Shown here: positions 1-64,000 of the stretch, piece after piece
Layout of the letters: each line of letters begins with the position of its first letter
Position numbering within the stretch: position 1 is the stretch's first letter
DNA from: a virus
Strand: one strand, 5' to 3'
Virus record (IMG/VR): IMGVR_UViG_3300022602_000067
Location: 1-64,000 of that record
Length of the DNA stretch: 64,000 nucleotides
The notes under the pieces: generated by a model
Told to the model about the DNA's origin: nothing
The model's input: the letters and a program-made list of their open reading frames with translations, nothing else
The model's database searches: none
Program-made: the position numbers and the translations under genes

Positions 1-15
1 GACATTGGAGACAGC

Positions 16-249
16 ATGATTACAATTGAAGATCCTAGATCAAGATATGATCAAAGACATGGCGGACCTTTTGACCGTGGATCAGCAGACTCGTGGTACA
101 GCCGTCCATTCAATCCTCACTTCTACAGGGGTGGAACCTATGAAGGAGCCCGTGTGGAATTGGCGGATATGACAGCTGAAGAGATCGTGGCCTATACCGC
201 AGGCTATCACTGGAATGAGAAGTTCGGCGGGAAGAAAGATTACAATTAA
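16..249 (+). CDS. Small phage protein of unknown function (77 aa)
   Basis: A 77-residue hydrophilic protein with no signal peptide or membrane segment. The start is supported by GGAG 5 nt upstream. The middle carries RGSADSWYSRPFNPHFYRGG, and the C-terminal half has MTAEEIVAYTAGY. This pattern resembles a small conserved protein family that I associate with many phages, but no function is known to me. It is followed by the first copy of the repeated promoter cassette, so it belongs to an upstream transcription unit that enters the window from the left. Confidence 0.65.
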   Translation: MITIEDPRSRYDQRHGGPFDRGSADSWYSRPFNPHFYRGGTYEGARVELADMTAEEIVAYTAGYHWNEKFGGKKDYN

Positions 250-269
250 CCCTCCAAAGTGAATGGGAT

Positions 270-298
270 TTGACTGTCTGCCCAAAAGGCGTTATAAT
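270..298 (+). promoter_or_regulatory. Sigma-70-type promoter, cassette copy 1
   Basis: TTGACT at 270-275, 17 bp, TATAAT at 293-298. The spacer contains GCCCAAAAGGC, an imperfect inverted repeat. It is followed by a leader with AACATCAACAGCAAATAAGG and the ribosome site GGAGCGAA at 320-327. Confidence 0.9.
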
Positions 299-329
299 AC
301 TAACATCAACAGCAAATAAGGAGCGAAAA

Positions 330-539
330 ATGACACAATTAAAAGACATGCAAGGTAAAGAGATCAAAGTAGGCGATCGTGTAGCAATGGTCAGCTATCA
401 CAATGCCGGTAGTCTTGTTATTGGGGTAGTTGAGAAACTAGGCCGTGTTCGTGCTCAAGTTCGCCCTGTACAGGCCAGCTTCACTAACATCGACCCTCAA
501 GTAGCCAGCATTGGTTCAACTGATTTAATTAAACTCTAA
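330..539 (+). CDS. Small hypothetical protein, first gene of promoter cassette 1 (69 aa)
   Basis: The chosen ATG at 330 lies just after the strong GGAGCGAA ribosome site at 320-327. An in-frame ATG at 270 would lie inside the promoter and is rejected. The product is 69 residues, basic and soluble. It has a KEIKVGDRVAMVSYHNAG segment followed by VVEKLGRVRAQV, a layout reminiscent of small beta-barrel (KOW or SH3-like) folds, though I cannot assign a family. The stop TAA overlaps the ATG of the next gene by one base (TAATG), so the two are probably translationally coupled. Confidence 0.75.
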   Translation: MTQLKDMQGKEIKVGDRVAMVSYHNAGSLVIGVVEKLGRVRAQVRPVQASFTNIDPQVASIGSTDLIKL

Positions 540-766
540 TGAAGCGACATTACATCAAATGGAGTGAGGTCCTGACGGGTAATATATCTCTCGAAGATCG
601 AAACAGAATTCGAAACTCTGTTCAGCTCTATGTACTCACTCCTAAGGGCTGGAAAGGTATTGCCGTGTGCTATACTCACAAAGAAGCAGAAGAGTTCAAA
701 GAGCGCATCCTTCAGGGCAAAGTCACGCTCAAATATGAGCATGAAAAAGTCTTTAAGATTGGTTGA
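539..766 (+). CDS. Small hypothetical protein (75 aa), coupled to the preceding gene
   Basis: A 75-residue, positively charged protein whose ATG overlaps the upstream stop codon as TAATG. No separate ribosome site is visible, which suggests translational coupling. The sequence is mixed alpha/beta, with a central VQLYVLTPKGWKGIAVCYT strand-rich segment and a charged C-terminal helix. No family is recognised. Its TGA stop (764-766) lies inside the TTGACA box of the next promoter, so gene end and promoter are fused. Confidence 0.7.
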   Translation: MKRHYIKWSEVLTGNISLEDRNRIRNSVQLYVLTPKGWKGIAVCYTHKEAEEFKERILQGKVTLKYEHEKVFKIG

Positions 767-791
767 CAGTCTAGCCCAAAGACGTTATAAT
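763..791 (+). promoter_or_regulatory. Sigma-70-type promoter, cassette copy 2
   Basis: TTGACA 763-768, 17 bp, TATAAT 786-791, followed by the shared leader and GGAGCGAA at 815-822. The -35 box contains the stop codon of the preceding gene. Confidence 0.9.
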
Positions 792-826
792 ACTAACATC
801 AACAGCAAACAATAGGAGCGAAAACT

Positions 827-1531
827 ATGTTCAAACTATTATCTACAGCGAATCCCAAAATCCAAAAGGGTACTGCCAAAGGCTACCTTTCATTCATCCT
901 GCATCTTGCGCCCAGCGACTTGAGCGGACACAATGTCTGCCCTAAGGCTACCCCTGGTTGCATCTCCGCTTGCCTTAATACAGCAGGACGCGGTGGTATG
1001 TTCCGCAAGGGCGAGACTACCAATGTGATCCAAAAGGCTCGTATTCGTAAGACTCAATTGTTCTTCAATGACAGAACTACATTCTTCAACTATCTTACAC
1101 AGGACATCACTAAGGCCATCGCAATGGCTAAGAAGTTGGGATTGAAGCCCGTGTTCCGCCTTAACGGCACATCAGACTTGAGCTGGGAGAAATACGAAGT
1201 GCCCGGCACTGGCTTGAACATATTCCAAATCTTCCCAGAAGTACAGTTCTACGACTATACTGCCGTCCTGGGTCGCAAGGTGTTTCACATTAATAATTAC
1301 CACCTTACATTCAGCCGCAAAGAGTCTAACGATGCTGACTGCACCCGAGCGATTGCACAAGGCATGAACGTCACTGCCGTGTTTGATAGTATCCCTGAGG
1401 GCATATACTCAGCAGACGAAGATGACCTGCGCTTCTTAGACCCTAAGGTGGGCGTGATTGGTTTGAAGGCTAAGGGCAGGGCCAAAAAAGATTATTCAGG
1501 CTTCGTAATCCGCTTGACAGAAGTGGCTTAA
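827..1531 (+). CDS. Gp88-like phage protein with a clustered-cysteine motif (234 aa)
   Basis: The protein resembles the phage 'gene product 88' family, which has no proven function. Near the N-terminus it carries NVCPKATPGCISACLNTAG, with Cys38, Cys45 and Cys49 (CX6CX3C). This cluster resembles metal or Fe-S binding motifs but is not the canonical radical-SAM CX3CX2C. Downstream segments such as KPVFRLNGTSDLSWE and EVQFYDYTAV look like strands of an alpha/beta barrel. It is preceded by promoter copy 2 and GGAGCGAA. The promoter of the next gene lies inside its last codons. The family call is moderately sure; enzymatic activity is inference. Confidence 0.75.
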   Translation: MFKLLSTANPKIQKGTAKGYLSFILHLAPSDLSGHNVCPKATPGCISACLNTAGRGGMFRKGETTNVIQKARIRKTQLFFNDRTTFFNYLTQDITKAIAMAKKLGLKPVFRLNGTSDLSWEKYEVPGTGLNIFQIFPEVQFYDYTAVLGRKVFHINNYHLTFSRKESNDADCTRAIAQGMNVTAVFDSIPEGIYSADEDDLRFLDPKVGVIGLKAKGRAKKDYSGFVIRLTEVA

Positions 1532-1542
1532 GAGGCTATAAT
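1514..1542 (+). promoter_or_regulatory. Sigma-70-type promoter, cassette copy 3
   Basis: TTGACA 1514-1519, 17 bp, TATAAT 1537-1542. The -35 box lies within the last codons of the gp88-like gene. Leader ATCAACAGCAAATAAGGAGC and ribosome site GGAGCGAA (1564-1571) follow. Confidence 0.9.
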
Positions 1543-1575
1543 ACTCATATCAACAGCAAATAAGGAGCGAAACTT

Positions 1576-1761
1576 ATGTCAGATAAACTATATGCCGTCT
1601 GCGACGCAGTCGTAGCCGTCACAGGATTCTTTTTAGTCTATGGAGTGTCAGGCGCAATTGACACCGCAACAGACAGTCAATTGATGCCTTTGGCCCTTAT
1701 GGCCCTAGCAGGCTTGGGCTTGTTCTTCGCAGGCGTTAACGGCTTGACAACCCGTAAGTAA
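1576..1761 (+). CDS. Small two-helix membrane protein (61 aa)
   Basis: A 61-residue protein with two hydrophobic stretches: about residues 8-27 (AVCDAVVAVTGFFLVYGVSG) and 37-56 (MPLALMALAGLGLFFAGVNG), separated by a short polar loop with two Asp and two Thr. It ends in RK. This is the signature of a small inner-membrane hairpin protein. The start is set by GGAGCGAA 5 nt upstream. Holin-like or host-membrane-modifying roles are possible, but its place in the early-type module argues against a late lysis role. No family recognised. Confidence 0.7.
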   Translation: MSDKLYAVCDAVVAVTGFFLVYGVSGAIDTATDSQLMPLALMALAGLGLFFAGVNGLTTRK

Positions 1762-1772
1762 GACAGTATAAT
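1744..1772 (+). promoter_or_regulatory. Sigma-70-type promoter, cassette copy 4
   Basis: TTGACA 1744-1749, 17 bp, TATAAT 1767-1772, overlapping the last codons of the membrane-protein gene. The ribosome site here is the variant GGAGCAGA (1794-1801). Confidence 0.88.
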
Positions 1773-1803
1773 AACTACTTCAACAGCAACAAAGGAGCAG
1801 ACA

Positions 1804-1899
1804 ATGGAATGTACATACTGTAGAAAATGGCATTTTAAGGGCGTGGCAACTTGTAATGCACCAGGTGCGCCAAAAGAAACTCCACACAAAGGCAGTTGA
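1804..1899 (+). CDS. Cysteine-containing microprotein (31 aa)
   Basis: A short ORF supported by its own promoter copy and an AAAGGAGC ribosome site. The product begins MECTYCRKWHF and contains a CX2C pair (Cys3, Cys6), His10 and Cys17, which could bind one zinc ion. It ends in basic residues. The TGA stop (1897-1899) lies inside the TTGACA box of the next promoter. It is too short for family assignment; the evidence is context plus signals. Confidence 0.65.
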   Translation: MECTYCRKWHFKGVATCNAPGAPKETPHKGS

Positions 1900-1924
1900 C
1901 AGCATGCCCGAAAGGGCTTATAAT
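1896..1924 (+). promoter_or_regulatory. Sigma-70-type promoter, cassette copy 5
   Basis: TTGACA 1896-1901, 17 bp, TATAAT 1919-1924. The spacer carries the perfect inverted repeat GCCCGAAAGGGC next to the -10 box. Ribosome site GGAGCGAT at 1947-1954. Confidence 0.9.
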
Positions 1925-1956
1925 TAAGACTTACTTAACTTAATCAGGAGCGATAA

Positions 1957-2277
1957 ATGATTACAGCAGATCAAATCAAAGCAGGTTTTGTCTTAGCACA
2001 TCTCGCAGGTGTTGAGATGTATCAAAAGATTGGCGAGCGTGATGCTTGCGGTTTTGGTTGGGTTGATGTCTACGTAGACAGAACCAATTCCAAGCAGGCC
2101 AAGGAGCTGATCAAAGCCGGCTTCCGCAAGGACTACAAACCCAAATGCTTGAGCTATTGGGATCCAGCAAAGATTCCTACTCAATCAATTTCAGTTAAGG
2201 AAGCAGGCGCTGAGGCATTGGCTACTTATCTACAGAGCTTGGGCTTGAAGGCCTACGCAGGTAGTCGAATGGATTGA
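1957..2277 (+). CDS. Hypothetical protein (106 aa)
   Basis: A 106-residue soluble protein with an N-terminal helix, a central segment DACGFGWVDVYVDRTNSKQA and a C-terminal AGAEALATYLQSLGLKAYAG helix-strand unit. I recognise no family. The two halves (residues 20-60 and 75-106) both pair a helix with a strand, as in small alpha/beta folds. Promoter copy 5 and an AGGAGCG ribosome site precede it. Its TGA stop is embedded in the -35 box of copy 6. Confidence 0.7.
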   Translation: MITADQIKAGFVLAHLAGVEMYQKIGERDACGFGWVDVYVDRTNSKQAKELIKAGFRKDYKPKCLSYWDPAKIPTQSISVKEAGAEALATYLQSLGLKAYAGSRMD

Positions 2278-2302
2278 CCACAAGCCCGCAAGGGCTTATA
2301 AT
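2274..2302 (+). promoter_or_regulatory. Sigma-70-type promoter, cassette copy 6
   Basis: TTGACC 2274-2279, 17 bp, TATAAT 2297-2302. The spacer carries the perfect inverted repeat GCCCGCAAGGGC. Ribosome site GGAGCGCA at 2325-2332. Confidence 0.9.
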
Positions 2303-2333
2303 ACGAACTTAAATACTTTTTACAGGAGCGCAA

Positions 2334-3224
2334 ATGGCAAAGGTAGTCACTTCAAAGATGCTTATGGCACTACAGACAGAATCCAAATCACTCGAGCTAG
2401 ACAACTCGGCAGTCAAGGCCAAAGAGCTAGCACTCAAATCAGAATCAGACGACTCGATCCTCGCTCGTTTGCGTGATCGTTTTGAGATCCTAGACGACAT
2501 GACCCGTGCTGTCAAAGCAGGCAAGGTCAAGGCCATGATCGTAACAGGCCCTCCAGGCGTGGGCAAGAGTTTCGGTGTTGAGAAAGTACTCAGCAAGCAT
2601 GATGTGTTCGCCAATGTAGCCAACGATCAGAAGCTGAAGAAGTACGAAGTAGTCAAAGGCGCAATGAGTGCCATTGGCCTCTACAGCAAGCTCTATCACT
2701 TCAGTGAGAAGAAGTGTGTGTTGGTATTCGATGACTGCGACAGTATCCTCTTGGACGACTTGAGCTTGAACATTCTCAAAGCCGCATTGGATTCAAGCAA
2801 GAAGCGTACTATCCATTGGAACACTGACAGCAGTCTCTTACGCCGTGAAGGTGTGCCTGACAGCTTTGAGTTCAAAGGCGGCGCTATCTTTATTACCAAT
2901 ATTAAGTTCGATCACGTTAAGAGCAAGAAGCTTCGCGATCACTTGGAAGCACTAGAGAGTCGTTGCCACTACTTGGACCTGACTATCGACACAGAGCGTG
3001 AGAAGCTGTTGCGTATACATCAAGTGGTCACAGAGTGCGGCATGCTAGACGACTATGAGCTAGAGGACTATCAGAAGCAAGATGTGCTAGACTTCCTTAA
3101 GGCCAATACACATCGTGTACGCGAGCTGAGCCTGCGTACAGTACTTAAGATAGCAGACTTGGCTGCCAGCTTCCCCGACAAGTGGCAGGCTGTAGCAGAG
3201 TCTACTGTTATGCGTAGAGCATAG
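2334..3224 (+). CDS. AAA+ family ATPase (296 aa)
   Basis: The protein has a complete AAA+ nucleotide-binding core. Walker A is GPPGVGKS at residues 72-79, Walker B is VLVFDDCDS, a sensor-1 Asn lies in GGAIFITNIKF, and a candidate arginine finger is the Arg in LEALESRCHYL. The N-terminal ~45 residues are helical and charged and may be an adaptor or oligomerisation region. The C-terminal ~60 residues form a helical lid. It resembles phage-encoded remodelling ATPases of the MoxR/Cdc48 type but lacks a recognisable effector domain. It is the last gene of the early-type module and shares its transcript with the hairpin array at 3234-3376. Confidence 0.85.
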   Translation: MAKVVTSKMLMALQTESKSLELDNSAVKAKELALKSESDDSILARLRDRFEILDDMTRAVKAGKVKAMIVTGPPGVGKSFGVEKVLSKHDVFANVANDQKLKKYEVVKGAMSAIGLYSKLYHFSEKKCVLVFDDCDSILLDDLSLNILKAALDSSKKRTIHWNTDSSLLRREGVPDSFEFKGGAIFITNIKFDHVKSKKLRDHLEALESRCHYLDLTIDTEREKLLRIHQVVTECGMLDDYELEDYQKQDVLDFLKANTHRVRELSLRTVLKIADLAASFPDKWQAVAESTVMRRA

Positions 3225-3233
3225 AGTAGGGCA

Positions 3234-3376
3234 GGGTGCATGCATAGCACCCACCCAGTAGATGCCCAACGATTCGCTCCCGGCAAGCATCTACACCAAA
3301 AGCGCCGTAAATCCGATTCGCTCCCGGTCGCGCTTTTTAGGTCCCCAGGGGATTAGGTTCTCTGGGGATTTTTTTT
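3234..3376 (+). ncRNA. Candidate structured regulatory RNA with two loops complementary to the cassette ribosome sites
   Basis: Four hairpins follow the AAA+ gene. H1 pairs GGGTGC (3234-3239) with GCACCC (3247-3252). H2 pairs GTAGATGC (3258-3265) with GCATCTAC (3287-3294). H3 pairs AAAAGCGC (3298-3305) with GCGCTTTT (3330-3337). H4 is the terminator. H2 and H3 have unrelated stems, but their loops share the identical 14-mer CGATTCGCTCCCGG (3270-3283 and 3314-3327). TTCGCTCC within it is the exact complement of GGAGCGAA, the ribosome site of three cassette genes, and pairs nearly as well with two more. Regulation by base pairing is inference. No separate promoter is evident, so it may be processed from the AAA+ mRNA 3' end. 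Confidence 0.5.
3342..3376 (+). terminator. Intrinsic terminator closing the early-type module
   Basis: Stem TCCCCAG (3342-3348) with CTGGGGA (3362-3368), followed by eight T (3369-3376). Confidence 0.9.
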
Positions 3377-3649
3377 CTTTCGGAAAAGATATTTGAAAAA
3401 AAAGATATCGAGAGAGATCGGTCGGGGGGTACGGGGCATATATGTTTGCAAACTGTTGTAACAGCGCAACAGCGCATGGGTACCGAAGTATTTTCACCCC
3501 TCTCAAATTTTAAGTACTTCTTTATAATTTTTTACGCGGGCAATTTTTTCTAGTTAGTTTTACCTCGGGCCCGGACCCTAAGTACTTCTCACGATTTTTT
3601 TGCGCACTATTTTTTTTACCCTGTAGGTGCCTTTCGGGTAAGTATATAC
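3377..3649. other. Gene-free region between early and late-type modules, with T-rich repeats
   Basis: No convincing gene was seen. The stretch holds a tandem octamer AACAGCGC (twice, 3460-3475), several poly-T runs, two copies of an AAGTACTTCT-led repeat (3512 and 3580), and a small TTACCC/GGGTAA hairpin (3616-3641) before the next ORF. Confidence 0.6.
3512..3618 (+). repeat. Two copies of a ~40-bp T-rich repeat led by AAGTACTTCT
   Basis: The copies start at 3512 and 3580. Each has the palindromic AAGTACTT core, a run of T, a CGC triplet and a second run of T. A third copy lies at 4595-4633 and a degenerate one at 6789-6807. The function is unknown. Confidence 0.75.
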
Positions 3650-3868
3650 ATGGATGCTCACTTGATAATTCCCAGGATTATAACCGCTCTGCTCAGCATA
3701 TTCCAAGCTGCCAGCCTGCGTGATCGTCTTTATCTGTCAGAACAGCGTGTGGAAGTTCTGTCACTAGCTCTAGAAGATATAGCTCGTATAAATGCCAATT
3801 CTGCCAATCCCAATGCACTTATAGCAGGCATCTGCTCCAGTCGCGTTACTCAGCGTCAGGACGACTGA
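3650..3868 (+). CDS. Possible small protein (72 aa)
   Basis: A 72-residue ORF with a hydrophobic N-terminal region (LIIPRIITALLSIFQAASL) followed by a charged helical segment. This layout fits a membrane-anchored coiled-coil peptide. There is no clear ribosome site, and the 3' end overlaps the convergent minus-strand gene by 13 bp. It is plausible because it fills an otherwise empty stretch, but the evidence is thin. Confidence 0.4.
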   Translation: MDAHLIIPRIITALLSIFQAASLRDRLYLSEQRVEVLSLALEDIARINANSANPNALIAGICSSRVTQRQDD

Positions 3869-4572
3869 TCACAAAGTCCACTCAACACTCTAATACGATC
3901 AATGTCTTCGCTGATCTTGATCTTTTTATCCAAGCCTGTAGTCTGTGCTAGTGTTTGGGCATGTTTCAATTTATCCGCATCACTGACCAGTCCTGCTCCT
4001 GCTGTATAGGCCTTTTCTGCACGTCCCACTAGATCATCTGCCTGTGCTACGAAAGGATTGCCTGTATTGCGTACAGCGCCACGTATATCGCCCTGTGCTA
4101 GTTTTTGTCCCGTGTCTATAGCTGTTTGAACACGATCACTTCCCGGAACAAAATCTAGTGCAGTTTTGGCCGCATCCACATAGTTGCCCTGTGCCGCCGT
4201 TTGAGCGATGTCAGTACCCTTGGCTAGTGTGCCTAAATTTTGCGCTAGTCCGCCTCCGGCTATGCCGGCTACTGCTTGTAGTGCGCCTTTGGCATCTCCC
4301 CTAGCAATACTGGTGGCCGCATTAACTACAGTTAGCACTAGTCTAGTCTGTGGCAATAACTTCAGTGCTGTCATTATGGTGGGATGTGTTTTCATCCAAC
4401 CGTTAACTGTGTCTACTATGCCCTTGGCGGTAAGTTCACTGACACCATCATCGTCACTATCAATTTGTTTAAGCAACGCTTCAGCTTCATCCCATTCTTG
4501 TTGACGCTGTGCCAGTCTTTCAGGAGGAGTGGGTTGCACCGCGAGATTTTCAGTTATTTCTTTGATCAGCAT
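3856..4572 (-). CDS. Ala/Gly-rich protein with a capsid-targeting-like N-terminus (238 aa)
   Basis: The N-terminus reads MLIKEITE-N, similar in length and spacing to T4 capsid-targeting peptides that the gp21 protease cuts after (L/I)XE. Residues 40-60 contain SDDDGVSELTAKGIVDTVNG. The centre (about 65-190) is a run of short Ala/Gly-rich amphipathic helices such as AVAGIAGGGLAQNLG, typical of membrane-active or internal head proteins. No enzymatic motif is seen. It lies downstream of the GH19 and SGNH genes in the same orientation. A TATTTACC octamer (late-promoter-like on the minus strand) sits 4 nt before the start. A packaged internal protein is inference. Confidence 0.7.
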   Translation of the reverse strand: MLIKEITENLAVQPTPPERLAQRQQEWDEAEALLKQIDSDDDGVSELTAKGIVDTVNGWMKTHPTIMTALKLLPQTRLVLTVVNAATSIARGDAKGALQAVAGIAGGGLAQNLGTLAKGTDIAQTAAQGNYVDAAKTALDFVPGSDRVQTAIDTGQKLAQGDIRGAVRNTGNPFVAQADDLVGRAEKAYTAGAGLVSDADKLKHAQTLAQTTGLDKKIKISEDIDRIRVLSGLCDQSS

Positions 4573-4576
4573 AAGA

Positions 4577-4584
4577 TATTTACC
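4577..4584 (-). promoter_or_regulatory. Late-promoter-like octamer GGTAAATA
   Basis: Minus-strand GGTAAATA lies 4 nt upstream of the ATG at 4572. It matches the TAAATA core of T4-type late promoters but not the full octamer. Confidence 0.45.
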
Positions 4585-4594
4585 CTAAAAACTC

Positions 4595-4633
4595 AAGTAC
4601 TTCTCAAAATTTTTTTGCGCAGAAATTTTTTTG
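4595..4633 (+). repeat. Third copy of the AAGTACTTCT T-rich repeat
   Basis: AAGTACTTCT at 4595-4604 is followed by a T run, GCGC and another T run, matching the copies at 3512 and 3580. Confidence 0.7.
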
Positions 4634-4636
4634 GTA

Positions 4637-5284
4637 CTATATACCTTTTCTTAGTAACTCTGCATATTGATTCTGTGCTTCAATACCATAGTGATCAAAT
4701 TCTAGTGGATGATATCTCTCCGCACACCATTTGACATAGTTGGGGTATAGACTATCTCCAAGCTCAGGTGATGCTAGTATTTCAATCAATCGATAGCCAG
4801 TAGTAAGGCTACGTACTATCTCGCGTTGACGATCTAAAGTAGTATCGTCGACCCTTAACATCTGTTCTACATAATAGTCGTTGATAGGATGACGTCTTTT
4901 TACAGACTTTAGCATACTACCATACCACTGTACACCCACTTGTATGTAATTGTCTCTGTCTCTAGCTAGCCACAGACCCTGATCTGGATAGTAAAATTCC
5001 GTTCTCTGAGGTTCAGTATAAGCCACTATGATAACAGTGTCTCGAGTATAAGTAGGCAGATCCTGTTGAATCTTACGTATGGTACGTGTGTTACTACCAC
5101 CCGACATGGCTCGATTACAACAGACCACGCCCATAAATTCAGCTAACCGATTTGGCCAGCTCATGGGTCTAGTTAGATCGTCCATGTCTTCCAAATCTAT
5201 GCGGCCTTGGAGATAGTCTAGAAAAAGTTCTGAACCCAGTAATTCCATCCCGCTACTATGACTGCATCCATATGCGTATATCAC
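4637..5284 (-). CDS. SGNH/GDSL-like hydrolase (215 aa)
   Basis: The N-terminus IYAYGCSHSSGMELLG matches SGNH block I, with the nucleophile Ser in GCSHSxG. AMSGGSNTRTIRKIQ fits the block II/III Gly-Asn region, and the C-terminal EFDHYGIEAQNQYAELL supplies the Asp/His pair expected in block V. Such proteins hydrolyse ester bonds. In phages they are often virion-associated deacetylases acting on host surface polysaccharide, but the substrate here is unknown. The start overlaps the stop of the GH19 gene by 4 bp, so the two are co-transcribed. Confidence 0.75.
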   Translation of the reverse strand: MIYAYGCSHSSGMELLGSELFLDYLQGRIDLEDMDDLTRPMSWPNRLAEFMGVVCCNRAMSGGSNTRTIRKIQQDLPTYTRDTVIIVAYTEPQRTEFYYPDQGLWLARDRDNYIQVGVQWYGSMLKSVKRRHPINDYYVEQMLRVDDTTLDRQREIVRSLTTGYRLIEILASPELGDSLYPNYVKWCAERYHPLEFDHYGIEAQNQYAELLRKGI

Positions 5285-6123
5285 TGTGGTGAATCTCCCC
5301 AGTTGCCGCCCACTTGATTCATACCAATACTGTCGCCAATATTTTCCTTGGTTTTAGCGTCAACAGTAGTACCCGCGGGTGCGGCCACAACTGGGCTGGT
5401 ATTGGGATCTAGTCTACTGGCATACATCATTGAGCGAGACTCTCTTTCGGCTCTATGCTTCTGATTACCACTGACTAGTTCAGTGATTTTAACTGCATCA
5501 CGCCAATTTGACACATTGGGTCTAATGCGATGCAACCAGTAGTTGACTGCTCCCTGTGCCGCTGTAGTGGGCGTGGCCAAGAGTTCAGGTTTTGCGATTA
5601 CTGGTAATCCCGAATCCTGTTGAAACTGCGTGTAGTTCCAGCGTCCAGTGACTTGTATAAAGCCACGTCCAATGTATCGTTTGCCATCACCTTTTTGAGT
5701 GTTGCCCAGGATTGTAGCAGTCTTTGAAGGCGGTTCATACCACTTCATCCACTTGTTGGGCCGTTCTACTAGTGTAGTATAGCCGATGGTTTCTACATAG
5801 CACTGACCCATTAGTGCGGCCAATTCTAGGCCATGTATGCCTTTGGATCTAGCAGTTTTTTCCAATACACTGGCCAGAGGATTTTGTGTCAACGGGGGTT
5901 CAGCGCGGGGCTTGGCAGGTTCTGCACCTTGATTGGCCGTATGATCTCGACCTAGTCCAAACAAATTACCAAACATACCTAGCCCGCCCAACACAGCTGA
6001 TCTACGGCTGGGATCCTGGGGATCATCGGGCAATTCTAGCAGGTGTTGATCCTGTTCACGTTCCGAACCCATGCCCATGTGGGGATTGGTTATGTAGTTT
6101 TCCGAGAATTCTTTGAAACGCAT
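5281..6123 (-). CDS. GH19-type endolysin or peptidoglycan hydrolase (280 aa)
   Basis: Residues ~80-235 match the glycoside hydrolase 19 / phage lysozyme-like fold. GLELAALMGQCYVETIGYTTLVE carries candidate catalytic Glu111 and Glu120, and KRYIGRGFIQVTGRWNYTQF is the family's substrate-groove signature. The first ~75 residues are an extra N-terminal part. It starts MRFKEFSE-N, resembling a T4 capsid-targeting peptide, and has a twin Arg then hydrophobic run (RRSAVLGGLGMFGNLFGLG) at 40-58. The C-terminal tail is low complexity. It overlaps the SGNH gene downstream and abuts the gene at 6123-6506. Whether it is a free endolysin or a virion-borne enzyme is open. Confidence 0.8.
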   Translation of the reverse strand: MRFKEFSENYITNPHMGMGSEREQDQHLLELPDDPQDPSRRSAVLGGLGMFGNLFGLGRDHTANQGAEPAKPRAEPPLTQNPLASVLEKTARSKGIHGLELAALMGQCYVETIGYTTLVERPNKWMKWYEPPSKTATILGNTQKGDGKRYIGRGFIQVTGRWNYTQFQQDSGLPVIAKPELLATPTTAAQGAVNYWLHRIRPNVSNWRDAVKITELVSGNQKHRAERESRSMMYASRLDPNTSPVVAAPAGTTVDAKTKENIGDSIGMNQVGGNWGDSPQ

Positions 6124-6506
6124 TAGGAGTCCTGCTCTATGCTCCAGCAGGATCTAGACACACGGAACAGTGTCAGCTTGTGTACATAATGCTCTGCTTG
6201 ATGATGACTAAGACGATGTCGTACTGCTTCACGGTGTGTACGTGCCGCACGAGCCACTAGATCCTGAGCAGGGCCGTCGGGATCGCCGCTGTCTCCGCTA
6301 GGAGGATATAGGTCGGGAAACACTGACTCTAGTGCGTCCCAAGCATATTCAGCTTTATAGTTGTGACCAGGTCTACCCACAAGATATATGGTATATGAAT
6401 GTTCAGGCGGTTCGTCCAGACTGGTTGAGCTTTGCTGAGAGCCCGCAGGTGGTCTGACTAGATCGGGATTGAGTTGGAACTCACGGATTAATTCATGCAT
6501 TTTCAT
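6123..6506 (-). CDS. Hypothetical protein with a capsid-targeting-like N-terminus (127 aa)
   Basis: The start MKMHELIRE-F resembles a targeting peptide with an IXE protease site. After a Pro/Ser-rich linker, residues 37-70 (YTIYLVGRPGHNYKAEYAWDALESVFPDLYPP) look folded. The C-terminal half is His/Arg-rich and helical (RHRLSHHQAEHYVHKLTLF). No family recognised. A perfect minus-strand TATAAATA (6512-6519) lies only 5 nt before the ATG at 6506. Initiation at Met3 (6500) is an alternative. Confidence 0.65.
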   Translation of the reverse strand: MKMHELIREFQLNPDLVRPPAGSQQSSTSLDEPPEHSYTIYLVGRPGHNYKAEYAWDALESVFPDLYPPSGDSGDPDGPAQDLVARAARTHREAVRHRLSHHQAEHYVHKLTLFRVSRSCWSIEQDS

Positions 6507-6511
6507 ATAGA

Positions 6512-6519
6512 TATTTATA
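6512..6519 (-). promoter_or_regulatory. T4-type late promoter TATAAATA
   Basis: An exact match on the minus strand to the T4 late consensus. It drives the 6506 to 3856 gene cluster, and the expected start of transcription falls at or next to the first ATG. Confidence 0.75.
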
Positions 6520-6520
6520 A

Positions 6521-6548
6521 AGAAAAAGCCCTCTCTAAGAAGGGCTTG
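6521..6548 (-). terminator. Intrinsic terminator on the minus strand
   Basis: On the minus strand, AAGCCCT pairs with AGGGCTT and is followed by TTTTCTTT. It lies directly upstream of the late promoter at 6512 and isolates the two units. Confidence 0.75.
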
Positions 6549-6592
6549 GGTGCGGGCATGTCCCGTATAGAAGTCTAGCAGTGATCAACTCG

Positions 6593-6667
6593 TTAGTTTG
6601 GCGGATTCTCACTGTGCATTAATTTGGCTTGAGGCTTGTGATCTAAATACTCTGTAGTCATTTTCAT
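6593..6667 (-). CDS. Microprotein (24 aa) with strong expression signals
   Basis: A 24-codon ORF, MKMTTEYLDHKPQ through HSENPPN. It has a perfect AGGAGG (6672-6677) upstream and an exact TATAAATA late promoter (6705-6712) further upstream, with a terminator at 6521-6548 downstream. The peptide is polar with no membrane segment. Two Met codons (6667 and 6659-6661) are possible starts. The signals are stronger than those of many larger genes here, so it is probably translated. Function unknown. Confidence 0.55.
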   Translation of the reverse strand: MKMTTEYLDHKPQAKLMHSENPPN

Positions 6668-6704
6668 CTATCCTCCTATCCACAGTACTTGTTCTGTGTA
6701 CTAG

Positions 6705-6712
6705 TATTTATA
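6705..6712 (-). promoter_or_regulatory. T4-type late promoter TATAAATA
   Basis: An exact match on the minus strand, about 38 nt before the 24-aa ORF, with an AGGAGG ribosome site between. Confidence 0.8.
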
Positions 6713-6750
6713 GATTACGGCTAGATTACATGCTGAAATGGCCAACTACA

Positions 6751-6807
6751 AGCGGAACGCTGAGCCGCGTTTTTCCGCTACGCTTCGCGAAGTACAATTT
6801 TTTGCGC
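6751..6807. other. Inverted repeats upstream of a late promoter
   Basis: AGCGGAA (6751-6757) pairs with TTCCGCT (6773-6779). CTTCGCGAAG (6783-6792) is a perfect palindrome and runs into a degenerate copy of the AAGTAC/T-rich repeat (6789-6807). The rest of 6668-6883 holds the two divergent late promoters and no other gene. Confidence 0.5.
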
Positions 6808-6850
6808 TCTAGCTTCGCTTGTAAAAATTTTTCCGCTCCGCCTACCGGGT

Positions 6851-6858
6851 TATAAATA
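6851..6858 (+). promoter_or_regulatory. T4-type late promoter TATAAATA
   Basis: An exact match on the plus strand, 25 nt before the ATG at 6884, with GGAGGG at 6871-6876 as ribosome site. Confidence 0.85.
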
Positions 6859-6883
6859 TGGTGACAAAAAGGAGGGTTATCCC

Positions 6884-7180
6884 ATGAGTATATTAGATCG
6901 ACTACACACTATTATCAGTGCTGACATAGCCAAACTATTCAGCGATGCAAAACGTGTTTCTGTACAGGCTACAAATGATGTTGAAAAACTAGAAGCTGAC
7001 CTTGTACAGGCTAAACAACGTGCTATCGCTGCCGCAGAAGCTGTTAAACAACATGCCGAAGCCGCCGCTGAACAAGCACGTAAGGCTGCTGATGATTTGG
7101 CGATTGAAGCTAAAGCTGCCGCTGAAAAAGTACTATTTCACAGTGCTAGTTTGCCGCAACCAAAAGAACCCACAGTCTAA
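6884..7180 (+). CDS. Ala-rich coiled-coil protein (98 aa)
   Basis: Residues 25-85 form one long heptad-patterned helix rich in Ala, Glu and Lys (EKLEADLVQAKQRAIAAAEA and onward), with no Gly or Pro interruption until the last ten residues. The first 24 residues form a short amphipathic helix. It looks like a structural or spacer coiled coil, perhaps a virion-internal or membrane-associated protein. No enzymatic motif. It has its own late promoter and strong ribosome site. The stop overlaps the convergent gene by 4 bp. Confidence 0.75.
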   Translation: MSILDRLHTIISADIAKLFSDAKRVSVQATNDVEKLEADLVQAKQRAIAAAEAVKQHAEAAAEQARKAADDLAIEAKAAAEKVLFHSASLPQPKEPTV

Positions 7181-7431
7181 CTGTAGGCTAAAAGGAATAA
7201 GGTACGGTGTTTATCGTATTTGAAAGCCACTGATATGTCATAGACTTCAGTGGCAGTATTCCACGCCCATCTTTGATACTGGCTACCTATGCGTGTTAGT
7301 AACCAGTCTTCTACTAGTATTATGCCATCAATCCAATCCACTTGGCCTAGCTGTCCTGGCCAATGTATGTCTGCGGTATATTGAAAATCGTGCAGATCAG
7401 GAAAGTATTTCCATGCATATCCGTGTGGCAT
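7177..7431 (-). CDS. Small hypothetical protein (84 aa)
   Basis: An 84-residue aromatic-rich protein, with many Trp and Tyr in HWPGQLGQVDWIDGI and RWAWNTATEVYDISVAFKYD, consistent with a compact beta fold. It has no signal peptide. A late-promoter-like ATTAAATA (7437-7444) lies 5 nt before the ATG and no Shine-Dalgarno is visible. It is transcribed away from the fibre gene cluster, ending against the coiled-coil gene. Family unknown. Confidence 0.6.
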   Translation of the reverse strand: MPHGYAWKYFPDLHDFQYTADIHWPGQLGQVDWIDGIILVEDWLLTRIGSQYQRWAWNTATEVYDISVAFKYDKHRTLFLLAYS

Positions 7432-7436
7432 ACAAA

Positions 7437-7444
7437 TATTTAAT
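7437..7444 (-). promoter_or_regulatory. Late-promoter-like octamer ATTAAATA
   Basis: On the minus strand it lies 5 nt before the start at 7431. Confidence 0.45.
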
Positions 7445-7458
7445 GTATTGCTGAATTT

Positions 7459-8769
7459 TTATGGGTTAAAGTACTGATTTGCGCCCGTGTAGACAAACAC
7501 GTGATATGTTGTGCCGCTTGATTGCACTATGGTTCCGCCCGTGCCTCTTGGTGTGCCGGGATAACTGATTATCACTATACCAGGACTGGCGTTGTTGGAG
7601 TTTTGTGTTCCTCCGAATCCTGGATAGTTAGTGCCGGTCCATATGCCCGAGTAAATTGTGCTAAATCCCGCCGTAACCGCAGTGGTATTGGGCACGTTAC
7701 TGGTTCCGTTGTTGGCAAACGTTACTGGGTTGATAACTAGTGTAGGATGATACCAACAACTTCCACCGCCTCCACCACCCATGTCTGGATAAGCTGAATT
7801 GTATCCTCCGGCACTACCGCCCCACCATCCTCCGCCGCCTGCACCGCCATAAGCGTTGGTAGTAGGATTTCCGCCCTGTAATGCGCCTTGGTAAGCAGTG
7901 GTGTTTGCGCCGTCACTAGATGCTGTAGCACCCGCGGCTGACTGAGTTCCAGCCTTGCCCGCATAACTGCTGTTATAATAATCTTGTCCCTGAGCGCCAT
8001 TAGGGTAACCGCCGCTACCGCCAAGGTCCGTATTGGTGCCTGCACTATTACTACTTCCACCGCCTCCACCACCCGCGGCCACTAGTAGCGCACTTGATTG
8101 TAAAGGAATGTTATAAGCGGCACCAGGTGGCGATATTGTAAAGGTCATGTTGGCTATGGTGCCTGATTGCCCGCCAGTGATTGCCGTGCCACCAGGAGTG
8201 CTTGATGATAATATAAACGTTGTTCCTGTAAAACTACTTAGGTAATATGCGCTGGGAGTGATGCTTGGTAAGTTCAAAACCGCAGTGCCTGTGTTGGCGT
8301 TTTGTGTAACAGTGACTATACAAGTGGCCGTAAAGTTTACAGCACTAGTACAGGTAAATGCTCCGGTGCTGGCGTTGTAGGACACCACGGATGTTATTAC
8401 TTGTACGTTGTTCGGAGTGCCAAGAAAAATACCGCTTAATCCGCCACTACCACCGCCATATCTATTATCACTAGCGTTGATACTGGCCACGCTACCGCCA
8501 AAGTACGTGCCCAAATTACTACCGTTGTTATATTGGTTTGTTGTGCCCGCACCGCCCACAGCCACTATCAAAGGCACGCCGTTACGCACTTGTAGTGAAC
8601 CGTATTGAACTCCGCCTCCACCACCGTTACTGGCATATCCCCAGCCACCGTTTGTGCCAGCCGCTCCGCCACCGCCCCATAAGTAGGCAGATATTTGATA
8701 TCCTGAATTTGTATAGCCATTGCCAAATGCGCTGGCATTTGCTGAGCCCATTGTTGCTATTGTTGGCAT
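7459..8769 (-). CDS. Glycine-rich tail-fibre or adhesin-like protein (436 aa)
   Basis: The protein contains repeated polyglycine tracts (for example YASNGGGGGVQYG, VAAGGGGGGSS, YGGAGGGGWWGGSAGG, MGGGGGGSCWYHP) alternating with short hydrophobic strands. This is the layout of glycine-rich domains in phage tail fibres and of gp38-type adhesins, where Gly loops form receptor-binding tips. The middle (about 125-215) is a Thr/Ser-rich beta insertion. The C-terminus is GTTYHVFVYTGANQYFNP. It lies directly downstream of a fibre gene, as a distal-tip subunit would. Receptor binding is inference. Confidence 0.7.
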   Translation of the reverse strand: MPTIATMGSANASAFGNGYTNSGYQISAYLWGGGGAAGTNGGWGYASNGGGGGVQYGSLQVRNGVPLIVAVGGAGTTNQYNNGSNLGTYFGGSVASINASDNRYGGGSGGLSGIFLGTPNNVQVITSVVSYNASTGAFTCTSAVNFTATCIVTVTQNANTGTAVLNLPSITPSAYYLSSFTGTTFILSSSTPGGTAITGGQSGTIANMTFTISPPGAAYNIPLQSSALLVAAGGGGGGSSNSAGTNTDLGGSGGYPNGAQGQDYYNSSYAGKAGTQSAAGATASSDGANTTAYQGALQGGNPTTNAYGGAGGGGWWGGSAGGYNSAYPDMGGGGGGSCWYHPTLVINPVTFANNGTSNVPNTTAVTAGFSTIYSGIWTGTNYPGFGGTQNSNNASPGIVIISYPGTPRGTGGTIVQSSGTTYHVFVYTGANQYFNP

Positions 8770-8771
8770 AA

Positions 8772-10679
8772 TTAGAATTTACTCAATGAAGCTAGTACTG
8801 TAAAGGCGTTGTTGGCTGTTTTAATAATGGTATAGTTATACACATCTATTCCGCTTGCGTTACCCGCTACTGGAGCAGTTCCGCCTTGCCAATATACAGT
8901 AGGTGAAATACTAGTGTCAATATAGATAGCAGTATTATAATAAGCTGTAGCACCTTGTGTTATTAACATGGCCAAGGTTACACTTTGCCCCACGGTCAAC
9001 ACACTATTCAATGTAGTTGATAGACTGAATGATATGTTTACATTCCAGTTACCGCTGACCGCAGTATTCCAGTATTTGACTGATCCTGTTGATAGGAATG
9101 CATTTGCAGTATTGCTATTTGTATTATCGGCTTGGAAACCAATTTGTACTACTTCACCAATGTTGGTGAATATACTACTTAGGCCAGAACCGCCGCTGAA
9201 TGTCTGAGTTCCAGTAAAGGTGTTGGCCACTGTGGTAACAGGAATGTTTGCACCTGCTAGTGTACTTGCACCAGTTCCGCCATATGCGGGTTGAACTATG
9301 CTACCTTGCCATACTCCGGTACCAATTGTACCAACTGAAGTCAAACTACTGTTGACTACTGTAGATCCTAGTGTAGTTGCTGTTAGTACGCTGGTGCTGT
9401 TAATTTCATAGGCCTTGCCCGTAGCAATGTTGAAATTTTCACTTGAATTCCAAGCAGAGTTTGCTGTTAACCATTCTAAGGTTTTAGTGGTTGTTCCATT
9501 TACCTGTATGCCTGAAGCATTAGCCTGTGCGTCTGTTGTTGCACCGCTGGCAATTACAAGAACTTTTTCTGCTGTATTAACTGTGGTGCTATTCACTGTA
9601 GTTGTTGTTCCGTTCACAGTTAAATTACCCGTGATGATAGCATTTCCGCTGACTGTTAAGTTACCATTAGCGGTTGTAGTTACATTACTAGCGCCAAAAC
9701 TTGTTAAAGATGCCATCGTTGTTAGCACAGCGGCAGCGGTTACTATACCTTGGCTATTTACAGTAATTCCATTATAGGTTCCTGATGTAACACCGCTTGC
9801 AGGAAAAGGTGTATAGGTTATTTCCTTTGTGGTTGTATTATAGTATAAAATATTTGTAGTGCTAGTGTTGTCCGATCGTATAGGATTAACATAAAAACTA
9901 TTAGTTTGATTTGTTACTCCTGAAAGACTCGTACTCGAGGCATTTAATATAATAGTGCTGGCGGGTTGGTTACTATATCCAGCATTATATCCAATGGCGA
10001 TGCTATATATACCTTGATAATAGATACCTGCGGAATCGCCTATTGCGACAGAATTATTACCTTGTGTTAGATATCCAGCATTATATCCAATTGCCACGGA
10101 ACTAGTACCTTGAATCTCTCCACCTGCTTGCTGACCAATACTAATGCTAGTTTGACCTTGTTGGAAACTGCCGGCACCGGTACCTATAGCGACACTATTT
10201 TGTCCTTGGCTGTTGACAGCGGCTGTCACACCTATAGCTATTGCATTAACACCTTGTGCTAAACTTCCTGCGCTGTTTCCAAGAGCTAAAGCACCACTAG
10301 ATTGATTACTGTATCCGGCCGTGTTTCCAATTGCAATGCCATTATCGCCTTGACTAGTATATCCTGCTAGACCGCCTATAGCCACTGCATAATTAGTTGA
10401 TTGACTTATATTTCCAGCATCTTTACCTATAGCGATTGATTGCGGACCATTGTCTCCCGCAGTATTTGGTACAGGCCAAACTAAACTTGAAACTGCCTGA
10501 CTTATAGCGTTAGTCGTCCAAGATTGATTAGCTAAAGGTATTCCTCCGGCAGTGGTTCCGTCTAGCAAACGTATCGTGCCATTGGTTTCATCGTAGACTA
10601 ATTCGCCCTTATTATAAGTTAAATGGCTTAAGGCACTATAGGGGTAATTTGTTAATCTGACTCTTGCTTGTGGTTGCAT
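8772..10679 (-). CDS. Tail-fibre protein with YadA-like head repeats (635 aa)
   Basis: Residues 1-50 (QARVRLTNYPYSALSHLTYN..ELVYDETNGTIRLLDGTT) match the N-terminal module seen at the start of several phage fibres. Residues ~80-250 hold about 13 repeats of the form SVAIGxxAGxxxQGxx, like the YadA/Hia trimeric-adhesin head. Residues 330-480 contain TGNLTVNGTTTTVNST and GTWQGSxVxxAYGGTG-type fibre modules. The C-terminus is a beta-rich tip. GAGGAG precedes the ATG. It is followed closely by the glycine-rich gene, forming a probable fibre-plus-tip pair. Confidence 0.8.
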   Translation of the reverse strand: MQPQARVRLTNYPYSALSHLTYNKGELVYDETNGTIRLLDGTTAGGIPLANQSWTTNAISQAVSSLVWPVPNTAGDNGPQSIAIGKDAGNISQSTNYAVAIGGLAGYTSQGDNGIAIGNTAGYSNQSSGALALGNSAGSLAQGVNAIAIGVTAAVNSQGQNSVAIGTGAGSFQQGQTSISIGQQAGGEIQGTSSVAIGYNAGYLTQGNNSVAIGDSAGIYYQGIYSIAIGYNAGYSNQPASTIILNASSTSLSGVTNQTNSFYVNPIRSDNTSTTNILYYNTTTKEITYTPFPASGVTSGTYNGITVNSQGIVTAAAVLTTMASLTSFGASNVTTTANGNLTVSGNAIITGNLTVNGTTTTVNSTTVNTAEKVLVIASGATTDAQANASGIQVNGTTTKTLEWLTANSAWNSSENFNIATGKAYEINSTSVLTATTLGSTVVNSSLTSVGTIGTGVWQGSIVQPAYGGTGASTLAGANIPVTTVANTFTGTQTFSGGSGLSSIFTNIGEVVQIGFQADNTNSNTANAFLSTGSVKYWNTAVSGNWNVNISFSLSTTLNSVLTVGQSVTLAMLITQGATAYYNTAIYIDTSISPTVYWQGGTAPVAGNASGIDVYNYTIIKTANNAFTVLASLSKF

Positions 10680-10697
10680 AGCGGCTCCTCGATACTA

Positions 10698-10705
10698 TAT
10701 TTACC
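10698..10705 (-). promoter_or_regulatory. Late-promoter-like octamer GGTAAATA
   Basis: On the minus strand in the gap between the 11392 and 10679 genes, 18 nt before the fibre ATG and upstream of its GAGGAG ribosome site. Confidence 0.5.
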
Positions 10706-11392
10706 TTATGAAAGTGCTATGGCAAGGTATATGTTTGCTTTAGTTTGTGCAAGAGTAGCAGAGGCAGTTGGATCTGGTAGTAGTTGAATTCCGGTACTAG
10801 GAATAAAGGGAGGACTAATTATTAGACTAATTGGTTGGCTAAATGTTTTACCTTGGCTATCTGTAACAGTGATAGTTGTAGCATTGTATTCGTTTGCTAC
10901 TTGGGTAGGCGTACCAGTTAAGACTCCTGTTGTAGTATTAAAAGTTAAACCTGTATTCAATATGCCGGATAGTGCCCATGTAAAAGGTGCTGTGCCTCCA
11001 GTGACTAAAAATTGCACATTCAATAAGGTATTAACTGTAACACTTAGACTAGTTGGACTAATAGCGGTTATACTAGGATATGTGACTGCGGGAGGAATAG
11101 CACCCCAGGTGATAGTTATGTTATATTGACGTATTAAATCAGTGCTCGCTACTCCATCGTTTGGTAAACTAGTAATAGTATAGCCGTTTGAGGTTAATAA
11201 ACTGCTTACTTTATTGTAGTCATTTTTGCTAAAACTAAGCGTAAGACTAGTGGCACCAGCTGTACTAGCGGCTTGAATTTGATCAAAAACATACTGATAC
11301 TGAGCTATTAGTGCAGTTAGAGCATTCTGCGCCTGTGTTGCGGCATAAGTGGCATTGGCTTGGCTAGCCTGTGAGGCAGTAAATATCGTCAT
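10706..11392 (-). CDS. Virion protein with a putative Ig-like domain (228 aa)
   Basis: The N-terminal ~60 residues form an Ala/Gln helix. Residues ~105-195 match the bacterial putative-Ig (He_PIG) pattern, with GGTAPFTWALSG and GLTFNTTTGVLTGTPTQ leading into ATTITVTDSQGKTFSQPISL. Such domains decorate phage capsids and tails and bind surfaces weakly. The last 30 residues form another helix. It is part of the fibre cluster. A GGTAAATA octamer lies 4 nt before the ATG, without a visible ribosome site. Confidence 0.7.
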   Translation of the reverse strand: MTIFTASQASQANATYAATQAQNALTALIAQYQYVFDQIQAASTAGATSLTLSFSKNDYNKVSSLLTSNGYTITSLPNDGVASTDLIRQYNITITWGAIPPAVTYPSITAISPTSLSVTVNTLLNVQFLVTGGTAPFTWALSGILNTGLTFNTTTGVLTGTPTQVANEYNATTITVTDSQGKTFSQPISLIISPPFIPSTGIQLLPDPTASATLAQTKANIYLAIALS

Positions 11393-11396
11393 AACG

Positions 11397-11404
11397 TATT
11401 TACC
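11397..11404 (-). promoter_or_regulatory. Late-promoter-like octamer GGTAAATA
   Basis: On the minus strand, 4 nt before the ATG at 11392. Confidence 0.45.
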
Positions 11405-11414
11405 GCTATTTTAT

Positions 11415-11960
11415 CTATTCTTTGAAGTAATATTCGTAGTTAATAGTGCTAGAGTTTTCTTTGCGAATCTTAGCACCATTTTTTAAGTGAAATCTTCGAG
11501 CCATCGGAGTCTGTGGACTTAGAGTAACAATACCACGTAAATCTTTGTATTCCGATTTCAACCATTCGGCAGCTTGTTGTAGTAGAGTTGCACCAGCACC
11601 TGGAGCATAACTCCAGATGGTATAGAATACAGCAACTTCCTTGTCTTTACTCATGCTAACAAGATCTTCTTCTGATTCTGGAACACCATTGAGCCATTGC
11701 ATACATGTAGCCGCTAGGATTTCTTCCCCTGCTTTAAGAATAAGAATTTCTGCCGCTTCGTTGATACGTTGTTCTAGTGGGATGTGAGGACGAACAGGGT
11801 CGTCCTTAATTATTCTGACTAAGGGATCAGTAATATCTCTAATGTGATGAAGTTCCATGTTCGCTACCTGGTTATTATATAGGTACTTATCTCTTTGGCT
11901 AAAATTCCATAGATTTAAGGGAGGTAGCCTGTCATCCCACTGAATCTCAAATGTCATCAC
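11415..11960 (-). CDS. GNAT-like acetyltransferase (181 aa)
   Basis: The C-terminal two-thirds follow the GNAT order: a strand (EEILAATCMQW), strand VAVFYTIWSYAPGAGATLLQQAAEWLK with a glycine-containing P-loop-like turn before a helix, strand RGIVTLSPQTPMARRFHLKNGA, and a final strand. The acetyl-CoA loop is a weak match (APGAGAT), and the MARRFHLKNGA segment is the familiar helix before the last strands. The substrate is unknown. It overlaps the end of the helicase gene by 14 bp. Met2 is an alternative start. Confidence 0.6.
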   Translation of the reverse strand: MMTFEIQWDDRLPPLNLWNFSQRDKYLYNNQVANMELHHIRDITDPLVRIIKDDPVRPHIPLEQRINEAAEILILKAGEEILAATCMQWLNGVPESEEDLVSMSKDKEVAVFYTIWSYAPGAGATLLQQAAEWLKSEYKDLRGIVTLSPQTPMARRFHLKNGAKIRKENSSTINYEYYFKE

Positions 11961-13374
11961 CGGGCAGATTATTTAATAGTTCTCTTAGTTTACTACTTTC
12001 GACTTGTGCTTTAACTTTTGGTAAAGCAATTCCTTGATCTAACATTTCTCCGGTATTGGCATTCACAGTCTGCCGTTGTTTTATACTGTTTAATAATGTA
12101 CTACCTGCACTTTGACTGTTATTATTACCATAACTATCTTCTTCTTCGAGGTCAGTAATTCGTAGAGTATCAATGTCAAATCCTAGATCAATCTTCATAC
12201 CAACACCACTACTCGAACGTGTCTTCATCAGCTGAATTTGATAACGTCCACGCTCACGCATAGCACGACTAGTAAAGATACCAAACACATTATCTGCTGT
12301 CTGAATCTTAGATAATCCGCCTGAAATATGACTGTGGTCAAATTCAACTTCTTCTACAGCACCACGATTCAACTGCGCCGCTGTAACAAATACACATTGC
12401 TTTTCTACTGCTAAATTCCTTAGTTCTTCCGATACATATTTGTCTTTAACAAATAAGTTTTCAGCACTAATTTTCTTGCTAAGTGGCATCAGCAAGTCCA
12501 TATAGTCTACTAGCAATACGTCGACTTTATGACCCATCTTGACTTCGTATTCTTTTAGATATGCACGAATGTCGTTGGCAGTCTTACCACTGGGCATATA
12601 CTTGACCTGTAGATTTCCGCTCTTTTTACCTATTACCTTGACCTTCATTTCTACATCATCGATGCTCTTAAAAAGTTCTCTAGTCGGGATGCCGGTTGTC
12701 ATTGCGTCGATACGCATACAAACTAGTTCTTCACTAAGTTCTAGTGTAAGATACAATACATTAAGCCCAGCAAGAGCATAATTAACACCAAGATTAGCCA
12801 GAAAAAGACTCTTGCCAGCGCCTGACCCACCAGCCCAAATATTAAGCTCGCCACGATTGAAGCCTCCAAACAACTTGTCATCTATAGCTTTCCAGCCAGT
12901 ACTTATCTGTCCATTTTTATCCTTGATCCGCATTAACCTAGCTCGAGGATCTTCAAAATAATCAGTACCCATGTCCTTCTGTAGACCAATCTGTACTGCT
13001 CGTTTGATCTTTTCTTCTACTGGACCATACTCGCCTTTTTCTAACAAGTCTGCTGATTCTAAGATTGCTCTCTCAAGGCCTTTATGCCGAATAAAAGTTT
13101 CAAATTCGTCTAGTAGCCAATCGTAATCATTTTCTTTAACACCATCTAACTGTTTGAAATTGGCATCCGTTGCCGCATTTATAATATCTAAAGGTGGCAT
13201 TGTATTATATTCTTCCACATACTTCACTAGGAATTCTGCAGGAGTCTGTAGCTTACGATCAAAAAGTGTCGGGTCAAAAATACTCTGACACCGAACAAAA
13301 CTTTCGGCATCGCTTATCATCATTTCGATGTATAACTTTTGTATGTCGTATCCGTAATTTGTATTTTGATTCAT
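11947..13374 (-). CDS. gp41: Replicative DNA helicase, T4 gp41-like (475 aa)
   Basis: DnaB-family hexameric 5'-3' helicase that unwinds the fork and works with the gp61 primase. Walker A is GGSGAGKS at residues 182-189. Walker B is VDVLLVDYMDLL. A downstream FVTAAQLNRGAV segment is the DnaB H3 motif, and SGGLSKIQTADNVFGIF matches motif H4. The N-terminal ~130 residues form the helical domain. The length equals T4 gp41 (475 aa). A TATAAT (13380-13385) lies 5 nt upstream of the ATG, but its -35 box is poor. Confidence 0.93.
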   Translation of the reverse strand: MNQNTNYGYDIQKLYIEMMISDAESFVRCQSIFDPTLFDRKLQTPAEFLVKYVEEYNTMPPLDIINAATDANFKQLDGVKENDYDWLLDEFETFIRHKGLERAILESADLLEKGEYGPVEEKIKRAVQIGLQKDMGTDYFEDPRARLMRIKDKNGQISTGWKAIDDKLFGGFNRGELNIWAGGSGAGKSLFLANLGVNYALAGLNVLYLTLELSEELVCMRIDAMTTGIPTRELFKSIDDVEMKVKVIGKKSGNLQVKYMPSGKTANDIRAYLKEYEVKMGHKVDVLLVDYMDLLMPLSKKISAENLFVKDKYVSEELRNLAVEKQCVFVTAAQLNRGAVEEVEFDHSHISGGLSKIQTADNVFGIFTSRAMRERGRYQIQLMKTRSSSGVGMKIDLGFDIDTLRITDLEEEDSYGNNNSQSAGSTLLNSIKQRQTVNANTGEMLDQGIALPKVKAQVESSKLRELLNNLPGDDI

Positions 13375-13389
13375 TGTTTATTATAACAT

Positions 13390-14859
13390 TTAATTAAAAA
13401 CTTTAACACCATAATGGCGTTCAAAGTTTCTGGCATCAGTGTGGTCATTTACCATGGGCTGACCTTTAATGTTTAGACTGGTGTTGAGTAACATAGGACA
13501 TCCAGTGCGAGCATACCACAATTCTAACAGTTGTCTAAATGGACTGCCGTCGTTGGGAACAGTTTGTACTCTACTAGTGCCATCGCGATGTACGATAGCG
13601 GGATAAAGCTCAGGATTCCTACAATGAGCGATAACTTGCATAAAACGACTATTGTCCCAGCCACGAGGCATGCTAAAATAATCATGCACAAGCTCTTCCA
13701 ATATAGCTGGCGCGAATGGTCTAAATTCTTGTCTTTGTTTAATTGCATTTACTTGGTCCTTTATATCATATCCCCGGGGATCTGCTAATAAACTTCTGTT
13801 ACCCAATGCACGTGGACCAAATTCTGCTCTACCACGGGCGAGTCCACAAATTTTATGTTCTTCTAAGTAATCTACAATATCTTCATTTGGCGAATGGTAG
13901 CCCATATTGTATCCTAGAAAATTATTTGACCAATCTGTATATTCTCTCCAATGAGGGTTATGTGCTAATACTGCTCCGATTGCGCTACCAGCATCTCCCG
14001 GGTTAGGATAGATCCATGTATTGTCAAAAAATTTGCCAGTGTGTCTATTAGCTAGACAATTTAGTGCGCATCCACCCATTAAAACTAAATTTTTGCTATT
14101 AACTAATCGCTTGGCTTTTACTAGTATACTTTGAAAATAATCTTCGTATATTTCCTGTGTAGCAGCCGCTATTTCAAAACTGTCTTTGACTGTTAGATCT
14201 AGCCTCCAATCTTGGACACCTCTATGACAGCTACGTATGAATTTTAAGTTGTCATAGTTGTCAATAAAATCATGACTCATGTCAAAATTTAATTTTTTAC
14301 TATCCCCATATGCGGCCATGCCCATAAGGATATATTCATCTTCGTTAGGTTTTAATCCCACCCGTTGAGTCATTGCGCTATAAAATAGTCCAATGCTATG
14401 TGGGTAACGCAAACTCCATTTTTTCTTAAGTTTGTCGCCTCTAGCTTCCCATATTGTGGCAGTATCCCATTCTCCAATAGCATCTATCACAACTACACAT
14501 GCTTCATCAAACCCACTGGTATAGTAACCGCCTGCCGCATGACTAAGATGATGATCAGTGTATACAACAGGAGCATGAATTTCATAACGTGCCATATAAA
14601 TGTCGATATCATTGTCACGTCTTTTCCATCCCTGTCCTGCATAAAACTGTCTTAAGGTCTTAAGAAAAGGACGCTCATACCAATAGACTCGATCAGGATT
14701 GCCAAATTGTTTAGCGGCATGAACCAAATTCTTACAAAGATCTCTGTCGTTTTTTAAGCCGCTGTATCGTTCGCTGTGGCTAGCAAAAACTAGTTTTTCG
14801 TCCGCAAATACAGCAATTGCCGCATCGTGGCTGTTGCCAGATATGCCCCAACTAATCAT
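13390..14859 (-). CDS. Carbamoyltransferase, NodU/CmcH family (489 aa)
   Basis: The N-terminal half has the ASKHA-type start WGISGNSHDAAIAVF, then ERYSGLKND, HHLSHAAGGYYTSGF (metal-binding His cluster) and ILMGMAAYGD. The C-terminal half contains LARGRAEFGPRALGNRSLLADPR, diagnostic for the carbamoyltransferase C domain. The family uses carbamoyl phosphate and ATP to carbamoylate a sugar or nucleoside hydroxyl. Homologues occur in T4-like aquatic phages. DNA-base or surface-glycan modification is possible, but the substrate cannot be read from sequence. The ATG overlaps the stop of the 38-aa ORF upstream. Confidence 0.9.
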   Translation of the reverse strand: MISWGISGNSHDAAIAVFADEKLVFASHSERYSGLKNDRDLCKNLVHAAKQFGNPDRVYWYERPFLKTLRQFYAGQGWKRRDNDIDIYMARYEIHAPVVYTDHHLSHAAGGYYTSGFDEACVVVIDAIGEWDTATIWEARGDKLKKKWSLRYPHSIGLFYSAMTQRVGLKPNEDEYILMGMAAYGDSKKLNFDMSHDFIDNYDNLKFIRSCHRGVQDWRLDLTVKDSFEIAAATQEIYEDYFQSILVKAKRLVNSKNLVLMGGCALNCLANRHTGKFFDNTWIYPNPGDAGSAIGAVLAHNPHWREYTDWSNNFLGYNMGYHSPNEDIVDYLEEHKICGLARGRAEFGPRALGNRSLLADPRGYDIKDQVNAIKQRQEFRPFAPAILEELVHDYFSMPRGWDNSRFMQVIAHCRNPELYPAIVHRDGTSRVQTVPNDGSPFRQLLELWYARTGCPMLLNTSLNIKGQPMVNDHTDARNFERHYGVKVFN

Positions 14860-14972
14860 TTGTAAATAAAAGGATCACGTTTCCGTAATTCTTCCAAACG
14901 ACGTTTGAATGCACGATGCTCCTTGTACTTGCGTAAAGGATATAAAATAAAGTTGATTATTCTTTGAACCAT
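14856..14972 (-). CDS. Basic microprotein (38 aa) between primase and carbamoyltransferase
   Basis: The ORF reads MVQRIINFILYPLRKYKEH then RLEELRKRDPFIYK. A short amphipathic, possibly membrane-touching N-terminus is followed by a strongly basic helix with 12 Lys/Arg in 38 residues. It overlaps the primase 3' end by 16 bp, and its TGA stop overlaps the carbamoyltransferase ATG (ATGA), the tight packing expected of a translated gene. The ribosome site is weak. Function unknown; a membrane or nucleic-acid binding peptide is possible. Confidence 0.65.
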   Translation of the reverse strand: MVQRIINFILYPLRKYKEHRAFKRRLEELRKRDPFIYK

Positions 14973-15949
14973 TTTTTTGCTCTCAGTTGTATTTTTAGAT
15001 TATTCGATTCTTTGGCGCTGACAATTAACCACATAGTAGCCAGTTTACCTAGTTTAATTACTGCATCATTAATATCTTTAACATCATCCGGCCAGTCTGG
15101 CATACTAACAGACCAACCATATTCAAGGGCTTGCTCAACGGTGCGTGGACCTTCGTGATCCCTATCGGGAACCAAAACAATTTCTTTACCTAACTGTTTC
15201 AGTAAGTAATTTTGACTATCCTTTATCTCAGCACCAAGAAGAGCACAGCCGTCAATACTTAGCGCATCAAACGGTCCTTCGCTTACAATCACGAATTCTC
15301 TATCGTCCTGCTGATGATCAAGGTTAAACACGTAACCTGGTTGTTGTTCCGACAAGTATTTAGGTTTAGCATCGTTAATCGCTCTAGCAGTCCATCCTAC
15401 AATATCACCTTTATATAAAAATGGAATAATAACCCTATTACTAAATCCTATCTTGCTAGTATAGTAGAACGGATAGTCAAATAAATCTATTTTTCTTTTC
15501 GCTAGATAATCTACTACCCCAATAAATCCGTCTGGTATTTTATAATCCTGATCTGTAAGCTGTAGAAATGTCTTCCACTCGTCGAAACTACGTGACTCCA
15601 TCGGCAATACACGATTGTCGAATTTAGGAATAATACTGCGTATTTCTGTTGTATTATTTTGATCTAGTTTTAATGCTTCAAGTCTTAATTGATTAATGAC
15701 ATCATCGGGAATTGATAAATCCCGCATGAATTTATTCATATTTTTACTAATATGCCTGCCCGGTTGCCAACTACATTTGAAACCGCAATTGAAACAGTGA
15801 TAACTAACAGCATCGCCGGCATTGACTATGAATCCTCCGCGTTGCCGTTTGTCATCGCAACACACCGCGTTGAAACTAATCCATCCACTAGGAGTTGTTT
15901 TACGCTTTCCGGGCAAATAAGTTAAGAGTGTGTCCGCTATTAGGCTCAT
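14957..15949 (-). CDS. gp61: DNA primase, T4 gp61-like (330 aa)
   Basis: It makes RNA primers for lagging-strand synthesis with gp41. The N-terminal zinc-binding domain has the cysteine pairs VCC (residues 30-31) and HCFNCGFKC (Cys52, Cys55). Residues ~210-260 are a TOPRIM fold with FVIVSEGPFDALSIDG (catalytic Glu) and EIVLVPDRDHEG (the DxD). The length is close to T4 gp61 (342 aa). It has its own sigma-70-type promoter, with the -10 box ending 5 nt before the ATG. Confidence 0.9.
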   Translation of the reverse strand: MSLIADTLLTYLPGKRKTTPSGWISFNAVCCDDKRQRGGFIVNAGDAVSYHCFNCGFKCSWQPGRHISKNMNKFMRDLSIPDDVINQLRLEALKLDQNNTTEIRSIIPKFDNRVLPMESRSFDEWKTFLQLTDQDYKIPDGFIGVVDYLAKRKIDLFDYPFYYTSKIGFSNRVIIPFLYKGDIVGWTARAINDAKPKYLSEQQPGYVFNLDHQQDDREFVIVSEGPFDALSIDGCALLGAEIKDSQNYLLKQLGKEIVLVPDRDHEGPRTVEQALEYGWSVSMPDWPDDVKDINDAVIKLGKLATMWLIVSAKESNNLKIQLRAKKWFKE

Positions 15950-15954
15950 ACCTT

Positions 15955-15983
15955 AGTATAACAGATAGATATGATTAGATCAA
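15955..15983 (-). promoter_or_regulatory. Sigma-70-type promoter for the primase gene
   Basis: On the minus strand: TTGATC (15978-15983), 17 bp, TATACT (15955-15960). The predicted transcript begins at about the ATG (15949). The -35 box includes the TGA stop (15980-15982) of the upstream virion gene. Confidence 0.75.
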
Positions 15984-17083
15984 GAAATAACGGTAACGCT
16001 GTTCACCGAACCAAAATATAGTAAAGGATTTTGTTGACTACCATATTGCCAAACATCAGGATATAACCAACTAATTCTCATGTAATTGTAGTTCTTTCCT
16101 GTGACAGAATTAAGAACTGGAACGTTATTAAATGAGATAGTTGTAGTAGTTGGAGTAGAGCAGGTAAAACTTTGTAATTGCGGGGCATTTAAGAATGAGC
16201 TTACTGCAATGGTCATATCTTCGGTCGCTTCTACGTAGACGGTACCAATAAAATTAGTCATCTTGACTTCAAAATTCATAAATTCCGTTGCATTAGCTTC
16301 GTAATATTTACATGGTATTGCAGGACTGTGATTAATAACATTTCCCATGTAGTTTATCTCGCCAACAAATTCATCGTAGATAATATCGTCCCTAAATTTA
16401 GGCAAAGCATTACCAATAATTTCCATTGTGCCCGGCCCTGTAAAAGATGCATCTATGTAGAGTAGAATTTGATTTCCTAGTTGATCCAATGCAGTTACAC
16501 TATATTTCAAATATTGTTTATCTAAATCATTGATATCTTCTTGTGGAATAATAATGCTGGCCAAACCTTTTAAGATACAAGAAATAGATAGGTTAGAAGC
16601 ACCTGCAACTGTTTGTTTAGGGAAAGTTACTGATATAGTGGTTGTGGCGCTATCTACATCAACTGAAACTCCTGACACTAGAACAGGTCCGACAATACTT
16701 GTTCCTGTAATTACACAGCTAGTTAAAAAATTTCCCGAAATATTAGCTGTTGGTATTGTGATGGTAGTAGTTGTTGCTTGCCCTGAAGTAGCTACAACTG
16801 TGGCATTTGTAGCAGTAGCTGAATTCAAAGGTGTTGGATAATAAGGACTAGATGGTAACGCATTTCCGCTCATATCCATTACATTAACTTCTATATCTGA
16901 AAGTGTAGATAAGTCTATACGTTTCTGATCGGAATTTTGTATGTCAAACTCGATGACGTTATCTATTCCTTGATAAATTTTTACAGTTCTTGTATACGGC
17001 ACCTTATTCTCCACAGTGAATCCTGCCAAATCGGCTAATAGAATGATTCTATTAGGATATAAATAACTTTGAACTTTTTGCAT
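15980..17083 (-). CDS. Virion structural protein (367 aa)
   Basis: The chosen ATG at 17083 has AAAGG about 9 nt upstream; a TTG at 17089 would add two residues. The protein begins MQKVQSYLYPNRIILLADLAGF. It is beta-rich with an inserted Thr/Ala-rich segment (about 75-165), and ends in strands such as NYMRISWLYPDVWQYGS. This N-terminus plus Trp-rich ending resembles structural proteins of aquatic T4-like phages. It sits among replication genes, unlike the clustered tail genes. The precise virion role is unknown. Confidence 0.65.
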   Translation of the reverse strand: MQKVQSYLYPNRIILLADLAGFTVENKVPYTRTVKIYQGIDNVIEFDIQNSDQKRIDLSTLSDIEVNVMDMSGNALPSSPYYPTPLNSATATNATVVATSGQATTTTITIPTANISGNFLTSCVITGTSIVGPVLVSGVSVDVDSATTTISVTFPKQTVAGASNLSISCILKGLASIIIPQEDINDLDKQYLKYSVTALDQLGNQILLYIDASFTGPGTMEIIGNALPKFRDDIIYDEFVGEINYMGNVINHSPAIPCKYYEANATEFMNFEVKMTNFIGTVYVEATEDMTIAVSSFLNAPQLQSFTCSTPTTTTISFNNVPVLNSVTGKNYNYMRISWLYPDVWQYGSQQNPLLYFGSVNSVTVIS

Positions 17084-17102
17084 TGGCAAGGACCTTTAAT
17101 AG

Positions 17103-17110
17103 TATTTATG
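17103..17110 (-). promoter_or_regulatory. Late-promoter-like octamer CATAAATA
   Basis: On the minus strand, 19 nt before the ATG at 17083 with an AAAGG ribosome site between. It overlaps the ATG of the divergent plus-strand gene. Confidence 0.5.
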
Positions 17111-17482
17111 GCAAAATTAAGAGATGATATAGAACAAAATTTACCCTTTATTAGCGTCCTTACCTACGGAGATAATGAATACGTAGGAATCATAATAAAT
17201 CAGGATCAATTTGTCACTAGTTTCTACGACTTAAATGCTATCAAAACTCAGGAAGAAAAGACAGCATTTTTAGAAATCGGAGAAACTTGGTGGTGGGAAA
17301 GCAATCGTCAGTTTCCTATCAATATTTTTTGTAGAGAGCAGATTCAACCATTTCATTATGCTATAAAAACTTTTAATAGCAAAGATACAAGAGTATTGTT
17401 AGGTCCTGTTGTAAATCTAATGAATCTCACATTAAAGCGTGTAAAGCGTAAAAGTGTACAGTTAGTCCGTAAGGTTCGCTAA
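17108..17482 (+). CDS. Hypothetical protein, lone plus-strand gene in the replication block (124 aa)
   Basis: The start MAKLRDDIEQNLPFISVLTY at 17108 is preferred over an in-frame upstream ATG that would lie in the divergent gene. The protein is a compact alpha/beta unit with EYVGIIINQDQFVTSFYDL and GETWWWESNRQFPINIF, then a basic C-terminus (KRVKRKSVQLVRKVR). It may bind nucleic acid. I believe it is conserved in marine T4-like phages, function unknown. Its 3' end overlaps the DnaE-like gene by 21 bp in convergent orientation. Confidence 0.7.
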   Translation: MAKLRDDIEQNLPFISVLTYGDNEYVGIIINQDQFVTSFYDLNAIKTQEEKTAFLEIGETWWWESNRQFPINIFCREQIQPFHYAIKTFNSKDTRVLLGPVVNLMNLTLKRVKRKSVQLVRKVR

Positions 17483-18034
17483 TTGCTCGCAGATTAGATT
17501 CATTTGAACTACTATCACATGTGCATACGCAATAGCATGTGCTTTCTTAAAATAGTAGTCTTCATTCTCCGGTTTCATCCAAACTTCCGTCATCACCGTA
17601 GTCCAATCTTTCCCAATCAGATAGCGTTTCGCGGGGCGAATCATAGCCAAAACTGCGGCTAATTGTTCTATCGAGGTAGGCTTCATTTGCCTCAATATAG
17701 AACCATGCCCGTTCACGTGAAATAAGTTGTTGACGAAGTCGTCTTCTAATAATAGATCCCATAGGGGTTCGGTCTCCAATAATTTTTTCAAATGTTCTTT
17801 ATTTCTAACACCATCATAGACACTTACATTCAAAAAATCTATCTTAAAATATCCTCTATCTTCTGCTTCTTTATAGTTTAATGTACTTATTCCTGTTATA
17901 GGATTATATGGTATAGAAGTACAATATACACCGGTATTATGTTTCTTATAAGTGTCGTCCAGGCAGGCATCGACGTGTTTTAACACAGCTAGTGCCCTTG
18001 TCCTATCAGCGAAATCTATATCGATATCTGGCAT
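17462..18034 (-). CDS. Miniature DnaE-like (C-family polymerase palm) protein (190 aa)
   Basis: The protein is a condensed set of bacterial DNA polymerase III alpha motifs in the correct order. MPDIDIDF (residues 1-8) matches the catalytic PDxDxDF. KHNTGVYCTSIPYNP matches KHAGGVVIAP. GYFKIDFLNV (Asp66) matches KFDFLGL, the third catalytic Asp. LFHVNGHGSILRQMKPTSIE and AAVLAMIRPAK match the fingers segment, and FKKAHAIAYAHV matches the NKSHSAAYALV region. There is no PHP, thumb or beta-binding part; full DnaE is about 1,160 aa. Related small proteins exist in marine T4-like phages. Whether it polymerises DNA is unknown. Confidence 0.75.
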   Translation of the reverse strand: MPDIDIDFADRTRALAVLKHVDACLDDTYKKHNTGVYCTSIPYNPITGISTLNYKEAEDRGYFKIDFLNVSVYDGVRNKEHLKKLLETEPLWDLLLEDDFVNNLFHVNGHGSILRQMKPTSIEQLAAVLAMIRPAKRYLIGKDWTTVMTEVWMKPENEDYYFKKAHAIAYAHVIVVQMNLICEQLANLTD

Positions 18035-18729
18035 TATATATTAGACTCTTTAACAACATCTTTGACCAGTGTTACATCATCGGCTAATTTCTTAAACTTT
18101 GACACCCAAAAAGGCGGATCAATAATGGCTTGTATATGTGTCAACTGGTCATCGCTGAATTTTTGTAGCATTGCTTTTCCATTCGTACTGTTCAATATTA
18201 TCCAAGGACTTATTTTACCATCTTTGATATCATAACAGGCACGACTTAGACTCACATATAAGAAATAATGATTCCATTGGGCACTATGTGAGTCTCCCCA
18301 ATCCATCATCGTTTGGATTGATCTTTGGAGTGCTGTTTCGACTGTTTCTCGTCTGATGAGGTCGAGGACGTATTGTTCGTAGAGTTCGTCTCTGCACCAG
18401 TGATCGAGTTTGACACCGCTGGTGACAATATAATTGACAAATCTTTCCGGGTAGAGAGGATTGACATTACTGACAAAACTACCAAACTTAATAAAAGCGT
18501 TATAGTAAGGACTTTTACAAAAATCTTCATAGGTTTTCTCCTGTTTGCTGTTTGGTTGTGCTTGACGATAAAATTTCTGAAAAGCATCAAACGCTAACAA
18601 CACATGTTTTTCATTTTTTGCCAGTGCCCTACGCTTTTGCTCGCACACATGCACGAACAAAGTCTTTTCCTGCATAAAGCCTTTGTTACAATAATCGCAA
18701 GTATAAGGTTGACTAACTAATGACATCAT
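18034..18729 (-). CDS. Zinc-finger-containing hypothetical protein (231 aa)
   Basis: The N-terminus YTCDYCNKGFMQEKTLFVHVC carries a C2HC finger (CX2C, then HX1C), suggesting nucleic-acid or protein binding. The remaining ~200 residues are helical with conserved-looking aromatic segments such as WCRDELYEQYVLDLIRRET and SPWIILNSTNGKAML. Proteins of this layout occur in T4-like marine phages beside replication genes; the function is not known to me. The stop overlaps the DnaE-like ATG region by one base, and the start overlaps the downstream end of the gp62-like gene, so these are co-transcribed. Confidence 0.7.
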   Translation of the reverse strand: MMSLVSQPYTCDYCNKGFMQEKTLFVHVCEQKRRALAKNEKHVLLAFDAFQKFYRQAQPNSKQEKTYEDFCKSPYYNAFIKFGSFVSNVNPLYPERFVNYIVTSGVKLDHWCRDELYEQYVLDLIRRETVETALQRSIQTMMDWGDSHSAQWNHYFLYVSLSRACYDIKDGKISPWIILNSTNGKAMLQKFSDDQLTHIQAIIDPPFWVSKFKKLADDVTLVKDVVKESNI

Positions 18730-19208
18730 TTAAGTTTTTTAGCAATAGTGGCTTCGTCCATACCATATTGTCTAGCAAGTTCTTTTATTTCTTTATCAGT
18801 TGACATTTCAGCCAGCATTTCTAATTCGTCCATTTTTCTTGTAGGATATATTTCTTCAAGAAATTTCAATCTTTTGCCCCCAGTGCCTGTTTTCTTCTTA
18901 TTGCCTATCCAGTTATGATAGAATGTTTTTTCGCCGTTATAACTGCACATACATAACAATAACCACAATAGTTTAGGATGTTTTTGTATGTCATTCCAAT
19001 TTTTATTAAAATATTCGTTAACTGTCAAAACAAAATGCTCTTGGATTTCTCTTTTTTGATCCTGCGCACTGCTAATATATCGATTTAAGATAAAAAATTC
19101 GCTCTTAAGACTCTTTTGCTGTGCAGGAGTCATTTCATCCCATGCCGCACGAACATTTAAGTCGACAAAAGCTATCTTTTCTTTTAATTCGATTTTATCG
19201 TCACTCAT
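18726..19208 (-). CDS. gp62: Probable clamp-loader small subunit, gp62-like (160 aa)
   Basis: The protein shows the pattern I associate with phage clamp-loader A subunits: FFILNRYIS, then VLTVNEYFNKNWNDIQKHPKLLWLLLC, a basic GNKKKTGTGGKRLKFLEEI segment, and a C-terminal three-helix region ending in EATIAKKLK. T4 gp62 partners gp44 to load the gp45 sliding clamp. The similarity is to the pattern rather than strong identity, and no gp44 or gp45 gene is in this window. Its position between UvsW and primase genes fits. Confidence 0.5.
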   Translation of the reverse strand: MSDDKIELKEKIAFVDLNVRAAWDEMTPAQQKSLKSEFFILNRYISSAQDQKREIQEHFVLTVNEYFNKNWNDIQKHPKLLWLLLCMCSYNGEKTFYHNWIGNKKKTGTGGKRLKFLEEIYPTRKMDELEMLAEMSTDKEIKELARQYGMDEATIAKKLK

Positions 19209-19494
19209 ATTTTTCTTTACTTAATTTATAAATCATTATAACACGATCTAGTGCCCGTTGTAAAGTTATATTGGTTTTAGCTTCTCTCCGGATATTACCC
19301 CATAGTTGATCTTCTCTAAGTGAGTCAATTAATGGTCTGCTGTCATTAGTTCTAGGGTCAAAATTAGGATCATCTATTTTATAATCCCACCCTATGGCTT
19401 GTCTTGTACTAGGTTCAGCACCAAATTCTCTAGCATAAGTTATGCCATCGGCCTTCTCGTAGATGTATTGTATACCAGGTTTAAGTTGTCCCAT
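19201..19494 (-). CDS. Conserved small phage protein (97 aa)
   Basis: A 97-residue soluble protein, MGQLKPGIQYIYEKADGITY with AREFGAEPSTRQAIGWDYKID. The C-terminal half is helical (EAKTNITLQRALDRVIMIYKLS). I recall close relatives in marine T4-like phages next to 2OG-oxygenase and clamp-loader-like genes, without assigned function. It overlaps the downstream gene by 8 bp and touches the upstream one, so it is co-translated. Confidence 0.7.
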   Translation of the reverse strand: MGQLKPGIQYIYEKADGITYAREFGAEPSTRQAIGWDYKIDDPNFDPRTNDSRPLIDSLREDQLWGNIRREAKTNITLQRALDRVIMIYKLSKEKYE

Positions 19495-20129
19495 TATTCA
19501 CCTTTAGGTTTTAATACAGCATCAAATGACAATACTGTTCTCGTGCCCGTTCCCTTCCATGGATAGACCGTATGCGGAATATAACTAGGAAAAACAGTCA
19601 TTGTACCAGGTTCGGGATCGTACTTCCATGTGTCAGCCATGATAAATTTGCTGATATCTCTAGTCTGTGGTAATCTAAACAATAACTGCCCATCAGTAGG
19701 CAATTTATCATCTGAATATTGTGGAGCATCAACATATATGTTGCCGCTGATATTGCCACCCGGATGACTGTGCATTTCTTGATATTGACCTTGCTGTTGT
19801 TGTATGGTCCATATAGAAGAAACTACAGGTACACAATATTTAAGATCTTCTGCCCCGGATTGTTGTGTAACCATTTCCATATAGGCAATGCATACTTCCT
19901 CGATCCATTTAATTAACCAAGTAACATCGTGAGGATGTTTATTTTCTAAATTAGGATAGATAGTTACTTTCTGTCCACCACATAAATGACTAGGAGATTC
20001 TATTGGATCTAAATATCCTGGATTACTGTGCAGATCCTGTGTAAGATTAAAAATTTTACTAAACTGAACAGGCGGCACAAAGTCTGTAAACATTACAACA
20101 GGTTGAAAATATCCTATCTTTAATTTCAT
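19494..20129 (-). CDS. 2OG-Fe(II) oxygenase-like protein (211 aa)
   Basis: The protein has a double-stranded beta-helix dioxygenase layout. MHSHPGGNISGNIYVDAP supplies the first iron ligands (His120 or His122), PGTMTVFPSYIPHTVYPW gives the distal His186, and GTRTVLSFD gives Arg197, which binds 2-oxoglutarate. The Asp of the usual HxD is not obvious (HSH), so the exact ligand set is uncertain. Phage members may hydroxylate proteins or DNA, but the substrate is unknown. It sits in the replication operon with 1-4 bp overlaps on both sides. Confidence 0.8.
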   Translation of the reverse strand: MKLKIGYFQPVVMFTDFVPPVQFSKIFNLTQDLHSNPGYLDPIESPSHLCGGQKVTIYPNLENKHPHDVTWLIKWIEEVCIAYMEMVTQQSGAEDLKYCVPVVSSIWTIQQQQGQYQEMHSHPGGNISGNIYVDAPQYSDDKLPTDGQLLFRLPQTRDISKFIMADTWKYDPEPGTMTVFPSYIPHTVYPWKGTGTRTVLSFDAVLKPKGE

Positions 20130-20632
20130 AATAATTTATCCAGAATAATTATTTCGCTTTGTCTGCTGATTTCTTTAACAAAATATGCACAATCTGGTTT
20201 TCTTCCTCCTCTAGTAGGGGTTGCTAGTAGTTGTCCATTTTTCATTTTTGGAAAATACCATTTAACATCATTGTAAAAATTAACAATTTTGATAGGCTTA
20301 AATTCGACTCTGAAACTACTTAATGGATTAAAACATAACGCCTCAAATCCCCGGTCATTCAAACTAGTTAAAGGTAACACTTCTATATCAGAACTACTGG
20401 TGCTATCTCCCACCGCTATGCTCCAATCTATAGGCATTGTTACTTCATTTTCGCCAATTTGTAGAACAATAGCAGGGGCATTAAAACTTTCTAAGAAAAT
20501 TAATGGCATGAAAAAGAAGTCGGGTTCTTGTGGATTGCTGTTGTCTAATACCGCAAATCTGGTGTTTTCATCCACTTCCTCGGGTAAATTGTTTAATGAA
20601 AATGTTTCGTCATCTAATGTTAATATCTGCAT
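20126..20632 (-). CDS. Conserved hypothetical protein next to UvsW (168 aa)
   Basis: The sequence begins MQILTLDDETFSLNNLPEEVD and includes FAVLDNSNPQEPDFFFMPLIFLES and KIVNFYNDVKWYFPKMKNGQL. It is a mostly beta protein without catalytic motifs. Proteins of this pattern occur beside uvsW in marine T4-like phages, function unknown. The tight overlap with the oxygenase gene and a 6-bp gap to uvsW indicate a shared transcript. Confidence 0.7.
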   Translation of the reverse strand: MQILTLDDETFSLNNLPEEVDENTRFAVLDNSNPQEPDFFFMPLIFLESFNAPAIVLQIGENEVTMPIDWSIAVGDSTSSSDIEVLPLTSLNDRGFEALCFNPLSSFRVEFKPIKIVNFYNDVKWYFPKMKNGQLLATPTRGGRKPDCAYFVKEISRQSEIIILDKLL

Positions 20633-20638
20633 GATTCC

Positions 20639-22108
20639 TTATTTAGACCAATCCACTTTTTCTAAACTAAATGGATATTTGGCATCCTTGTAAAATTTTT
20701 TCCTCGTTGTGAGGTGACGTTTTGCAAATTTACAAGTCGAAGTTAAATCCCAGATTTGTACAAAGTCCTTATCTTCTGCTTTTCTTATTCCGCGGCCAAT
20801 GCTTTGGATAACACGGACAAAACTCTTTCCGGGTTCTAGCAATACCAGATTAAAAATCCTAGGGATATTAATGCCCACAGCGGCAACACCATAGGTAGCC
20901 ACAGTAACCTTATTATCATTCGTCGCATGTTCTTTGTATTCCTCTTTACGATCTTTTCCTTTAACTTCGCCTGAAATAAACACTGCGCCTTCGATCATTT
21001 CTGTTAATAATTTGCCTGTGTCAATCCTGTTAACTAGGATTAGTGTGTTGCCTGATTCTGATAAGCCTTTAACGAGTTTACTGATATATGACATCCTGTC
21101 TTTGTTTGTGACAAGATATTTTAATTCTTCTTGGTATGTCTTAAATTCTGGTAAGTCTATGAGTTGTAGTACGTTAACATGTAGATTACTAAGTATTCCC
21201 ATCTCTTGTAATTCATGTGCTTTGATACCACCTACTACTGGACCAATTGATGCAAAAATAGGCTCCGCTTCAAATGCATCTTTAGGTACAGTTCCAGTTA
21301 ATCCCCAGCGTATAGGAGCATTACACAAATTCTGTGTTAGTAGATTTTTTAGTACCTCTGCTTTAGCCATATGTACTTCGTCGACTATAACTGTACGAAC
21401 ACCATCTAAAAATTCTGCTAGTGTAACGGCTATGTCAGCATCCCAGTTCTTGCTTTTCTTATCTAATATGTTTAGACTTTGCCATGTACAGATAGTGTGT
21501 GTATGATTAAGCATTTTTCTATCACCATAATAAACACCAACATCTAGGCCGACGTTTACAAAATCTTCTTCGGTTTGTGTAACTAGATCCTTATTAGGAA
21601 CAATTACAATAGTACGTCCATATTTTTCAGCACAATGACTAAGCGTTGCTGTCATAATAGTCTTTCCAGCACCGGTGGCTACTTCTTGTAATGCCTGTGT
21701 GTTGGTAAAAAATCTATTAACTACTTCAACCTGATCATCACGTAGTGTTATAGGTTGACCTGCAAATCGATGACCTTCAGGCCATACTTTGCCTTGGTCA
21801 CTCCAATATGTATTAGTTATCGGGGTAAATTCAATTCGACTAGTAGTTCGAAAATCTTCTACTTCATCTACATCTATATCTAAATCGGATAATATACCTA
21901 GACACTTTTCTAATTGACTCAGGTATCCGTTGCCGCCGAGTCCAAACATCGATACTTTACCGTCCCATCGTCCTAGTTTGTATGCCGGACGATATCTTGC
22001 GGTAGGATCTTCATATTTGAAGGTGTTGGCTAACTTCTTACGAGCATCGAGCGGTAAGTTTTCAAATTTAATATTAACTTCGTCTTTGATGACTAACTTT
22101 ACTACCAT
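20639..22108 (-). CDS. uvsW: UvsW DNA/RNA helicase (489 aa)
   Basis: Superfamily 2 helicase that unwinds R-loops and branched DNA, switching T4 from origin- to recombination-dependent replication. The N-terminal ~110 residues hold the substrate-binding domain (YRPAYKLGRWDGKVSMF). Walker A is ATGAGKT (144-150), the DEVH box lies in VRTVIVDEVHMAKA, motif III is LTGT, and motif VI is QSIGRGIRKAED. The length is close to T4 UvsW (~500 aa). It overlaps the upstream gene by 7 bp. Confidence 0.93.
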   Translation of the reverse strand: MVVKLVIKDEVNIKFENLPLDARKKLANTFKYEDPTARYRPAYKLGRWDGKVSMFGLGGNGYLSQLEKCLGILSDLDIDVDEVEDFRTTSRIEFTPITNTYWSDQGKVWPEGHRFAGQPITLRDDQVEVVNRFFTNTQALQEVATGAGKTIMTATLSHCAEKYGRTIVIVPNKDLVTQTEEDFVNVGLDVGVYYGDRKMLNHTHTICTWQSLNILDKKSKNWDADIAVTLAEFLDGVRTVIVDEVHMAKAEVLKNLLTQNLCNAPIRWGLTGTVPKDAFEAEPIFASIGPVVGGIKAHELQEMGILSNLHVNVLQLIDLPEFKTYQEELKYLVTNKDRMSYISKLVKGLSESGNTLILVNRIDTGKLLTEMIEGAVFISGEVKGKDRKEEYKEHATNDNKVTVATYGVAAVGINIPRIFNLVLLEPGKSFVRVIQSIGRGIRKAEDKDFVQIWDLTSTCKFAKRHLTTRKKFYKDAKYPFSLEKVDWSK

Positions 22109-23301
22109 CTGCCAATTACCTTATCTTCCATCAATGTTTCGCGATCCGACCATTCGATAATCAAATCACATCTGTTAGAGTATACACTAGTTTTACCGTG
22201 ACGTAAACCCATTTTGGTATCTAGAGCAATAACGCTCATAGGTTGCCACGGAGTCCTTAAGAAAAACTTAGGAAGTTTTCCACTCATTACTACTGCTACC
22301 TTAGTATTTTTGTCGAGATTATAATTGTATGATTTATTTGCAATAAATTGATTAAATTGTTTTCCAGACTCGTCGTTGGCTAGTCTGAAATAGACGCCTA
22401 TATTGTCTGTAATTCCATTATTTTCTAATGCGCTAGATAAAATTTTTAGATTCTGATAGTACCTGTCATTTACATAAGTATCAAACACTACTAGTAATGG
22501 TAACCTGTGAAGTTTAACCAATGACGCAATTATTTCATCTAAAGTATGTTTTTCTTTGGATATCCAAAACTTACTTTTTGATCGATTAGCTATATTTTCT
22601 GTCAATGTTTCGCCGGGATTTTTGGCATCCTCTAGTCTATATTGATAACGCACACTACGATCATTTATAATATTATGATCTATACTTGTTTCGATACCAA
22701 GGTCATCTGTAATAGCTTGATGGAAATTCTTGTAATCAATATTACCGATTAAAAATTGATTTTGTATGTCTATTTCACTCCATGATTTGATAATTTTGTA
22801 GTAATTCTTAATAGTTTCATCAATTTCAAAATCTAAAGGAGACAACGCTTCATATAGTATTACAATATTTTTTTCGGTTAAATCGGCAGTATTAATTTTG
22901 CCTGCCGCAGTGATGGATAAGTTTTCTACCTGCTTACTGAGCCCGCTTAATAATTTTCTGTATTCAGAATTGAAGTTAAACTCGATAAAAAGTGAAGCAT
23001 CTTGATCCGAATTTTTTCCAATATAGAATTTCTTTATCTGATCGATTTTCCTAAATTCTCTACTCCATACAGGATCGGCTAATGATTCATCGATAGCAGA
23101 TGTAAACTCTAAAATTTTTGAAGAATTTTCTTTTAATATTTTAACAAGGAGCTTACTTTGATTCTCGGTTAAAAAAATGTGATTAATAATCGATGAAGCT
23201 AGGCTCCTTAATACTCTGGCATCTCGTGAGGTAATTTGTTCTTCGATGGTAGGAGAAACACTTTGTACTATTGATATTAAAAGATTATCTACTGTGGTCA
23301 T
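22102..23301 (-). CDS. Conserved hypothetical protein upstream of UvsW (399 aa)
   Basis: A 399-residue acidic protein. The first ~110 residues are helical (LVKILKENSSKILEFTSAID). The C-terminal ~160 residues look alpha/beta, with LLVVFDTYVNDRYYQNLKIL, TKVAVVMSGKLPKFFLRTPW and LGxRHGKTSVYSNRCDLIIE-like strands, which suggests a nucleotide or nucleic-acid-binding fold, but I see no P-loop. Presumably a replication or recombination accessory from its place beside uvsW. It has its own strong promoter and no ribosome site. Confidence 0.7.
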   Translation of the reverse strand: MTTVDNLLISIVQSVSPTIEEQITSRDARVLRSLASSIINHIFLTENQSKLLVKILKENSSKILEFTSAIDESLADPVWSREFRKIDQIKKFYIGKNSDQDASLFIEFNFNSEYRKLLSGLSKQVENLSITAAGKINTADLTEKNIVILYEALSPLDFEIDETIKNYYKIIKSWSEIDIQNQFLIGNIDYKNFHQAITDDLGIETSIDHNIINDRSVRYQYRLEDAKNPGETLTENIANRSKSKFWISKEKHTLDEIIASLVKLHRLPLLVVFDTYVNDRYYQNLKILSSALENNGITDNIGVYFRLANDESGKQFNQFIANKSYNYNLDKNTKVAVVMSGKLPKFFLRTPWQPMSVIALDTKMGLRHGKTSVYSNRCDLIIEWSDRETLMEDKVIGRW

Positions 23302-23308
23302 ATTAATA

Positions 23309-23337
23309 AGTATACGCTAACATTAATCAAAGGTCAA
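23309..23337 (-). promoter_or_regulatory. Sigma-70-type promoter for the gene at 22102-23301
   Basis: On the minus strand: TTGACC (23332-23337), 17 bp, TATACT (23309-23314). The -10 box ends 7 nt before the ATG, so the transcript should start at about the A of the start codon. Confidence 0.8.
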
Positions 23338-23345
23338 CCTTAAAG

Positions 23346-23377
23346 AAAAAAATAGGCCCTATAATATTTAAGGCCTA
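23346..23377 (-). terminator. Intrinsic terminator after uvsY
   Basis: On the minus strand TAGGCC (23377-23372) pairs with GGCCTA (23358-23353), followed by a run of seven T. It separates the uvsX-uvsY unit from the 23301 promoter. Confidence 0.85.
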
Positions 23378-23401
23378 CTTGATATCTTTTGAGCAGATTA
23401 G

Positions 23402-23860
23402 TTATAGACTAGCATCTTCCATTCCTGCAACACGCAGTTTTACAATATTAGTTATTTGCCATTGTTTCTGATCTAATGCTTTAATAATTGCTAACCACTT
23501 ATTGCGTAGCAAGGCAAATTCGTTGATAATTTTTTCAAAGTCAACTACATCTGCCTCGCCTTCACAAAACTTTTCGCAATCACGACTGCTTAGAGCACGT
23601 TGATAGTTTTCTAAATATTTACGAAAATGCTGACTTCTAAGTCGGCGCAGTTCGATATTGAGATATTCTAATATAGCTTCGATTTCTTGTAATTGACTAA
23701 ATCTTTGTTCAATTATTCCGGGCATTGCGGCCGCGGCACGTTCAACATTTCCGCTTAATTTACACTCTTTGCGGGCTTCGACAAGCTCGCCTTCGAAATA
23801 TAATACTGCATCGGGAATGTTAGAAATATCTTTAGCAATATCGGTATACCACCCCATCAA
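23402..23860 (-). CDS. uvsY: UvsY recombination mediator (152 aa)
   Basis: T4 UvsY is a hexameric mediator that loads UvsX onto gp32-covered ssDNA. This protein is all-helical with the family's basic LRRLRSQHFRKYLENYQRALS segment, EGEADVVDFEKIINEFALLRNKW and C-terminal IKALDQKQWQITNIVKLRVAG. At 152 aa it is slightly longer than T4's 137. Its gene overlaps the 76-aa gene by 4 bp, and the pair follows uvsX, the expected neighbour. Confidence 0.85.
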   Translation of the reverse strand: MMGWYTDIAKDISNIPDAVLYFEGELVEARKECKLSGNVERAAAAMPGIIEQRFSQLQEIEAILEYLNIELRRLRSQHFRKYLENYQRALSSRDCEKFCEGEADVVDFEKIINEFALLRNKWLAIIKALDQKQWQITNIVKLRVAGMEDASL

Positions 23861-24087
23861 AACTCCAGTTCGTCTACATCGTCATCGTTGTCAGTGTCAT
23901 CGAGGTAGTATTCGATAGCATTATCCAAGTTGCTATCTATACCGATGGCGCCTTGCATAACACGGTCACTAGTACCAAAGTCAGCTAATAAATCTACATA
24001 GCGTTCAGCTACTGTTTCAATAACTTTCTTATCTATATAATCTGCGAATAGTAACCATACGTCACCGATCTGTGTCTCATTCAACAT
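23857..24087 (-). CDS. Small acidic protein between uvsX and uvsY (76 aa)
   Basis: A 76-residue protein, MLNETQIGDVWLLFADYIDK onward, helical, with a very acidic tail (DDTDNDDDVDELEF). It overlaps uvsX by 11 bp and uvsY by 4 bp. Similar small genes occur at this place in marine T4-like phages. It may assist recombination through the acidic tail, but that is inference. Confidence 0.7.
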   Translation of the reverse strand: MLNETQIGDVWLLFADYIDKKVIETVAERYVDLLADFGTSDRVMQGAIGIDSNLDNAIEYYLDDTDNDDDVDELEF

Positions 24088-25132
24088 TTTCTTCAGTCTC
24101 CTCTGGGATGGTAGTTGTTGTATTTTTGATATGAAATTTGTTCATTATCATATCTAATTTATCATCTTTCCATTCTTTTCGGTAGAATTTGAATTCCTCA
24201 CCTGTCTCAGGATCGACCCACTTGAGTCTATTACCTTCTTGTTTCAGTATGCCAGCTTTTTCGCACATATCGACCATACCGCTATAAGGATTCATACCTG
24301 TTTCATACGGAATTTTAATTTGTACAGTTTCAAAAGGCTTGCTATAACGAGTTTTCATAATTTTGCAGGATGCACGAATACCCATTACATCTGATACCTT
24401 GTTGCCGTCTTCGTCTTCTTTCAACTTCAACTTCTTCATGGCAACTACTATGGAACTTGCGTAGACAAATCCTTGTCCTCCGGAAATTTTATCATCTGGG
24501 TCGAACATGTCTTGCGAAGCGTATGTGTGATTAGTACATACCATGCCGACGTTGTAATTACCAAACATATTAACACAATTACGAACCAGCGCCGTAAGTG
24601 CTTTAGGTTTACGACCCATGTCACCTTTCAAGTCTCCGGCTTCAAACTGGTTGATGTCGGTAGGGGTAAGCAACATACCCAAGCTGTCTATGACGAACAA
24701 GACTTTTGGACGCTCAGTCATCTCTTTGTACTCTTTCATGAATTCGTGAATGGTTTTTGCCACATCATCGATCATGGCCATGTTGAGTTTGAGTAGTTTA
24801 TCTTCGCTTGTGTCTACACCTAAATCGTGTAGCCATTTTTCATCTAGAGCATTTTCTGTATCAATCAGGATAACATAGATACCTTGTTCTTGTGCATTGC
24901 GTACTAAATTACCTGAGCAAATAAAACTCTTACCTGCACCAGATTCGCCAGCAAATACTGTGACTTTACCTAGTGGGATACCTTTGTGGAAATCTCCACT
25001 GATCAAGTAGTTAAGCGTATAATTGCCTGTACTAACCCAATCTGTAGGATCATTAAATCCTACGCCGAGACCGTCAATCGACTTGGTCAAGGTTTTTCTA
25101 AATTTTGATAGATCGAAGGCTTTTGTAGCCAT
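24077..25132 (-). CDS. uvsX: UvsX RecA-like recombinase (351 aa)
   Basis: Strand-exchange recombinase. The start MATKAFDLSKF at 25132 is chosen because GGAG lies just upstream; a longer reading from 25168 would be within the leader. Walker A is GESGAGKS at residues 62-69, Walker B is VLFVIDSLGMLL, and the L1/L2 DNA-binding region follows in GDMGRKPKALTALVRN and SGGQGFVYASSIVV. The C-terminus is acidic, as in T4 UvsX. It lies between gp32 and uvsY, the expected recombination cluster. Confidence 0.93.
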   Translation of the reverse strand: MATKAFDLSKFRKTLTKSIDGLGVGFNDPTDWVSTGNYTLNYLISGDFHKGIPLGKVTVFAGESGAGKSFICSGNLVRNAQEQGIYVILIDTENALDEKWLHDLGVDTSEDKLLKLNMAMIDDVAKTIHEFMKEYKEMTERPKVLFVIDSLGMLLTPTDINQFEAGDLKGDMGRKPKALTALVRNCVNMFGNYNVGMVCTNHTYASQDMFDPDDKISGGQGFVYASSIVVAMKKLKLKEDEDGNKVSDVMGIRASCKIMKTRYSKPFETVQIKIPYETGMNPYSGMVDMCEKAGILKQEGNRLKWVDPETGEEFKFYRKEWKDDKLDMIMNKFHIKNTTTTIPEETEENVE

Positions 25133-25196
25133 ATTTAATTCTCCTAAATAGATAACTAGGGCGTACAACTAGGTTGCAGAGGCCCGAGACGAGTGC

Positions 25197-26183
25197 TTAT
25201 TGCTTTTGACGATTACGGATCATTGCCAAGATATCTTGGGCACGACTATCACCGCCTGCACTTGCGTCAGCTTTTGGTGCTGGTGCAGGAGTAGACTTAG
25301 CTACTGGTGCTGGAGTGTCGTCTGGATCGATGTCATTATCGATTGGAGCACTTGCTTTAGGAGTTGCTTTTACAGGATCGCCAGTTGCTTGGCCCATACC
25401 CGCTGGTTTGAAATATTGTCCCCAACGTTCCATGTCGTATGGTTCGCCGTCGACTGACGCTTCAAACATTTCTTTCATAACCTTAAGTTCAACTTCGCCT
25501 GGCTTCTTAGGTAGGAAGTCGCTTAGATTAAATAATCCGTGAGTTTTAATTGCCGCTTGTTCGGCATCACTTAATGGACGCTCACGACGTGCCCAAGAAC
25601 TAGTTGAGTAGTCAGCATAACCGCCTTTTGATGTTTTCTTCATGCGATAGTCTAAACCATGTACATAGTCGGTTGGTAAATCTTCCAACTCTGGATCGAC
25701 TAGTGCCGCACGAATTGACGTAAAGATCTGAGGACCGATAATGAATCTGCGGATTGGATTTTCTGGAATTTCTTCTGCTTTTTCGCCTAGTCCGTCTTCT
25801 ACAACGAAACCTTGGAAAATATAACTACGCTTTTTCCAGTACTTACGACCCATATCTTCTAGACTTGGATCTTTGAACCAACCACGCACTTCTGCCAAGA
25901 TCGGGCAAGAATCGCCATACATTTCTACGCATGGAACTTGTACTGTGATGTTTTTGCTTTCAGATTCGCCTTTGATGCCTGCAAAGGGAAGTTTGATCAT
26001 TGCACGTTCAACCCAGAAAAAAGTATTATCTGAATTGCCGTCTGGTAAGAATCGCATAACGGATTCTCCACCTTCTTTAAGATTCCAGAACGGATAAATC
26101 GATTTATCTCCGCCTGTCTTATTGTCAGAGCCACGTTGCTCATTTTGTTTTAGTTTTGCTCGAATTTCAGCTAAAGATGCCAT
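25197..26183 (-). CDS. gp32: Single-stranded DNA-binding protein, T4 gp32-like (328 aa)
   Basis: The protein coats ssDNA and coordinates replication and recombination. The N-terminal basic stretch (LAEIRAKLKQNEQRG) matches the LAST-type cooperativity region. The core begins with SIYPFWNLKEGGESVMRFLPDG. Cys residues in VPCVEMYGDSCPIL may be zinc ligands. The C-terminal ~70 residues are acidic and Ala/Pro-rich, the partner-binding tail. AATAGGAG precedes the ATG. The leader carries a strong promoter and a perfect hairpin. Confidence 0.9.
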   Translation of the reverse strand: MASLAEIRAKLKQNEQRGSDNKTGGDKSIYPFWNLKEGGESVMRFLPDGNSDNTFFWVERAMIKLPFAGIKGESESKNITVQVPCVEMYGDSCPILAEVRGWFKDPSLEDMGRKYWKKRSYIFQGFVVEDGLGEKAEEIPENPIRRFIIGPQIFTSIRAALVDPELEDLPTDYVHGLDYRMKKTSKGGYADYSTSSWARRERPLSDAEQAAIKTHGLFNLSDFLPKKPGEVELKVMKEMFEASVDGEPYDMERWGQYFKPAGMGQATGDPVKATPKASAPIDNDIDPDDTPAPVAKSTPAPAPKADASAGGDSRAQDILAMIRNRQKQ

Positions 26184-26222
26184 AATTATTCTCCTATTAA
26201 TAGCCTTTGTTTTTGCCTGTAT

Positions 26223-26242
26223 GTTTTATCACCCGATAAAAC
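26223..26242 (-). promoter_or_regulatory. Perfect hairpin in the gp32 mRNA leader
   Basis: GTTTTATC and GATAAAAC form an 8-bp stem with a 4-nt loop, about 10 nt after the predicted transcript start and about 40 nt before the ATG. T4 gp32 represses its own mRNA through a leader structure; a similar role is inference. Confidence 0.55.
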
Positions 26243-26258
26243 AAAAGTGCATATACAT

Positions 26259-26287
26259 AGTATACGCACTTTTATTTATGTTTGCAA
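26259..26287 (-). promoter_or_regulatory. Sigma-70-type promoter for gp32
   Basis: On the minus strand: TTGCAA (26282-26287), 17 bp, TATACT (26259-26264). It lies within a gene-free stretch of 139 bp and overlaps a larger inverted repeat, AAAAGTGC with GCACTTTT (26244-26274), which may also terminate the upstream transcript. Confidence 0.75.
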
Positions 26288-26322
26288 GTGTTTTTTTGCT
26301 CTAAATATGAGCAGATATTTAA

Positions 26323-27189
26323 TTATCTGTAGTGTACTAAACTTACGATTCTCTTCAAATCGTCATAGGTTGTGCTTTCACCCATTGGTGCTGGGCCGGC
26401 TGGCATTGTTTGGGTTGCTTTTACCGCATTGGCTTGATTTTGCGAGTTGGCCGCTGGTGTTGCAGGTGCCGCCGCTGGTGTTGCAGGTGCCGCCGCAGCC
26501 GCTGGCTTGCCACCATTAGGAGCACGACTTAGGATAATATTATCATTGATATCAGGTACACCACCGCCTTTAGTCAACCATGCTTGATCTTGTGGAGTCA
26601 ATGCCGCAAATTTTGCAGCCTGAGCAGGATCTTTATAAGGGTTATTAACAGCGGGTGCCGCTGGAGTACTTGTTGCAGGTGCTGGAGCAGGTTTTGCTTG
26701 ATTGGCTGGATTTTCTAAACCACCTGTTGGGATTGCGGTTGCCGCATTAGTAGTACCGACTGGATTCTTAGCGGCATCTCCTGTAGGAGCCGCTGGAGGT
26801 GCAGTTGTGCCTGCTGGCGCTGCCGCTTGTCCGCCAAATTGTGCTTGTGCCGCTTGGGTAGCAGGACCCATGATACCATCAGCTTTAATTTTTGCACCTT
26901 TAGCAATTAAATCTTGTTGAAGTTTTATCACATTAGGATCTGACTTTGCCGCTGGTTTGCCAGCCGCATTCATAGCTGCCGCGCCACCTGCCGCGCCTGC
27001 CAAGCCTGCCGCGCCCGCAGTCTTCACAGGATTTGCACCCATCCATGATCCAACTTTTTGTGCACCAGCTTTAACAGCGTCTCCAATAGCACCAAGAACT
27101 CCTTCATTTTGTTGAGATTCTATTTGTGCTATTTTTTCTCGTAAACTTGATACTTTAGATGCTAGTTGTGTTTCGCCAATTCTTTTCAT
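26323..27189 (-). CDS. Ala/Pro-rich protein with a peptidoglycan-binding-like domain (288 aa)
   Basis: Residues 86-118 (NVIKLQQDLIAKGAKIKADG then IMGPATQAAQAQF) match the PG_binding_1 repeat with its DGIxGPxT signature. The N-terminal 30 residues form a helix, residues 55-80 form an Ala/Gly-rich hydrophobic run, and 120-260 is low-complexity Ala/Pro. The C-terminus GESTTYDDLKRIVSLV resembles the C-termini of two neighbours. It is preceded by GAGG. It lies between gp17-region structural genes and gp32. A cell-wall-binding virion or prohead-internal protein is inference. Confidence 0.65.
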   Translation of the reverse strand: MKRIGETQLASKVSSLREKIAQIESQQNEGVLGAIGDAVKAGAQKVGSWMGANPVKTAGAAGLAGAAGGAAAMNAAGKPAAKSDPNVIKLQQDLIAKGAKIKADGIMGPATQAAQAQFGGQAAAPAGTTAPPAAPTGDAAKNPVGTTNAATAIPTGGLENPANQAKPAPAPATSTPAAPAVNNPYKDPAQAAKFAALTPQDQAWLTKGGGVPDINDNIILSRAPNGGKPAAAAAPATPAAAPATPAANSQNQANAVKATQTMPAGPAPMGESTTYDDLKRIVSLVHYR

Positions 27190-27198
27190 TTTTAATCC

Positions 27199-29634
27199 TC
27201 ATCTTAATCCTGCAATTTTAAGTATCGCAGTTAGTTCTATATTTTCTTTCATTCCTTGCGGACCTTGTGGCATTCTAGGGTCCGCCATATGACCTAACTT
27301 AAATTTTTCAAGGTCAGCCATAGTTGGCATCTTTGCTATGTTACTAAGATCGGAGGAGCCGTGCGGTTGTCCTGGCGTAGCCAACGGGCCAGTTATGTTT
27401 GGCATATTTGGCATATTTGGCATATTTGGCATAGAAAACATGCCTTCGTCAGCTTCTTGATCGTGCATGCCTGCTAAGTGACGGATATGACCTAATTCAC
27501 TAGACGCATGCTGTTCGCTTGGATCCATTTTATCGATTAGCTTCAATACATGATGCAGATCCTGCTCTGTGGCATTACTGAATTCGCCATTCTTAAAATC
27601 TTTGAGAACTTTAGTTTTTGCACGAGTTCCGCCTATTGTAAAGTTTCTAGCTTCTTTATTCCAGAATCCACTTATACTTTTAAGCATTTGTTCCACGCCA
27701 CTTTTATCACTATCAGAATCAAACCCAAAATCTTTAGGCTCCATACCACAGTCATGTATACAATCGTGTAGTGTCATTTCTTTATGACCAAAGTCTAATG
27801 TTGTATCTAATGTTGCGCCGTGCTTTTTAGCTGTATGTATTGCTTTAATTAATCTAGCTTTAGGATGCGATCCTGTACTTTCTGCTACAGGTGGTGCTCC
27901 TGGAGGTACAGCTCCTGGAGGTACAGCTCCTGGTGCTGGTGGTGCTCCTGGAGGCATTGCACTTGCATCCGGTGCTGGTGGTGCTCCTGGAGGCATTGCA
28001 CTTGCATCCGGTGCTGGTGGTGCTCCTGGAGGCATTGCACTTGCATCCGGTGCTGGTGGTGCTCCTGCTGGAGCGCCTGGAGGAAGTTCAACTCCTCCAA
28101 CTGGAGTAGCATCACCTTCTGAATCTAGAGCCTTAGTGGCAACAATCTCTTGGGCTATTTCTTTAGCCTTAGGAGCGTCTGGTTCGCTAACCTTACCCGA
28201 GGCTAAATCTTGTAAATACAATTTGATTGCTGTACCAACATCGTCTTCATCTGAAAGACCTTCTAAATAATCATCGGTGAATACTTGACTATCTAAAATA
28301 CCTTTAAGACTTAGTGCGGCATTTATACCATCAACTCCTGGTCGTAATCCTGAGCTTATTAATTCTTTAAGTTTGTCTAATGCTTGTGATCTACGTGCTA
28401 CATCAGCACTAAACAATTCGTTATGTCCTTCTTCATCTTCGGCGTCTTCTAACAAACCGTTGACGAAATTTTCAAATTGATCTTCTGGTGATTCTTTAAT
28501 TCGCTTGCCTTCTTCGTTGTATTTTCCAGATTTTTTCTTTGAAATAGCAATGGCAGCCTGTTGCGCATTTCCTGTTTCATCTAATAAATCATCTGGTGTT
28601 AATTCCTTAATACCAACATTTTCTCCTACTAGTCTATAGATATACGGAAAGGCTGTTTTTAATTCTTCGTTAAATGTGCGGATAGTTAAGCGATCGATCC
28701 AATCATTTAAGATTTCTTCTGGAATGTCTTGAGATTCTTGTGCTGTAAAACTTTCTGCAAATGCTTGATAATATGTAGAGCGTTGGAGATTGTGTATTTC
28801 TTTTTTAACAGCTTCAATACGTTCATTGACTGTGCTGTTTATGTCATCCATTGCTTCGCTAAGTGTATCATTACGACCAACATAGTTCTTGAATTTACGT
28901 AGTTGGGCTAATTCTTCGCTTAATCCGGTAATATGCTGTCCGATCGGATCATAAGGATTACCACCGGCCTTGATATGTTCTGCTAGAGCACGGGCTCCAT
29001 TTAAGTGCTTGTAAGGATAACGGAAACGTTCACCGTTTGAATTTTCAACCCAGATACCCTCGATATGCATTGTACGTCCAGCGGCAAGTTCTGTGTTAAT
29101 TGGTTGACTGTGTTTTACTACTAATCGAGCTTCGCCTAGATCTTGATAACTCATGCGGCTTGTGCCATACATCTTGTTTTCCATCATAGATGATTTAGGA
29201 GCCATTGGTCCTTTAGGTTGCGGCTGTTGTTGAACAGGCTGTTGCATAACTGGTTCTTCCTTACGTTTTGATTGAAATTCATAGTCTCGTTTATCTAATT
29301 GATCTTTACCAATGTTTTGGATGTCAAAATTTAATAGTCGATCTTTAGCAAATGATCTTAATCCGCGAATAAATCTAAATATTCCTTCATTTTGTTTATT
29401 GGCTAGTTCTCCACTAGTTTGCACAATAATACCATCATCTTCATCTAGCGTGATAGTCACTGTTCCTAGCTTTTTACCAGCATTTTTATACTCAAATTCA
29501 AAAAATCTAGCCTTAGGTATATCTTGTTTTTTGCTCAGTACACCTGCATTTTCATCCCCAATTTTAATGTCATTAAAACGGGTGCTAATTTTTCCGTATA
29601 AATCTAAAGCAATTTTATCTAAATTAGTTTTCAT
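27199..29634 (-). CDS. Large probable virion or prohead protein with Pro/Ala repeats (811 aa)
   Basis: The chosen start [15 protein letters not shown] at 29634 is preferred over a reading from 29685 that would overlap gp17. The first ~110 residues form a beta domain, followed by a Gln/Pro linker. Residues ~165-500 are charged and helical, then comes a tandem tract of [13 protein letters not shown] units. An MPNMPN repeat lies near the C-terminus, which ends [16 protein letters not shown]. Similar large proteins flank gp17 in marine T4-like phages. Function unknown. A GATAAATA octamer lies 4 nt before the ATG and no ribosome site is seen. Confidence 0.65.
27401..27434. repeat. Tandem 9-bp repeat (GGCATATTT) within the coding region
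   Basis: Three full units and a partial one encode MPN tripeptides near the C-terminus of the large protein. Confidence 0.85.
27941..28067. repeat. Tandem 39-bp repeat within the coding region
   Basis: Three near-identical 39-bp units starting at 27941, 27980 and 28019, plus a partial fourth, encode [13 protein letters not shown]. The DNA identity suggests recent slippage or unequal recombination. Confidence 0.9.
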
Positions 29635-29638
29635 GTTA

Positions 29639-29646
29639 TATTTATC
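29639..29646 (-). promoter_or_regulatory. Late-promoter-like octamer GATAAATA
   Basis: On the minus strand, 4 nt before the ATG at 29634 and overlapping the gp17 stop codon. Confidence 0.5.
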
Positions 29647-31246
29647 ACATACCCGTCGATATGAATATAGGTAGCGGGGGTTCAAATTCTTGATCGGTAA
29701 TCCAATCGCTGGTTACCCTAATGTGTTCAAAGACCTGTGGATCCCATTCCGCAAGCACTTGACTCATACGTATCAGCAAAAGTAAAGCCGCTACTAGATC
29801 ATCGTGTTGGCCTTCTTTGGCTTTGAAGCTAGTTCCGCTGGCAATATAGGTTTTTAATTCGCTGATTAAAGGACGGCTGTTTAGAACACATTTTTCTTCC
29901 TCTATTAAGAATTTGACCTTAGCGCATGCGGCAATCTTAGTTCCGTGTGTAGTATTAAATCCTTTGCGGAATTTTTTAACGTGTCCTTTACGTGCAGGCT
30001 CGCTAAGAAAAACTCCCGGAAACGTTTCTTCTCCTAGATTATCTATTACTACTAAAGCACTTTCGCCTACTGTATTATTCTCTACACTCCAATATATATG
30101 ATTAAAAGGCTCGCCGCCTATTTCATCTGCAATATATTTTAGTATGTCTCTTAGTATTTTTACCTGACCCTGGATAGGAGTGATATTGTGTTGCCATTCG
30201 GCTACCTGTATCATGCTAGGCATTTCGAAGACTTCTATCGCTCCAAAATCTCCGCCTGTTCCTAGACTAGGGTCAAATGCTACCAGATAAACTTTGCCCG
30301 ACTCGGGTTTTTTCCACCAACGCACCTGACCCATTTTCCAGGCTGGTTCTCTACCGGCCATATCGATTAGTTTAAGACTACTAATTAGTGTTTCGTCATA
30401 GACTAAGAATTCGCAACCATACTCGCGACGGAAACGCTCTTCACCGATACGACCCATTTCAGTTTTCTTCCAGTTCTCATCGCGATCCGGATGTTCGTGC
30501 CATTCTGCACGGAATCCGTGGAATCCATTACGACCTATACCGTCGGTTCTTTCGTCACCGTACTCGTTAAATTTATCCTGGCTTTCTTTCCAGATTATAG
30601 CAAACTCGTCCTCGTCACTGTTAGGTGTTGAGGTAATAATTGCTCGTCCACCAGTTGCGAGTGTCGGGCTGATTGATGTCCAGAATTCTGTGGCAATATT
30701 TGGCTGTACGAAGGCAAACTCGTCGCAATAAAGGAGGGATATAGACATACCGCGGCCTGTGTTGCCAGTTGTTGTAGCAGATACAATTCTTGATCCGTTG
30801 TCAAATTCAATACTCCCCTTGTTATAGTTAACTACACCTGCTCGAACATATTCGTCACATAATTCGTATCCATAACGAATACGTTGCATAATTTCCTGTG
30901 AACCGGTGTATTTGTGCGCGGCTACTAGAATAGTTTGATCAGGATGGAACATGGCATACCATAACAGATATGCTGATGCACAAGTTGTCTTACCACTTTG
31001 ACGTGGCAGCATATTAATATTAAAACGATAATCGTGATATGCGTTTAGTAGTCGTTCCTGGTATTCGTAAGGCTCAAATTTAACTTTACCTTTAACAGGA
31101 TGCTGGATATGAAAGAAGTTTTTACTGAAGTAGTGATAACCAGTTGTGGGGTCAGCACAGGCTAGCAAGTCCTGAACCTGCTGTTCTGTAAACTTTTCTT
31201 TAGTGTGAGCCTTTTTTGTTAAGACCCCGTCGAGACTTTTTGCCAT
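29645..31246 (-). CDS. gp17: Terminase large subunit, T4 gp17-like (533 aa)
   Basis: DNA-packaging motor and headful nuclease. The ATPase has an adenine-binding YEYQ, Walker A PRQSGKTT (81-88) and Walker B LLYCDEF (171-177). The C-terminal RNase H-like nuclease shows VAFDPSLGTGGDFGAIEV with the first Asp, an Asn/Glu-containing middle strand (YWSVENNTVGE) and QHDDLVAALLLL with the last acidic pair. The length fits the shorter gp17s of marine T4-like phages (T4: 610). An ATTAAATA octamer is 4 nt before the ATG. Confidence 0.95.
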   Translation of the reverse strand: MAKSLDGVLTKKAHTKEKFTEQQVQDLLACADPTTGYHYFSKNFFHIQHPVKGKVKFEPYEYQERLLNAYHDYRFNINMLPRQSGKTTCASAYLLWYAMFHPDQTILVAAHKYTGSQEIMQRIRYGYELCDEYVRAGVVNYNKGSIEFDNGSRIVSATTTGNTGRGMSISLLYCDEFAFVQPNIATEFWTSISPTLATGGRAIITSTPNSDEDEFAIIWKESQDKFNEYGDERTDGIGRNGFHGFRAEWHEHPDRDENWKKTEMGRIGEERFRREYGCEFLVYDETLISSLKLIDMAGREPAWKMGQVRWWKKPESGKVYLVAFDPSLGTGGDFGAIEVFEMPSMIQVAEWQHNITPIQGQVKILRDILKYIADEIGGEPFNHIYWSVENNTVGESALVVIDNLGEETFPGVFLSEPARKGHVKKFRKGFNTTHGTKIAACAKVKFLIEEEKCVLNSRPLISELKTYIASGTSFKAKEGQHDDLVAALLLLIRMSQVLAEWDPQVFEHIRVTSDWITDQEFEPPLPIFISTGM

Positions 31247-31250
31247 ACAT

Positions 31251-31258
31251 TATTTAAT
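31251..31258 (-). promoter_or_regulatory. Late-promoter-like octamer ATTAAATA before gp17
   Basis: On the minus strand, 4 nt before the ATG at 31246, just after the terminator at 31258-31286. Confidence 0.45.
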
Positions 31259-31286
31259 CAAAAAAATAGACTCCGAAGAGTCTATT
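31258..31286 (-). terminator. Intrinsic terminator upstream of gp17
   Basis: On the minus strand AATAGACTC, a TTCG tetraloop and GAGTCTATT form a perfect 9-bp stem, followed by a T run. It ends the transcript of the 31322-32566 gene. Confidence 0.9.
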
Positions 31287-31321
31287 TGGCACCTTGGACA
31301 GGGTGCTAACTGCGACGAAAC

Positions 31322-32566
31322 TTAACCGTTTAATCTTTTGTTTAATGCTAGCATAGCATTTAATTCTTTACTTTCATTCATTTGTTCTGGTAAGGTTGGA
31401 GTATGGTGTTGTCCTAAACTTCCTCGAATATCATTTTTCATACGCTTTCTTCTATCAGCCGTAAGTTTTCCTTTTGAGTCGCCTTTACTAGAGATACTAC
31501 CATACCCCCAGTTCTCAGGATCATTGTGATGCTTAGGTAAATTACTTCTAGTATCTAATGGATCCGTCCATACAGTATCTCTGTCAAATGTAGATCGTTT
31601 TTGACCTGGATCTTTTTTAGGTCTTTCTTTTATACCGTATCCGTAATCTATGCTGTCGTAATCATCACTGTCGCCTTTCTTTTGAGTAAACAGTTTACCT
31701 TTGTATTTAGGATCACGCCATTTAGCAGATTCTTCCATATCTTCATAATCTTTAGGATCATGTTCTTCATAGTGATAGTGCTCTAATGCCTCTTGACGAC
31801 TCCAACCGTATTTTCGCATTAGGTGTCGAATCTTTTTCTCTTCGTCATCCTCGTGATGAGCGTTTTCTTTTACGTCTTTTTTAGACATTTTTTCACTTTC
31901 ACGGCGAGCTTTGTCACTCATGTTAGTTACTTTACCCCGGCCATTTTTATCTTGGGCCTTGCGCCATGGAGTTTCTTCTTTCCACTTAATAACGTTGCCT
32001 TTTTCATCTTTTTCTTCTGTACGTTCTTCTTTAATAGCCTGATACATAGCAGATAAACGATTTACTAATGATTCATTATATGGATTTCCGCCGCCTTGCT
32101 TTTTATGCGGTTCCATAGAACCTTTGCTGTTCATGTCATCACCATGAAATGTAACGGCATCTATACCATGTGTATGATGAGTGTGGCCACCTTCAGCGGA
32201 ATTACCCCAACCTTCTTTGTCATCGTCGATTACTTCAGACATGCGTTCTTCTTCTGCACCAAATAAAGGTTCTCCGTGACTATGATCTGGTTCATGATCT
32301 GAATGATGTGCAACACCACTTTCAATATCTCGCAGTATGCTCATTAGATCTTTTACACCACCAGGCCCCGATCCATTCAGACTAACGTTCATTGTAACCG
32401 TATCTGGTTGTTTAGGCTGATCTTGATGGCCCATCATGCCTGGTAATCCCATTGGCCCGCCGATAATTATGCCTTCCTTTTCTGCAGGACCATCGGTATG
32501 GACAGGAGCGACAGGAGCCCCTTCATCTATTCTTTTTAATTTAGTTAATAAGTCTTGTAGGTTCAT
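31322..32566 (-). CDS. Highly charged His/Lys/Glu-rich protein (414 aa)
   Basis: The start MNLQDLLTKLKRIDE-G could be a targeting peptide with an IXE site. The rest is predicted largely disordered, with a His-rich tract (VAHHSDHEPDHSHG), long Lys/Glu stretches (AIKEERTEEKDEKGN) and a C-terminus ending NESKELNAMLALNKRLNG. No enzymatic motif. Similar charged proteins sit near gp16/gp17 in marine T4-like phages. A scaffold or DNA-packing role in the head is inference. It overlaps the upstream gene by one base (TAATG). Confidence 0.65.
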   Translation of the reverse strand: MNLQDLLTKLKRIDEGAPVAPVHTDGPAEKEGIIIGGPMGLPGMMGHQDQPKQPDTVTMNVSLNGSGPGGVKDLMSILRDIESGVAHHSDHEPDHSHGEPLFGAEEERMSEVIDDDKEGWGNSAEGGHTHHTHGIDAVTFHGDDMNSKGSMEPHKKQGGGNPYNESLVNRLSAMYQAIKEERTEEKDEKGNVIKWKEETPWRKAQDKNGRGKVTNMSDKARRESEKMSKKDVKENAHHEDDEEKKIRHLMRKYGWSRQEALEHYHYEEHDPKDYEDMEESAKWRDPKYKGKLFTQKKGDSDDYDSIDYGYGIKERPKKDPGQKRSTFDRDTVWTDPLDTRSNLPKHHNDPENWGYGSISSKGDSKGKLTADRRKRMKNDIRGSLGQHHTPTLPEQMNESKELNAMLALNKRLNG

Positions 32567-33198
32567 TATCTACTCTCCATAGCTTTAGCGCCAATATCGT
32601 CTGGCCTTTTAGCAACAGGGCTACGATGAGCTTTTTCTACTGTGCTTTGTTTTTCTTTACGATATTCTTTAGCAAGTCCTGGAACACTTCTTGCTAGGAT
32701 TTCATCGTTGAATCCTTTAACTTGGGTACCTTGATGACGTTCATGAGTAAGCGAACTAAGGAAGTTCATTTTATGTTTTTCGCCTACTAGGTCGCTGTTG
32801 TCGCTAGGCTCTTGCATAGTTCCACCTAACGCTTGGCCACTAAGTTTATCGTATTGATGATTGATCATCATTTCTTTTTCTTCTGCCATGCTTCTAACTT
32901 TAACAGAAGCATGCGATATATTCATAATTGCGCATAGCTTGTCCTGTATTTGCTTGCTAGTACACGGATAGTTTGTCGCAATATCATATACTGTCATATG
33001 AACATTTCTGTGCTCAGGAAATTCACTGTGGCGTTCTTGAATAGGAGTTCGTTTGCCAGCACTACAGCTAGAGATTTCAAACTCTCCTAAGGCTGCCTTG
33101 ATTTTAGTGGCAACATCTGACTGATGCTCGCCTGCAATTTTTACTTTGAATTCGTAAACTTTTGTGCTTTCCGTTAAATATTCTTTGAATGATTTCAT
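32566..33198 (-). CDS. Protein with a capsid-targeting-like N-terminus (210 aa)
   Basis: MKSFKEYLTE-S closely resembles the T4 internal-protein targeting peptide pattern, with LTE as a plausible gp21 cut site. Residues 15-115 are an alpha/beta domain (YEFKVKIAGEHQSDVATKIK and NVHMTVYDIATNYPCTSKQI). The C-terminal ~90 residues are charged and helical. No catalytic motif recognised. It lies between gp16 and the charged 414-aa protein. Likely virion-internal; function unknown. Confidence 0.7.
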   Translation of the reverse strand: MKSFKEYLTESTKVYEFKVKIAGEHQSDVATKIKAALGEFEISSCSAGKRTPIQERHSEFPEHRNVHMTVYDIATNYPCTSKQIQDKLCAIMNISHASVKVRSMAEEKEMMINHQYDKLSGQALGGTMQEPSDNSDLVGEKHKMNFLSSLTHERHQGTQVKGFNDEILARSVPGLAKEYRKEKQSTVEKAHRSPVAKRPDDIGAKAMESR

Positions 33199-33216
33199 AT
33201 TAGTTTCCCAGTATTG

Positions 33217-33224
33217 TATTTATT
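33217..33224 (-). promoter_or_regulatory. Late-promoter-like octamer AATAAATA
   Basis: On the minus strand, 18 nt before the ATG at 33198, overlapping the end of the gp16 gene. Confidence 0.45.
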
Positions 33225-33693
33225 TCATATTCTTTAATTTTTCTAACAAGCTGTTGCGATCTGTAATAATAACACCGTCTCCTGGTATTGTTACGCCGTC
33301 ATCTGTATTAGCATCTTGGTCTAATTTCTGTTTTTTCAGCTGTAGTTCAATCATTCTAAGTTTTTTATCTATCTTGGCACTTTTAGCGTCAACTGCATTT
33401 TTAAGCATGCTGGCCGCTACTTCAAATAAACGACTGCTATAACGTGCTTCCACATTCATGCCCAGATCCATAAGATCTTCATAGGCCTCTGTGGCTTTTT
33501 TAGCAAGATCGTCAAATTCACTATCACTAGCATCGCCTAGACCTTTTACAGGAGGCAGTGCGGCAGAAATTTTATCAAATTCGCTAATATCACGAAGCAA
33601 CGGTGCTACATCGCGTTTTTGTTGTTTTTCATCTTCCTTTATAATTTTCTTACTTTCGGGAAGATTGAGTAGTTCTTCAAGTTTTTTTGTCAT
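33220..33693 (-). CDS. gp16: Terminase small subunit, T4 gp16-like (157 aa)
   Basis: DNA-recognition partner of gp17. The N-terminal part has LEELLNLPES, a common gp16 opening in marine relatives. The helical core contains EAYEDLMDLGMNVEARYSSR and the coiled-coil LFEVAASMLKNAVDAKSAKI, followed by KKLRMIELQLKKQKLDQ. The length is close to T4 gp16 (164 aa). It lies two genes upstream of gp17 in the same orientation. Confidence 0.8.
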   Translation of the reverse strand: MTKKLEELLNLPESKKIIKEDEKQQKRDVAPLLRDISEFDKISAALPPVKGLGDASDSEFDDLAKKATEAYEDLMDLGMNVEARYSSRLFEVAASMLKNAVDAKSAKIDKKLRMIELQLKKQKLDQDANTDDGVTIPGDGVIITDRNSLLEKLKNMK

Positions 33694-33707
33694 ACAACTA
33701 CTTATGC

Positions 33708-34136
33708 TTATGTTTGGCTGAATATATCATTTTCGTTAAGAATACGAAACTTAATGCCCTGTTGTCGACACCACGCATTTGCCGCTAACCATTTAGCTTG
33801 ATTTTTTACATATTGAGCTTGATTATACTTGTTCTTGCCCACACGCTCTAAAATAGTTTGACTTGCCGGTTTAATTTCAATTAGTTCAGTCAACATACGA
33901 TTATTTTTATCTACATACTGTATGAAAAAATCTGGAACATATACCGTTTGTTTTGCTGTTAGGGGATCTCTGTAAGGAATCTGGACTGCTTCGCTAGCCC
34001 ACTTGACTACGCTTCTATTGTTGTCGCAAAAATTCATAAATGTTAGTTCCCAGCTTGAACGATACGTAGGCATTTTTGTCCCCACATATTTTTCAGGATG
34101 CTTCATTACAAATTTTCCACGGGCAAATTTAGTCAT
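33708..34136 (-). CDS. gp4: Head completion protein, T4 gp4-like nuclease fold (142 aa)
   Basis: T4 gp4 (also called gp50) completes heads after packaging. The protein has a PD-(D/E)XK-type layout: a helix with Glu in YRSSWELTFMNFC, PD in TVYVPDFFIQYVD and the E-x-K motif in LTELIEIKP. A C-terminal helix plus strand CRQQGIKFRILNENDIF completes the fold. The start is MTKFARGKFVMKHPEKY. Whether it cleaves DNA is unknown. Confidence 0.8.
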   Translation of the reverse strand: MTKFARGKFVMKHPEKYVGTKMPTYRSSWELTFMNFCDNNRSVVKWASEAVQIPYRDPLTAKQTVYVPDFFIQYVDKNNRMLTELIEIKPASQTILERVGKNKYNQAQYVKNQAKWLAANAWCRQQGIKFRILNENDIFSQT

Positions 34137-34137
34137 A

Positions 34138-34503
34138 TTAGATTAAAATATTACGTGCTTCGTAGGTATTTGTTATAGGTTGAGTCCTATAGCCCAATAG
34201 ACTAGTTTTATCTCTTGTACTGTTGAGTACTTGAGCTACTACTTGACTAAGCTGTACGTCTGTTAGACCTTTAAGTGTATCTAATAGACTAAAAACACTA
34301 ACTTTTTCTGCGCGAGCCTGTCTTAATAATACAATAGCAACAGAGCTTGCTCCAGTAGTATCAAACCCTCTTTTAAGGAAAAATGCTGTAGTAGCATCCA
34401 TTTCTCCTGCTGAAAAACTAATAGGTTGTTTTGTTAGATTATCAAAAAATGTTTTGACATTTCTGCCATTAATCGAAGATATAGGTAAATTACTAGAAGA
34501 CAT
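34138..34503 (-). CDS. Small conserved virion-region protein (121 aa)
   Basis: A 121-residue protein with an N-terminal Ser-rich stretch, then GEMDATTAFFLKRGFDTTGASSVAIVLLRQA, then a helical KGLTDVQLSQVVAQVLNS. It lies between the tube-like gene and gp4 in the head/tail assembly cluster. No family recognised; a structural or assembly role follows only from position. Confidence 0.65.
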   Translation of the reverse strand: MSSSNLPISSINGRNVKTFFDNLTKQPISFSAGEMDATTAFFLKRGFDTTGASSVAIVLLRQARAEKVSVFSLLDTLKGLTDVQLSQVVAQVLNSTRDKTSLLGYRTQPITNTYEARNILI

Positions 34504-34506
34504 ATT

Positions 34507-35664
34507 TTATAAACCCAAAGCACCACTCACTGCGTCGGCGGCAGAAGAAATTGCATCTCCTACTGCACCTGCGGCATCCGATATCGCTCCGCCTACTGCA
34601 CCTGCGGCATCCGATATCGCTCCGCCTACACTAGACAATCCGCCTGATAAATCAATTCCACCAAGTCCGCCTATCGCACTTCCTAACAGGCCGGCACCTA
34701 CACCGATTACACCAGCAACTCCTGCGGCCGCTCCTATAGTACCGCCAACAGTATCTAACGGACTGCTTGACTGCTGACTATTCTGATAAGTGTTTACTTG
34801 CGAAATGGCTTTAGATAATGCTCCTGCCGCCAAACCAGTTGTATCTATAGCTGTGACAAAACTTGCTCCACCTGCGGCATTATTGATTGCCGGTGTATCT
34901 CCTGCCGCAGTATTGGCCTGCAATGGGCTAAGAGTTGTATCGTAATGTGTAATTCCAAATCCTTCGGGACTGTCTGCGCTTACTGCTCCTACACTATAAC
35001 TTACTGCTTCATAATTAACTTTCATGTCAAATGAATTTGGTTGATAGTCACTATAACTTAATTTATTATGGTTCCAGTTAGTGATAATCGGATTCCACAA
35101 CTGATACATGACATATTCATGGCGTGCCATCTGGTAGATTTTAATGTAGTTAAAAAATGGTACTGTGCTACCTGCATCATACCCATAACTAGCAGGAATT
35201 GTACTGAAAGCCTGGGTGGCATTTCTTGAATAGGCTCCTGGAATAGTTGCAGTAGTTGGATCAGCATAGTAATAACTGTAATAGTTCTGCCAGACTTGAT
35301 TAATTAATCCCATGTTGTCATCATGGAATGTTATACCAATTTCAGAAGGAATAGCCTTATATTGCACAACTTTTTTACGATTATACTGATTTAATACTTC
35401 TGTTTGTATTTGAAAATTTGGAAGGTCTGCACTCTTAACAAGCATATTGATCTCTTGGCCAAAGCTAGTCAATATCGCTGGGTTTTTTAGACAGGCAGGA
35501 TTAATACCAAAAGCAACATGAAATAAAAATTTACTTTTTGGTGCAAGTCTAAATTGATCTATGGTGAATAATTTAGCCGCATGCTGTTGGTCGCGCAGTA
35601 GCTCGGGACCTCCACCAGGTCCTGTTTGATTTTCAGTAAGATAATTGTTAGGAGTGAACGCCAT
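34507..35664 (-). CDS. Tail-tube-like or tube-initiator-like protein (385 aa)
   Basis: Residues ~45-135 (KFLFHVAFGINP, LVKSADLPNFQIQTEVLNQY and YKAIPSEIGITFHDDNMGL) follow the tube-monomer beta-barrel order seen in gp19. It is longer than gp19 and has a Gly/Ala-rich C-terminal third with tandem GGAISDAAGAV units (34562-34627 in the DNA). It sits directly downstream of gp19. T4 gp54, the tube initiator, is a gp19 homologue of similar size, so that role is possible but unproven. A GATAAATA octamer is 5 nt before the ATG. Confidence 0.6.
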   Translation of the reverse strand: MAFTPNNYLTENQTGPGGGPELLRDQQHAAKLFTIDQFRLAPKSKFLFHVAFGINPACLKNPAILTSFGQEINMLVKSADLPNFQIQTEVLNQYNRKKVVQYKAIPSEIGITFHDDNMGLINQVWQNYYSYYYADPTTATIPGAYSRNATQAFSTIPASYGYDAGSTVPFFNYIKIYQMARHEYVMYQLWNPIITNWNHNKLSYSDYQPNSFDMKVNYEAVSYSVGAVSADSPEGFGITHYDTTLSPLQANTAAGDTPAINNAAGGASFVTAIDTTGLAAGALSKAISQVNTYQNSQQSSSPLDTVGGTIGAAAGVAGVIGVGAGLLGSAIGGLGGIDLSGGLSSVGGAISDAAGAVGGAISDAAGAVGDAISSAADAVSGALGL

Positions 35665-35669
35665 ACTAT

Positions 35670-35677
35670 TATTTATC
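35670..35677 (-). promoter_or_regulatory. Late-promoter-like octamer GATAAATA
   Basis: On the minus strand, 5 nt before the ATG at 35664, just after the gp19 terminator. Confidence 0.5.
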
Positions 35678-35708
35678 GAAATAATAAACTACGCACTTAA
35701 TGGACAAT

Positions 35709-35734
35709 CATAATAAAACCCACTTGCGTGGGTT
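35709..35734 (-). terminator. Intrinsic terminator after gp19
   Basis: On the minus strand AACCCAC-GCAA-GTGGGTT is followed by TTATTAT. It would reduce read-through from the abundant sheath/tube transcript into downstream genes. Confidence 0.85.
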
Positions 35735-35740
35735 GTATTA

Positions 35741-36370
35741 TTAAGATCCTAGCAAGTTTACGCCGCCTGGGAAATTCTGTACTGCTGTTGCTGATCCTAA
35801 TGCATTTGTTGGGCCAACTTGTACTGCGTTGTCAAATTGTATGCTTAGGTCAATCATCACAGGACCTTGATCGCTGTATTTTAAGTCTTGATAGTTTGTG
35901 CTAACTAGATAGCAACCATAACACACCCATGTTTCTAATGCGGTTGGAGTACTGGTTCCGTTAGCGCCATCGAGAATCTCTATACGCATAGTGAACTTAT
36001 AGTCACCTGCTGATGCCGCAGAGCTTTGCTCAAAGAAATCAAATTGTTTCTGATTCTGTTCGCCCACTAAAGTTGTAACTGCGTTGGTGACGTCATCACG
36101 CAACTTAATGCTGATTGGATCCCATGCTGGTTTGCCTGCATAGTGAACTACAGAGTTGTAAATTTCAATTTTCTGATCAGCAAACTTGACGCTAGGACGA
36201 GCCGCTTCTGAAACTTGTTTAGTTAATTCTACCGTACTGTTACCTGATCCAAAATTTTCAAAACTAACTCTAAAACGATATTTCAGTTTCGGCATTAGCA
36301 TACCTTGTGAGGTAGCACTTTGGTCCGAAGCTAATGGTACTGTAAAATTTGATAGTGCCGCAATTGCCAT
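35741..36370 (-). CDS. gp19: Tail tube protein, T4 gp19-like (209 aa)
   Basis: Major tube subunit. After a 30-residue N-terminal arm, LKYRFRVSFENFG, KQVSEAARPSVKFADQKIEI and WDPISIKLRDDVTNAVTTLV follow the conserved tube fold (beta sandwich plus helix). The C-terminal strand is PVMIDLSIQFDNAV. The length is slightly above T4 gp19 (163 aa). It follows gp18 by 13 bp with AGGAG upstream. Confidence 0.92.
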   Translation of the reverse strand: MAIAALSNFTVPLASDQSATSQGMLMPKLKYRFRVSFENFGSGNSTVELTKQVSEAARPSVKFADQKIEIYNSVVHYAGKPAWDPISIKLRDDVTNAVTTLVGEQNQKQFDFFEQSSAASAGDYKFTMRIEILDGANGTSTPTALETWVCYGCYLVSTNYQDLKYSDQGPVMIDLSIQFDNAVQVGPTNALGSATAVQNFPGGVNLLGS

Positions 36371-36383
36371 AATGTTCTCCTAA

Positions 36384-39300
36384 TTATTTTCCACCAAGGC
36401 CTTTGATGGCTCCAGTGTTTTCTAGACGCAATGGAATATAGATAAATTCAACTGCCTTCACTGGTTCAATGGCTATGTCAACATGCAGTTCACTTGCGTC
36501 AATTCTAGCCGGTGTATTGTTACTTGTATCGCATACAACCAAGAAATCATACAATGCACGTTGCGCTGTTAATTGTAATAACAATGCTTCAATTTGTTGT
36601 TTGATCTGATTACGTGTGATAGTATCATTTGGTTCAAAAATGTATGGTTTAGCTATCTTGTTCAATTGATAACGTAGATAAATTACTAAACGTGCAACAT
36701 TAATACGATCTAAACTGCTAGCAACTAACTGACGTGTATACTGTCCGTATGCAACCAGACCTGTACCTGCAAGATATGTAATTGGATTTACATGTACGCC
36801 TGCTAGTGTATCACGTTGTCCTTGGTTAAGAGCAACTGTATAGAACTCCCCAGTGTTTACATCAACGTAACCAACTGAACTAGCATTTGTCACACCGCCA
36901 CGACGTACACCAGCTGGTGCAAACCATGGATAAGAAACGTTGTCGCTTAGAGCGATTGTACGCAACATGATGTGACTTGGAGGAACTACAATATCATTAC
37001 CTAATAAATCTTGTGAGTAACCCCATGGATAATATATTGCTGAGTAAGCATCTGTAAATATTAATCCGGTAGGACCGTCAACTGCCGCACCCTTTGTATT
37101 GTTACCCCAGTTGCTTAATGTAGTTGCGTCTGGAGTTAAGTGCGCTGGTGTATCATGCACTATAAATGCTGACAGACCGTTGTCATTGTTCAATCCAACA
37201 AGTGGACTTGCTACTTCTAAATAACCTGGGCAACTTAACAAGTTGAAAATAACTGTGTCTGGTTGACGAATATTTTGATTGCCTTCAATAGTAGCTGTAA
37301 GAGCTTGTACAACTACAGCACGTTGAGCGGCAGGACCGAAACGTCCAACACCAAACGTATCATTGGCAGCGGAAGAAACCCATGCATCTGGATAATAGTT
37401 AGTCATCAACTGACCTGCTCCGATTGGATATGTACCGCCATTGTATTGCAAATTGTAAGTTTGTGTATTCACATAACCAGAAACATAGTGTTTAACATTA
37501 TAATCGCTACGACGTAGGTTAAACAATAGAGTGCCTTTTGGATAAAGTGCAGGACTTGGACAATCAAAGTCTACATAACTGCTTAGAAGTAAGCTAGCGA
37601 TAGATGTAGGTGTTCCTGCACCAGTTTGTACGTTACTGTTAGAAGAATTATCTACCCAACGTGCATCAGCAAACACAATGCCACTTCCTGTTGTATGATC
37701 TTGGTTGTTTACTAATATCCACTTGGCTGTTACACTATTATACTTAAAGATTTGTGGAAAACTAGCTATAGTAGCTGTGTCAATCCATAGATCACCGTTG
37801 GCTAATGGAGTACCAGCAGCCTGCGTTGTAGGCTGTGTTGCACTTACGATTGGACCTGCTGGGTCAGTGTACAACTGACTACCACTTGCGTAGACTGCAC
37901 TGTTAATAGCTTTAGCTTGTGTTGTCAAATAGCCGCGCCATACTTGACCATCATTAATCATAATGTCAAAATTAGCTAAACCACTGTTGTACCATAGTGT
38001 GCCATTTGCTGGGAATGTTGTTGGTGGTGTTGCACTTGCTGTAGCAATACCGTTACCTGTAGTTCCAATAGTGCTTGACCAGTTACTTGAGATATAAGTT
38101 GTTGAACTTGCGCCGCTAGCACCGTCAATCTTTGGAGCTGTGTAGTAGAAATTAGTTGTTGTTCCAGCAGTAAAGATCTTGCTTAATGGCGTTCCTGTAC
38201 CATCTGTAAACACAATATCGCCACCAGCAAGGTGAGTAATTGTAATACTGTTATTGGAATTTACTGTAGCCATTATCAACGGATCACTTACTGCGGCTGT
38301 CAATGCAGTTAATAGTGTTGTAGCATCACTAGTAGCGGCTACGGCAGTGAATGATACTGTAAATTGTGTACCCAATGTAGCTGAACCAATTTGACTAGCT
38401 TGAACAGTAAATGTATAGCTACCTGCTGTGAATGTACTAGCACTGATCGCACTAGATGTTACACTTGTTGGTCCGATAGCACTGCGATAGTAGATCTTCC
38501 AATCTGCGTATTGTGGAGTTTGCTCATCGTCATTATATTTTACATATAGTGTATCAAGAGCTAGGTTTATACCACCACCTGTTGGATCCAGTGCTGCCAA
38601 AGCCGCATAGTTGCTAGAATATAAAGGAGCATTTTGTGTTTGCCAACTGCTGGTTGTTGAATTGTATTGCTGGATTTGCCAGCTTGAACCCAAATTAACT
38701 GCTGTTGTTTTAACCCATACAGATCCTGTAGGAGCACCGCTAGTTACAATACCACCTGTATAACCATAACTAGGAATACTAGTATGTGGACTCATTACAA
38801 ACTGTGGACACTGATATGTAACTGATGACAAACCAACTTTAGCTACAGTTGTACCTGATAGCGTAATACTACCTGCTGGATTAGCGCCATTTGTAGTTGT
38901 ACCGTTAGAATATAAATTCAAATAACCGTTAATTGCAGCCGCTGTAACACCAGTTGCTGAACCAGCAGTAATAGCAGTTGCTAAAGCTGAAACTGTTGAA
39001 TAACCTGTGAATGTTGTTCCGTTAATAACTATACTATCGCCTGTTACTGTAACTGTGAATGATACTGGACTACCGCTAGTACCAACGTTACCTGTAACTG
39101 CTTGACTTAACACATAAACACCTGTACTACCAGTAGTACCGCTCGATTGACTAGCGATTGTAGTACCTGCTGTGATGCCGCCAGTTCCCGAAGTAAGCGT
39201 AGCACCAACTGTTATAGTACCTGTTGGAGTTGAAGTTACTGTTAGGGTTGTACCTGTAGCATATCCGTTAAATGTATAAACGCTACCTGCAATAAGAGTC

Positions 39301-40034
39301 GGGTTAGCTACCGTGCCTACTGCTGTTGCACGACTAGCAATCCAATTTGGAGTACCAACTTGAACCCATGTACCGGCTGGTGTACTGGTAAGTCCTTTTT
39401 TGTAGTACAACTTGTTAAGAGTCGTTAGTGCTACGACTGCATAATCACCTTGTTGTCCAAAACTTGGTAATGGAACATAGGTGCTAGAATTTACATAAGC
39501 TGAATTAGTAATAACTGATAGATTTCCGATTGAAGATTGTTCAATAAAGCTCTGTCCGTTAGTTGCTGTTGCTACGTTACCATTCCATTCAAATACACCG
39601 AACATAGTTGTTGCTGTGTTAAACCAGAATGTACCACCTGTTGGTGCGCCTGTTGGAATTGTCGGTGTTCCGATAAGTTGACTTGTATCTACGTTAGCAC
39701 GTACAACGTATGCACGACTGCTTACTCCTAGGAAACTATAAGCGGCTTGTAGACCATATTCATTTAGTTCGCCTGCATTGTAAGGATTGTTTTCAGCGTC
39801 AGTTTGGAAATATGGAATACCAAAAGTATTGCCAAGATCCATTTGACTTGTTAATAAGTATACAGTTCCAGCATTAGCTGTTAGTGTGCCTGGAGCAATT
39901 CCTGTTCCAGATGAATTCATTTTGTTCGCTTGAGTAGCGACTATAATTAAGGGTACGGTTCCAGGAGCCGCCGGTGTATAGAACGATTCGTCTACTACTG
40001 TTACGCTTACGCCTGGGGAACTAAGTTGAGCCAT
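36384..40034 (-). CDS. gp18: Tail sheath protein with large inserted domains, T4 gp18-like (1216 aa)
   Basis: The contractile sheath subunit. The N-terminus (SSPGVSVTVVDESFYTP, then the alpha/beta AAYSFLGVSSRAYVVRANVD) and the C-terminal ~350 residues (ending in YLRYQLNKIAKPYIFEPNDT and AVEFIYIPLRLENTGAIKGL) are the conserved assembly parts. Between them, about residues 150-850 are Thr/Ser/Gly-rich beta modules, making it almost twice T4 gp18 (659 aa). One module (about 250-340) resembles a repeat in the fibre protein at 58947-61496. GGAG and an ATAAATA octamer precede it. Confidence 0.92.
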   Translation of the reverse strand: MAQLSSPGVSVTVVDESFYTPAAPGTVPLIIVATQANKMNSSGTGIAPGTLTANAGTVYLLTSQMDLGNTFGIPYFQTDAENNPYNAGELNEYGLQAAYSFLGVSSRAYVVRANVDTSQLIGTPTIPTGAPTGGTFWFNTATTMFGVFEWNGNVATATNGQSFIEQSSIGNLSVITNSAYVNSSTYVPLPSFGQQGDYAVVALTTLNKLYYKKGLTSTPAGTWVQVGTPNWIASRATAVGTVANPTLIAGSVYTFNGYATGTTLTVTSTPTGTITVGATLTSGTGGITAGTTIASQSSGTTGSTGVYVLSQAVTGNVGTSGSPVSFTVTVTGDSIVINGTTFTGYSTVSALATAITAGSATGVTAAAINGYLNLYSNGTTTNGANPAGSITLSGTTVAKVGLSSVTYQCPQFVMSPHTSIPSYGYTGGIVTSGAPTGSVWVKTTAVNLGSSWQIQQYNSTTSSWQTQNAPLYSSNYAALAALDPTGGGINLALDTLYVKYNDDEQTPQYADWKIYYRSAIGPTSVTSSAISASTFTAGSYTFTVQASQIGSATLGTQFTVSFTAVAATSDATTLLTALTAAVSDPLIMATVNSNNSITITHLAGGDIVFTDGTGTPLSKIFTAGTTTNFYYTAPKIDGASGASSTTYISSNWSSTIGTTGNGIATASATPPTTFPANGTLWYNSGLANFDIMINDGQVWRGYLTTQAKAINSAVYASGSQLYTDPAGPIVSATQPTTQAAGTPLANGDLWIDTATIASFPQIFKYNSVTAKWILVNNQDHTTGSGIVFADARWVDNSSNSNVQTGAGTPTSIASLLLSSYVDFDCPSPALYPKGTLLFNLRRSDYNVKHYVSGYVNTQTYNLQYNGGTYPIGAGQLMTNYYPDAWVSSAANDTFGVGRFGPAAQRAVVVQALTATIEGNQNIRQPDTVIFNLLSCPGYLEVASPLVGLNNDNGLSAFIVHDTPAHLTPDATTLSNWGNNTKGAAVDGPTGLIFTDAYSAIYYPWGYSQDLLGNDIVVPPSHIMLRTIALSDNVSYPWFAPAGVRRGGVTNASSVGYVDVNTGEFYTVALNQGQRDTLAGVHVNPITYLAGTGLVAYGQYTRQLVASSLDRINVARLVIYLRYQLNKIAKPYIFEPNDTITRNQIKQQIEALLLQLTAQRALYDFLVVCDTSNNTPARIDASELHVDIAIEPVKAVEFIYIPLRLENTGAIKGLGGK

Positions 40035-40067
40035 ATTGTAATCTCCATGAGTACATGTTTCTTAATG

Positions 40068-40075
40068 TATTTATG
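40068..40075 (-). promoter_or_regulatory. Late-promoter-like octamer CATAAATA before gp18
   Basis: On the minus strand, 33 nt before the sheath ATG, with a GGAG ribosome site between. Confidence 0.6.
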
Positions 40076-40139
40076 GCAATTTGAATAAATGCTAGGGTTA
40101 TATACCCCTTAAAAGGCGCTGAAAAGGCTTAAATAAAAT

Positions 40140-40466
40140 ATGAGACCTCTATGTTCGTGCGGCAGACTACCTGTAGCAATTAACTATTATAAAAACAAAA
40201 AGCCCTACTATCGTAGCCAGTGTGGTGCTTGTTTACGGGGTGTAACTATGCCTCGATGGAAGTCAGCAGGTTATGCGATGAAATCATTATGTGATAAATG
40301 CGGTTATAAGTCACCGCATCAAGAAGTTTTTAATGTATTCCATGTAGATGGAGACTTAAACAACTGTAGGCATATTAATCTTAAGACGGTCTGTGCCAAC
40401 TGTCAGAGAGTCCTACATAAAGAGGGCGTTCGATGGCGGCAGGGAGATCTAGTACCGGATCTATAA
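40140..40466 (+). CDS. Zinc-ribbon HNH-like protein (108 aa)
   Basis: The protein carries several Cys pairs: CSCG at residue 5, QCGAC, LCDKCG and CANC. The C-terminal FNVFHVDGDLNNCRHINLKTVCANC has the His-Asn-His-like spacing of an HNH nuclease with structural zinc. It sits alone on the plus strand between gp18 and the dNMP kinase, as free-standing homing-type endonucleases often do. The 3' 86 bp overlap the convergent kinase gene. Nuclease activity is inference. Confidence 0.7.
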   Translation: MRPLCSCGRLPVAINYYKNKKPYYRSQCGACLRGVTMPRWKSAGYAMKSLCDKCGYKSPHQEVFNVFHVDGDLNNCRHINLKTVCANCQRVLHKEGVRWRQGDLVPDL

Positions 40467-41085
40467 GTGTACGCACCTTGGCATATAGTTCATCTATGCT
40501 TCCGTCGTTGTCAAACACTTGATCAAAATCTGTTCCTACCCATGCAGTTTCCGAAGCGTGTATTTTTAGTTTATCCATGCGAGTCTTTGCCAACATCCAA
40601 TTTATATGGTGATCGCCGGCATTCATGTCTACAGCATCTTGATACCAGTCGGGTTCTGGACCTCTTTTTACACGGATAACAATACCGCCCGCATCTCGTA
40701 TTGATTTAATTTCGTTAGGAAATCTACAATCGCTGATAACAATGTCGTCTTTACTGTTACGTAGTTTATTTTCCAAGCTGGCAATCCAGATATCATCGTG
40801 GAATGCTTTGCGGCATACTTCTGTACCCCAGTATTGTAAGACCCAGCGTGGTGTGAGATTTGGCATGTCTAATCGTTCTGCCCACCATGGATCTACTTGT
40901 TCTCGCCATTCACGTGCTTGTTTAGTGCGGCCTTCCAACATGGTTCTGTCCCACCCAAAAACCATACTTACCGCATCTTTTAGAGAATTGGCAAAACTTT
41001 CTCTTCTAAATCCGTGAAAGTTAGTCAAATAATCAGCAATAGTATCTTTGCCCGAACCAATAAAACCGCATACGCCTATAATCAT
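40381..41085 (-). CDS. gp1: Deoxynucleoside monophosphate kinase, T4 gp1-like (234 aa)
   Basis: The enzyme phosphorylates dNMPs for phage DNA synthesis. The P-loop GFIGSGKD is at residues 7-14. FHGFRRESFANSLKDAVS and LTPRWVLQYWGTEVCRKAFHDDIW are the NMP-binding segments, DDIVISDCRFPNEIKSIRDAGG contains the second Asp, and GIVIRVKR is the following strand. The last ~35 residues extend beyond the core and are encoded in the stretch overlapped by the plus-strand zinc-ribbon gene. The start lies just after a long hairpin terminator. Confidence 0.88.
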   Translation of the reverse strand: MIIGVCGFIGSGKDTIADYLTNFHGFRRESFANSLKDAVSMVFGWDRTMLEGRTKQAREWREQVDPWWAERLDMPNLTPRWVLQYWGTEVCRKAFHDDIWIASLENKLRNSKDDIVISDCRFPNEIKSIRDAGGIVIRVKRGPEPDWYQDAVDMNAGDHHINWMLAKTRMDKLKIHASETAWVGTDFDQVFDNDGSIDELYAKVRTLIDPVLDLPAAIERPLYVGLSDSWHRPS

Positions 41086-41087
41086 AA

Positions 41088-41134
41088 GAAACCCCGTAAT
41101 GTAGTGCTAGTATATAACACTTTTATTACGGGGT
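41088..41134 (-). terminator. Long hairpin terminator between the 41154-41786 gene and dNMP kinase
   Basis: ACCCCGTAAT (41091-41100) pairs with ATTACGGGGT (41125-41134), with an inner AGTG/CACT pairing. On the minus strand it is followed by TTTCTT. Confidence 0.75.
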
Positions 41135-41153
41135 CAATTAATTAATTACTCAA

Positions 41154-41786
41154 TTATACTGGAACTTCTTCCCATTGTACTGAGTAAGCTGTACCTGATG
41201 AACCTGAAGCGGCACTTAGGTAAAATTCTGCGTATGCACCTGGTGGAAGAATCAATGAACCTTCCAAATCATAGTATGCACCACCAACTGAAGCTGCCTG
41301 AGCACCAACAATAGTGTGAACTACTGGAGTTGTACCACCAGTACTTGCCGCTGTACCAAAAGTTGCTACAGAGTAAGCAATACCTTGACCTTGTGCGTTT
41401 TGGCCGTTTACAAAAGCGTTACGTGTAGTAGCTAGTGTTGTGCTTGATGGAGGTTGTGTTGTAACACCAGTTGCTAGACCATATAGTGTAGCAGTTGGAG
41501 CAACAACGAATGCAAAACCTACTTTATTAATAACCAAGTTAACTGAGCTAGCTAATGGGTTGAATAATGCCAAACCTGTATAAGCTGAACCTAGTGCAAT
41601 AATACCGTTTGAAGCTGTTTGTGCGGCTGTATTTGCAACAAACACGTTACGACGGTAAGTTGTTTCGTAATAACGACCATGTAGTTCGCTAACTACTAAA
41701 TCGCCTAATTGTCCTTGACGGATTGCTGGGGTAGCGCCTGGCTGGTTTGAACCTGCTGGTGCGCCGACTTGTCCTTGAATTAACAT
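41154..41786 (-). CDS. Virion structural protein (210 aa)
   Basis: The start MLIQGQVGAPAGSNQPG with RQGQLGDLVVSELHGRYYE is a pattern I associate with structural proteins of marine phages. The rest is a beta-rich domain (GIIALGSAYTGLALFNPLAS, VNLVINKVGFAFVV, EGSLILPPGAYAEFYLSA) resembling a capsid- or fibre-decorating jelly-roll. AAGGAG precedes the ATG. It is followed by a strong terminator, which suggests a highly expressed unit with the next gene upstream. Confidence 0.7.
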   Translation of the reverse strand: MLIQGQVGAPAGSNQPGATPAIRQGQLGDLVVSELHGRYYETTYRRNVFVANTAAQTASNGIIALGSAYTGLALFNPLASSVNLVINKVGFAFVVAPTATLYGLATGVTTQPPSSTTLATTRNAFVNGQNAQGQGIAYSVATFGTAASTGGTTPVVHTIVGAQAASVGGAYYDLEGSLILPPGAYAEFYLSAASGSSGTAYSVQWEEVPV

Positions 41787-41798
41787 TTATAAATCTCC

Positions 41799-42248
41799 TT
41801 AATTGATCGGGTTATTGTAGACGGAGTTCACATCTGTACGCAACCCGTCGATATCGTCATTAATATTTAGCCCTTGTGCTAAAATAATGTTCATTACACG
41901 TAGTTCTTGCAAGACTTGATCCATAGTTTCTTGCATTTTTTGAATCTGGCCGCCGTATTCTGCAACGTTGTTAGACTCATATCCCGGCGCTGTATCATAA
42001 TAAACGTTAATTTTATCACTAGAATTTAGAGATGCTGTGCTAACAGCTAGTGTGATTACACTACCGTTAATGCTAGTAATACCTAATCCTGGAGCGCCAG
42101 CAATATACAATGGGGTATTAGCAGTAACATCGATTACAGCATATAATTTATCTAGATTAAAATTTCCTGGATAAGCGCTGAAATCCAGCGTGCCTACGCC
42201 TGCGGCACCTGGAGTTAATATTGGTTGAAATGGTAATAATTGTTTCAT
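41799..42248 (-). CDS. Virion protein with a C-terminal coiled coil (149 aa)
   Basis: The N-terminal ~90 residues are beta-rich (LLPFQPILTPGAAGVGTLDF, NGSVITLAVSTASLNSSDKI). Residues 98-135 form a helix suited to a coiled coil (QIQKMQETMDQVLQELRVMN). It looks like a trimeric fibre-base or decoration protein. AAAGGAC precedes the ATG. It sits between two structural genes in one operon. Confidence 0.65.
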   Translation of the reverse strand: MKQLLPFQPILTPGAAGVGTLDFSAYPGNFNLDKLYAVIDVTANTPLYIAGAPGLGITSINGSVITLAVSTASLNSSDKINVYYDTAPGYESNNVAEYGGQIQKMQETMDQVLQELRVMNIILAQGLNINDDIDGLRTDVNSVYNNPIN

Positions 42249-42257
42249 GTTTGTCCT

Positions 42258-44402
42258 TTATAGCGCCAACTGATAAGCTAATACTGTTGTTAGATTGGGT
42301 ACGACCACTCCATTTTGCTTGATTGTACCTGCAAAATTGGTAGTGCTACCAGTGTTGCCTATATTTACTGTTCCAGTAACACCCGAAAATAAATTTACAG
42401 TTCCTGTGGTTACATTGGTTGTTACTGTTGCTGTTCCTGAACTAGTATTACCTAACACACTAAATGTACTGTTTCCAGTACTTTGTCCAACGTAATAAGT
42501 TACACCTGGAGCACCTTCGTTTATCGTAGTAGCCGCACCATATGCATTAATAGTTGTAGCACTGGTATTGAATATTGTAGCAGTACCTGTACTGGCAGTC
42601 GTTAAAGTTGGATTAGTAAAATTCAATACACCAGTAGTTGACAACTGCATCTGTTGACTACCACCATTATAGAAACTCAATGGTAAGTATGTACCAGAAC
42701 CGTTAACACCTGATACTAACTGTACATCGGTAGTACCGTTAGTAGCAATTAAAATCTTGCTAGCATTAGTTAAATTACTACTGTTGGCAGCTTGCCAACT
42801 GGCTGCTGTAGCAGTGCCGTTTGGAACTACATATACGCCTGGATTAGCATTTGTCGTTTTTGTTGTGAATACCGTGCGACTATTAACTGTAGCATTGTCA
42901 AAATCACCAGCAATCTGTGTACTAGTAGCATAGGTCATGTTACCGTTAACGCTAGTAGAACCATTTAGTGTTGCAGTTCCAGTTACAGTTAAACCGTTGT
43001 TTACTGTAGTGGTACCTGTACTTGCACCTATGTTCAATGCTGTTGCCGCGCCACCAAAATTTATAGTTGTTGCTGTTGTGTTTAGTAAAGGTATAATTGT
43101 TTGATTTGTTGTAATACCAAGAGAGCTGTTAGCACCAATAGCACCAGTACTGTTGATAGAAGTTACAGTTTCGGTATTGGTTGTTGTAGTAGTTCCGTTA
43201 ATTGTTAAATTACCTGAAACTGTTAGATCATTATTGATGGTTGTTACACCACCTCGGCTGTTACCACCGCCAGTGCTAGCACCAATACTGATAGTAGTTG
43301 CCGCGCCAAATGCATTTATAGTAGTAGCAGTTGTATTATATAAAGAAAACGTTGTGCTTGAAGTAGTAACACCAGTTGTTACTACCGGTGAAGATAATGT
43401 TGGACTTGAACCAAAACTAGTCAGGCTACTGCTAACTACAGTAGAATTTAATGTTGTACCACTTAAAGCGCCTGCATTGGCTGTGATTACTCCGGCTGAT
43501 GCTGTAATACTTGTACCGTCTACTTTTACTGCGCCTATCTGTGAACTGGTAGCTTGAGCTAGACCAATAGTACCATTACTGTTCGTAATACCACTGGTAG
43601 CTACAGCGGGAATTAATACGCCTCCTAGCTGAGATGAACTGCTAGCTGTTAAGTAGAATGTTACTGCGGCTGTACCATTAAATGTACTAGATGTACTAGT
43701 TAATCCGTTACCGATAGTAAGAGAATACTGATCTGCTAAACTGATTGTAGCAGAGCCTCCTAACGCAACTGTAGTTCCGTTGATAGTCACTGAATTATTT
43801 GTCAGCGCACTATTTGGAATATTAGTTAAGGTATTGTTTGACCCGTTGATAGTTTTATTGGTAAGCGTATCTGTTGTAGAGCGGCCAACAAGTGTGTCTG
43901 TTGTTGTTGGCAATGTTAATAAACCGCTATTACTGATTGAAGAAATTATAGGTTGTGTCAGTGTTTTATTTGTCAACGTAGCTGTGTTGGTCAAACTGAC
44001 AGCATCTGTAATTCCAAAACCAGCGATAGTTGTAGGTACACTTGTCAAAGCTGACCATGCTAGACTAGTAATGGGAATTGTGTAACTACTAGCACTACCG
44101 TCAAAACTCACACCGTTAATCAAGGTAGGAGTTGCTAATTTTGTAGCAGTAGTGGCTGTAGCTACTGTAGCAGTAATTGTTATATTGCTAGATCCATCAA
44201 AGCTCACACCGTTAATAGTTACCGGTGCCGCAAGTTTAGTTGCTGTGGCAGCATTTCCGCCTAAAACATAATTTTTTAATGTAAGAAGTGTAGTAGCTTC
44301 GCTGGTTGGAGTACCTGATACCGAAGCAGTGACCAGCATTAGATTTGCGTCTGCTAAACTGCTCGTGGTAGGTAGTGCGGAAAGTGTAGTGTATGATGGC
44401 AT
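42258..44402 (-). CDS. Tail-fibre-like protein (714 aa)
   Basis: A long repetitive beta protein. The N-terminus (LPTTSSLADANLMLVTASVS then TTLLTLKNYVLGG) is related to that of the 45135-46214 gene. It contains repeated LATPTLINGVSFDGSxxxxI units, NTATLTNKTLTQPIISSISN, and SGNLTINGTTTTTNTETVTS, the same fibre module as in the 8772-10679 protein. An Asn/Thr-rich C-terminal shaft ends FAGTIKQNGVVVPNL. Receptor role is inference. AATAAATA lies 4 nt before the ATG. Confidence 0.7.
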   Translation of the reverse strand: MPSYTTLSALPTTSSLADANLMLVTASVSGTPTSEATTLLTLKNYVLGGNAATATKLAAPVTINGVSFDGSSNITITATVATATTATKLATPTLINGVSFDGSASSYTIPITSLAWSALTSVPTTIAGFGITDAVSLTNTATLTNKTLTQPIISSISNSGLLTLPTTTDTLVGRSTTDTLTNKTINGSNNTLTNIPNSALTNNSVTINGTTVALGGSATISLADQYSLTIGNGLTSTSSTFNGTAAVTFYLTASSSSQLGGVLIPAVATSGITNSNGTIGLAQATSSQIGAVKVDGTSITASAGVITANAGALSGTTLNSTVVSSSLTSFGSSPTLSSPVVTTGVTTSSTTFSLYNTTATTINAFGAATTISIGASTGGGNSRGGVTTINNDLTVSGNLTINGTTTTTNTETVTSINSTGAIGANSSLGITTNQTIIPLLNTTATTINFGGAATALNIGASTGTTTVNNGLTVTGTATLNGSTSVNGNMTYATSTQIAGDFDNATVNSRTVFTTKTTNANPGVYVVPNGTATAASWQAANSSNLTNASKILIATNGTTDVQLVSGVNGSGTYLPLSFYNGGSQQMQLSTTGVLNFTNPTLTTASTGTATIFNTSATTINAYGAATTINEGAPGVTYYVGQSTGNSTFSVLGNTSSGTATVTTNVTTGTVNLFSGVTGTVNIGNTGSTTNFAGTIKQNGVVVPNLTTVLAYQLAL

Positions 44403-44406
44403 AGTG

Positions 44407-44414
44407 TATTTATT
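44407..44414 (-). promoter_or_regulatory. Late-promoter-like octamer AATAAATA
   Basis: On the minus strand, 4 nt before the ATG at 44402. Confidence 0.5.
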
Positions 44415-44451
44415 GCTTTTTGGTAATTATTAAGTACCTATAACCGTTTCT

Positions 44452-45135
44452 TTAGAATGGTTTACTTGTCGAAGTTGTTACTGAACCTGTATTAGTCACT
44501 GTATTAGTACCACTAGAATCTGTAGTTACACTTGCACCTAACATCAAATACTTGGTATTTGCTATACTTGTTAGCGGTGCATTTGGAACAGTAATACTGG
44601 TAAGAGTTGGATCGTAAACAAAAGATCCTACCACAGCTCTAAAATTTGTCATTTGTCCCGGCCAACTACGCACATAACTCATACCTATACGTGTTGTAGC
44701 CGCGGTATAATTAAGGGCATTTGTTTGGGCGGCACCTGCTCGTGTACCGTTAAGGAACAATGCTTCAGTTGTGCTGTTTCTTGTTAGGGCAAAGTGATAC
44801 CAAGTGTTAGCTGTCATTGTTGGCGTAGTATAACTGACACTTCCGCCGCCACCGTTCTTGTCTGAGAATATTACAGTTGAACTACTTACGATTAAATTCA
44901 TCATACCGTTACCGTCACCGGCGCTGGCATTGGCGCCAAACAAAGCATATTGATTGGTAAAGTCTGGCAATCGGAACCAACCTTCAACGGTGTAAGATCC
45001 GCCGCCTAATGTAAATCCTGTAGATAGATCTAACATACGTGTACCAGCAACTCCACCGGGAAAACTTAAACTACCAGCCAATGTGCTGCCACTAGATATT
45101 TTGTGGCTCATGTTGTGCATCATTATACCAGTCAT
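44452..45135 (-). CDS. LamG/concanavalin-like lectin domain virion protein (227 aa)
   Basis: Residues 20-190 follow the LamG jelly-roll order: GTRMLDLSTGFTLGGGSYTVEGWFRLPD, YALFGANASAGDG, NTWYHFALTRN, ALFLNGTRAGAAQ and GMSYVRSWPGQMTNFRAVVGSF. This domain binds carbohydrate in many phage and bacterial proteins. The first 12 residues contain several Met and His. Its ATG overlaps the stop of the upstream fibre gene (TAATG), so the two are coupled. A receptor-binding accessory is likely but inferred. Confidence 0.75.
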   Translation of the reverse strand: MTGIMMHNMSHKISSGSTLAGSLSFPGGVAGTRMLDLSTGFTLGGGSYTVEGWFRLPDFTNQYALFGANASAGDGNGMMNLIVSSSTVIFSDKNGGGGSVSYTTPTMTANTWYHFALTRNSTTEALFLNGTRAGAAQTNALNYTAATTRIGMSYVRSWPGQMTNFRAVVGSFVYDPTLTSITVPNAPLTSIANTKYLMLGASVTTDSSGTNTVTNTGSVTTSTSKPF

Positions 45136-46214
45136 TATGTTAATCCTGTTCCGTTTATAAACCAGCTTGTACTGGTAACTTTAACCGCAGTGGCCATACC
45201 ATATGCGGCCAGTGTTCGGCTTCCTGTTGTACCAGTGCCGCCTAAATACATGGTGTCAGTTGTTATAGCAATGGTCACTGTTGCTCCTGATGCCGCAATA
45301 AAAGCAATAGTTGTCCCAATAGGAAATGCTACACTACTATTGGCAGGAATAGTTACAGTGCATGTTGCTGTTACATAGATATGTTTTCCAGCGTCGCCTA
45401 TAACAATAGGGTATGCACTAGAAACACTATTTTGAGGCATGCCTAAATAACCAATACTGGAAGCTGTACTAGACGTAGTAGCTGTTGCGGCAAATCCTAT
45501 TACAGACCCTGTAAATGTTGGACCGGACAATGGCGCATAAGTTGTACTGGCTGTGCTAGTTGTTAGATAACTGCTTAGTGATGAAGTTGTGGCATACGAA
45601 GTCAGTGTGCTGGTCAAGGTACTTGATGTCACATAGGATGTCAATGTGGTTGTCAATCCGCTTGGACTAACATAATCAGTACCAGCAGTTGCGGCGGTGA
45701 GAGCGTTTGCTCCATTGCCTTTTACTATGCCGCTGATAGTTCCAATAGGTGATTGATAGTCGGTACCTGCAACCGCAATTGATAGTGCGCCAGTAGAAGT
45801 TGTGCTTTTAACTATACCAGTAGCTAAGGCGCTAGTTCCTGCTGAATAATCTGTTCCGCTAGTGGCTGACACTACTGAAGTGCCATTGCCTTTTAATATT
45901 CCAGTAACACTAGATCCAAATGTCGGGTATCCCCATGTAATACTAGTACCGTTCCAATATAAACTTGTACCAGTTGTAGTAGGTGCAGATACAAATGCTG
46001 TAGTATTCAGTGCAGATTGATATGGTATCTGATTGGCACCGCCTTGCGCTAGATTGGTAGCATTTGTGCTAGTGCCAGTCAGCATAAATGTCTTGATTGT
46101 GCTTAATGGAACTTGTACACTAGTGGCTGTGCTCGATACAGTTGCTACCAGAGCGGTGGTTTCTGAACCGGTTAAACTTTGTCCAAGCGTAGGTAGATCT
46201 GTAAATTTTGTCAT
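45135..46214 (-). CDS. Tail-fibre-like protein (359 aa)
   Basis: The N-terminus (FTDLPTLGQSLTGSETTALV then VQVPLSTIKTFMLTG) is related to the start of the 714-aa fibre. The middle contains repeated GILKGNGTSVVSATSGTDYS-type units (three copies with GIVKxxxx and GTDY). The C-terminal domain (YPIVIGDAGKHIYVTATCTV then FPIGTTIAFIAASGATVTI) resembles a common phage fibre tip fold. It lies directly downstream of the gp13-like gene. Confidence 0.7.
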   Translation of the reverse strand: MTKFTDLPTLGQSLTGSETTALVATVSSTATSVQVPLSTIKTFMLTGTSTNATNLAQGGANQIPYQSALNTTAFVSAPTTTGTSLYWNGTSITWGYPTFGSSVTGILKGNGTSVVSATSGTDYSAGTSALATGIVKSTTSTGALSIAVAGTDYQSPIGTISGIVKGNGANALTAATAGTDYVSPSGLTTTLTSYVTSSTLTSTLTSYATTSSLSSYLTTSTASTTYAPLSGPTFTGSVIGFAATATTSSTASSIGYLGMPQNSVSSAYPIVIGDAGKHIYVTATCTVTIPANSSVAFPIGTTIAFIAASGATVTIAITTDTMYLGGTGTTGSRTLAAYGMATAVKVTSTSWFINGTGLT

Positions 46215-46217
46215 TGC

Positions 46218-47009
46218 TTATCCTATAACCATGGTCATTGGTATTCCACCAGCGGCATTGGTTTCTATTTCTTTTTCTAATTTTTCTATTGTTTCTTTGG
46301 CTTCTGTTATTAACGCAGTACCGTTTAACTGCATGCCACCCGAGCCTGGTCCAGCAATACTAGCAAATTTGCTTCGTGCTTGTCCTAGAATCTGTTTGCT
46401 AACTGCAAGGCTGTAATCACGTAACCATTGTTTAGCATAAGGATCTTGTAATAGCACCCAATCTGGACGGAAGTTGTAGCACTGCACTAGTATCTGCTCA
46501 CCTTGTGCGAAAGGACGTTGTAGAATATTTAGAATATGTGTTGTTGGCTTCCACAAAAATTCTATGTAGGATCCAAACATACGCCCTACTAATTTTTGGT
46601 AACCGGCAAAAGCATCATATGTTGCTAATCCGCCCATCATTGATCCAGACATTAGATACGTATTTGTATATGCCAAGTTAAAGGGTTCAAACAAAGTACC
46701 ACCAGCACCGATACCGCTACGACTGCCGATAGCACGACGGAATACTTGGCGAACTGTAATAACTTCATCGGGTAATCTGTATTCATTTTGATCCTGTATT
46801 AATTCTAAGAACATATAGCTTTCTTCTACACTGTTACTGCTACGCTGACGATAGTAGGTAAGAGCGCGATCTAGTGCTAGTTCCATATGTTGTGGATCTA
46901 ATTCCACATCAACCATACCATCGCCTAGCATGAGTTTAATATATTCAAACACTGCATTACGCTCGATAGTGCTGTTTGATTGGGTTGTTGACGGTAAGGA
47001 ATCGGCCAT
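46218..47009 (-). CDS. gp13: Neck protein, gp13-like (263 aa)
   Basis: The start MADSLPSTTQSNSTIERNAV at 47009 is chosen because AGGAG lies upstream. The protein has the marine gp13 pattern: VFEYIKLMLGDGMVDVELDP, LDRALTYYRQRSSNSVEESY, YRLPDEVITVRQVFRRAIG, and near the C-terminus VLLQDPYAKQWLRDYSLAVS with KQILGQARSKFASIAGPG. T4 gp13 forms part of the head-closure complex with gp14. The identity as gp13 rather than another neck protein is from pattern memory. Confidence 0.65.
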   Translation of the reverse strand: MADSLPSTTQSNSTIERNAVFEYIKLMLGDGMVDVELDPQHMELALDRALTYYRQRSSNSVEESYMFLELIQDQNEYRLPDEVITVRQVFRRAIGSRSGIGAGGTLFEPFNLAYTNTYLMSGSMMGGLATYDAFAGYQKLVGRMFGSYIEFLWKPTTHILNILQRPFAQGEQILVQCYNFRPDWVLLQDPYAKQWLRDYSLAVSKQILGQARSKFASIAGPGSGGMQLNGTALITEAKETIEKLEKEIETNAAGGIPMTMVIG

Positions 47010-47048
47010 TTTTTGTTCTCCTACTATATTTAGCTGGCAACAGCTAAC

Positions 47049-47056
47049 GATAAATA
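47049..47056 (+). promoter_or_regulatory. Late-promoter-like octamer GATAAATA
   Basis: On the plus strand, 41 nt before the GTG start at 47098, in the divergent gap between neck genes. Confidence 0.55.
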
Positions 47057-47097
47057 TCATATGTCATATAATTGCAAAGTTATGTTAGGAGTTTAAC

Positions 47098-48543
47098 GTG
47101 CCCAGACTCTCCCTATACAAACCAGAAAAAGGCAACGATTATTACTTTATTGATCGCCAAGCCAACGAAATGTTCACCCTGGGTGGAACAGATGTGTATC
47201 TGCACAAATATCTAGGTGCAAATACATCGGCCGAAAATGCCACTGCTGATCAGCCTAATTACGTCAGCAATCAGGTTGCTAACATTCAAGATTTGCTATT
47301 TTTAGAAAATCGAGACGGCACCTACGATACAACAATTTACAAATTACGCGGTATCTACAACGTACAGAATATTGATTTTAATATCAGTCAATTTGGACTG
47401 TTTATTGATAACGATACACTCTATATGACTGTGCATATCAATAATTTTATTAGACTAGTGGGTCGTAAACCTATTAGCGGAGATGTTATAGAACTGCCGC
47501 ATCTACGAGAAAATTTTGCACTTAATGACTTATCAATTGGCCTGCCAAGATATTATGTTATTGAAGATGTAGGTCGTGCATCAGAAGGATTTAGCGTCAC
47601 TTGGTATCCTCATTTGTATAGATTAAAAATTAAAAAAATAGTTGATAGCCAGAAATTTGCCAGTATCTTTAATCAGACGGCGCTGGATGCTAATGGAGAT
47701 CCTACTAACTTGACTCTTAGAGATCTTCTGAGTACCTATAATAAAGAGTTGTCAATTAATAATCAAGTTGTTGCGCAGGCAGAAGCAGATGCTCCTAAAA
47801 GCGGTTACGAAACACGTCAATACTATACACTAGCGGTAGATCCTGCTACGGGTAAACCATTGCTTGAAACTACTGATACTGATAATGTATTGGCTAGCGA
47901 TACCAGTGAACGAGCTAGCGGAGTAAATGCTGTTCCCCAGCGTAGTGGTTATACAGGATATCTCTTAGGAGATGGATTTCCTGTTAATGGCTACGAATTT
48001 GGATTTGGTATACAGTTTCCGGAAAATCCTGTAAACAACGATTTCTTCCTACGTGTAGATATGCTACCCAATCGACTCTACAGATATGAAAGCTCGGGTA
48101 GTATATGGGTGGCTGTTGAAGATTCAGTAAGGATGACCATGACTCAAACAGATACTAGAGCAACACAAAAAACTGGATTTATTAACAATGATAATTACAC
48201 ATATTTTGATGCAGTTACAGCTGATTATGTTACCCTAGCACAAGGTGCAACGACTGTACCTACGATTATTCCTCCCGGAACAGTTGGACTATATCTAGTA
48301 TTAAAATACGAAGTGGCTATGCTACAATTCGTTGTAGCAGATAATCCAAACTTGCTAACTACATATCAATATGTTAATCCAGCCGGTATGACCAGTACTA
48401 TGACCCAGATAAATTTGCCAGTTACTAACGGAGTACAAACTACAATTCCATATGCAGGTCAATGGACTGTAACATTCTATAATGATAGAATAAACGAGCG
48501 ACAAAGTCTTAGCAAGGCACTTAAACCAAGGGCAGATCTATAA
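47098..48543 (+). CDS. gp14: Neck protein, gp14-like (481 aa)
   Basis: The start is GTG at 47098, with TTAGGAG 7 nt upstream. Residues ~75-190 match the gp14 core: FNISQFGLFIDNDTLYMTVH, GRKPISGDVIELPHLREN, PRYYVIEDVGRASEGFSVTW and YPHLYRLKIKKIV. The C-terminal ~250 residues are an extension containing fibre-like segments (NDFFLRVDMLPNRLYRYES), so it is much longer than T4 gp14 (256 aa). It diverges from the gp13-like gene and its stop overlaps the next ATG by one base. Confidence 0.65.
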   Translation: MPRLSLYKPEKGNDYYFIDRQANEMFTLGGTDVYLHKYLGANTSAENATADQPNYVSNQVANIQDLLFLENRDGTYDTTIYKLRGIYNVQNIDFNISQFGLFIDNDTLYMTVHINNFIRLVGRKPISGDVIELPHLRENFALNDLSIGLPRYYVIEDVGRASEGFSVTWYPHLYRLKIKKIVDSQKFASIFNQTALDANGDPTNLTLRDLLSTYNKELSINNQVVAQAEADAPKSGYETRQYYTLAVDPATGKPLLETTDTDNVLASDTSERASGVNAVPQRSGYTGYLLGDGFPVNGYEFGFGIQFPENPVNNDFFLRVDMLPNRLYRYESSGSIWVAVEDSVRMTMTQTDTRATQKTGFINNDNYTYFDAVTADYVTLAQGATTVPTIIPPGTVGLYLVLKYEVAMLQFVVADNPNLLTTYQYVNPAGMTSTMTQINLPVTNGVQTTIPYAGQWTVTFYNDRINERQSLSKALKPRADL

Positions 48544-49994
48544 TGGAATTTTTTTATGATGGTCAAGTAAGACGTTATATTACACAGACTATTCGCGTGT
48601 TCAGTAACTTTTTAGTGAAATACGGTGATGGTACGCTGGTTAGAATTCCTGTCATGTATGGCGATGTTGACAGGCAAGTAGCTAATATTATCGCTCAAAA
48701 TAGCTCAGGCAATGCGGTAAGCAATGTTCCTAGGATTGCTGTATATGTAACTTCACTAGCCCTAGACCGAGATCGGTTAGCAGATGCTACCTACGTAGGC
48801 AAAGTTAATATTAGAGAGCGTGATGTAACTGGCGCAAGCTATAACAATGCACAGGGTCGACAATACACTGTAGAGAGATTAATGCCTACCCCATTCAAAC
48901 TTACTATGAAAGTTGATATATGGAGTTCTAGCACCGAACAAAAACTACAGATCCTTGAACAGATATTAGTATTATTCAATCCCAGTTTAGAACTACAGAC
49001 AAATGATAATTATCTTGATTGGACCAGTCTTACAGTTCTTAATCTTAATGACATAACATGGGACAGCAAAACAGTCCCGGTAGGAAACGATACACCCATT
49101 TCTATAGCTAGTCTAACAGTAGATACACCTATATGGATCAATCCTCCCGCCAAGGTCAAGCATCTCGGAGTTATTACAAAAATTATTACCAGCTTGTATG
49201 GATCATCTTCTACGACTGGAAACTATATAGAAGGACTAGGCAGTGATCCGTTAGCAGGCACTACATCTCTAACTGATTTTATCGACTTAACTGTTACTAC
49301 TGTTGGGCAAAATAGCATTGAAGTATACGGAAACACGGTAATTCTACTAAATCCTCATGAAAGCGTATTACCTAACGAGCCTACTATGGATCCCGCTCCA
49401 ACTCGCCAGGGTGCGCCTTTGAGTTGGTTACAGTTTTTTGCTAGCAGTGGCGGTAAATATGTAGCAGGTAGCAGTATGATTTATCTACTTCAACCTAATG
49501 GGTCTTATGTAGTGGGCACATTTGCTGTAAACCCTTTAGATGATACTAGTCTAACCGTAAGTTGGAATCCGGATACATTGACTACAAACACTGGTATCGA
49601 TAGTGCAGGTATAATTGAAGGCGCAGTAGGATATAATGGAAATGGAAGTTATAGATCTAATAGTCCTGGTACGTTTGATGCTATAATTAATCCGTTAACA
49701 TACGTTCCACAGAATGTAGTAGCAGGTACACGTTATCTTATTATTGAAGATATAGGTAATGTTAGCAATGTAACTCCTGCGGCGGCGTGGGGTAGCCTTG
49801 TAGCACATGCCAATGACATTATCGAATGGACCGGAACAGCATGGCATGTTATTTTCAATTCTAGTCAAGAAACTACTACAATGATGTGGCAAACTAATAT
49901 ATACACTGGAGTTCAGTACTTGTGGAATGGGGTTTCATGGGTCAAGAGCTACGAAGGTGAATATAGTCCGGACAAATGGAAAATAGTACTATAA
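48543..49994 (+). CDS. gp15: Tail completion/terminator protein, gp15-like (483 aa)
   Basis: T4 gp15 caps the tail and contacts the neck. The opening FFYDGQVRRYITQTIRVFSN and KYGDGTLVRIPVMYGD, then VPRIAVYVTSLALDRDRLAD, PTPFKLTMKVDIWSSSTEQK and LQILEQILVLFNPSL, follow the T4 gp15 order. WINPPAKVKHLGVI ends the conserved ~220 residues. A C-terminal ~250-residue extension with beta-rich segments has no T4 counterpart (T4 gp15: 272 aa). It overlaps both neighbours. Confidence 0.8.
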   Translation: MEFFYDGQVRRYITQTIRVFSNFLVKYGDGTLVRIPVMYGDVDRQVANIIAQNSSGNAVSNVPRIAVYVTSLALDRDRLADATYVGKVNIRERDVTGASYNNAQGRQYTVERLMPTPFKLTMKVDIWSSSTEQKLQILEQILVLFNPSLELQTNDNYLDWTSLTVLNLNDITWDSKTVPVGNDTPISIASLTVDTPIWINPPAKVKHLGVITKIITSLYGSSSTTGNYIEGLGSDPLAGTTSLTDFIDLTVTTVGQNSIEVYGNTVILLNPHESVLPNEPTMDPAPTRQGAPLSWLQFFASSGGKYVAGSSMIYLLQPNGSYVVGTFAVNPLDDTSLTVSWNPDTLTTNTGIDSAGIIEGAVGYNGNGSYRSNSPGTFDAIINPLTYVPQNVVAGTRYLIIEDIGNVSNVTPAAAWGSLVAHANDIIEWTGTAWHVIFNSSQETTTMMWQTNIYTGVQYLWNGVSWVKSYEGEYSPDKWKIVL

Positions 49995-50425
49995 AAGAAC
50001 AAATAGTATGTAGCGGTGCATTATTTTATGCTAAATCTACAAGTCGTTTCTTACTACTACAAAAAGCTCATGGAAAACACGAAGGCACATGGGGACTAGT
50101 AGGAGGTACGAATGTTACAGGTGAAACACCTTGGCAGGGATTACAGCGCGAAATTCAAGAAGAAATTGGCTGTATTCCTGAAATAATCAAGACGATTCCT
50201 TTAGAAACATTTGTATCAAATGATCGCGTGTTTAACTTTCACACTTATCTTTGTGTCATAGAACAAGAATTTGTTCCTGTGCTTAGTGATGAACACTATG
50301 GATGGGCATGGGCTACTGTGGACCGCGCACCTAAACCTTTGCATCAAGGACTACGTAATAGTTTTAGTTCAAAGACTATTCGTACAAAACTTCAAACAGT
50401 CTTTGATGTAGTTGATTTAATGTAA
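49976..50425 (+). CDS. Nudix hydrolase (149 aa)
   Basis: A complete Nudix box, GX5EX7REUXEEXGU, is read as G44, E50, R58, E59, E62, E63 and G65 in GTNVTGETPWQGLQREIQEE. The N-terminal strand VCSGALFYA and the C-terminal half complete the fold. Substrates of such phage enzymes include nucleoside diphosphate derivatives and capped RNA; this one is unknown. It overlaps the end of the gp15-like gene by 19 bp, so it is transcribed with late tail genes. Confidence 0.88.
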   Translation: MENSTIKEQIVCSGALFYAKSTSRFLLLQKAHGKHEGTWGLVGGTNVTGETPWQGLQREIQEEIGCIPEIIKTIPLETFVSNDRVFNFHTYLCVIEQEFVPVLSDEHYGWAWATVDRAPKPLHQGLRNSFSSKTIRTKLQTVFDVVDLM

Positions 50426-50884
50426 TGTAGGTTTGTCGTCACCAAATTGATCCATTCCGGCATCTTCCAACTCGTCTTCGATATCTTCAAGATCCTCATC
50501 ACCTAGAGCTTCGGCAACATTTTCGGGCTCAAATGTTTTATGTCCGTCCGCTTCAGGATCTACTTCAAATGTGACAAATCGAATAAAATGAAAGAAAAAA
50601 TCCTTTAATTCTTGAACGTCATCATCTGTAGCATCAGTTATGCCATTATATTCAATAAATTCACGAACTTTATTATCTAACAGTACAGATTTAACTTGTG
50701 GGAAAAACCAAGTGAAGTGTTTTTCATTTTTATAAATTACATGAACACCAACCTTTGCTAATTCTTCAGGGTCTTCGATTTTTTCTTCAGGTCCAAACCA
50801 TTCAGCCGCCCAGGCTGTACTGAGGCCGCCTGCGTCGTCGGCTTCTTCTTTCCAATCTTCGATGGTAATATTATCGTTGTTCAT
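50417..50884 (-). CDS. Acidic hypothetical protein (155 aa)
   Basis: A 155-residue very acidic protein. The N-terminal half has IEDWKEEADDAGGLSTAWAA and KNEKHFTWFFPQVKSVLLDN. The C-terminal 40 residues are nearly all Asp/Glu, Leu and Gly. It could mimic DNA or act as a chaperone, but no family is recognised. CTGGAG precedes the ATG. It is the only minus-strand gene in this plus-strand segment and overlaps the Nudix gene 3' end by 9 bp. Confidence 0.65.
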   Translation of the reverse strand: MNNDNITIEDWKEEADDAGGLSTAWAAEWFGPEEKIEDPEELAKVGVHVIYKNEKHFTWFFPQVKSVLLDNKVREFIEYNGITDATDDDVQELKDFFFHFIRFVTFEVDPEADGHKTFEPENVAEALGDEDLEDIEDELEDAGMDQFGDDKPTLH

Positions 50885-50953
50885 GTATTCTCCAGTAGTG
50901 CAGTTATTTAATTCTATCTAAACTAAGTACATTACAAAACTGAAGGAACTGCT

Positions 50954-51259
50954 ATGTTTTCAAGGATACAAGATTTAGATAGATACAAAGCTGATTGTAC
51001 ACGATTTACCTTAGGAATACAAGGACAATCGGGCGAAATTGCAGAAGAAGGTCAACAATTATTTGAAACTCTTAAATCTGCTGTTGTAGATTTTGATAAT
51101 ACCACTATGGGACTAATTAAAAAACAAGAAAGTGGAGCACATTTGGATCATGTTAGTGCGCAAGAATATGTACACCGAGCAAAAACCAATATGGAAACGT
51201 GGATGATGCGATATGCTCCTAACACTCACGTGGAAGTCTTGCCAGAAACGGCTAAATAA
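50954..51259 (+). CDS. Helical hypothetical protein (101 aa)
   Basis: A 101-residue soluble helical protein (QGQSGEIAEEGQQLFETLKS, SAQEYVHRAKTNMETWMMRY) preceded by AAGGA 8 nt before the ATG. No motif recognised. It lies 23 bp upstream of the large structural gene in the same orientation, so may be a chaperone or accessory of it. Confidence 0.65.
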   Translation: MFSRIQDLDRYKADCTRFTLGIQGQSGEIAEEGQQLFETLKSAVVDFDNTTMGLIKKQESGAHLDHVSAQEYVHRAKTNMETWMMRYAPNTHVEVLPETAK

Positions 51260-51282
51260 TAGCAATAAGCGGAGATTCTCAC

Positions 51283-53772
51283 ATGGCTATTCAAACACAA
51301 ACCGGTGCCAGCAATGCAAACGTTCTAGGAGCAGGTCTTCCTGTTGTGGGCGGGGACCAACAAGGCGCAAATTTAATCATAAGATCCAACAGCACACCAG
51401 TCAAGGGTGCGGTTATATTTGACGAACTTACACCAAGTTTTGGGCCCAATAGTGGTGCAATTCAGACTAACGGTGGTGTTGGTGTACTGAACAATGTAAG
51501 CGTAGGCGGGCAATTTATTAACATGCCCAACGGTTACAGTGTAAACAATGTTATGATTCCACCAGGTCAAGGTGGTGATTATAGAGGGTACTTTGGCCTA
51601 GTAGGTTGTGTATCAGGAACACAATCTGGTACTGTGGTTACAGTAACATTTGCTACTCAAACAGTACCTCCATTTTATATCGGTCAAACTGTTACAATAG
51701 CCGCTGCCGCTCCTTCCGCATATAATTCCCCATGGGTGGTTACCAGTTGCAGTACTAGTACTTTTACTTTCACAGCTAACGCAAGCTCTGTTGGTACTAT
51801 GACCACACTAGGATATGCTTATGCAGTATTAGGCGGTGGTTCTACTAGCCCTGCTATAACTTTCCAGAATAATACAAATACTCAAACTTTACAAAATAAC
51901 ATTAACGATATTGCGTATGCAGTTGCTAATACCAACGTTCAAACATTTGTAATTACAGCAGTAACTACTGGTACAATAACTTTTGCCAACGGTACTGGTA
52001 ATATTCCTCCATTTATTGTAGGACAATATTTCCTAGTTAGTAACTTAACTCCAACTGGTTACAACGGTTGGTGGCTATGTACTGCTAGTACAACTACTAC
52101 AGTAAGTGCTACAATGGGCGGTTCAGGTGCAAGTGGCTTTGTTGCTGGTGCAGGAACTGTTAGTTGCGGATACGTGGTTGGCACTAGCATTATTAATCCT
52201 GGAAGCGGTTATACACAACCTCCACAGATTACATTTGCTGAACCCACTACAACTGCTAGTTCTTTGTGGTTTGCTAATATGCAGGGACAGCTTGCTCCTG
52301 CTGCCATTCCGCAAACTATTACATTAAACGGATTTACAACTATCGGTGCCGTAAGCACAGTAGTAACTCCTAGTATTACAAACATCAACGGTCAAACTGT
52401 TACTGTTTCATCGTCTAGCACTTTATATCCAGGACAACCAGTTCTAATCAGCGGCTTGACAGCTGGTCAAAGTGCTACAACAGGCATGTATAATCAATTA
52501 TACTATGTAGTGGGCTATCCAGGTCCAGGTACAACAGTTAACCTTGCTATTAATCCAACCAACGCATTGTGGGGTATTATTATAACATTTACAGGCGGTA
52601 GTCAAAGTGTTTCAGCTACAATGACTAGTCAGATTACACAAGCTATGAGCAACGGTTTCGCTTACTTTGGTTGGAGTTCGATAGGATCAGGTACTCCATT
52701 TTTCCCAGGACAATTGATTAATATTTCTGGTACTAATGCTAACGGTAGTATTCCTAACTTCTACAACCAAACATGGCAGGTTTACTATGCTACAAACACC
52801 CAAGTATGGATCCAAACAACTTATACACAAAGTTTGAGTGCTAACCAAGGAACGATAACTACGCAAGGCACTAACGTGCCACAGATGTTTATCAGAGCTC
52901 CTCAGACCAGCAGTCCTTATGCAATCTACTACTATCAAGTAACTTATCCTGGTTATCTAAGCTCTACAGTGCCAAGTCATACATATGGTCTTCAGATCAA
53001 CGGATCTGCCGGATTGTTGTATGTAGGACAAGTAGCACAAGGATATCCTGTTCTAGGCTATAGCGGTATAATTACCCAAGGTGCAGTACATCAAGTTGGC
53101 TGTGTAGTTAATATTGTCATTACTAATGCCGGTAGTGGTTACACTGGAGTAAGTGCTCCCGTAGTATTATTAAGCCGCCCAGATGTGCCAGGTGGCCGTC
53201 AAGCCCAGGCAATTTGTACAGTATCTAGTGGTGCAATTACTACAATACAAGTAACAGACCAAGGTTCCGGTTATTTGAATCCACCATCTGTTACATTTAT
53301 ATCAGCTGGTAGTACTGGAACAGGAGCTACAGCAGTTGCAGTGATTGGAAATCCTGGTGAAAAACCAATTGTAAGTTCTATGCCAATAGCTACAATACCG
53401 GCAAACACATACGTTCTAGACTTTGGTTTAACCGGACACAACGTGGTATTTTTGAATACAGGTACTAACTCTACAGTGTATTTTGATAACTTAGCTAACA
53501 GCGGTGGTACTCCATATTCTAAGGGATTTCCGTTAGGACGTAGAGTTATTATGTATGTTAAAAATACATCAGGCTCGTCAATCACAATTACATTTAGTAA
53601 CTTGCTAAGTGCTAATGCCGGAAGTACTGGTAATGCTCCTGTAATTACAGCTAACCACATACTTAAAGCAGAATTTATTGTTCTAAGTCAGGGTAATTCA
53701 TTTAATCAATCTGGTGCTAGTTATGCTGGTGGAAGTGTTAATGATGTGTATGCTACATTTACACTAACCTAA
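51283..53772 (+). CDS. Large virion or fibre-like protein with GSGY modules (829 aa)
   Basis: The N-terminus (NANVLGAGLPVVGGDQQG, TPVKGAVIFDELTPSFGPNS) looks like a virion-anchoring domain. Residues ~110-600 are Thr/Ser/Gly-rich beta modules with TVTIAAAAPSAYN-type repeats. NPGSGYTQPPQITF, NAGSGYTGVSAPVV and DQGSGYLNPPSVTF are three copies of a module also found in the 53896-58920 and 61515-64000 proteins. The C-terminal ~120 residues form a beta tip. GCGGAG precedes the ATG. A bidirectional terminator follows. Confidence 0.75.
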   Translation: MAIQTQTGASNANVLGAGLPVVGGDQQGANLIIRSNSTPVKGAVIFDELTPSFGPNSGAIQTNGGVGVLNNVSVGGQFINMPNGYSVNNVMIPPGQGGDYRGYFGLVGCVSGTQSGTVVTVTFATQTVPPFYIGQTVTIAAAAPSAYNSPWVVTSCSTSTFTFTANASSVGTMTTLGYAYAVLGGGSTSPAITFQNNTNTQTLQNNINDIAYAVANTNVQTFVITAVTTGTITFANGTGNIPPFIVGQYFLVSNLTPTGYNGWWLCTASTTTTVSATMGGSGASGFVAGAGTVSCGYVVGTSIINPGSGYTQPPQITFAEPTTTASSLWFANMQGQLAPAAIPQTITLNGFTTIGAVSTVVTPSITNINGQTVTVSSSSTLYPGQPVLISGLTAGQSATTGMYNQLYYVVGYPGPGTTVNLAINPTNALWGIIITFTGGSQSVSATMTSQITQAMSNGFAYFGWSSIGSGTPFFPGQLINISGTNANGSIPNFYNQTWQVYYATNTQVWIQTTYTQSLSANQGTITTQGTNVPQMFIRAPQTSSPYAIYYYQVTYPGYLSSTVPSHTYGLQINGSAGLLYVGQVAQGYPVLGYSGIITQGAVHQVGCVVNIVITNAGSGYTGVSAPVVLLSRPDVPGGRQAQAICTVSSGAITTIQVTDQGSGYLNPPSVTFISAGSTGTGATAVAVIGNPGEKPIVSSMPIATIPANTYVLDFGLTGHNVVFLNTGTNSTVYFDNLANSGGTPYSKGFPLGRRVIMYVKNTSGSSITITFSNLLSANAGSTGNAPVITANHILKAEFIVLSQGNSFNQSGASYAGGSVNDVYATFTLT

Positions 53773-53788
53773 TATCAATAAACTAAAC

Positions 53789-53816
53789 AAAAACCCGCCT
53801 TAGGCGGGTTTTTTGT
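53789..53816 (+). terminator. Intrinsic terminator (bidirectional)
   Basis: ACCCGCC-TTA-GGCGGGT is followed by six T on the plus strand, and by T5 in the opposite reading. Confidence 0.9.
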
Positions 53817-53853
53817 TGACTTAAATTTACTTTGGTATAGATCGTAGAGTCAC

Positions 53854-53880
53854 AAAAAAAGCACCTTGCGGTGCTTTTCT
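53854..53880 (-). terminator. Intrinsic terminator for the 53896-58920 gene
   Basis: Stem GCACC/GGTGC extended by A/T pairs, with a run of seven T on the minus strand. It is also usable from the plus strand. Confidence 0.88.
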
Positions 53881-53895
53881 TGTATAAGCGTAGTA

Positions 53896-56800
53896 TTACG
53901 CTTGTGCTTCTGTCCATGAAATACGACTGAAGATCTGGTTAGCATACTGAGTGCTTAGGTTAGTAGCAAACACAGTGATAACGTCTGGACCGTCTGGGAA
54001 CACGCCGTCACCACCATATACGCTGTTACCTAGATCCTTAACAACTGTTAAGTCTGCGCTAGTATCAGTAAAGAATGTACCACCTGATGCGTTAGCGTAG
54101 AAAGCAACAACAATATCACCACCAGTTACGATATCACTTGGGTTGTGATAGATAACCTGACTTAATGAACCTGAACCAACAACGTTAGCTGTCCATAGTG
54201 CAGGAGTAAACACTGTACTTGCACAGTTATACTTGACTGTTACCAAGAATGGTCCAGCGTTGAATACGTCCATCTGATACAAGTTTGCCTGCATACGCAT
54301 AATAATATCACGTACACCAAAGTTACGAGCAAAACCGTTTGAAGCACTTGGGCTAACACGGATACTAATCAACGGACTAGTCTGGTTAGGCTGTACAACT
54401 GCGGCTGTTGAACGTGGTGTAGTAAACACGTATGATTTATCGCTATCGTAACGTCCGTCCATAATACATGAAACACCCCAGTGTTGTACGTTTGGAGCCA
54501 ACATTATTGTTGTGTTCCATACGTTTGACAATGGATTACCTGAGTTATTGTAGTTATAGTGAACGCTTGCTGTTGAAATACCACGGTTAACAATGTTAAT
54601 CACCATCGATCCACTGCTAGTTGCTAGTGTATCAACATAGATTGTTGTACCGCTGAAACCAATAATACGAACGTTTAGATATCCAAAGTTAGTTACACCT
54701 TGTATAACCATACCAATAGCAATATTACTGGTATAACCAGCTGTTACGTTGGTAATTTGGTTTGTACCGATTAGTGTAGTACCCGAAACTGCGTTACCTG
54801 TGTTGATATAGCTAACTGCTGTCGATTCACGGAATGCACCAGTTAGTTGGTTAGCACCAATAATAACTGTAGGAGCACTAGTATATCCATAACCACCGTT
54901 AGTTACTACTACGCTTGTTACAGAACCGTTAACTACGATTGCCTTAGCAATACAACCTGCTCCACCACCACCAGCGATTGTTACTGGAGGGCTACTTGTG
55001 TAACCAAGTCCACCGCTAGTAATAGCTATCGATTGTACAGAACCGTTTGCAACAGATACTGTACCAACTGTAGCTACTGCTGTCAGACCGTTTACGCCGG
55101 TTGCCCAAGGAGCCGCAGTACTTTGAGCACCGTATGGATAAGCGATGTTCTGAGTCACAGCATCTGGATTTCCAGTTGTAGACTGTGTAGTAGTTGCGGC
55201 AACGCCTGTGTAGTAGAAAATCTCACCGTCGATATTAACTTCACCATGAGTTGATTGGTTCAACGCTTGTGTACTTGGAATAAAGAAACGACTTGCATCA
55301 TACACGTTGATAGTTCCAAATGTTGGACTTGCGCTCATCACATAACCAGTTGCATTGATTTGAGTTGTTAATGGGCTACGAGCACCTGTATTAACAACTT
55401 CAAAACGACCTGGTAGGTTACCTGAGCGTTGGAAGGCCAAGTATTCACGGTTACCGTGTTGTACTTTGTGTGCATATTGAATGTCACCGTTGATTGTACG
55501 AGCACCCCAACGGATGAAACCTGCTCCATACCAGCTGTAGTCGATATAGATCATCTGGATCTTTGTAAGATCCATGTTAAATCCTGAAGGACCTGTACCG
55601 TCGAATGAATCTAGGTTAAATTGGTATTGTGGAACACGTAGTTCACGCACATGATATTTCTTAACAGCAACATCTTCACCAAACATCTTAGTAGTACCGT
55701 ACACACTGATCACAGTTGATGCAGATACAGTTGCGGCTGTTTGATATGTTAGTGTAGTTGATGTAATAGCAGTAACTGGCCACATACCGTTAGCGTTGGT
55801 TGATGTTGCGCCTGTTACAAATATACGTGAGCCAAACACGATGTTTACGCCTGAGCTAATACCGCTACCTGTTAGACCTTGTGTAGTAGTAAACGGTGTA
55901 TACAACTGGACTACGTTAGTGCTTGTATTAATTCCAATAACAAACGTGTTAATTGGAATGTTAGTATTGGCTGTTGTAGTTACAAAGCTACCAATCTGGA
56001 TGCCGTTAACGTTGTTCATTGTTAAGAATGTACTACTTGCTGAACTTGAACTGCTTGTCTGGATTGTAATCGCATACAAACTCAAGTTAGGAGCAAATGT
56101 CAATGTAGTACTATTAGACACAGAAGTTGTAATACCTGTGTTAAGAATAACACCTGTACCTGCCGCTGCCAAACCAGCAACAACCGCGTTTCCTGGAACA
56201 CCAGTACCAGTAATGGTCATACCAGGACTAATACCATATGTTGTGTTTAGAGCGATAACGTTGGTAGTTGTTGTGTATAAGCTAGCCGCTGTATAACCTG
56301 GAACAGTACCAATTAACAATGTAGTGGTAGTTGTTGTTGCAGTCAACCCTTGGTTGATGTACAACTGGATAGTAATTGTTGCGCCTGAGCTGTTGGCTGT
56401 GTTAGTGAATGAACTTACCTGTGTACCGTTTGGAACAATACCTTGTGCCATTGTACCGGCGATAACGTTCATACCAGATGCTGGACTGTAGAAGAAGTCG
56501 ATTGTACTACCACTTGCTACACCACTTAGCATACCCTGTGTCAATGGAATTACTGTTGCGCTTGAGCCTGGAATATAAGTTGAGCTGACAAAAGTTCCGC
56601 TAGGTGTTGAACCAGCCGCTGTACAAATAACCAACATACCTGGAACAATCGCACCGCTGTTAGTACTTGTAACTGTTACAGAAGTTGCGTTAGCTAAAGC
56701 AGATGCACTTAATGTAGTACTCCAAGTTCTTGAAATTGTACCTGCGATCTGATATGCACCTGCTACACCGATACCGCCTGTACCAGCTGTACCTGTACCA

Positions 56801-58920
56801 GCTAGAGCTGTAAAGGTAATCTGCTGTGTTGTAGCATTTGTGCTGATTGTTACAGTTTGTGTAGTGCTAGCACCGCCAGTGATATATGCGATTGGAATAC
56901 CTGCTGTACCTGAAGCAACAGCTGGACTTGCCGCGCGATATGCTGGAGCAATATGAACTACGTTATCGTTTACTACTTGGCTGATTTCATAAACTTGTCC
57001 ACGGATAATAACTTTATCACCAGCTTGCACTTGACGTGTAAACAGTGAGCCTGTACCGATAACGATAGTTGATCCTGTACATACGTTAGTTGTACCGCGC
57101 ATAACAGTAGTACCGTTACGACGTACAGCATTTAACAAAGTACCGTCAAATTCATAGAAGAAACCGTTCATGTCGTCAAATAATCCGCAACGAACTGAAC
57201 CACCTTTAGCATCTGCTGTTTCAACAGTAGCAATACCAATACCTGGGGTTTGATCAACGATTGTACCTGAATATTGAACAGCAAATGTTTTGCTGGTTAA
57301 GTTTACAATAGGACTAACCGAGAAAGTGTTGTTGTAGATCGATAGATCTGCTGCCACACTTGATGCGATATTACGTAGGTTAACGTAAGCGCCTGTTTTT
57401 AATCCATGGTCTTGATCAGTTGTAATATTCATTATACCAGCACTTGGGAATGAAATACCAACGATATCCATGTTTGGTTTGAATGTACTACTTGTTGAGT
57501 ACTGAATACCTTTACCAGCTTGGTAACGGAAATAACGACGTGTTTGACGCAGTGATTGAGCACCTGGAACAGCATTACCACCAAAAATACCAATGCCACC
57601 GTCAGCTGAACGTTGTATCTGATAACCTTCTGGACGAGCATAAACAACTGTGGTATTTTGTAGAGTACTTGAACCAGACTGGCTAGCTGAAATACCTGAA
57701 CCTGGTACTTGATATGTAAAGCTGTATGGTGAAGGAACAGAAGCAACGTACTGTGGGCCGTTACCTGCTGTTAATACCATGTTACCTACATAGACTGGAG
57801 CACCTGTTACCAAATTGTGATTACTATAAGTTGTTACAGTAACAATGTGACCTGTTGAGTCTGTTGAAATACCGCTGATTGGAATAATAGATCCTAGTCC
57901 ATAACCTGCCGCATAATAACCGCCTACAAATAAACTTGTAGAAGATTTCTGTAATTGGTTTTGACTAAATTGTTGGTTAACTTTAGGGAAGTAGCTGAAA
58001 GCACCTTGTGCTTGGTTGATATAAGCTACAACGAAAGTACCATCACAGTAGGGTTCGTTTTGTGTATCTTGTGCTAGCACTGGCTGACCAGCTGTTAAGT
58101 TAACACCGCTTGATGTTAAGTTACTAGATACTTGGAATGCCGCATAAGTTGGGTTTGCTGTTGTTCCGTTTACATTACCAAAGATGATCTGTTGAACAGT
58201 TTGGTTACCACTTAGACCGCCTGGCACACCGGTGACCGTAACGCTGGTTGTACTTGCGGCTGTAATAGCATAACGGAAACTTGAAAAGTTTGTTGTTGCA
58301 TTACCTGCATCAACGACATACACATATGAACCAATGAATGGAACTGATGGCAATGTCATACCGGTAATTGTACCTGAACCGCCTGAACAGTTAATAACTG
58401 CGGCAGCACCTGTAAGACTGAAACCTGCACCACCTAAGTAAGCTGCCAATACCGAGTTGCTGGTACTTGTATATACCGAAGCGTTCCAGTTTTGTGATTG
58501 GAAGAATTCCCACTTGGTTGGTTGGAATGAATATTCAAAGTCTGTATCAATCAAACTCTGAGGAGTTGTTGTACGTAGTTTGTTAGTTGGATCTAACTGA
58601 GTTTCTGCAGGAGTAAAACGCTCCTCATACTCGTCAATCATGATTTGTAGTTTGTCAGTTGCGCTGAATACGGCTGTATTGGTATTATACGCTAGAGTGA
58701 TAGTTGTTGTACCACCTGCTGATCCCCAGTATGTTTGTCCAGCTGTTGCTACATAACTGGTTGCAGTTAGTGTGCTATCTGAAAAGTTGTAAAGAACAAT
58801 GTTCTTTGTGACATCAGTAATCAGAATCAATCTTTCTCTAGGTATATATCGTGGAATTACGATAGTGGCAGTAGAAGGAGTGAATGTGTATGCTGTGTCG
58901 ACTAGTATTTTTCTTGCCAT
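53896..58920 (-). CDS. Giant virion structural protein (1674 aa)
   Basis: The N-terminal ~150 residues (MARKILVDTAYTFTPSTATI, RERLILITDVTKNIVLYNFS, DYEFSFQPTKWEF-like YSFQPTKWEFFQSQNW) form the anchor seen in large structural proteins of marine T4-like phages. The central ~1000 residues are Thr/Ser/Gly beta modules with many TVxxTSxxxIxxGxxI repeats. VTSGGLGYTSSPPVTIAGGG and NGGYGYTSAPTVII are GxGY modules, and the C-terminus holds GVRDIIMRMQANLYQMDVFN and ISWTEAQA. It is the longest gene here. GGAG precedes the ATG. Fibre or adhesin role is inference. Confidence 0.75.
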   Translation of the reverse strand: MARKILVDTAYTFTPSTATIVIPRYIPRERLILITDVTKNIVLYNFSDSTLTATSYVATAGQTYWGSAGGTTTITLAYNTNTAVFSATDKLQIMIDEYEERFTPAETQLDPTNKLRTTTPQSLIDTDFEYSFQPTKWEFFQSQNWNASVYTSTSNSVLAAYLGGAGFSLTGAAAVINCSGGSGTITGMTLPSVPFIGSYVYVVDAGNATTNFSSFRYAITAASTTSVTVTGVPGGLSGNQTVQQIIFGNVNGTTANPTYAAFQVSSNLTSSGVNLTAGQPVLAQDTQNEPYCDGTFVVAYINQAQGAFSYFPKVNQQFSQNQLQKSSTSLFVGGYYAAGYGLGSIIPISGISTDSTGHIVTVTTYSNHNLVTGAPVYVGNMVLTAGNGPQYVASVPSPYSFTYQVPGSGISASQSGSSTLQNTTVVYARPEGYQIQRSADGGIGIFGGNAVPGAQSLRQTRRYFRYQAGKGIQYSTSSTFKPNMDIVGISFPSAGIMNITTDQDHGLKTGAYVNLRNIASSVAADLSIYNNTFSVSPIVNLTSKTFAVQYSGTIVDQTPGIGIATVETADAKGGSVRCGLFDDMNGFFYEFDGTLLNAVRRNGTTVMRGTTNVCTGSTIVIGTGSLFTRQVQAGDKVIIRGQVYEISQVVNDNVVHIAPAYRAASPAVASGTAGIPIAYITGGASTTQTVTISTNATTQQITFTALAGTGTAGTGGIGVAGAYQIAGTISRTWSTTLSASALANATSVTVTSTNSGAIVPGMLVICTAAGSTPSGTFVSSTYIPGSSATVIPLTQGMLSGVASGSTIDFFYSPASGMNVIAGTMAQGIVPNGTQVSSFTNTANSSGATITIQLYINQGLTATTTTTTLLIGTVPGYTAASLYTTTTNVIALNTTYGISPGMTITGTGVPGNAVVAGLAAAGTGVILNTGITTSVSNSTTLTFAPNLSLYAITIQTSSSSSASSTFLTMNNVNGIQIGSFVTTTANTNIPINTFVIGINTSTNVVQLYTPFTTTQGLTGSGISSGVNIVFGSRIFVTGATSTNANGMWPVTAITSTTLTYQTAATVSASTVISVYGTTKMFGEDVAVKKYHVRELRVPQYQFNLDSFDGTGPSGFNMDLTKIQMIYIDYSWYGAGFIRWGARTINGDIQYAHKVQHGNREYLAFQRSGNLPGRFEVVNTGARSPLTTQINATGYVMSASPTFGTINVYDASRFFIPSTQALNQSTHGEVNIDGEIFYYTGVAATTTQSTTGNPDAVTQNIAYPYGAQSTAAPWATGVNGLTAVATVGTVSVANGSVQSIAITSGGLGYTSSPPVTIAGGGGAGCIAKAIVVNGSVTSVVVTNGGYGYTSAPTVIIGANQLTGAFRESTAVSYINTGNAVSGTTLIGTNQITNVTAGYTSNIAIGMVIQGVTNFGYLNVRIIGFSGTTIYVDTLATSSGSMVINIVNRGISTASVHYNYNNSGNPLSNVWNTTIMLAPNVQHWGVSCIMDGRYDSDKSYVFTTPRSTAAVVQPNQTSPLISIRVSPSASNGFARNFGVRDIIMRMQANLYQMDVFNAGPFLVTVKYNCASTVFTPALWTANVVGSGSLSQVIYHNPSDIVTGGDIVVAFYANASGGTFFTDTSADLTVVKDLGNSVYGGDGVFPDGPDVITVFATNLSTQYANQIFSRISWTEAQA

Positions 58921-58946
58921 TTTGTTATTTCTCCAATTTTTTGGGC

Positions 58947-61496
58947 TTAGGTTCCTGTTGCTATATCTAATGCATTAAACGGATAAGTTGTGTATACTGG
59001 GTTAGTAACATTACCTATCATTACGGTTGCATTAATTACATCTCCGTATTGCGGTGGGCTCATAAAAACAATACTACCTGCGGTTACTGTGTAATCGCCA
59101 TAGCGTGTATATGTATTCCACACTGGTCCACTCTTATTTAGCCAAGGTTGTTGATATACACCATTTTTATACATCAAAACTTGGATTGGGTAATTTACGG
59201 TCACCGCATTTCCGTTGTTAGTTGGTGTAAACAGTGTATTACCACCGTTAATAGTGTTTGTACTGACTAAATTTGACCCTGCCAACGAAATATTATACGT
59301 TGATGGTCTGGTCCAACTGTCTAACTGTGTGATGTTTGGTAGGACTGCACTTAGGCTAGTCCATGTAGGCGCTGTAGCAGATCCGGTGCTGGCTAGCACT
59401 TGACCAGCTGTACCTGCTGTAGGTGCGCCAGTAATCGATCCTGCAACCGCTTGGTTTCCGTATTGTCCAACTAGAGCAAAAGAAACTGTGCTATTAGTTG
59501 CTACAGTAACTTGCCATGTGCCGTTATAAATTCCAGTTACTGCACCAAGAGCTTGTGTTCCTGCTATAGTGATATAAGTTCCTACTGCATAAGGTACAGT
59601 TGTCTGTACCACAGTGAATGTTGCTGGGCTTCCTGAACTTCCTACAGTTGCCGCTATATTCAACAAATATGTTCCTATACCACCATTGGTACCGCCTTGC
59701 TGGCTAATAATTATAGTACCAGCTGTAAGTCCAGCGGTATTTGAACTGATCTGATATCCCAGTGTGATTGGAATATTTGGAGCTGTTGTGACTGTCAATG
59801 TAACTTGTGTACCTGTCATAGATACAGGGCTAACTGATGAACCAACAGTAGCTGATGCACTTAGGGTATATGTACCTTGTCCGCCTAAACCACTACCATA
59901 TGAGCTAATGTATGTGCCGCTTGGTATTCCTGCTGTACCTGAAGTAATTACATAGCCAATACTTAAATTAGTTGTTGGATTTGAAGTTACTGTAAGGGTG
60001 CTACCAACTATGTAACCGTTAAATGTAGATGTAATTGAACTAGATACATATCCATTAAATGATGCGCTGTTAAATGTAACTGTGGCTACATAGCCAGTTG
60101 TTGTAATTGATTGAGTAGCATAAGTTGTTGTGCTGACCGACAATGGGCCATTAAGTGTAACTGCTCCTGCCGCCGCCGTAGTTACTTGAACTGCGTTAGT
60201 TGTTAATAATCCTTTACTGGTCAAACTAGCAACTAGTTGAGGACTATTAAATGTACCAGTGCTATCAGTCATTTTCCAACTGAACTGACCGTTGCTTGGA
60301 CTTGAACCGCTTGGTGCGCTGGTTACAACAAATGCTTGGCTACCAACTAGTGCTGATTGACTGTTTTGATACGAAAAGAAATCGATATTACCAACAGTGT
60401 CGCCTAGTTGTGCGTTTAGTGGTACAGTAGGAGTACCACGAGCACTCTTAAATGCTATGCTACTGTTAGCCGCTGTACCTGCTCCTAAATTCCACGATTG
60501 AAATTCTGCTGAATAACCGCTGGCATCAGTACTAACTGTGAATAAATTATTAGCAACAACACTACCTGTTGGCACTGTTAGACTTACTGAACCTGCGCTA
60601 CTGCCTCCGCCTTGCACAGGAGGATTTGCAACTACAGTAGATGCTGTTCCTGTTGCACCTACTAGTAATCCTACTAGTGTACCAACGCTAGTTAAACTTG
60701 AGCTAACTACTGCTGAATTAATTGTTGTACCAGTTAGTGTATTAGCTGCCGCAGTAATTGTGCTAGTACCACCTAATGTAAGTGTTGAGCCATTGACTGT
60801 TATTGTACTATTAGCCAACATTGAATTAGTAACACCGCCGCCTGCTAATACTGATTGTAGATTACTTAAGGTAGCATACTTGTTTGCGCCTGTTCCTTGA
60901 GCAATGTTATCTGTTGTAAGAACAATGTTTCCTGTCTGGCCGTTAACTTGGTTTACTGCTTGTGTAAATGTAAATACGCCGTGAGTTGGATCGTAAGTTA
61001 AAGCGCCGCTAGGACTTGAAACAACACTAAGACTGTTAAGAACTGTATTGCTGGTCAAATAACCAACGTCGTTAGTGAATGCACTTAGGACTGTTGGAGC
61101 TGTATAACTGAATACCCCAGTTGTGCTATTATAAGAAATACTACCTGTAGCACTTACTGAACTTCTTGCACGGGCTGTAGTAAAATATAAATTACTACCT
61201 TCAGTAATTGTACTTGTTGTTACACCAACAAAACTTACTGCGCTTACTGCTGTCTGTACGAAAGCAGTAGTAGCTATCTGTGTTGTATTAGTACCACTAG
61301 TTGCTGTAGGAGCTGTAGGAGTACCGGTGAACGCAGGACTAGTTAGCGGTGCCTGTGGCCATCCGCCAACAGTTGTACCATCATGTACAATCAGCGAATT
61401 TGTTGTTGTGTTTACAATTACTTCGCCAGCCGCTCCTGTGAAAGTACTATTGTCTGTTGTAGAACCTCTACGCAGTTGAAGTGTGGTTTTTGACAT
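58947..61496 (-). CDS. Tail-fibre-like protein (849 aa)
   Basis: The N-terminus LQLRRGSTTDNSTFTGAAGE and VNTTTNSLIVHDGTT is the tropism-determinant-type N-terminal module of many fibres. It is followed by SPAFTGTPTAPTATSGTNTT and a YFTTARARSSVSATG segment common in phage fibres. Residues ~510-670 contain two copies of the GSTLTVTSNPTTNLSIGY..TSGTAGI module that also occurs in the sheath insertion. The C-terminal ~120 residues end PYPFNALDIATGT-like (TTYPFNALDIATGT). AGGA precedes the ATG. Confidence 0.75.
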   Translation of the reverse strand: MSKTTLQLRRGSTTDNSTFTGAAGEVIVNTTTNSLIVHDGTTVGGWPQAPLTSPAFTGTPTAPTATSGTNTTQIATTAFVQTAVSAVSFVGVTTSTITEGSNLYFTTARARSSVSATGSISYNSTTGVFSYTAPTVLSAFTNDVGYLTSNTVLNSLSVVSSPSGALTYDPTHGVFTFTQAVNQVNGQTGNIVLTTDNIAQGTGANKYATLSNLQSVLAGGGVTNSMLANSTITVNGSTLTLGGTSTITAAANTLTGTTINSAVVSSSLTSVGTLVGLLVGATGTASTVVANPPVQGGGSSAGSVSLTVPTGSVVANNLFTVSTDASGYSAEFQSWNLGAGTAANSSIAFKSARGTPTVPLNAQLGDTVGNIDFFSYQNSQSALVGSQAFVVTSAPSGSSPSNGQFSWKMTDSTGTFNSPQLVASLTSKGLLTTNAVQVTTAAAGAVTLNGPLSVSTTTYATQSITTTGYVATVTFNSASFNGYVSSSITSTFNGYIVGSTLTVTSNPTTNLSIGYVITSGTAGIPSGTYISSYGSGLGGQGTYTLSASATVGSSVSPVSMTGTQVTLTVTTAPNIPITLGYQISSNTAGLTAGTIIISQQGGTNGGIGTYLLNIAATVGSSGSPATFTVVQTTVPYAVGTYITIAGTQALGAVTGIYNGTWQVTVATNSTVSFALVGQYGNQAVAGSITGAPTAGTAGQVLASTGSATAPTWTSLSAVLPNITQLDSWTRPSTYNISLAGSNLVSTNTINGGNTLFTPTNNGNAVTVNYPIQVLMYKNGVYQQPWLNKSGPVWNTYTRYGDYTVTAGSIVFMSPPQYGDVINATVMIGNVTNPVYTTYPFNALDIATGT

Positions 61497-61514
61497 TGTC
61501 TTTTCCTATTATTA

Positions 61515-64000
61515 TTAATCGCCGACTAAGCTGTGCATTGTATATCTTGGTAGTGTATAGTTATTGCTGGTACTAGTAATCTGTCTGAATCTCCACAACC
61601 AATTCAGTTGTCCTTGCACACTATTTGTACTTCCAATACTACTTGCACTACCTGGAGTTGTTCCGTCACCTCCGCAGAATAACACTTGTCCATCGTCCGT
61701 CATAAACGCCGATATGTCATTACCGCCCTGTAGTCCAAATCCCATGATAGCATTAATACGTGTATTACTTGGTGTACGTAACGGCCAATAATGATATTGT
61801 CCGCCTGTTTCAGGATCTTGTGTAGGATCATTAACAGCTACAGCTATCGATTTACCTGCATAACCTAAGCTCAAACTACCATAGTTATTATAACCTTGTC
61901 CCCAGACACGACCATTTTCGTCCAGCATAACTATAGTGAAATAGCCCTGATTTCCTGAACCTATGTAGCCTGCTTCATTGTTTGTGATGGCTACAACGTT
62001 TCTTGGGCCGCGAATTAATGTCCACGGGCCAGTTACACCAGTTCCGCCTGTCGTGTAAGCATTAGTCTGACTGCTGATAGTATTATAGGTATTATCTCCC
62101 ATACCGTATGTTAATCCTGTATCTTTTTCACGAATAAACACATTATTAGAATATGTATCACCACCGATTATCCAGAAGTTATCAACCTGTTTAATATTAT
62201 AATTGGTAGTCATATATTTGGTGAATCTATTAACTACCTGTCCTTGAGTGCTTGTCTGGCTACCAGCTGGAGTATAGAATGGTTCTGTTGGGCTTTGTCC
62301 GATAGGAAATACACCTGCTCCAAATAAGCTACCATCATTAGTTAAGATCATTACAAATCTCTGTAACGGTGTATTAGGCGTAGTTTGACTATGAGCAAAA
62401 CTCATTTTCTTGATACCACCGTATTTTCTAAAGTCAAATGGTACACGAGTAGGTAGCAAACGTTGGTTACCATATGTTAAACCATACTGACCGCCCATAC
62501 CAAGTTCGCCTGAATAATCAGTGCCCCATCCCCATAACTCGCCGTCTTCGTCTAGTGCCAGGCATGATCCATAGTCACCACCAAAGCATATAAAATCGAC
62601 TATTTTCTTATTGTCAAAATAAGATGCTGGAATACGTATCGGTGAAGTCTGGCTTACACCCGACGTACCGGTACTGTTAGGATTCGTTGTTGCGTTAGTA
62701 CTACCTAGACCTAATTGACTGTAAATGTTGTTGCCCCAAGCCCACATACTGCCATCATTACCAATAGCAAACCACGAAGGATCAATAGAACCACTACCCG
62801 GATACTGCATACCAACTGTGGTAGCATCTACCTTTATAATTTTAGTTTGGTTAAAACTACGTGGCCATGTTTCGCCTATCCAGCCAGTAGTACCTAAGTT
62901 TGTTACACGAGTTGTACAGTTATATTGGCTAGTGCTTCCGTTTCCTGCCATTCCGTTACTGTTGTTATATCCCGAATAATAAACTTCTCCGTTGTTAAAC
63001 ACCCAGCAACTCGAATTGTATGTGCGTACCCACTGGATGCATCTTGGACTTAGTCCGTCTGGAGTAGGTAACCAGGCATTGGCTAATACACCTAAACCAA
63101 GACCTGTTTGGTTATCAGTTGAACGTAACCAATCTACAAATGTAAAACTACTAGCTTGCCAACTTGCTACCCAATCTCTAACGCCACGCCCAGCAGTATT
63201 AAGGCTAGTCGCAGGTCCTGGGGAATAATTAAATCCACAACTGTAAGGAACACCATCTGCTCCGATGTATTGTACACTATTACCGTCTGATATTGTTGGA
63301 TTTGGATAATCACCATTATTACGTGTCCAACCTAGAGGTTGGTGATTTGGAAATACCGCACCGTACAAACGACGTGAATCTCTGTTAGGGTTTGTAAATA
63401 TGCGAACCCAATATGTAGGATCTTCGGGATGTGTGTTACGCACAGGAGCAAAGTTAATATTAACTGTTGGAGCTGTCTGATAACCTATTCCTGGGTTTGT
63501 TATAACAATGTTAACCACTGAGCCGTTGGCCACTGTAGCATAACCAGACGCACCAAAACTACCACGCATGCTATCAAATCCAAATGTTATTAGTGGAGCT
63601 TGGCTATAACCAATACCACCATTAGTAACTGTAACTGATACAATACTACCTTGACCGTTTATTGTAGCAGTAGCAGTTGCTCCAGAACCCGGAGTACCGG
63701 TATACATAAACAAATCGCCGCCGTAACGCACAACATCGCCATATGTATATACTTTGTGAGGACCCCAACCGCGCTTGAATTGATTACCACGAACAATTAG
63801 ACGCCAGTATTGAGTTTCCAGATCAGGACGCTTGTCTGCAAAATAAATTTCAGGTGTACCTGTAAAATAACTTTGTGTATCTACCTGTTTGTCCATGGCG
63901 ATTTTCCACTCGTCTGGAATGTTTTGTAAACAGACATAAGCGGCGTTATTGTATTGAACAATATCATTCTTAAGATACAATGTGCTTGATTGCCACTGAC
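61515..64000 (-). CDS. RCC1-repeat virion protein, 5' end beyond the window (at least 828 aa)
   Basis: The reading frame is open to the right window edge (upstream of the first residues it reads WQSSTLYLKNDIVQYN), so the gene is 5'-truncated here. The start resembles a carbohydrate-binding-module-like repeat (YLKNDIVQYNNAAYVCLQ). Two GIGY modules follow (NGGIGYSQAPLITF, NPGIGYQTAPTVNI). Residues ~290-800 are RCC1-type propeller repeats: GSMWAWGNNIYSQLGLGS, GELWGWGTDYSGELGMGG, GRVWGQGYNNYGSLSLG and QVLFCGGDG. RCC1 propellers in phage fibres probably bind receptors, which is inference. Confidence 0.8.
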   Translation of the reverse strand, partial: QWQSSTLYLKNDIVQYNNAAYVCLQNIPDEWKIAMDKQVDTQSYFTGTPEIYFADKRPDLETQYWRLIVRGNQFKRGWGPHKVYTYGDVVRYGGDLFMYTGTPGSGATATATINGQGSIVSVTVTNGGIGYSQAPLITFGFDSMRGSFGASGYATVANGSVVNIVITNPGIGYQTAPTVNINFAPVRNTHPEDPTYWVRIFTNPNRDSRRLYGAVFPNHQPLGWTRNNGDYPNPTISDGNSVQYIGADGVPYSCGFNYSPGPATSLNTAGRGVRDWVASWQASSFTFVDWLRSTDNQTGLGLGVLANAWLPTPDGLSPRCIQWVRTYNSSCWVFNNGEVYYSGYNNSNGMAGNGSTSQYNCTTRVTNLGTTGWIGETWPRSFNQTKIIKVDATTVGMQYPGSGSIDPSWFAIGNDGSMWAWGNNIYSQLGLGSTNATTNPNSTGTSGVSQTSPIRIPASYFDNKKIVDFICFGGDYGSCLALDEDGELWGWGTDYSGELGMGGQYGLTYGNQRLLPTRVPFDFRKYGGIKKMSFAHSQTTPNTPLQRFVMILTNDGSLFGAGVFPIGQSPTEPFYTPAGSQTSTQGQVVNRFTKYMTTNYNIKQVDNFWIIGGDTYSNNVFIREKDTGLTYGMGDNTYNTISSQTNAYTTGGTGVTGPWTLIRGPRNVVAITNNEAGYIGSGNQGYFTIVMLDENGRVWGQGYNNYGSLSLGYAGKSIAVAVNDPTQDPETGGQYHYWPLRTPSNTRINAIMGFGLQGGNDISAFMTDDGQVLFCGGDGTTPGSASSIGSTNSVQGQLNWLWRFRQITSTSNNYTLPRYTMHSLVGD

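Follow-up and report, generated by a model that had tools for sequence, protein, structure and literature searches.

The window (the whole stretch of viral DNA analysed here, 64,000 nt) opens with a block of cassettes that are visibly duplicated promoter-leader units, all on the + strand. Six sigma-70 promoters in this block match 11-12 of 12 consensus bases (the first at 270-298, the others at 763, 1514, 1744, 1896 and 2274), and a similar leader comes after each of them; the 64-kb window has no further sigma-70 promoter of this quality. These promoters are the basis on which we infer that the block genes are early. These genes include a GP88-family gene (827-1531) and an AAA+ ATPase gene (phrog_1250, 2334-3224), whose 3′ UTR carries the hairpins described below.

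Two adjacent hairpins with different 8-bp stems and an identical 14-nt loop had been noticed from the letters of the DNA, and both sequence and fold bear this out. In hairpin 1 (3258-3294, +), GTAGATGC at 3258-3265 pairs with GCATCTAC at 3287-3294; in hairpin 2 (3298-3337, +), AAAAGCGC at 3298-3305 pairs with GCGCTTTT at 3330-3337. The two stems are unrelated in sequence, and the common loop sequence CGATTCGCTCCCGG (3270-3283 and 3314-3327) has no third copy in the 81-kb record. The anticipated inner closure is present as well: hairpin 1 has CG/CG and hairpin 2 has CCG/CGG, and the loop that remains in both is the 9-nt ATTCGCTCC (AUUCGCUCC at 3272-3280, and the same loop at 3316-3324). A small 5′ hairpin, GGGTGC/GCACCC (3234-3252, +), lies upstream of hairpin 1 and is not conserved in sequence when relatives are compared. 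For the 152-nt hairpin region the fold energy is -58.9 kcal/mol (z = -4.1), and none as low was reached in 200 shuffles. No tRNA or tmRNA origin of the region was detected, no Rfam 15 family matched the window at its gathering threshold, and a relaxed Rfam scan of 3100-3450, up to E = 5, returned nothing credible and no C4 match.

The strong terminator with which the RNA had been proposed to end was located at 3339-3376 (+) by fold and terminator scan, and is the sole convincing intrinsic terminator in positions 1-4000 of the window; no convincing per-cassette terminators were found in the early block over the same span. Because the block has no other convincing terminator, the hairpins may be the 3′ end common to all early mRNAs and not that of the AAA+ mRNA alone, so that transcripts from all six promoters would probably share one 3′ end.

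The loop is complementary to the ribosome sites of the block. Its stretch UUCGCUCC complements without mismatch three GGAGCGAA ribosome sites, those of cassette 1 (320-327) and of the GP88-family gene (815-822) and the one at 1564-1571, each paired over 8 of 8 positions, and the exact reverse complement of GGAGCGAA is the 8-mer TTCGCTCC, found at 3273-3280 and again at 3317-3324, as the sequence-only reading had it. Also as claimed there, the 8-mer pairs at 7 of 8 positions with the site GGAGCGAT at 1947-1954 and over GGAGCG (6 contiguous nucleotides) with the leader of the AAA+ gene itself (GGAGCGCA, 2325-2332). The sixth cassette, whose promoter is at 1744, has the weak site GGAGCAGA at 1794-1801, with a match limited to GGAGC (5 nt). 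Whereas 0.02 copies of GGAGCGAA would be expected in the first 3.2 kb, three are observed, each at a ribosome site; among the roughly 20 GGAG-type leaders in the rest of the window, none continues with CGA.

Outside the block, where GGAG sites do not continue with CGA, T4-type ATAAATA motifs are found. As late-promoter motifs they occur at 6851 (+) and at 6519, 17110, 26280 and 40075 (-), upstream of possible start codons. A separate intergenic element, AAGTACTTC, is present three times after the early block (3512, 3580 and 4595, +), with an A/T-rich spacer and then TTTTTT(A/G)CGC after each copy. Relatives have similar stretches, L238 for instance past its hairpins; the element is perhaps a promoter or a replication element.

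Conservation was examined in 80 viral contigs encoding a close AAA+ homologue, 60 of which were scored strictly. A hairpinned CGCTCC follows the AAA+ gene in 57 of the 60 scored close relatives, and nearly all of the 80 contigs have one or two hairpins with GATTCGCTCCC past the AAA+ stop codon, with very different stems and spacers. The inner closure varies in compensation (CCG/CGG, GTG/CAC, GG/CC) while the 9-nt loop AUUCGCUCC remains. Among type-1 hairpins, all eight outer pairs have changed on both sides, and stem covariation is 0.631, against 0.181 in shuffled alignments and at most 0.163 in slid controls. The covariation search across related phages that had been suggested thus gives strongly covarying stems, in keeping with the proposed selection on RNA structure. 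Hairpin 2 is itself the intrinsic terminator in many relatives; the window has its terminator just past both loops. The more distant branches sometimes have the hairpin further along the block and not directly 3′ of the AAA+ gene. In the L242-L269 branch, the AAA+ stop is directly followed by a small gene that shows a CQYxGxE...GKSYCxEHY-like pattern, and the hairpins are further downstream. At a second location, two contigs (L063, 9658-9687, and L079, 8945-9006, both -) carry further hairpin pairs or triples with an identical loop; these precede a separate strong terminator and include a perfect CCTTGG-ATTCGCTCC-CCAAGG.

GGAGCGA leaders precede many block genes in nearly all of these relatives, and loss of the loop from relatives that keep GGAGCGAA leaders, which would have counted against a regulatory RNA, was looked for; the loop was found to be retained. 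Early-block leaders cluster strongly near the block in genomes of up to 383 kb; one genome of 185 kb has 14 forward GGAGCGAA start sites, every one of them within 27-39 kb. Among cultured phages, the nearest AAA+ homologues have at most 46% identity (PA5oct group), and the PA5oct region inspected has neither the leader array nor the hairpin. A DNA search for cultured phages gave chance matches only, a host search through AAA+ homology in bacterial genomes gave nothing useful, and a 14-mer scan of viral contigs, whose many single matches are expected by chance, served only as a lead.

Potential targets are not confined to the block. Each of four jumbo genomes has one copy of the 11-mer GATTCGCTCCC that is not in a hairpin, always as the complement of a 5′ leader. 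Three of the four distant sites are at a start codon (GGGAGCGAATC with ATG within 14 nt); at the fourth, a second site, GGAGCGAATC, is at the start codon, with the 11-mer about 40 nt further upstream. The target start sites are at L230 1414-1463, L231 1464, L232 about 1334 (-) and L233 about 1421 (-), and are complementary over 10-11 nt to the loop plus its closing bases; by a simple count, fewer than one such site would be expected by chance over the four genomes, and without preference for start codons. The distant target belongs to the same gene family in two of the four genomes. In L230, the two site copies in one leader equal the number of its hairpins. It is possible that the leaders form a complementary hairpin, CCG-GGAGCGAAU-CGG, and hence a kissing interaction with the loop; the predicted folds do not favour this leader hairpin as the lowest-energy structure.

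A likely reading is that the hairpins form an antisense RNA module, borne by the 3′ UTR or terminator, and that this module would occlude the Shine-Dalgarno sites throughout the early regulon. As part of a 3′ UTR common to early mRNAs, the exposed loops would base-pair with GGAGCGAA, the extended Shine-Dalgarno sequence in front of the phage’s own early genes, the AAA+ gene included, and this pairing would block ribosome binding, Shine-Dalgarno occlusion being its most likely consequence. With six early promoters leading to a single 3′ end, the level of the module would rise as early transcription proceeds, and an RNA made alongside early mRNAs would shut the early genes off through negative feedback. 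The module would work in trans, as a 3′-end fragment either free or processed, possibly also in cis, and may need an RNA chaperone, 8 bp being short. Repression as the outcome, its timing and release as a small RNA are what we infer from the sequence.

An alternative is that the 3′ loops act mainly in cis by pairing with the 5′ ribosome site of their own mRNA, bridging or locking the message and altering its translation or stability, with no separate small RNA. Six promoters with one convincing terminator suit this idea, as block transcripts probably end in the hairpins, and the leader of the AAA+ gene is itself complementary; the targets with extended complementarity, however, lie hundreds of kb away and are reachable only in trans. 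We therefore regard a mainly cis role as rather unlikely, though it deserves more weight than the other alternatives considered below.

Pairing between loops and leaders is further indicated by a marine sister lineage, M, which belongs to a branch with 34 rows in the AAA+ tree. Its members have one to three hairpins after the AAA+ gene, whose loop is GUGCCCUC or closely similar and whose stems vary freely; stem covariation is 0.877 against 0.262 when shuffled, in an alignment from which three non-hairpin hits were left out. The block leaders of lineage M are GAGGGCA throughout, and are clustered as in lineage A. Mean duplex energies were -9.57 with the lineage’s own loop and -6.25 with the other loop for lineage A leaders (n = 283), and -10.19 and -6.00, respectively, for lineage M leaders (n = 200). 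These differences should be read against a reversed-loop control that still gave -7.12, and CUCC-containing loops pair somewhat with any Shine-Dalgarno site. Tabulating leader against loop gave 52 loci with GGAGCG/CGCTCC, 17 with GAGGGC/GCCCTC and a single off-diagonal tie. On the AAA+ tree the change from A to M is essentially one event, in which up to about ten leaders per genome were involved.

Base pairing of loop and leader would predict such a joint change and the hypotheses of protein binding, decoy and duplication would not, a difference that, at the level of sequence, tells decisively between them. The loop might instead be the binding site of a phage protein, either a translational repressor or a processing factor, with leader complementarity secondary. 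Strict loop conservation would be expected from protein binding too, but a shift of the marine loop and leaders to a new complementary pair would not, and we consider this explanation improbable. Equally doubtful is the idea that the loop serves as a general decoy of the 16S anti-Shine-Dalgarno sequence, or as an antisense to host ribosome sites in host shut-off, and is not directed at the phage’s own early genes. The loop does have CUCC or CCUC, able to pair with the core of any ordinary Shine-Dalgarno site, and the 16S tail gave -7.5 to -7.8 against the same leaders; yet the conserved pairing bases outside the core (CGAA, GCA) covary with the phage’s own leaders and are missing from the window’s other GGAG leaders. 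Least probable, and disfavoured, is that these are ordinary terminator hairpins in which the 8-mer match arose incidentally, through cassette duplication or block-end recombination: the cassettes are duplicated units and hairpin 2 is frequently a terminator, but the ribosome-site complement is all that the hairpin shares with the cassettes, and the loops are fixed on unrelated stems, beyond chance in those 57 of 60 relatives.

Antisense pairing with the early leaders is thus, as far as sequences can indicate, strongly supported. The claim that the loops are antisense to the early ribosome sites gains from the stem covariation, the compensatory change of loop and leaders and the distant extended targets, and sequence evidence shows the RNA structure, its conservation, the loop-leader complementarity and the matched change between lineages.

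Some relatives do not fit. L239 has UCGCUCC loops with mostly GGAGCA leaders, and L256 (2168) has a UUCGCUCC loop with GGAGCA leaders; both are poor fits. Two relatives with uniform leader arrays, L248 (ACGGAGAA, about 10 copies) and L276 (CAAGGAGCA, GGAGCA), had no matching loop in the DNA examined. In L274, a UUGCUCC loop (1578 and 1619) accompanies GGAGCA leaders, with a match of 6-7 nt. This third loop type is suggestive; the match is short and the relative L256 is discordant, and we did not count it as evidence.

The antisense module favoured here has the working principle of bacterial 3′-UTR-derived sRNAs and RNAIII-type regulators, in which a 3′-end fragment with a terminator has loops that pair with ribosome sites. 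There is no sequence relation to these, and what differs here is the phage regulon and the covariation of loop and leader across phage lineages. Two features by which trans-acting antisense sRNAs are recognized were found, namely conserved RNA structure and, with exceptions among the relatives, complementarity to multiple targets that covaries with them. Among phage RNAs, the C4 RNA of P1 and P7 has complementary stretches, probably in loops, that pair around the ribosome site of the phage’s own mRNA and block its translation (PMC12197685). C4 antisense RNA (RF01695) therefore resembles the present case in being a phage RNA with a loop complementary to a ribosome site of its own mRNA, a feature present here. 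C4, however, targets one gene (ant) and controls immunity, whereas a whole early regulon is concerned here; the module lies in a 3′ UTR or terminator, following the AAA+ gene and ending the block, and not upstream of an ant antirepressor gene; and it has no match to the Rfam covariance model RF01695. The C/U-rich terminator loop of Helicobacter pylori RepG pairs with an mRNA leader (PMC8295292), but RepG is a bacterial sRNA with its own gene and targets a G-repeat in one operon, in contrast to two tandem loops, a Shine-Dalgarno target and the phage’s own regulon. The RegB endoribonuclease of T4 acts on GGAG Shine-Dalgarno sites (PMC3014915). T4 RegB and the RegA repressor are alike to the present proposal in that phage early genes are shut off at translation-initiation regions; they are proteins, whereas an RNA with sequence-specific pairing beyond GGAG is proposed here. 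Given the lack of an Rfam match and the different gene context, none of C4, RepG, RegB or RegA is a relative of the module. No description of the motif or of a similar phage sRNA was found in the open-access papers searched, coverage of which was incomplete.

We lean towards a broader view, with somewhat less assurance than for the antisense module itself, that the tandem hairpins represent an undescribed and widespread class of phage RNA switch. Placed at the 3′ end of the early block, they would be a feedback timer silencing all genes that carry a phage-specific extended Shine-Dalgarno code, a code that would have diverged by joint change of loop and leaders to give each lineage a private ribosome-site address. 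Early-gene shut-off in large lytic phages is known mainly from T4 proteins; if our reading is true, this would be an RNA-only early shut-off, conserved from freshwater to marine jumbo phages. A whole regulon and its regulator changing sequence together would be rare and direct evolutionary evidence for sRNA-target pairing. The reading also predicts a testable, phage-specific Shine-Dalgarno code, and would offer a simple orthogonal regulator part.
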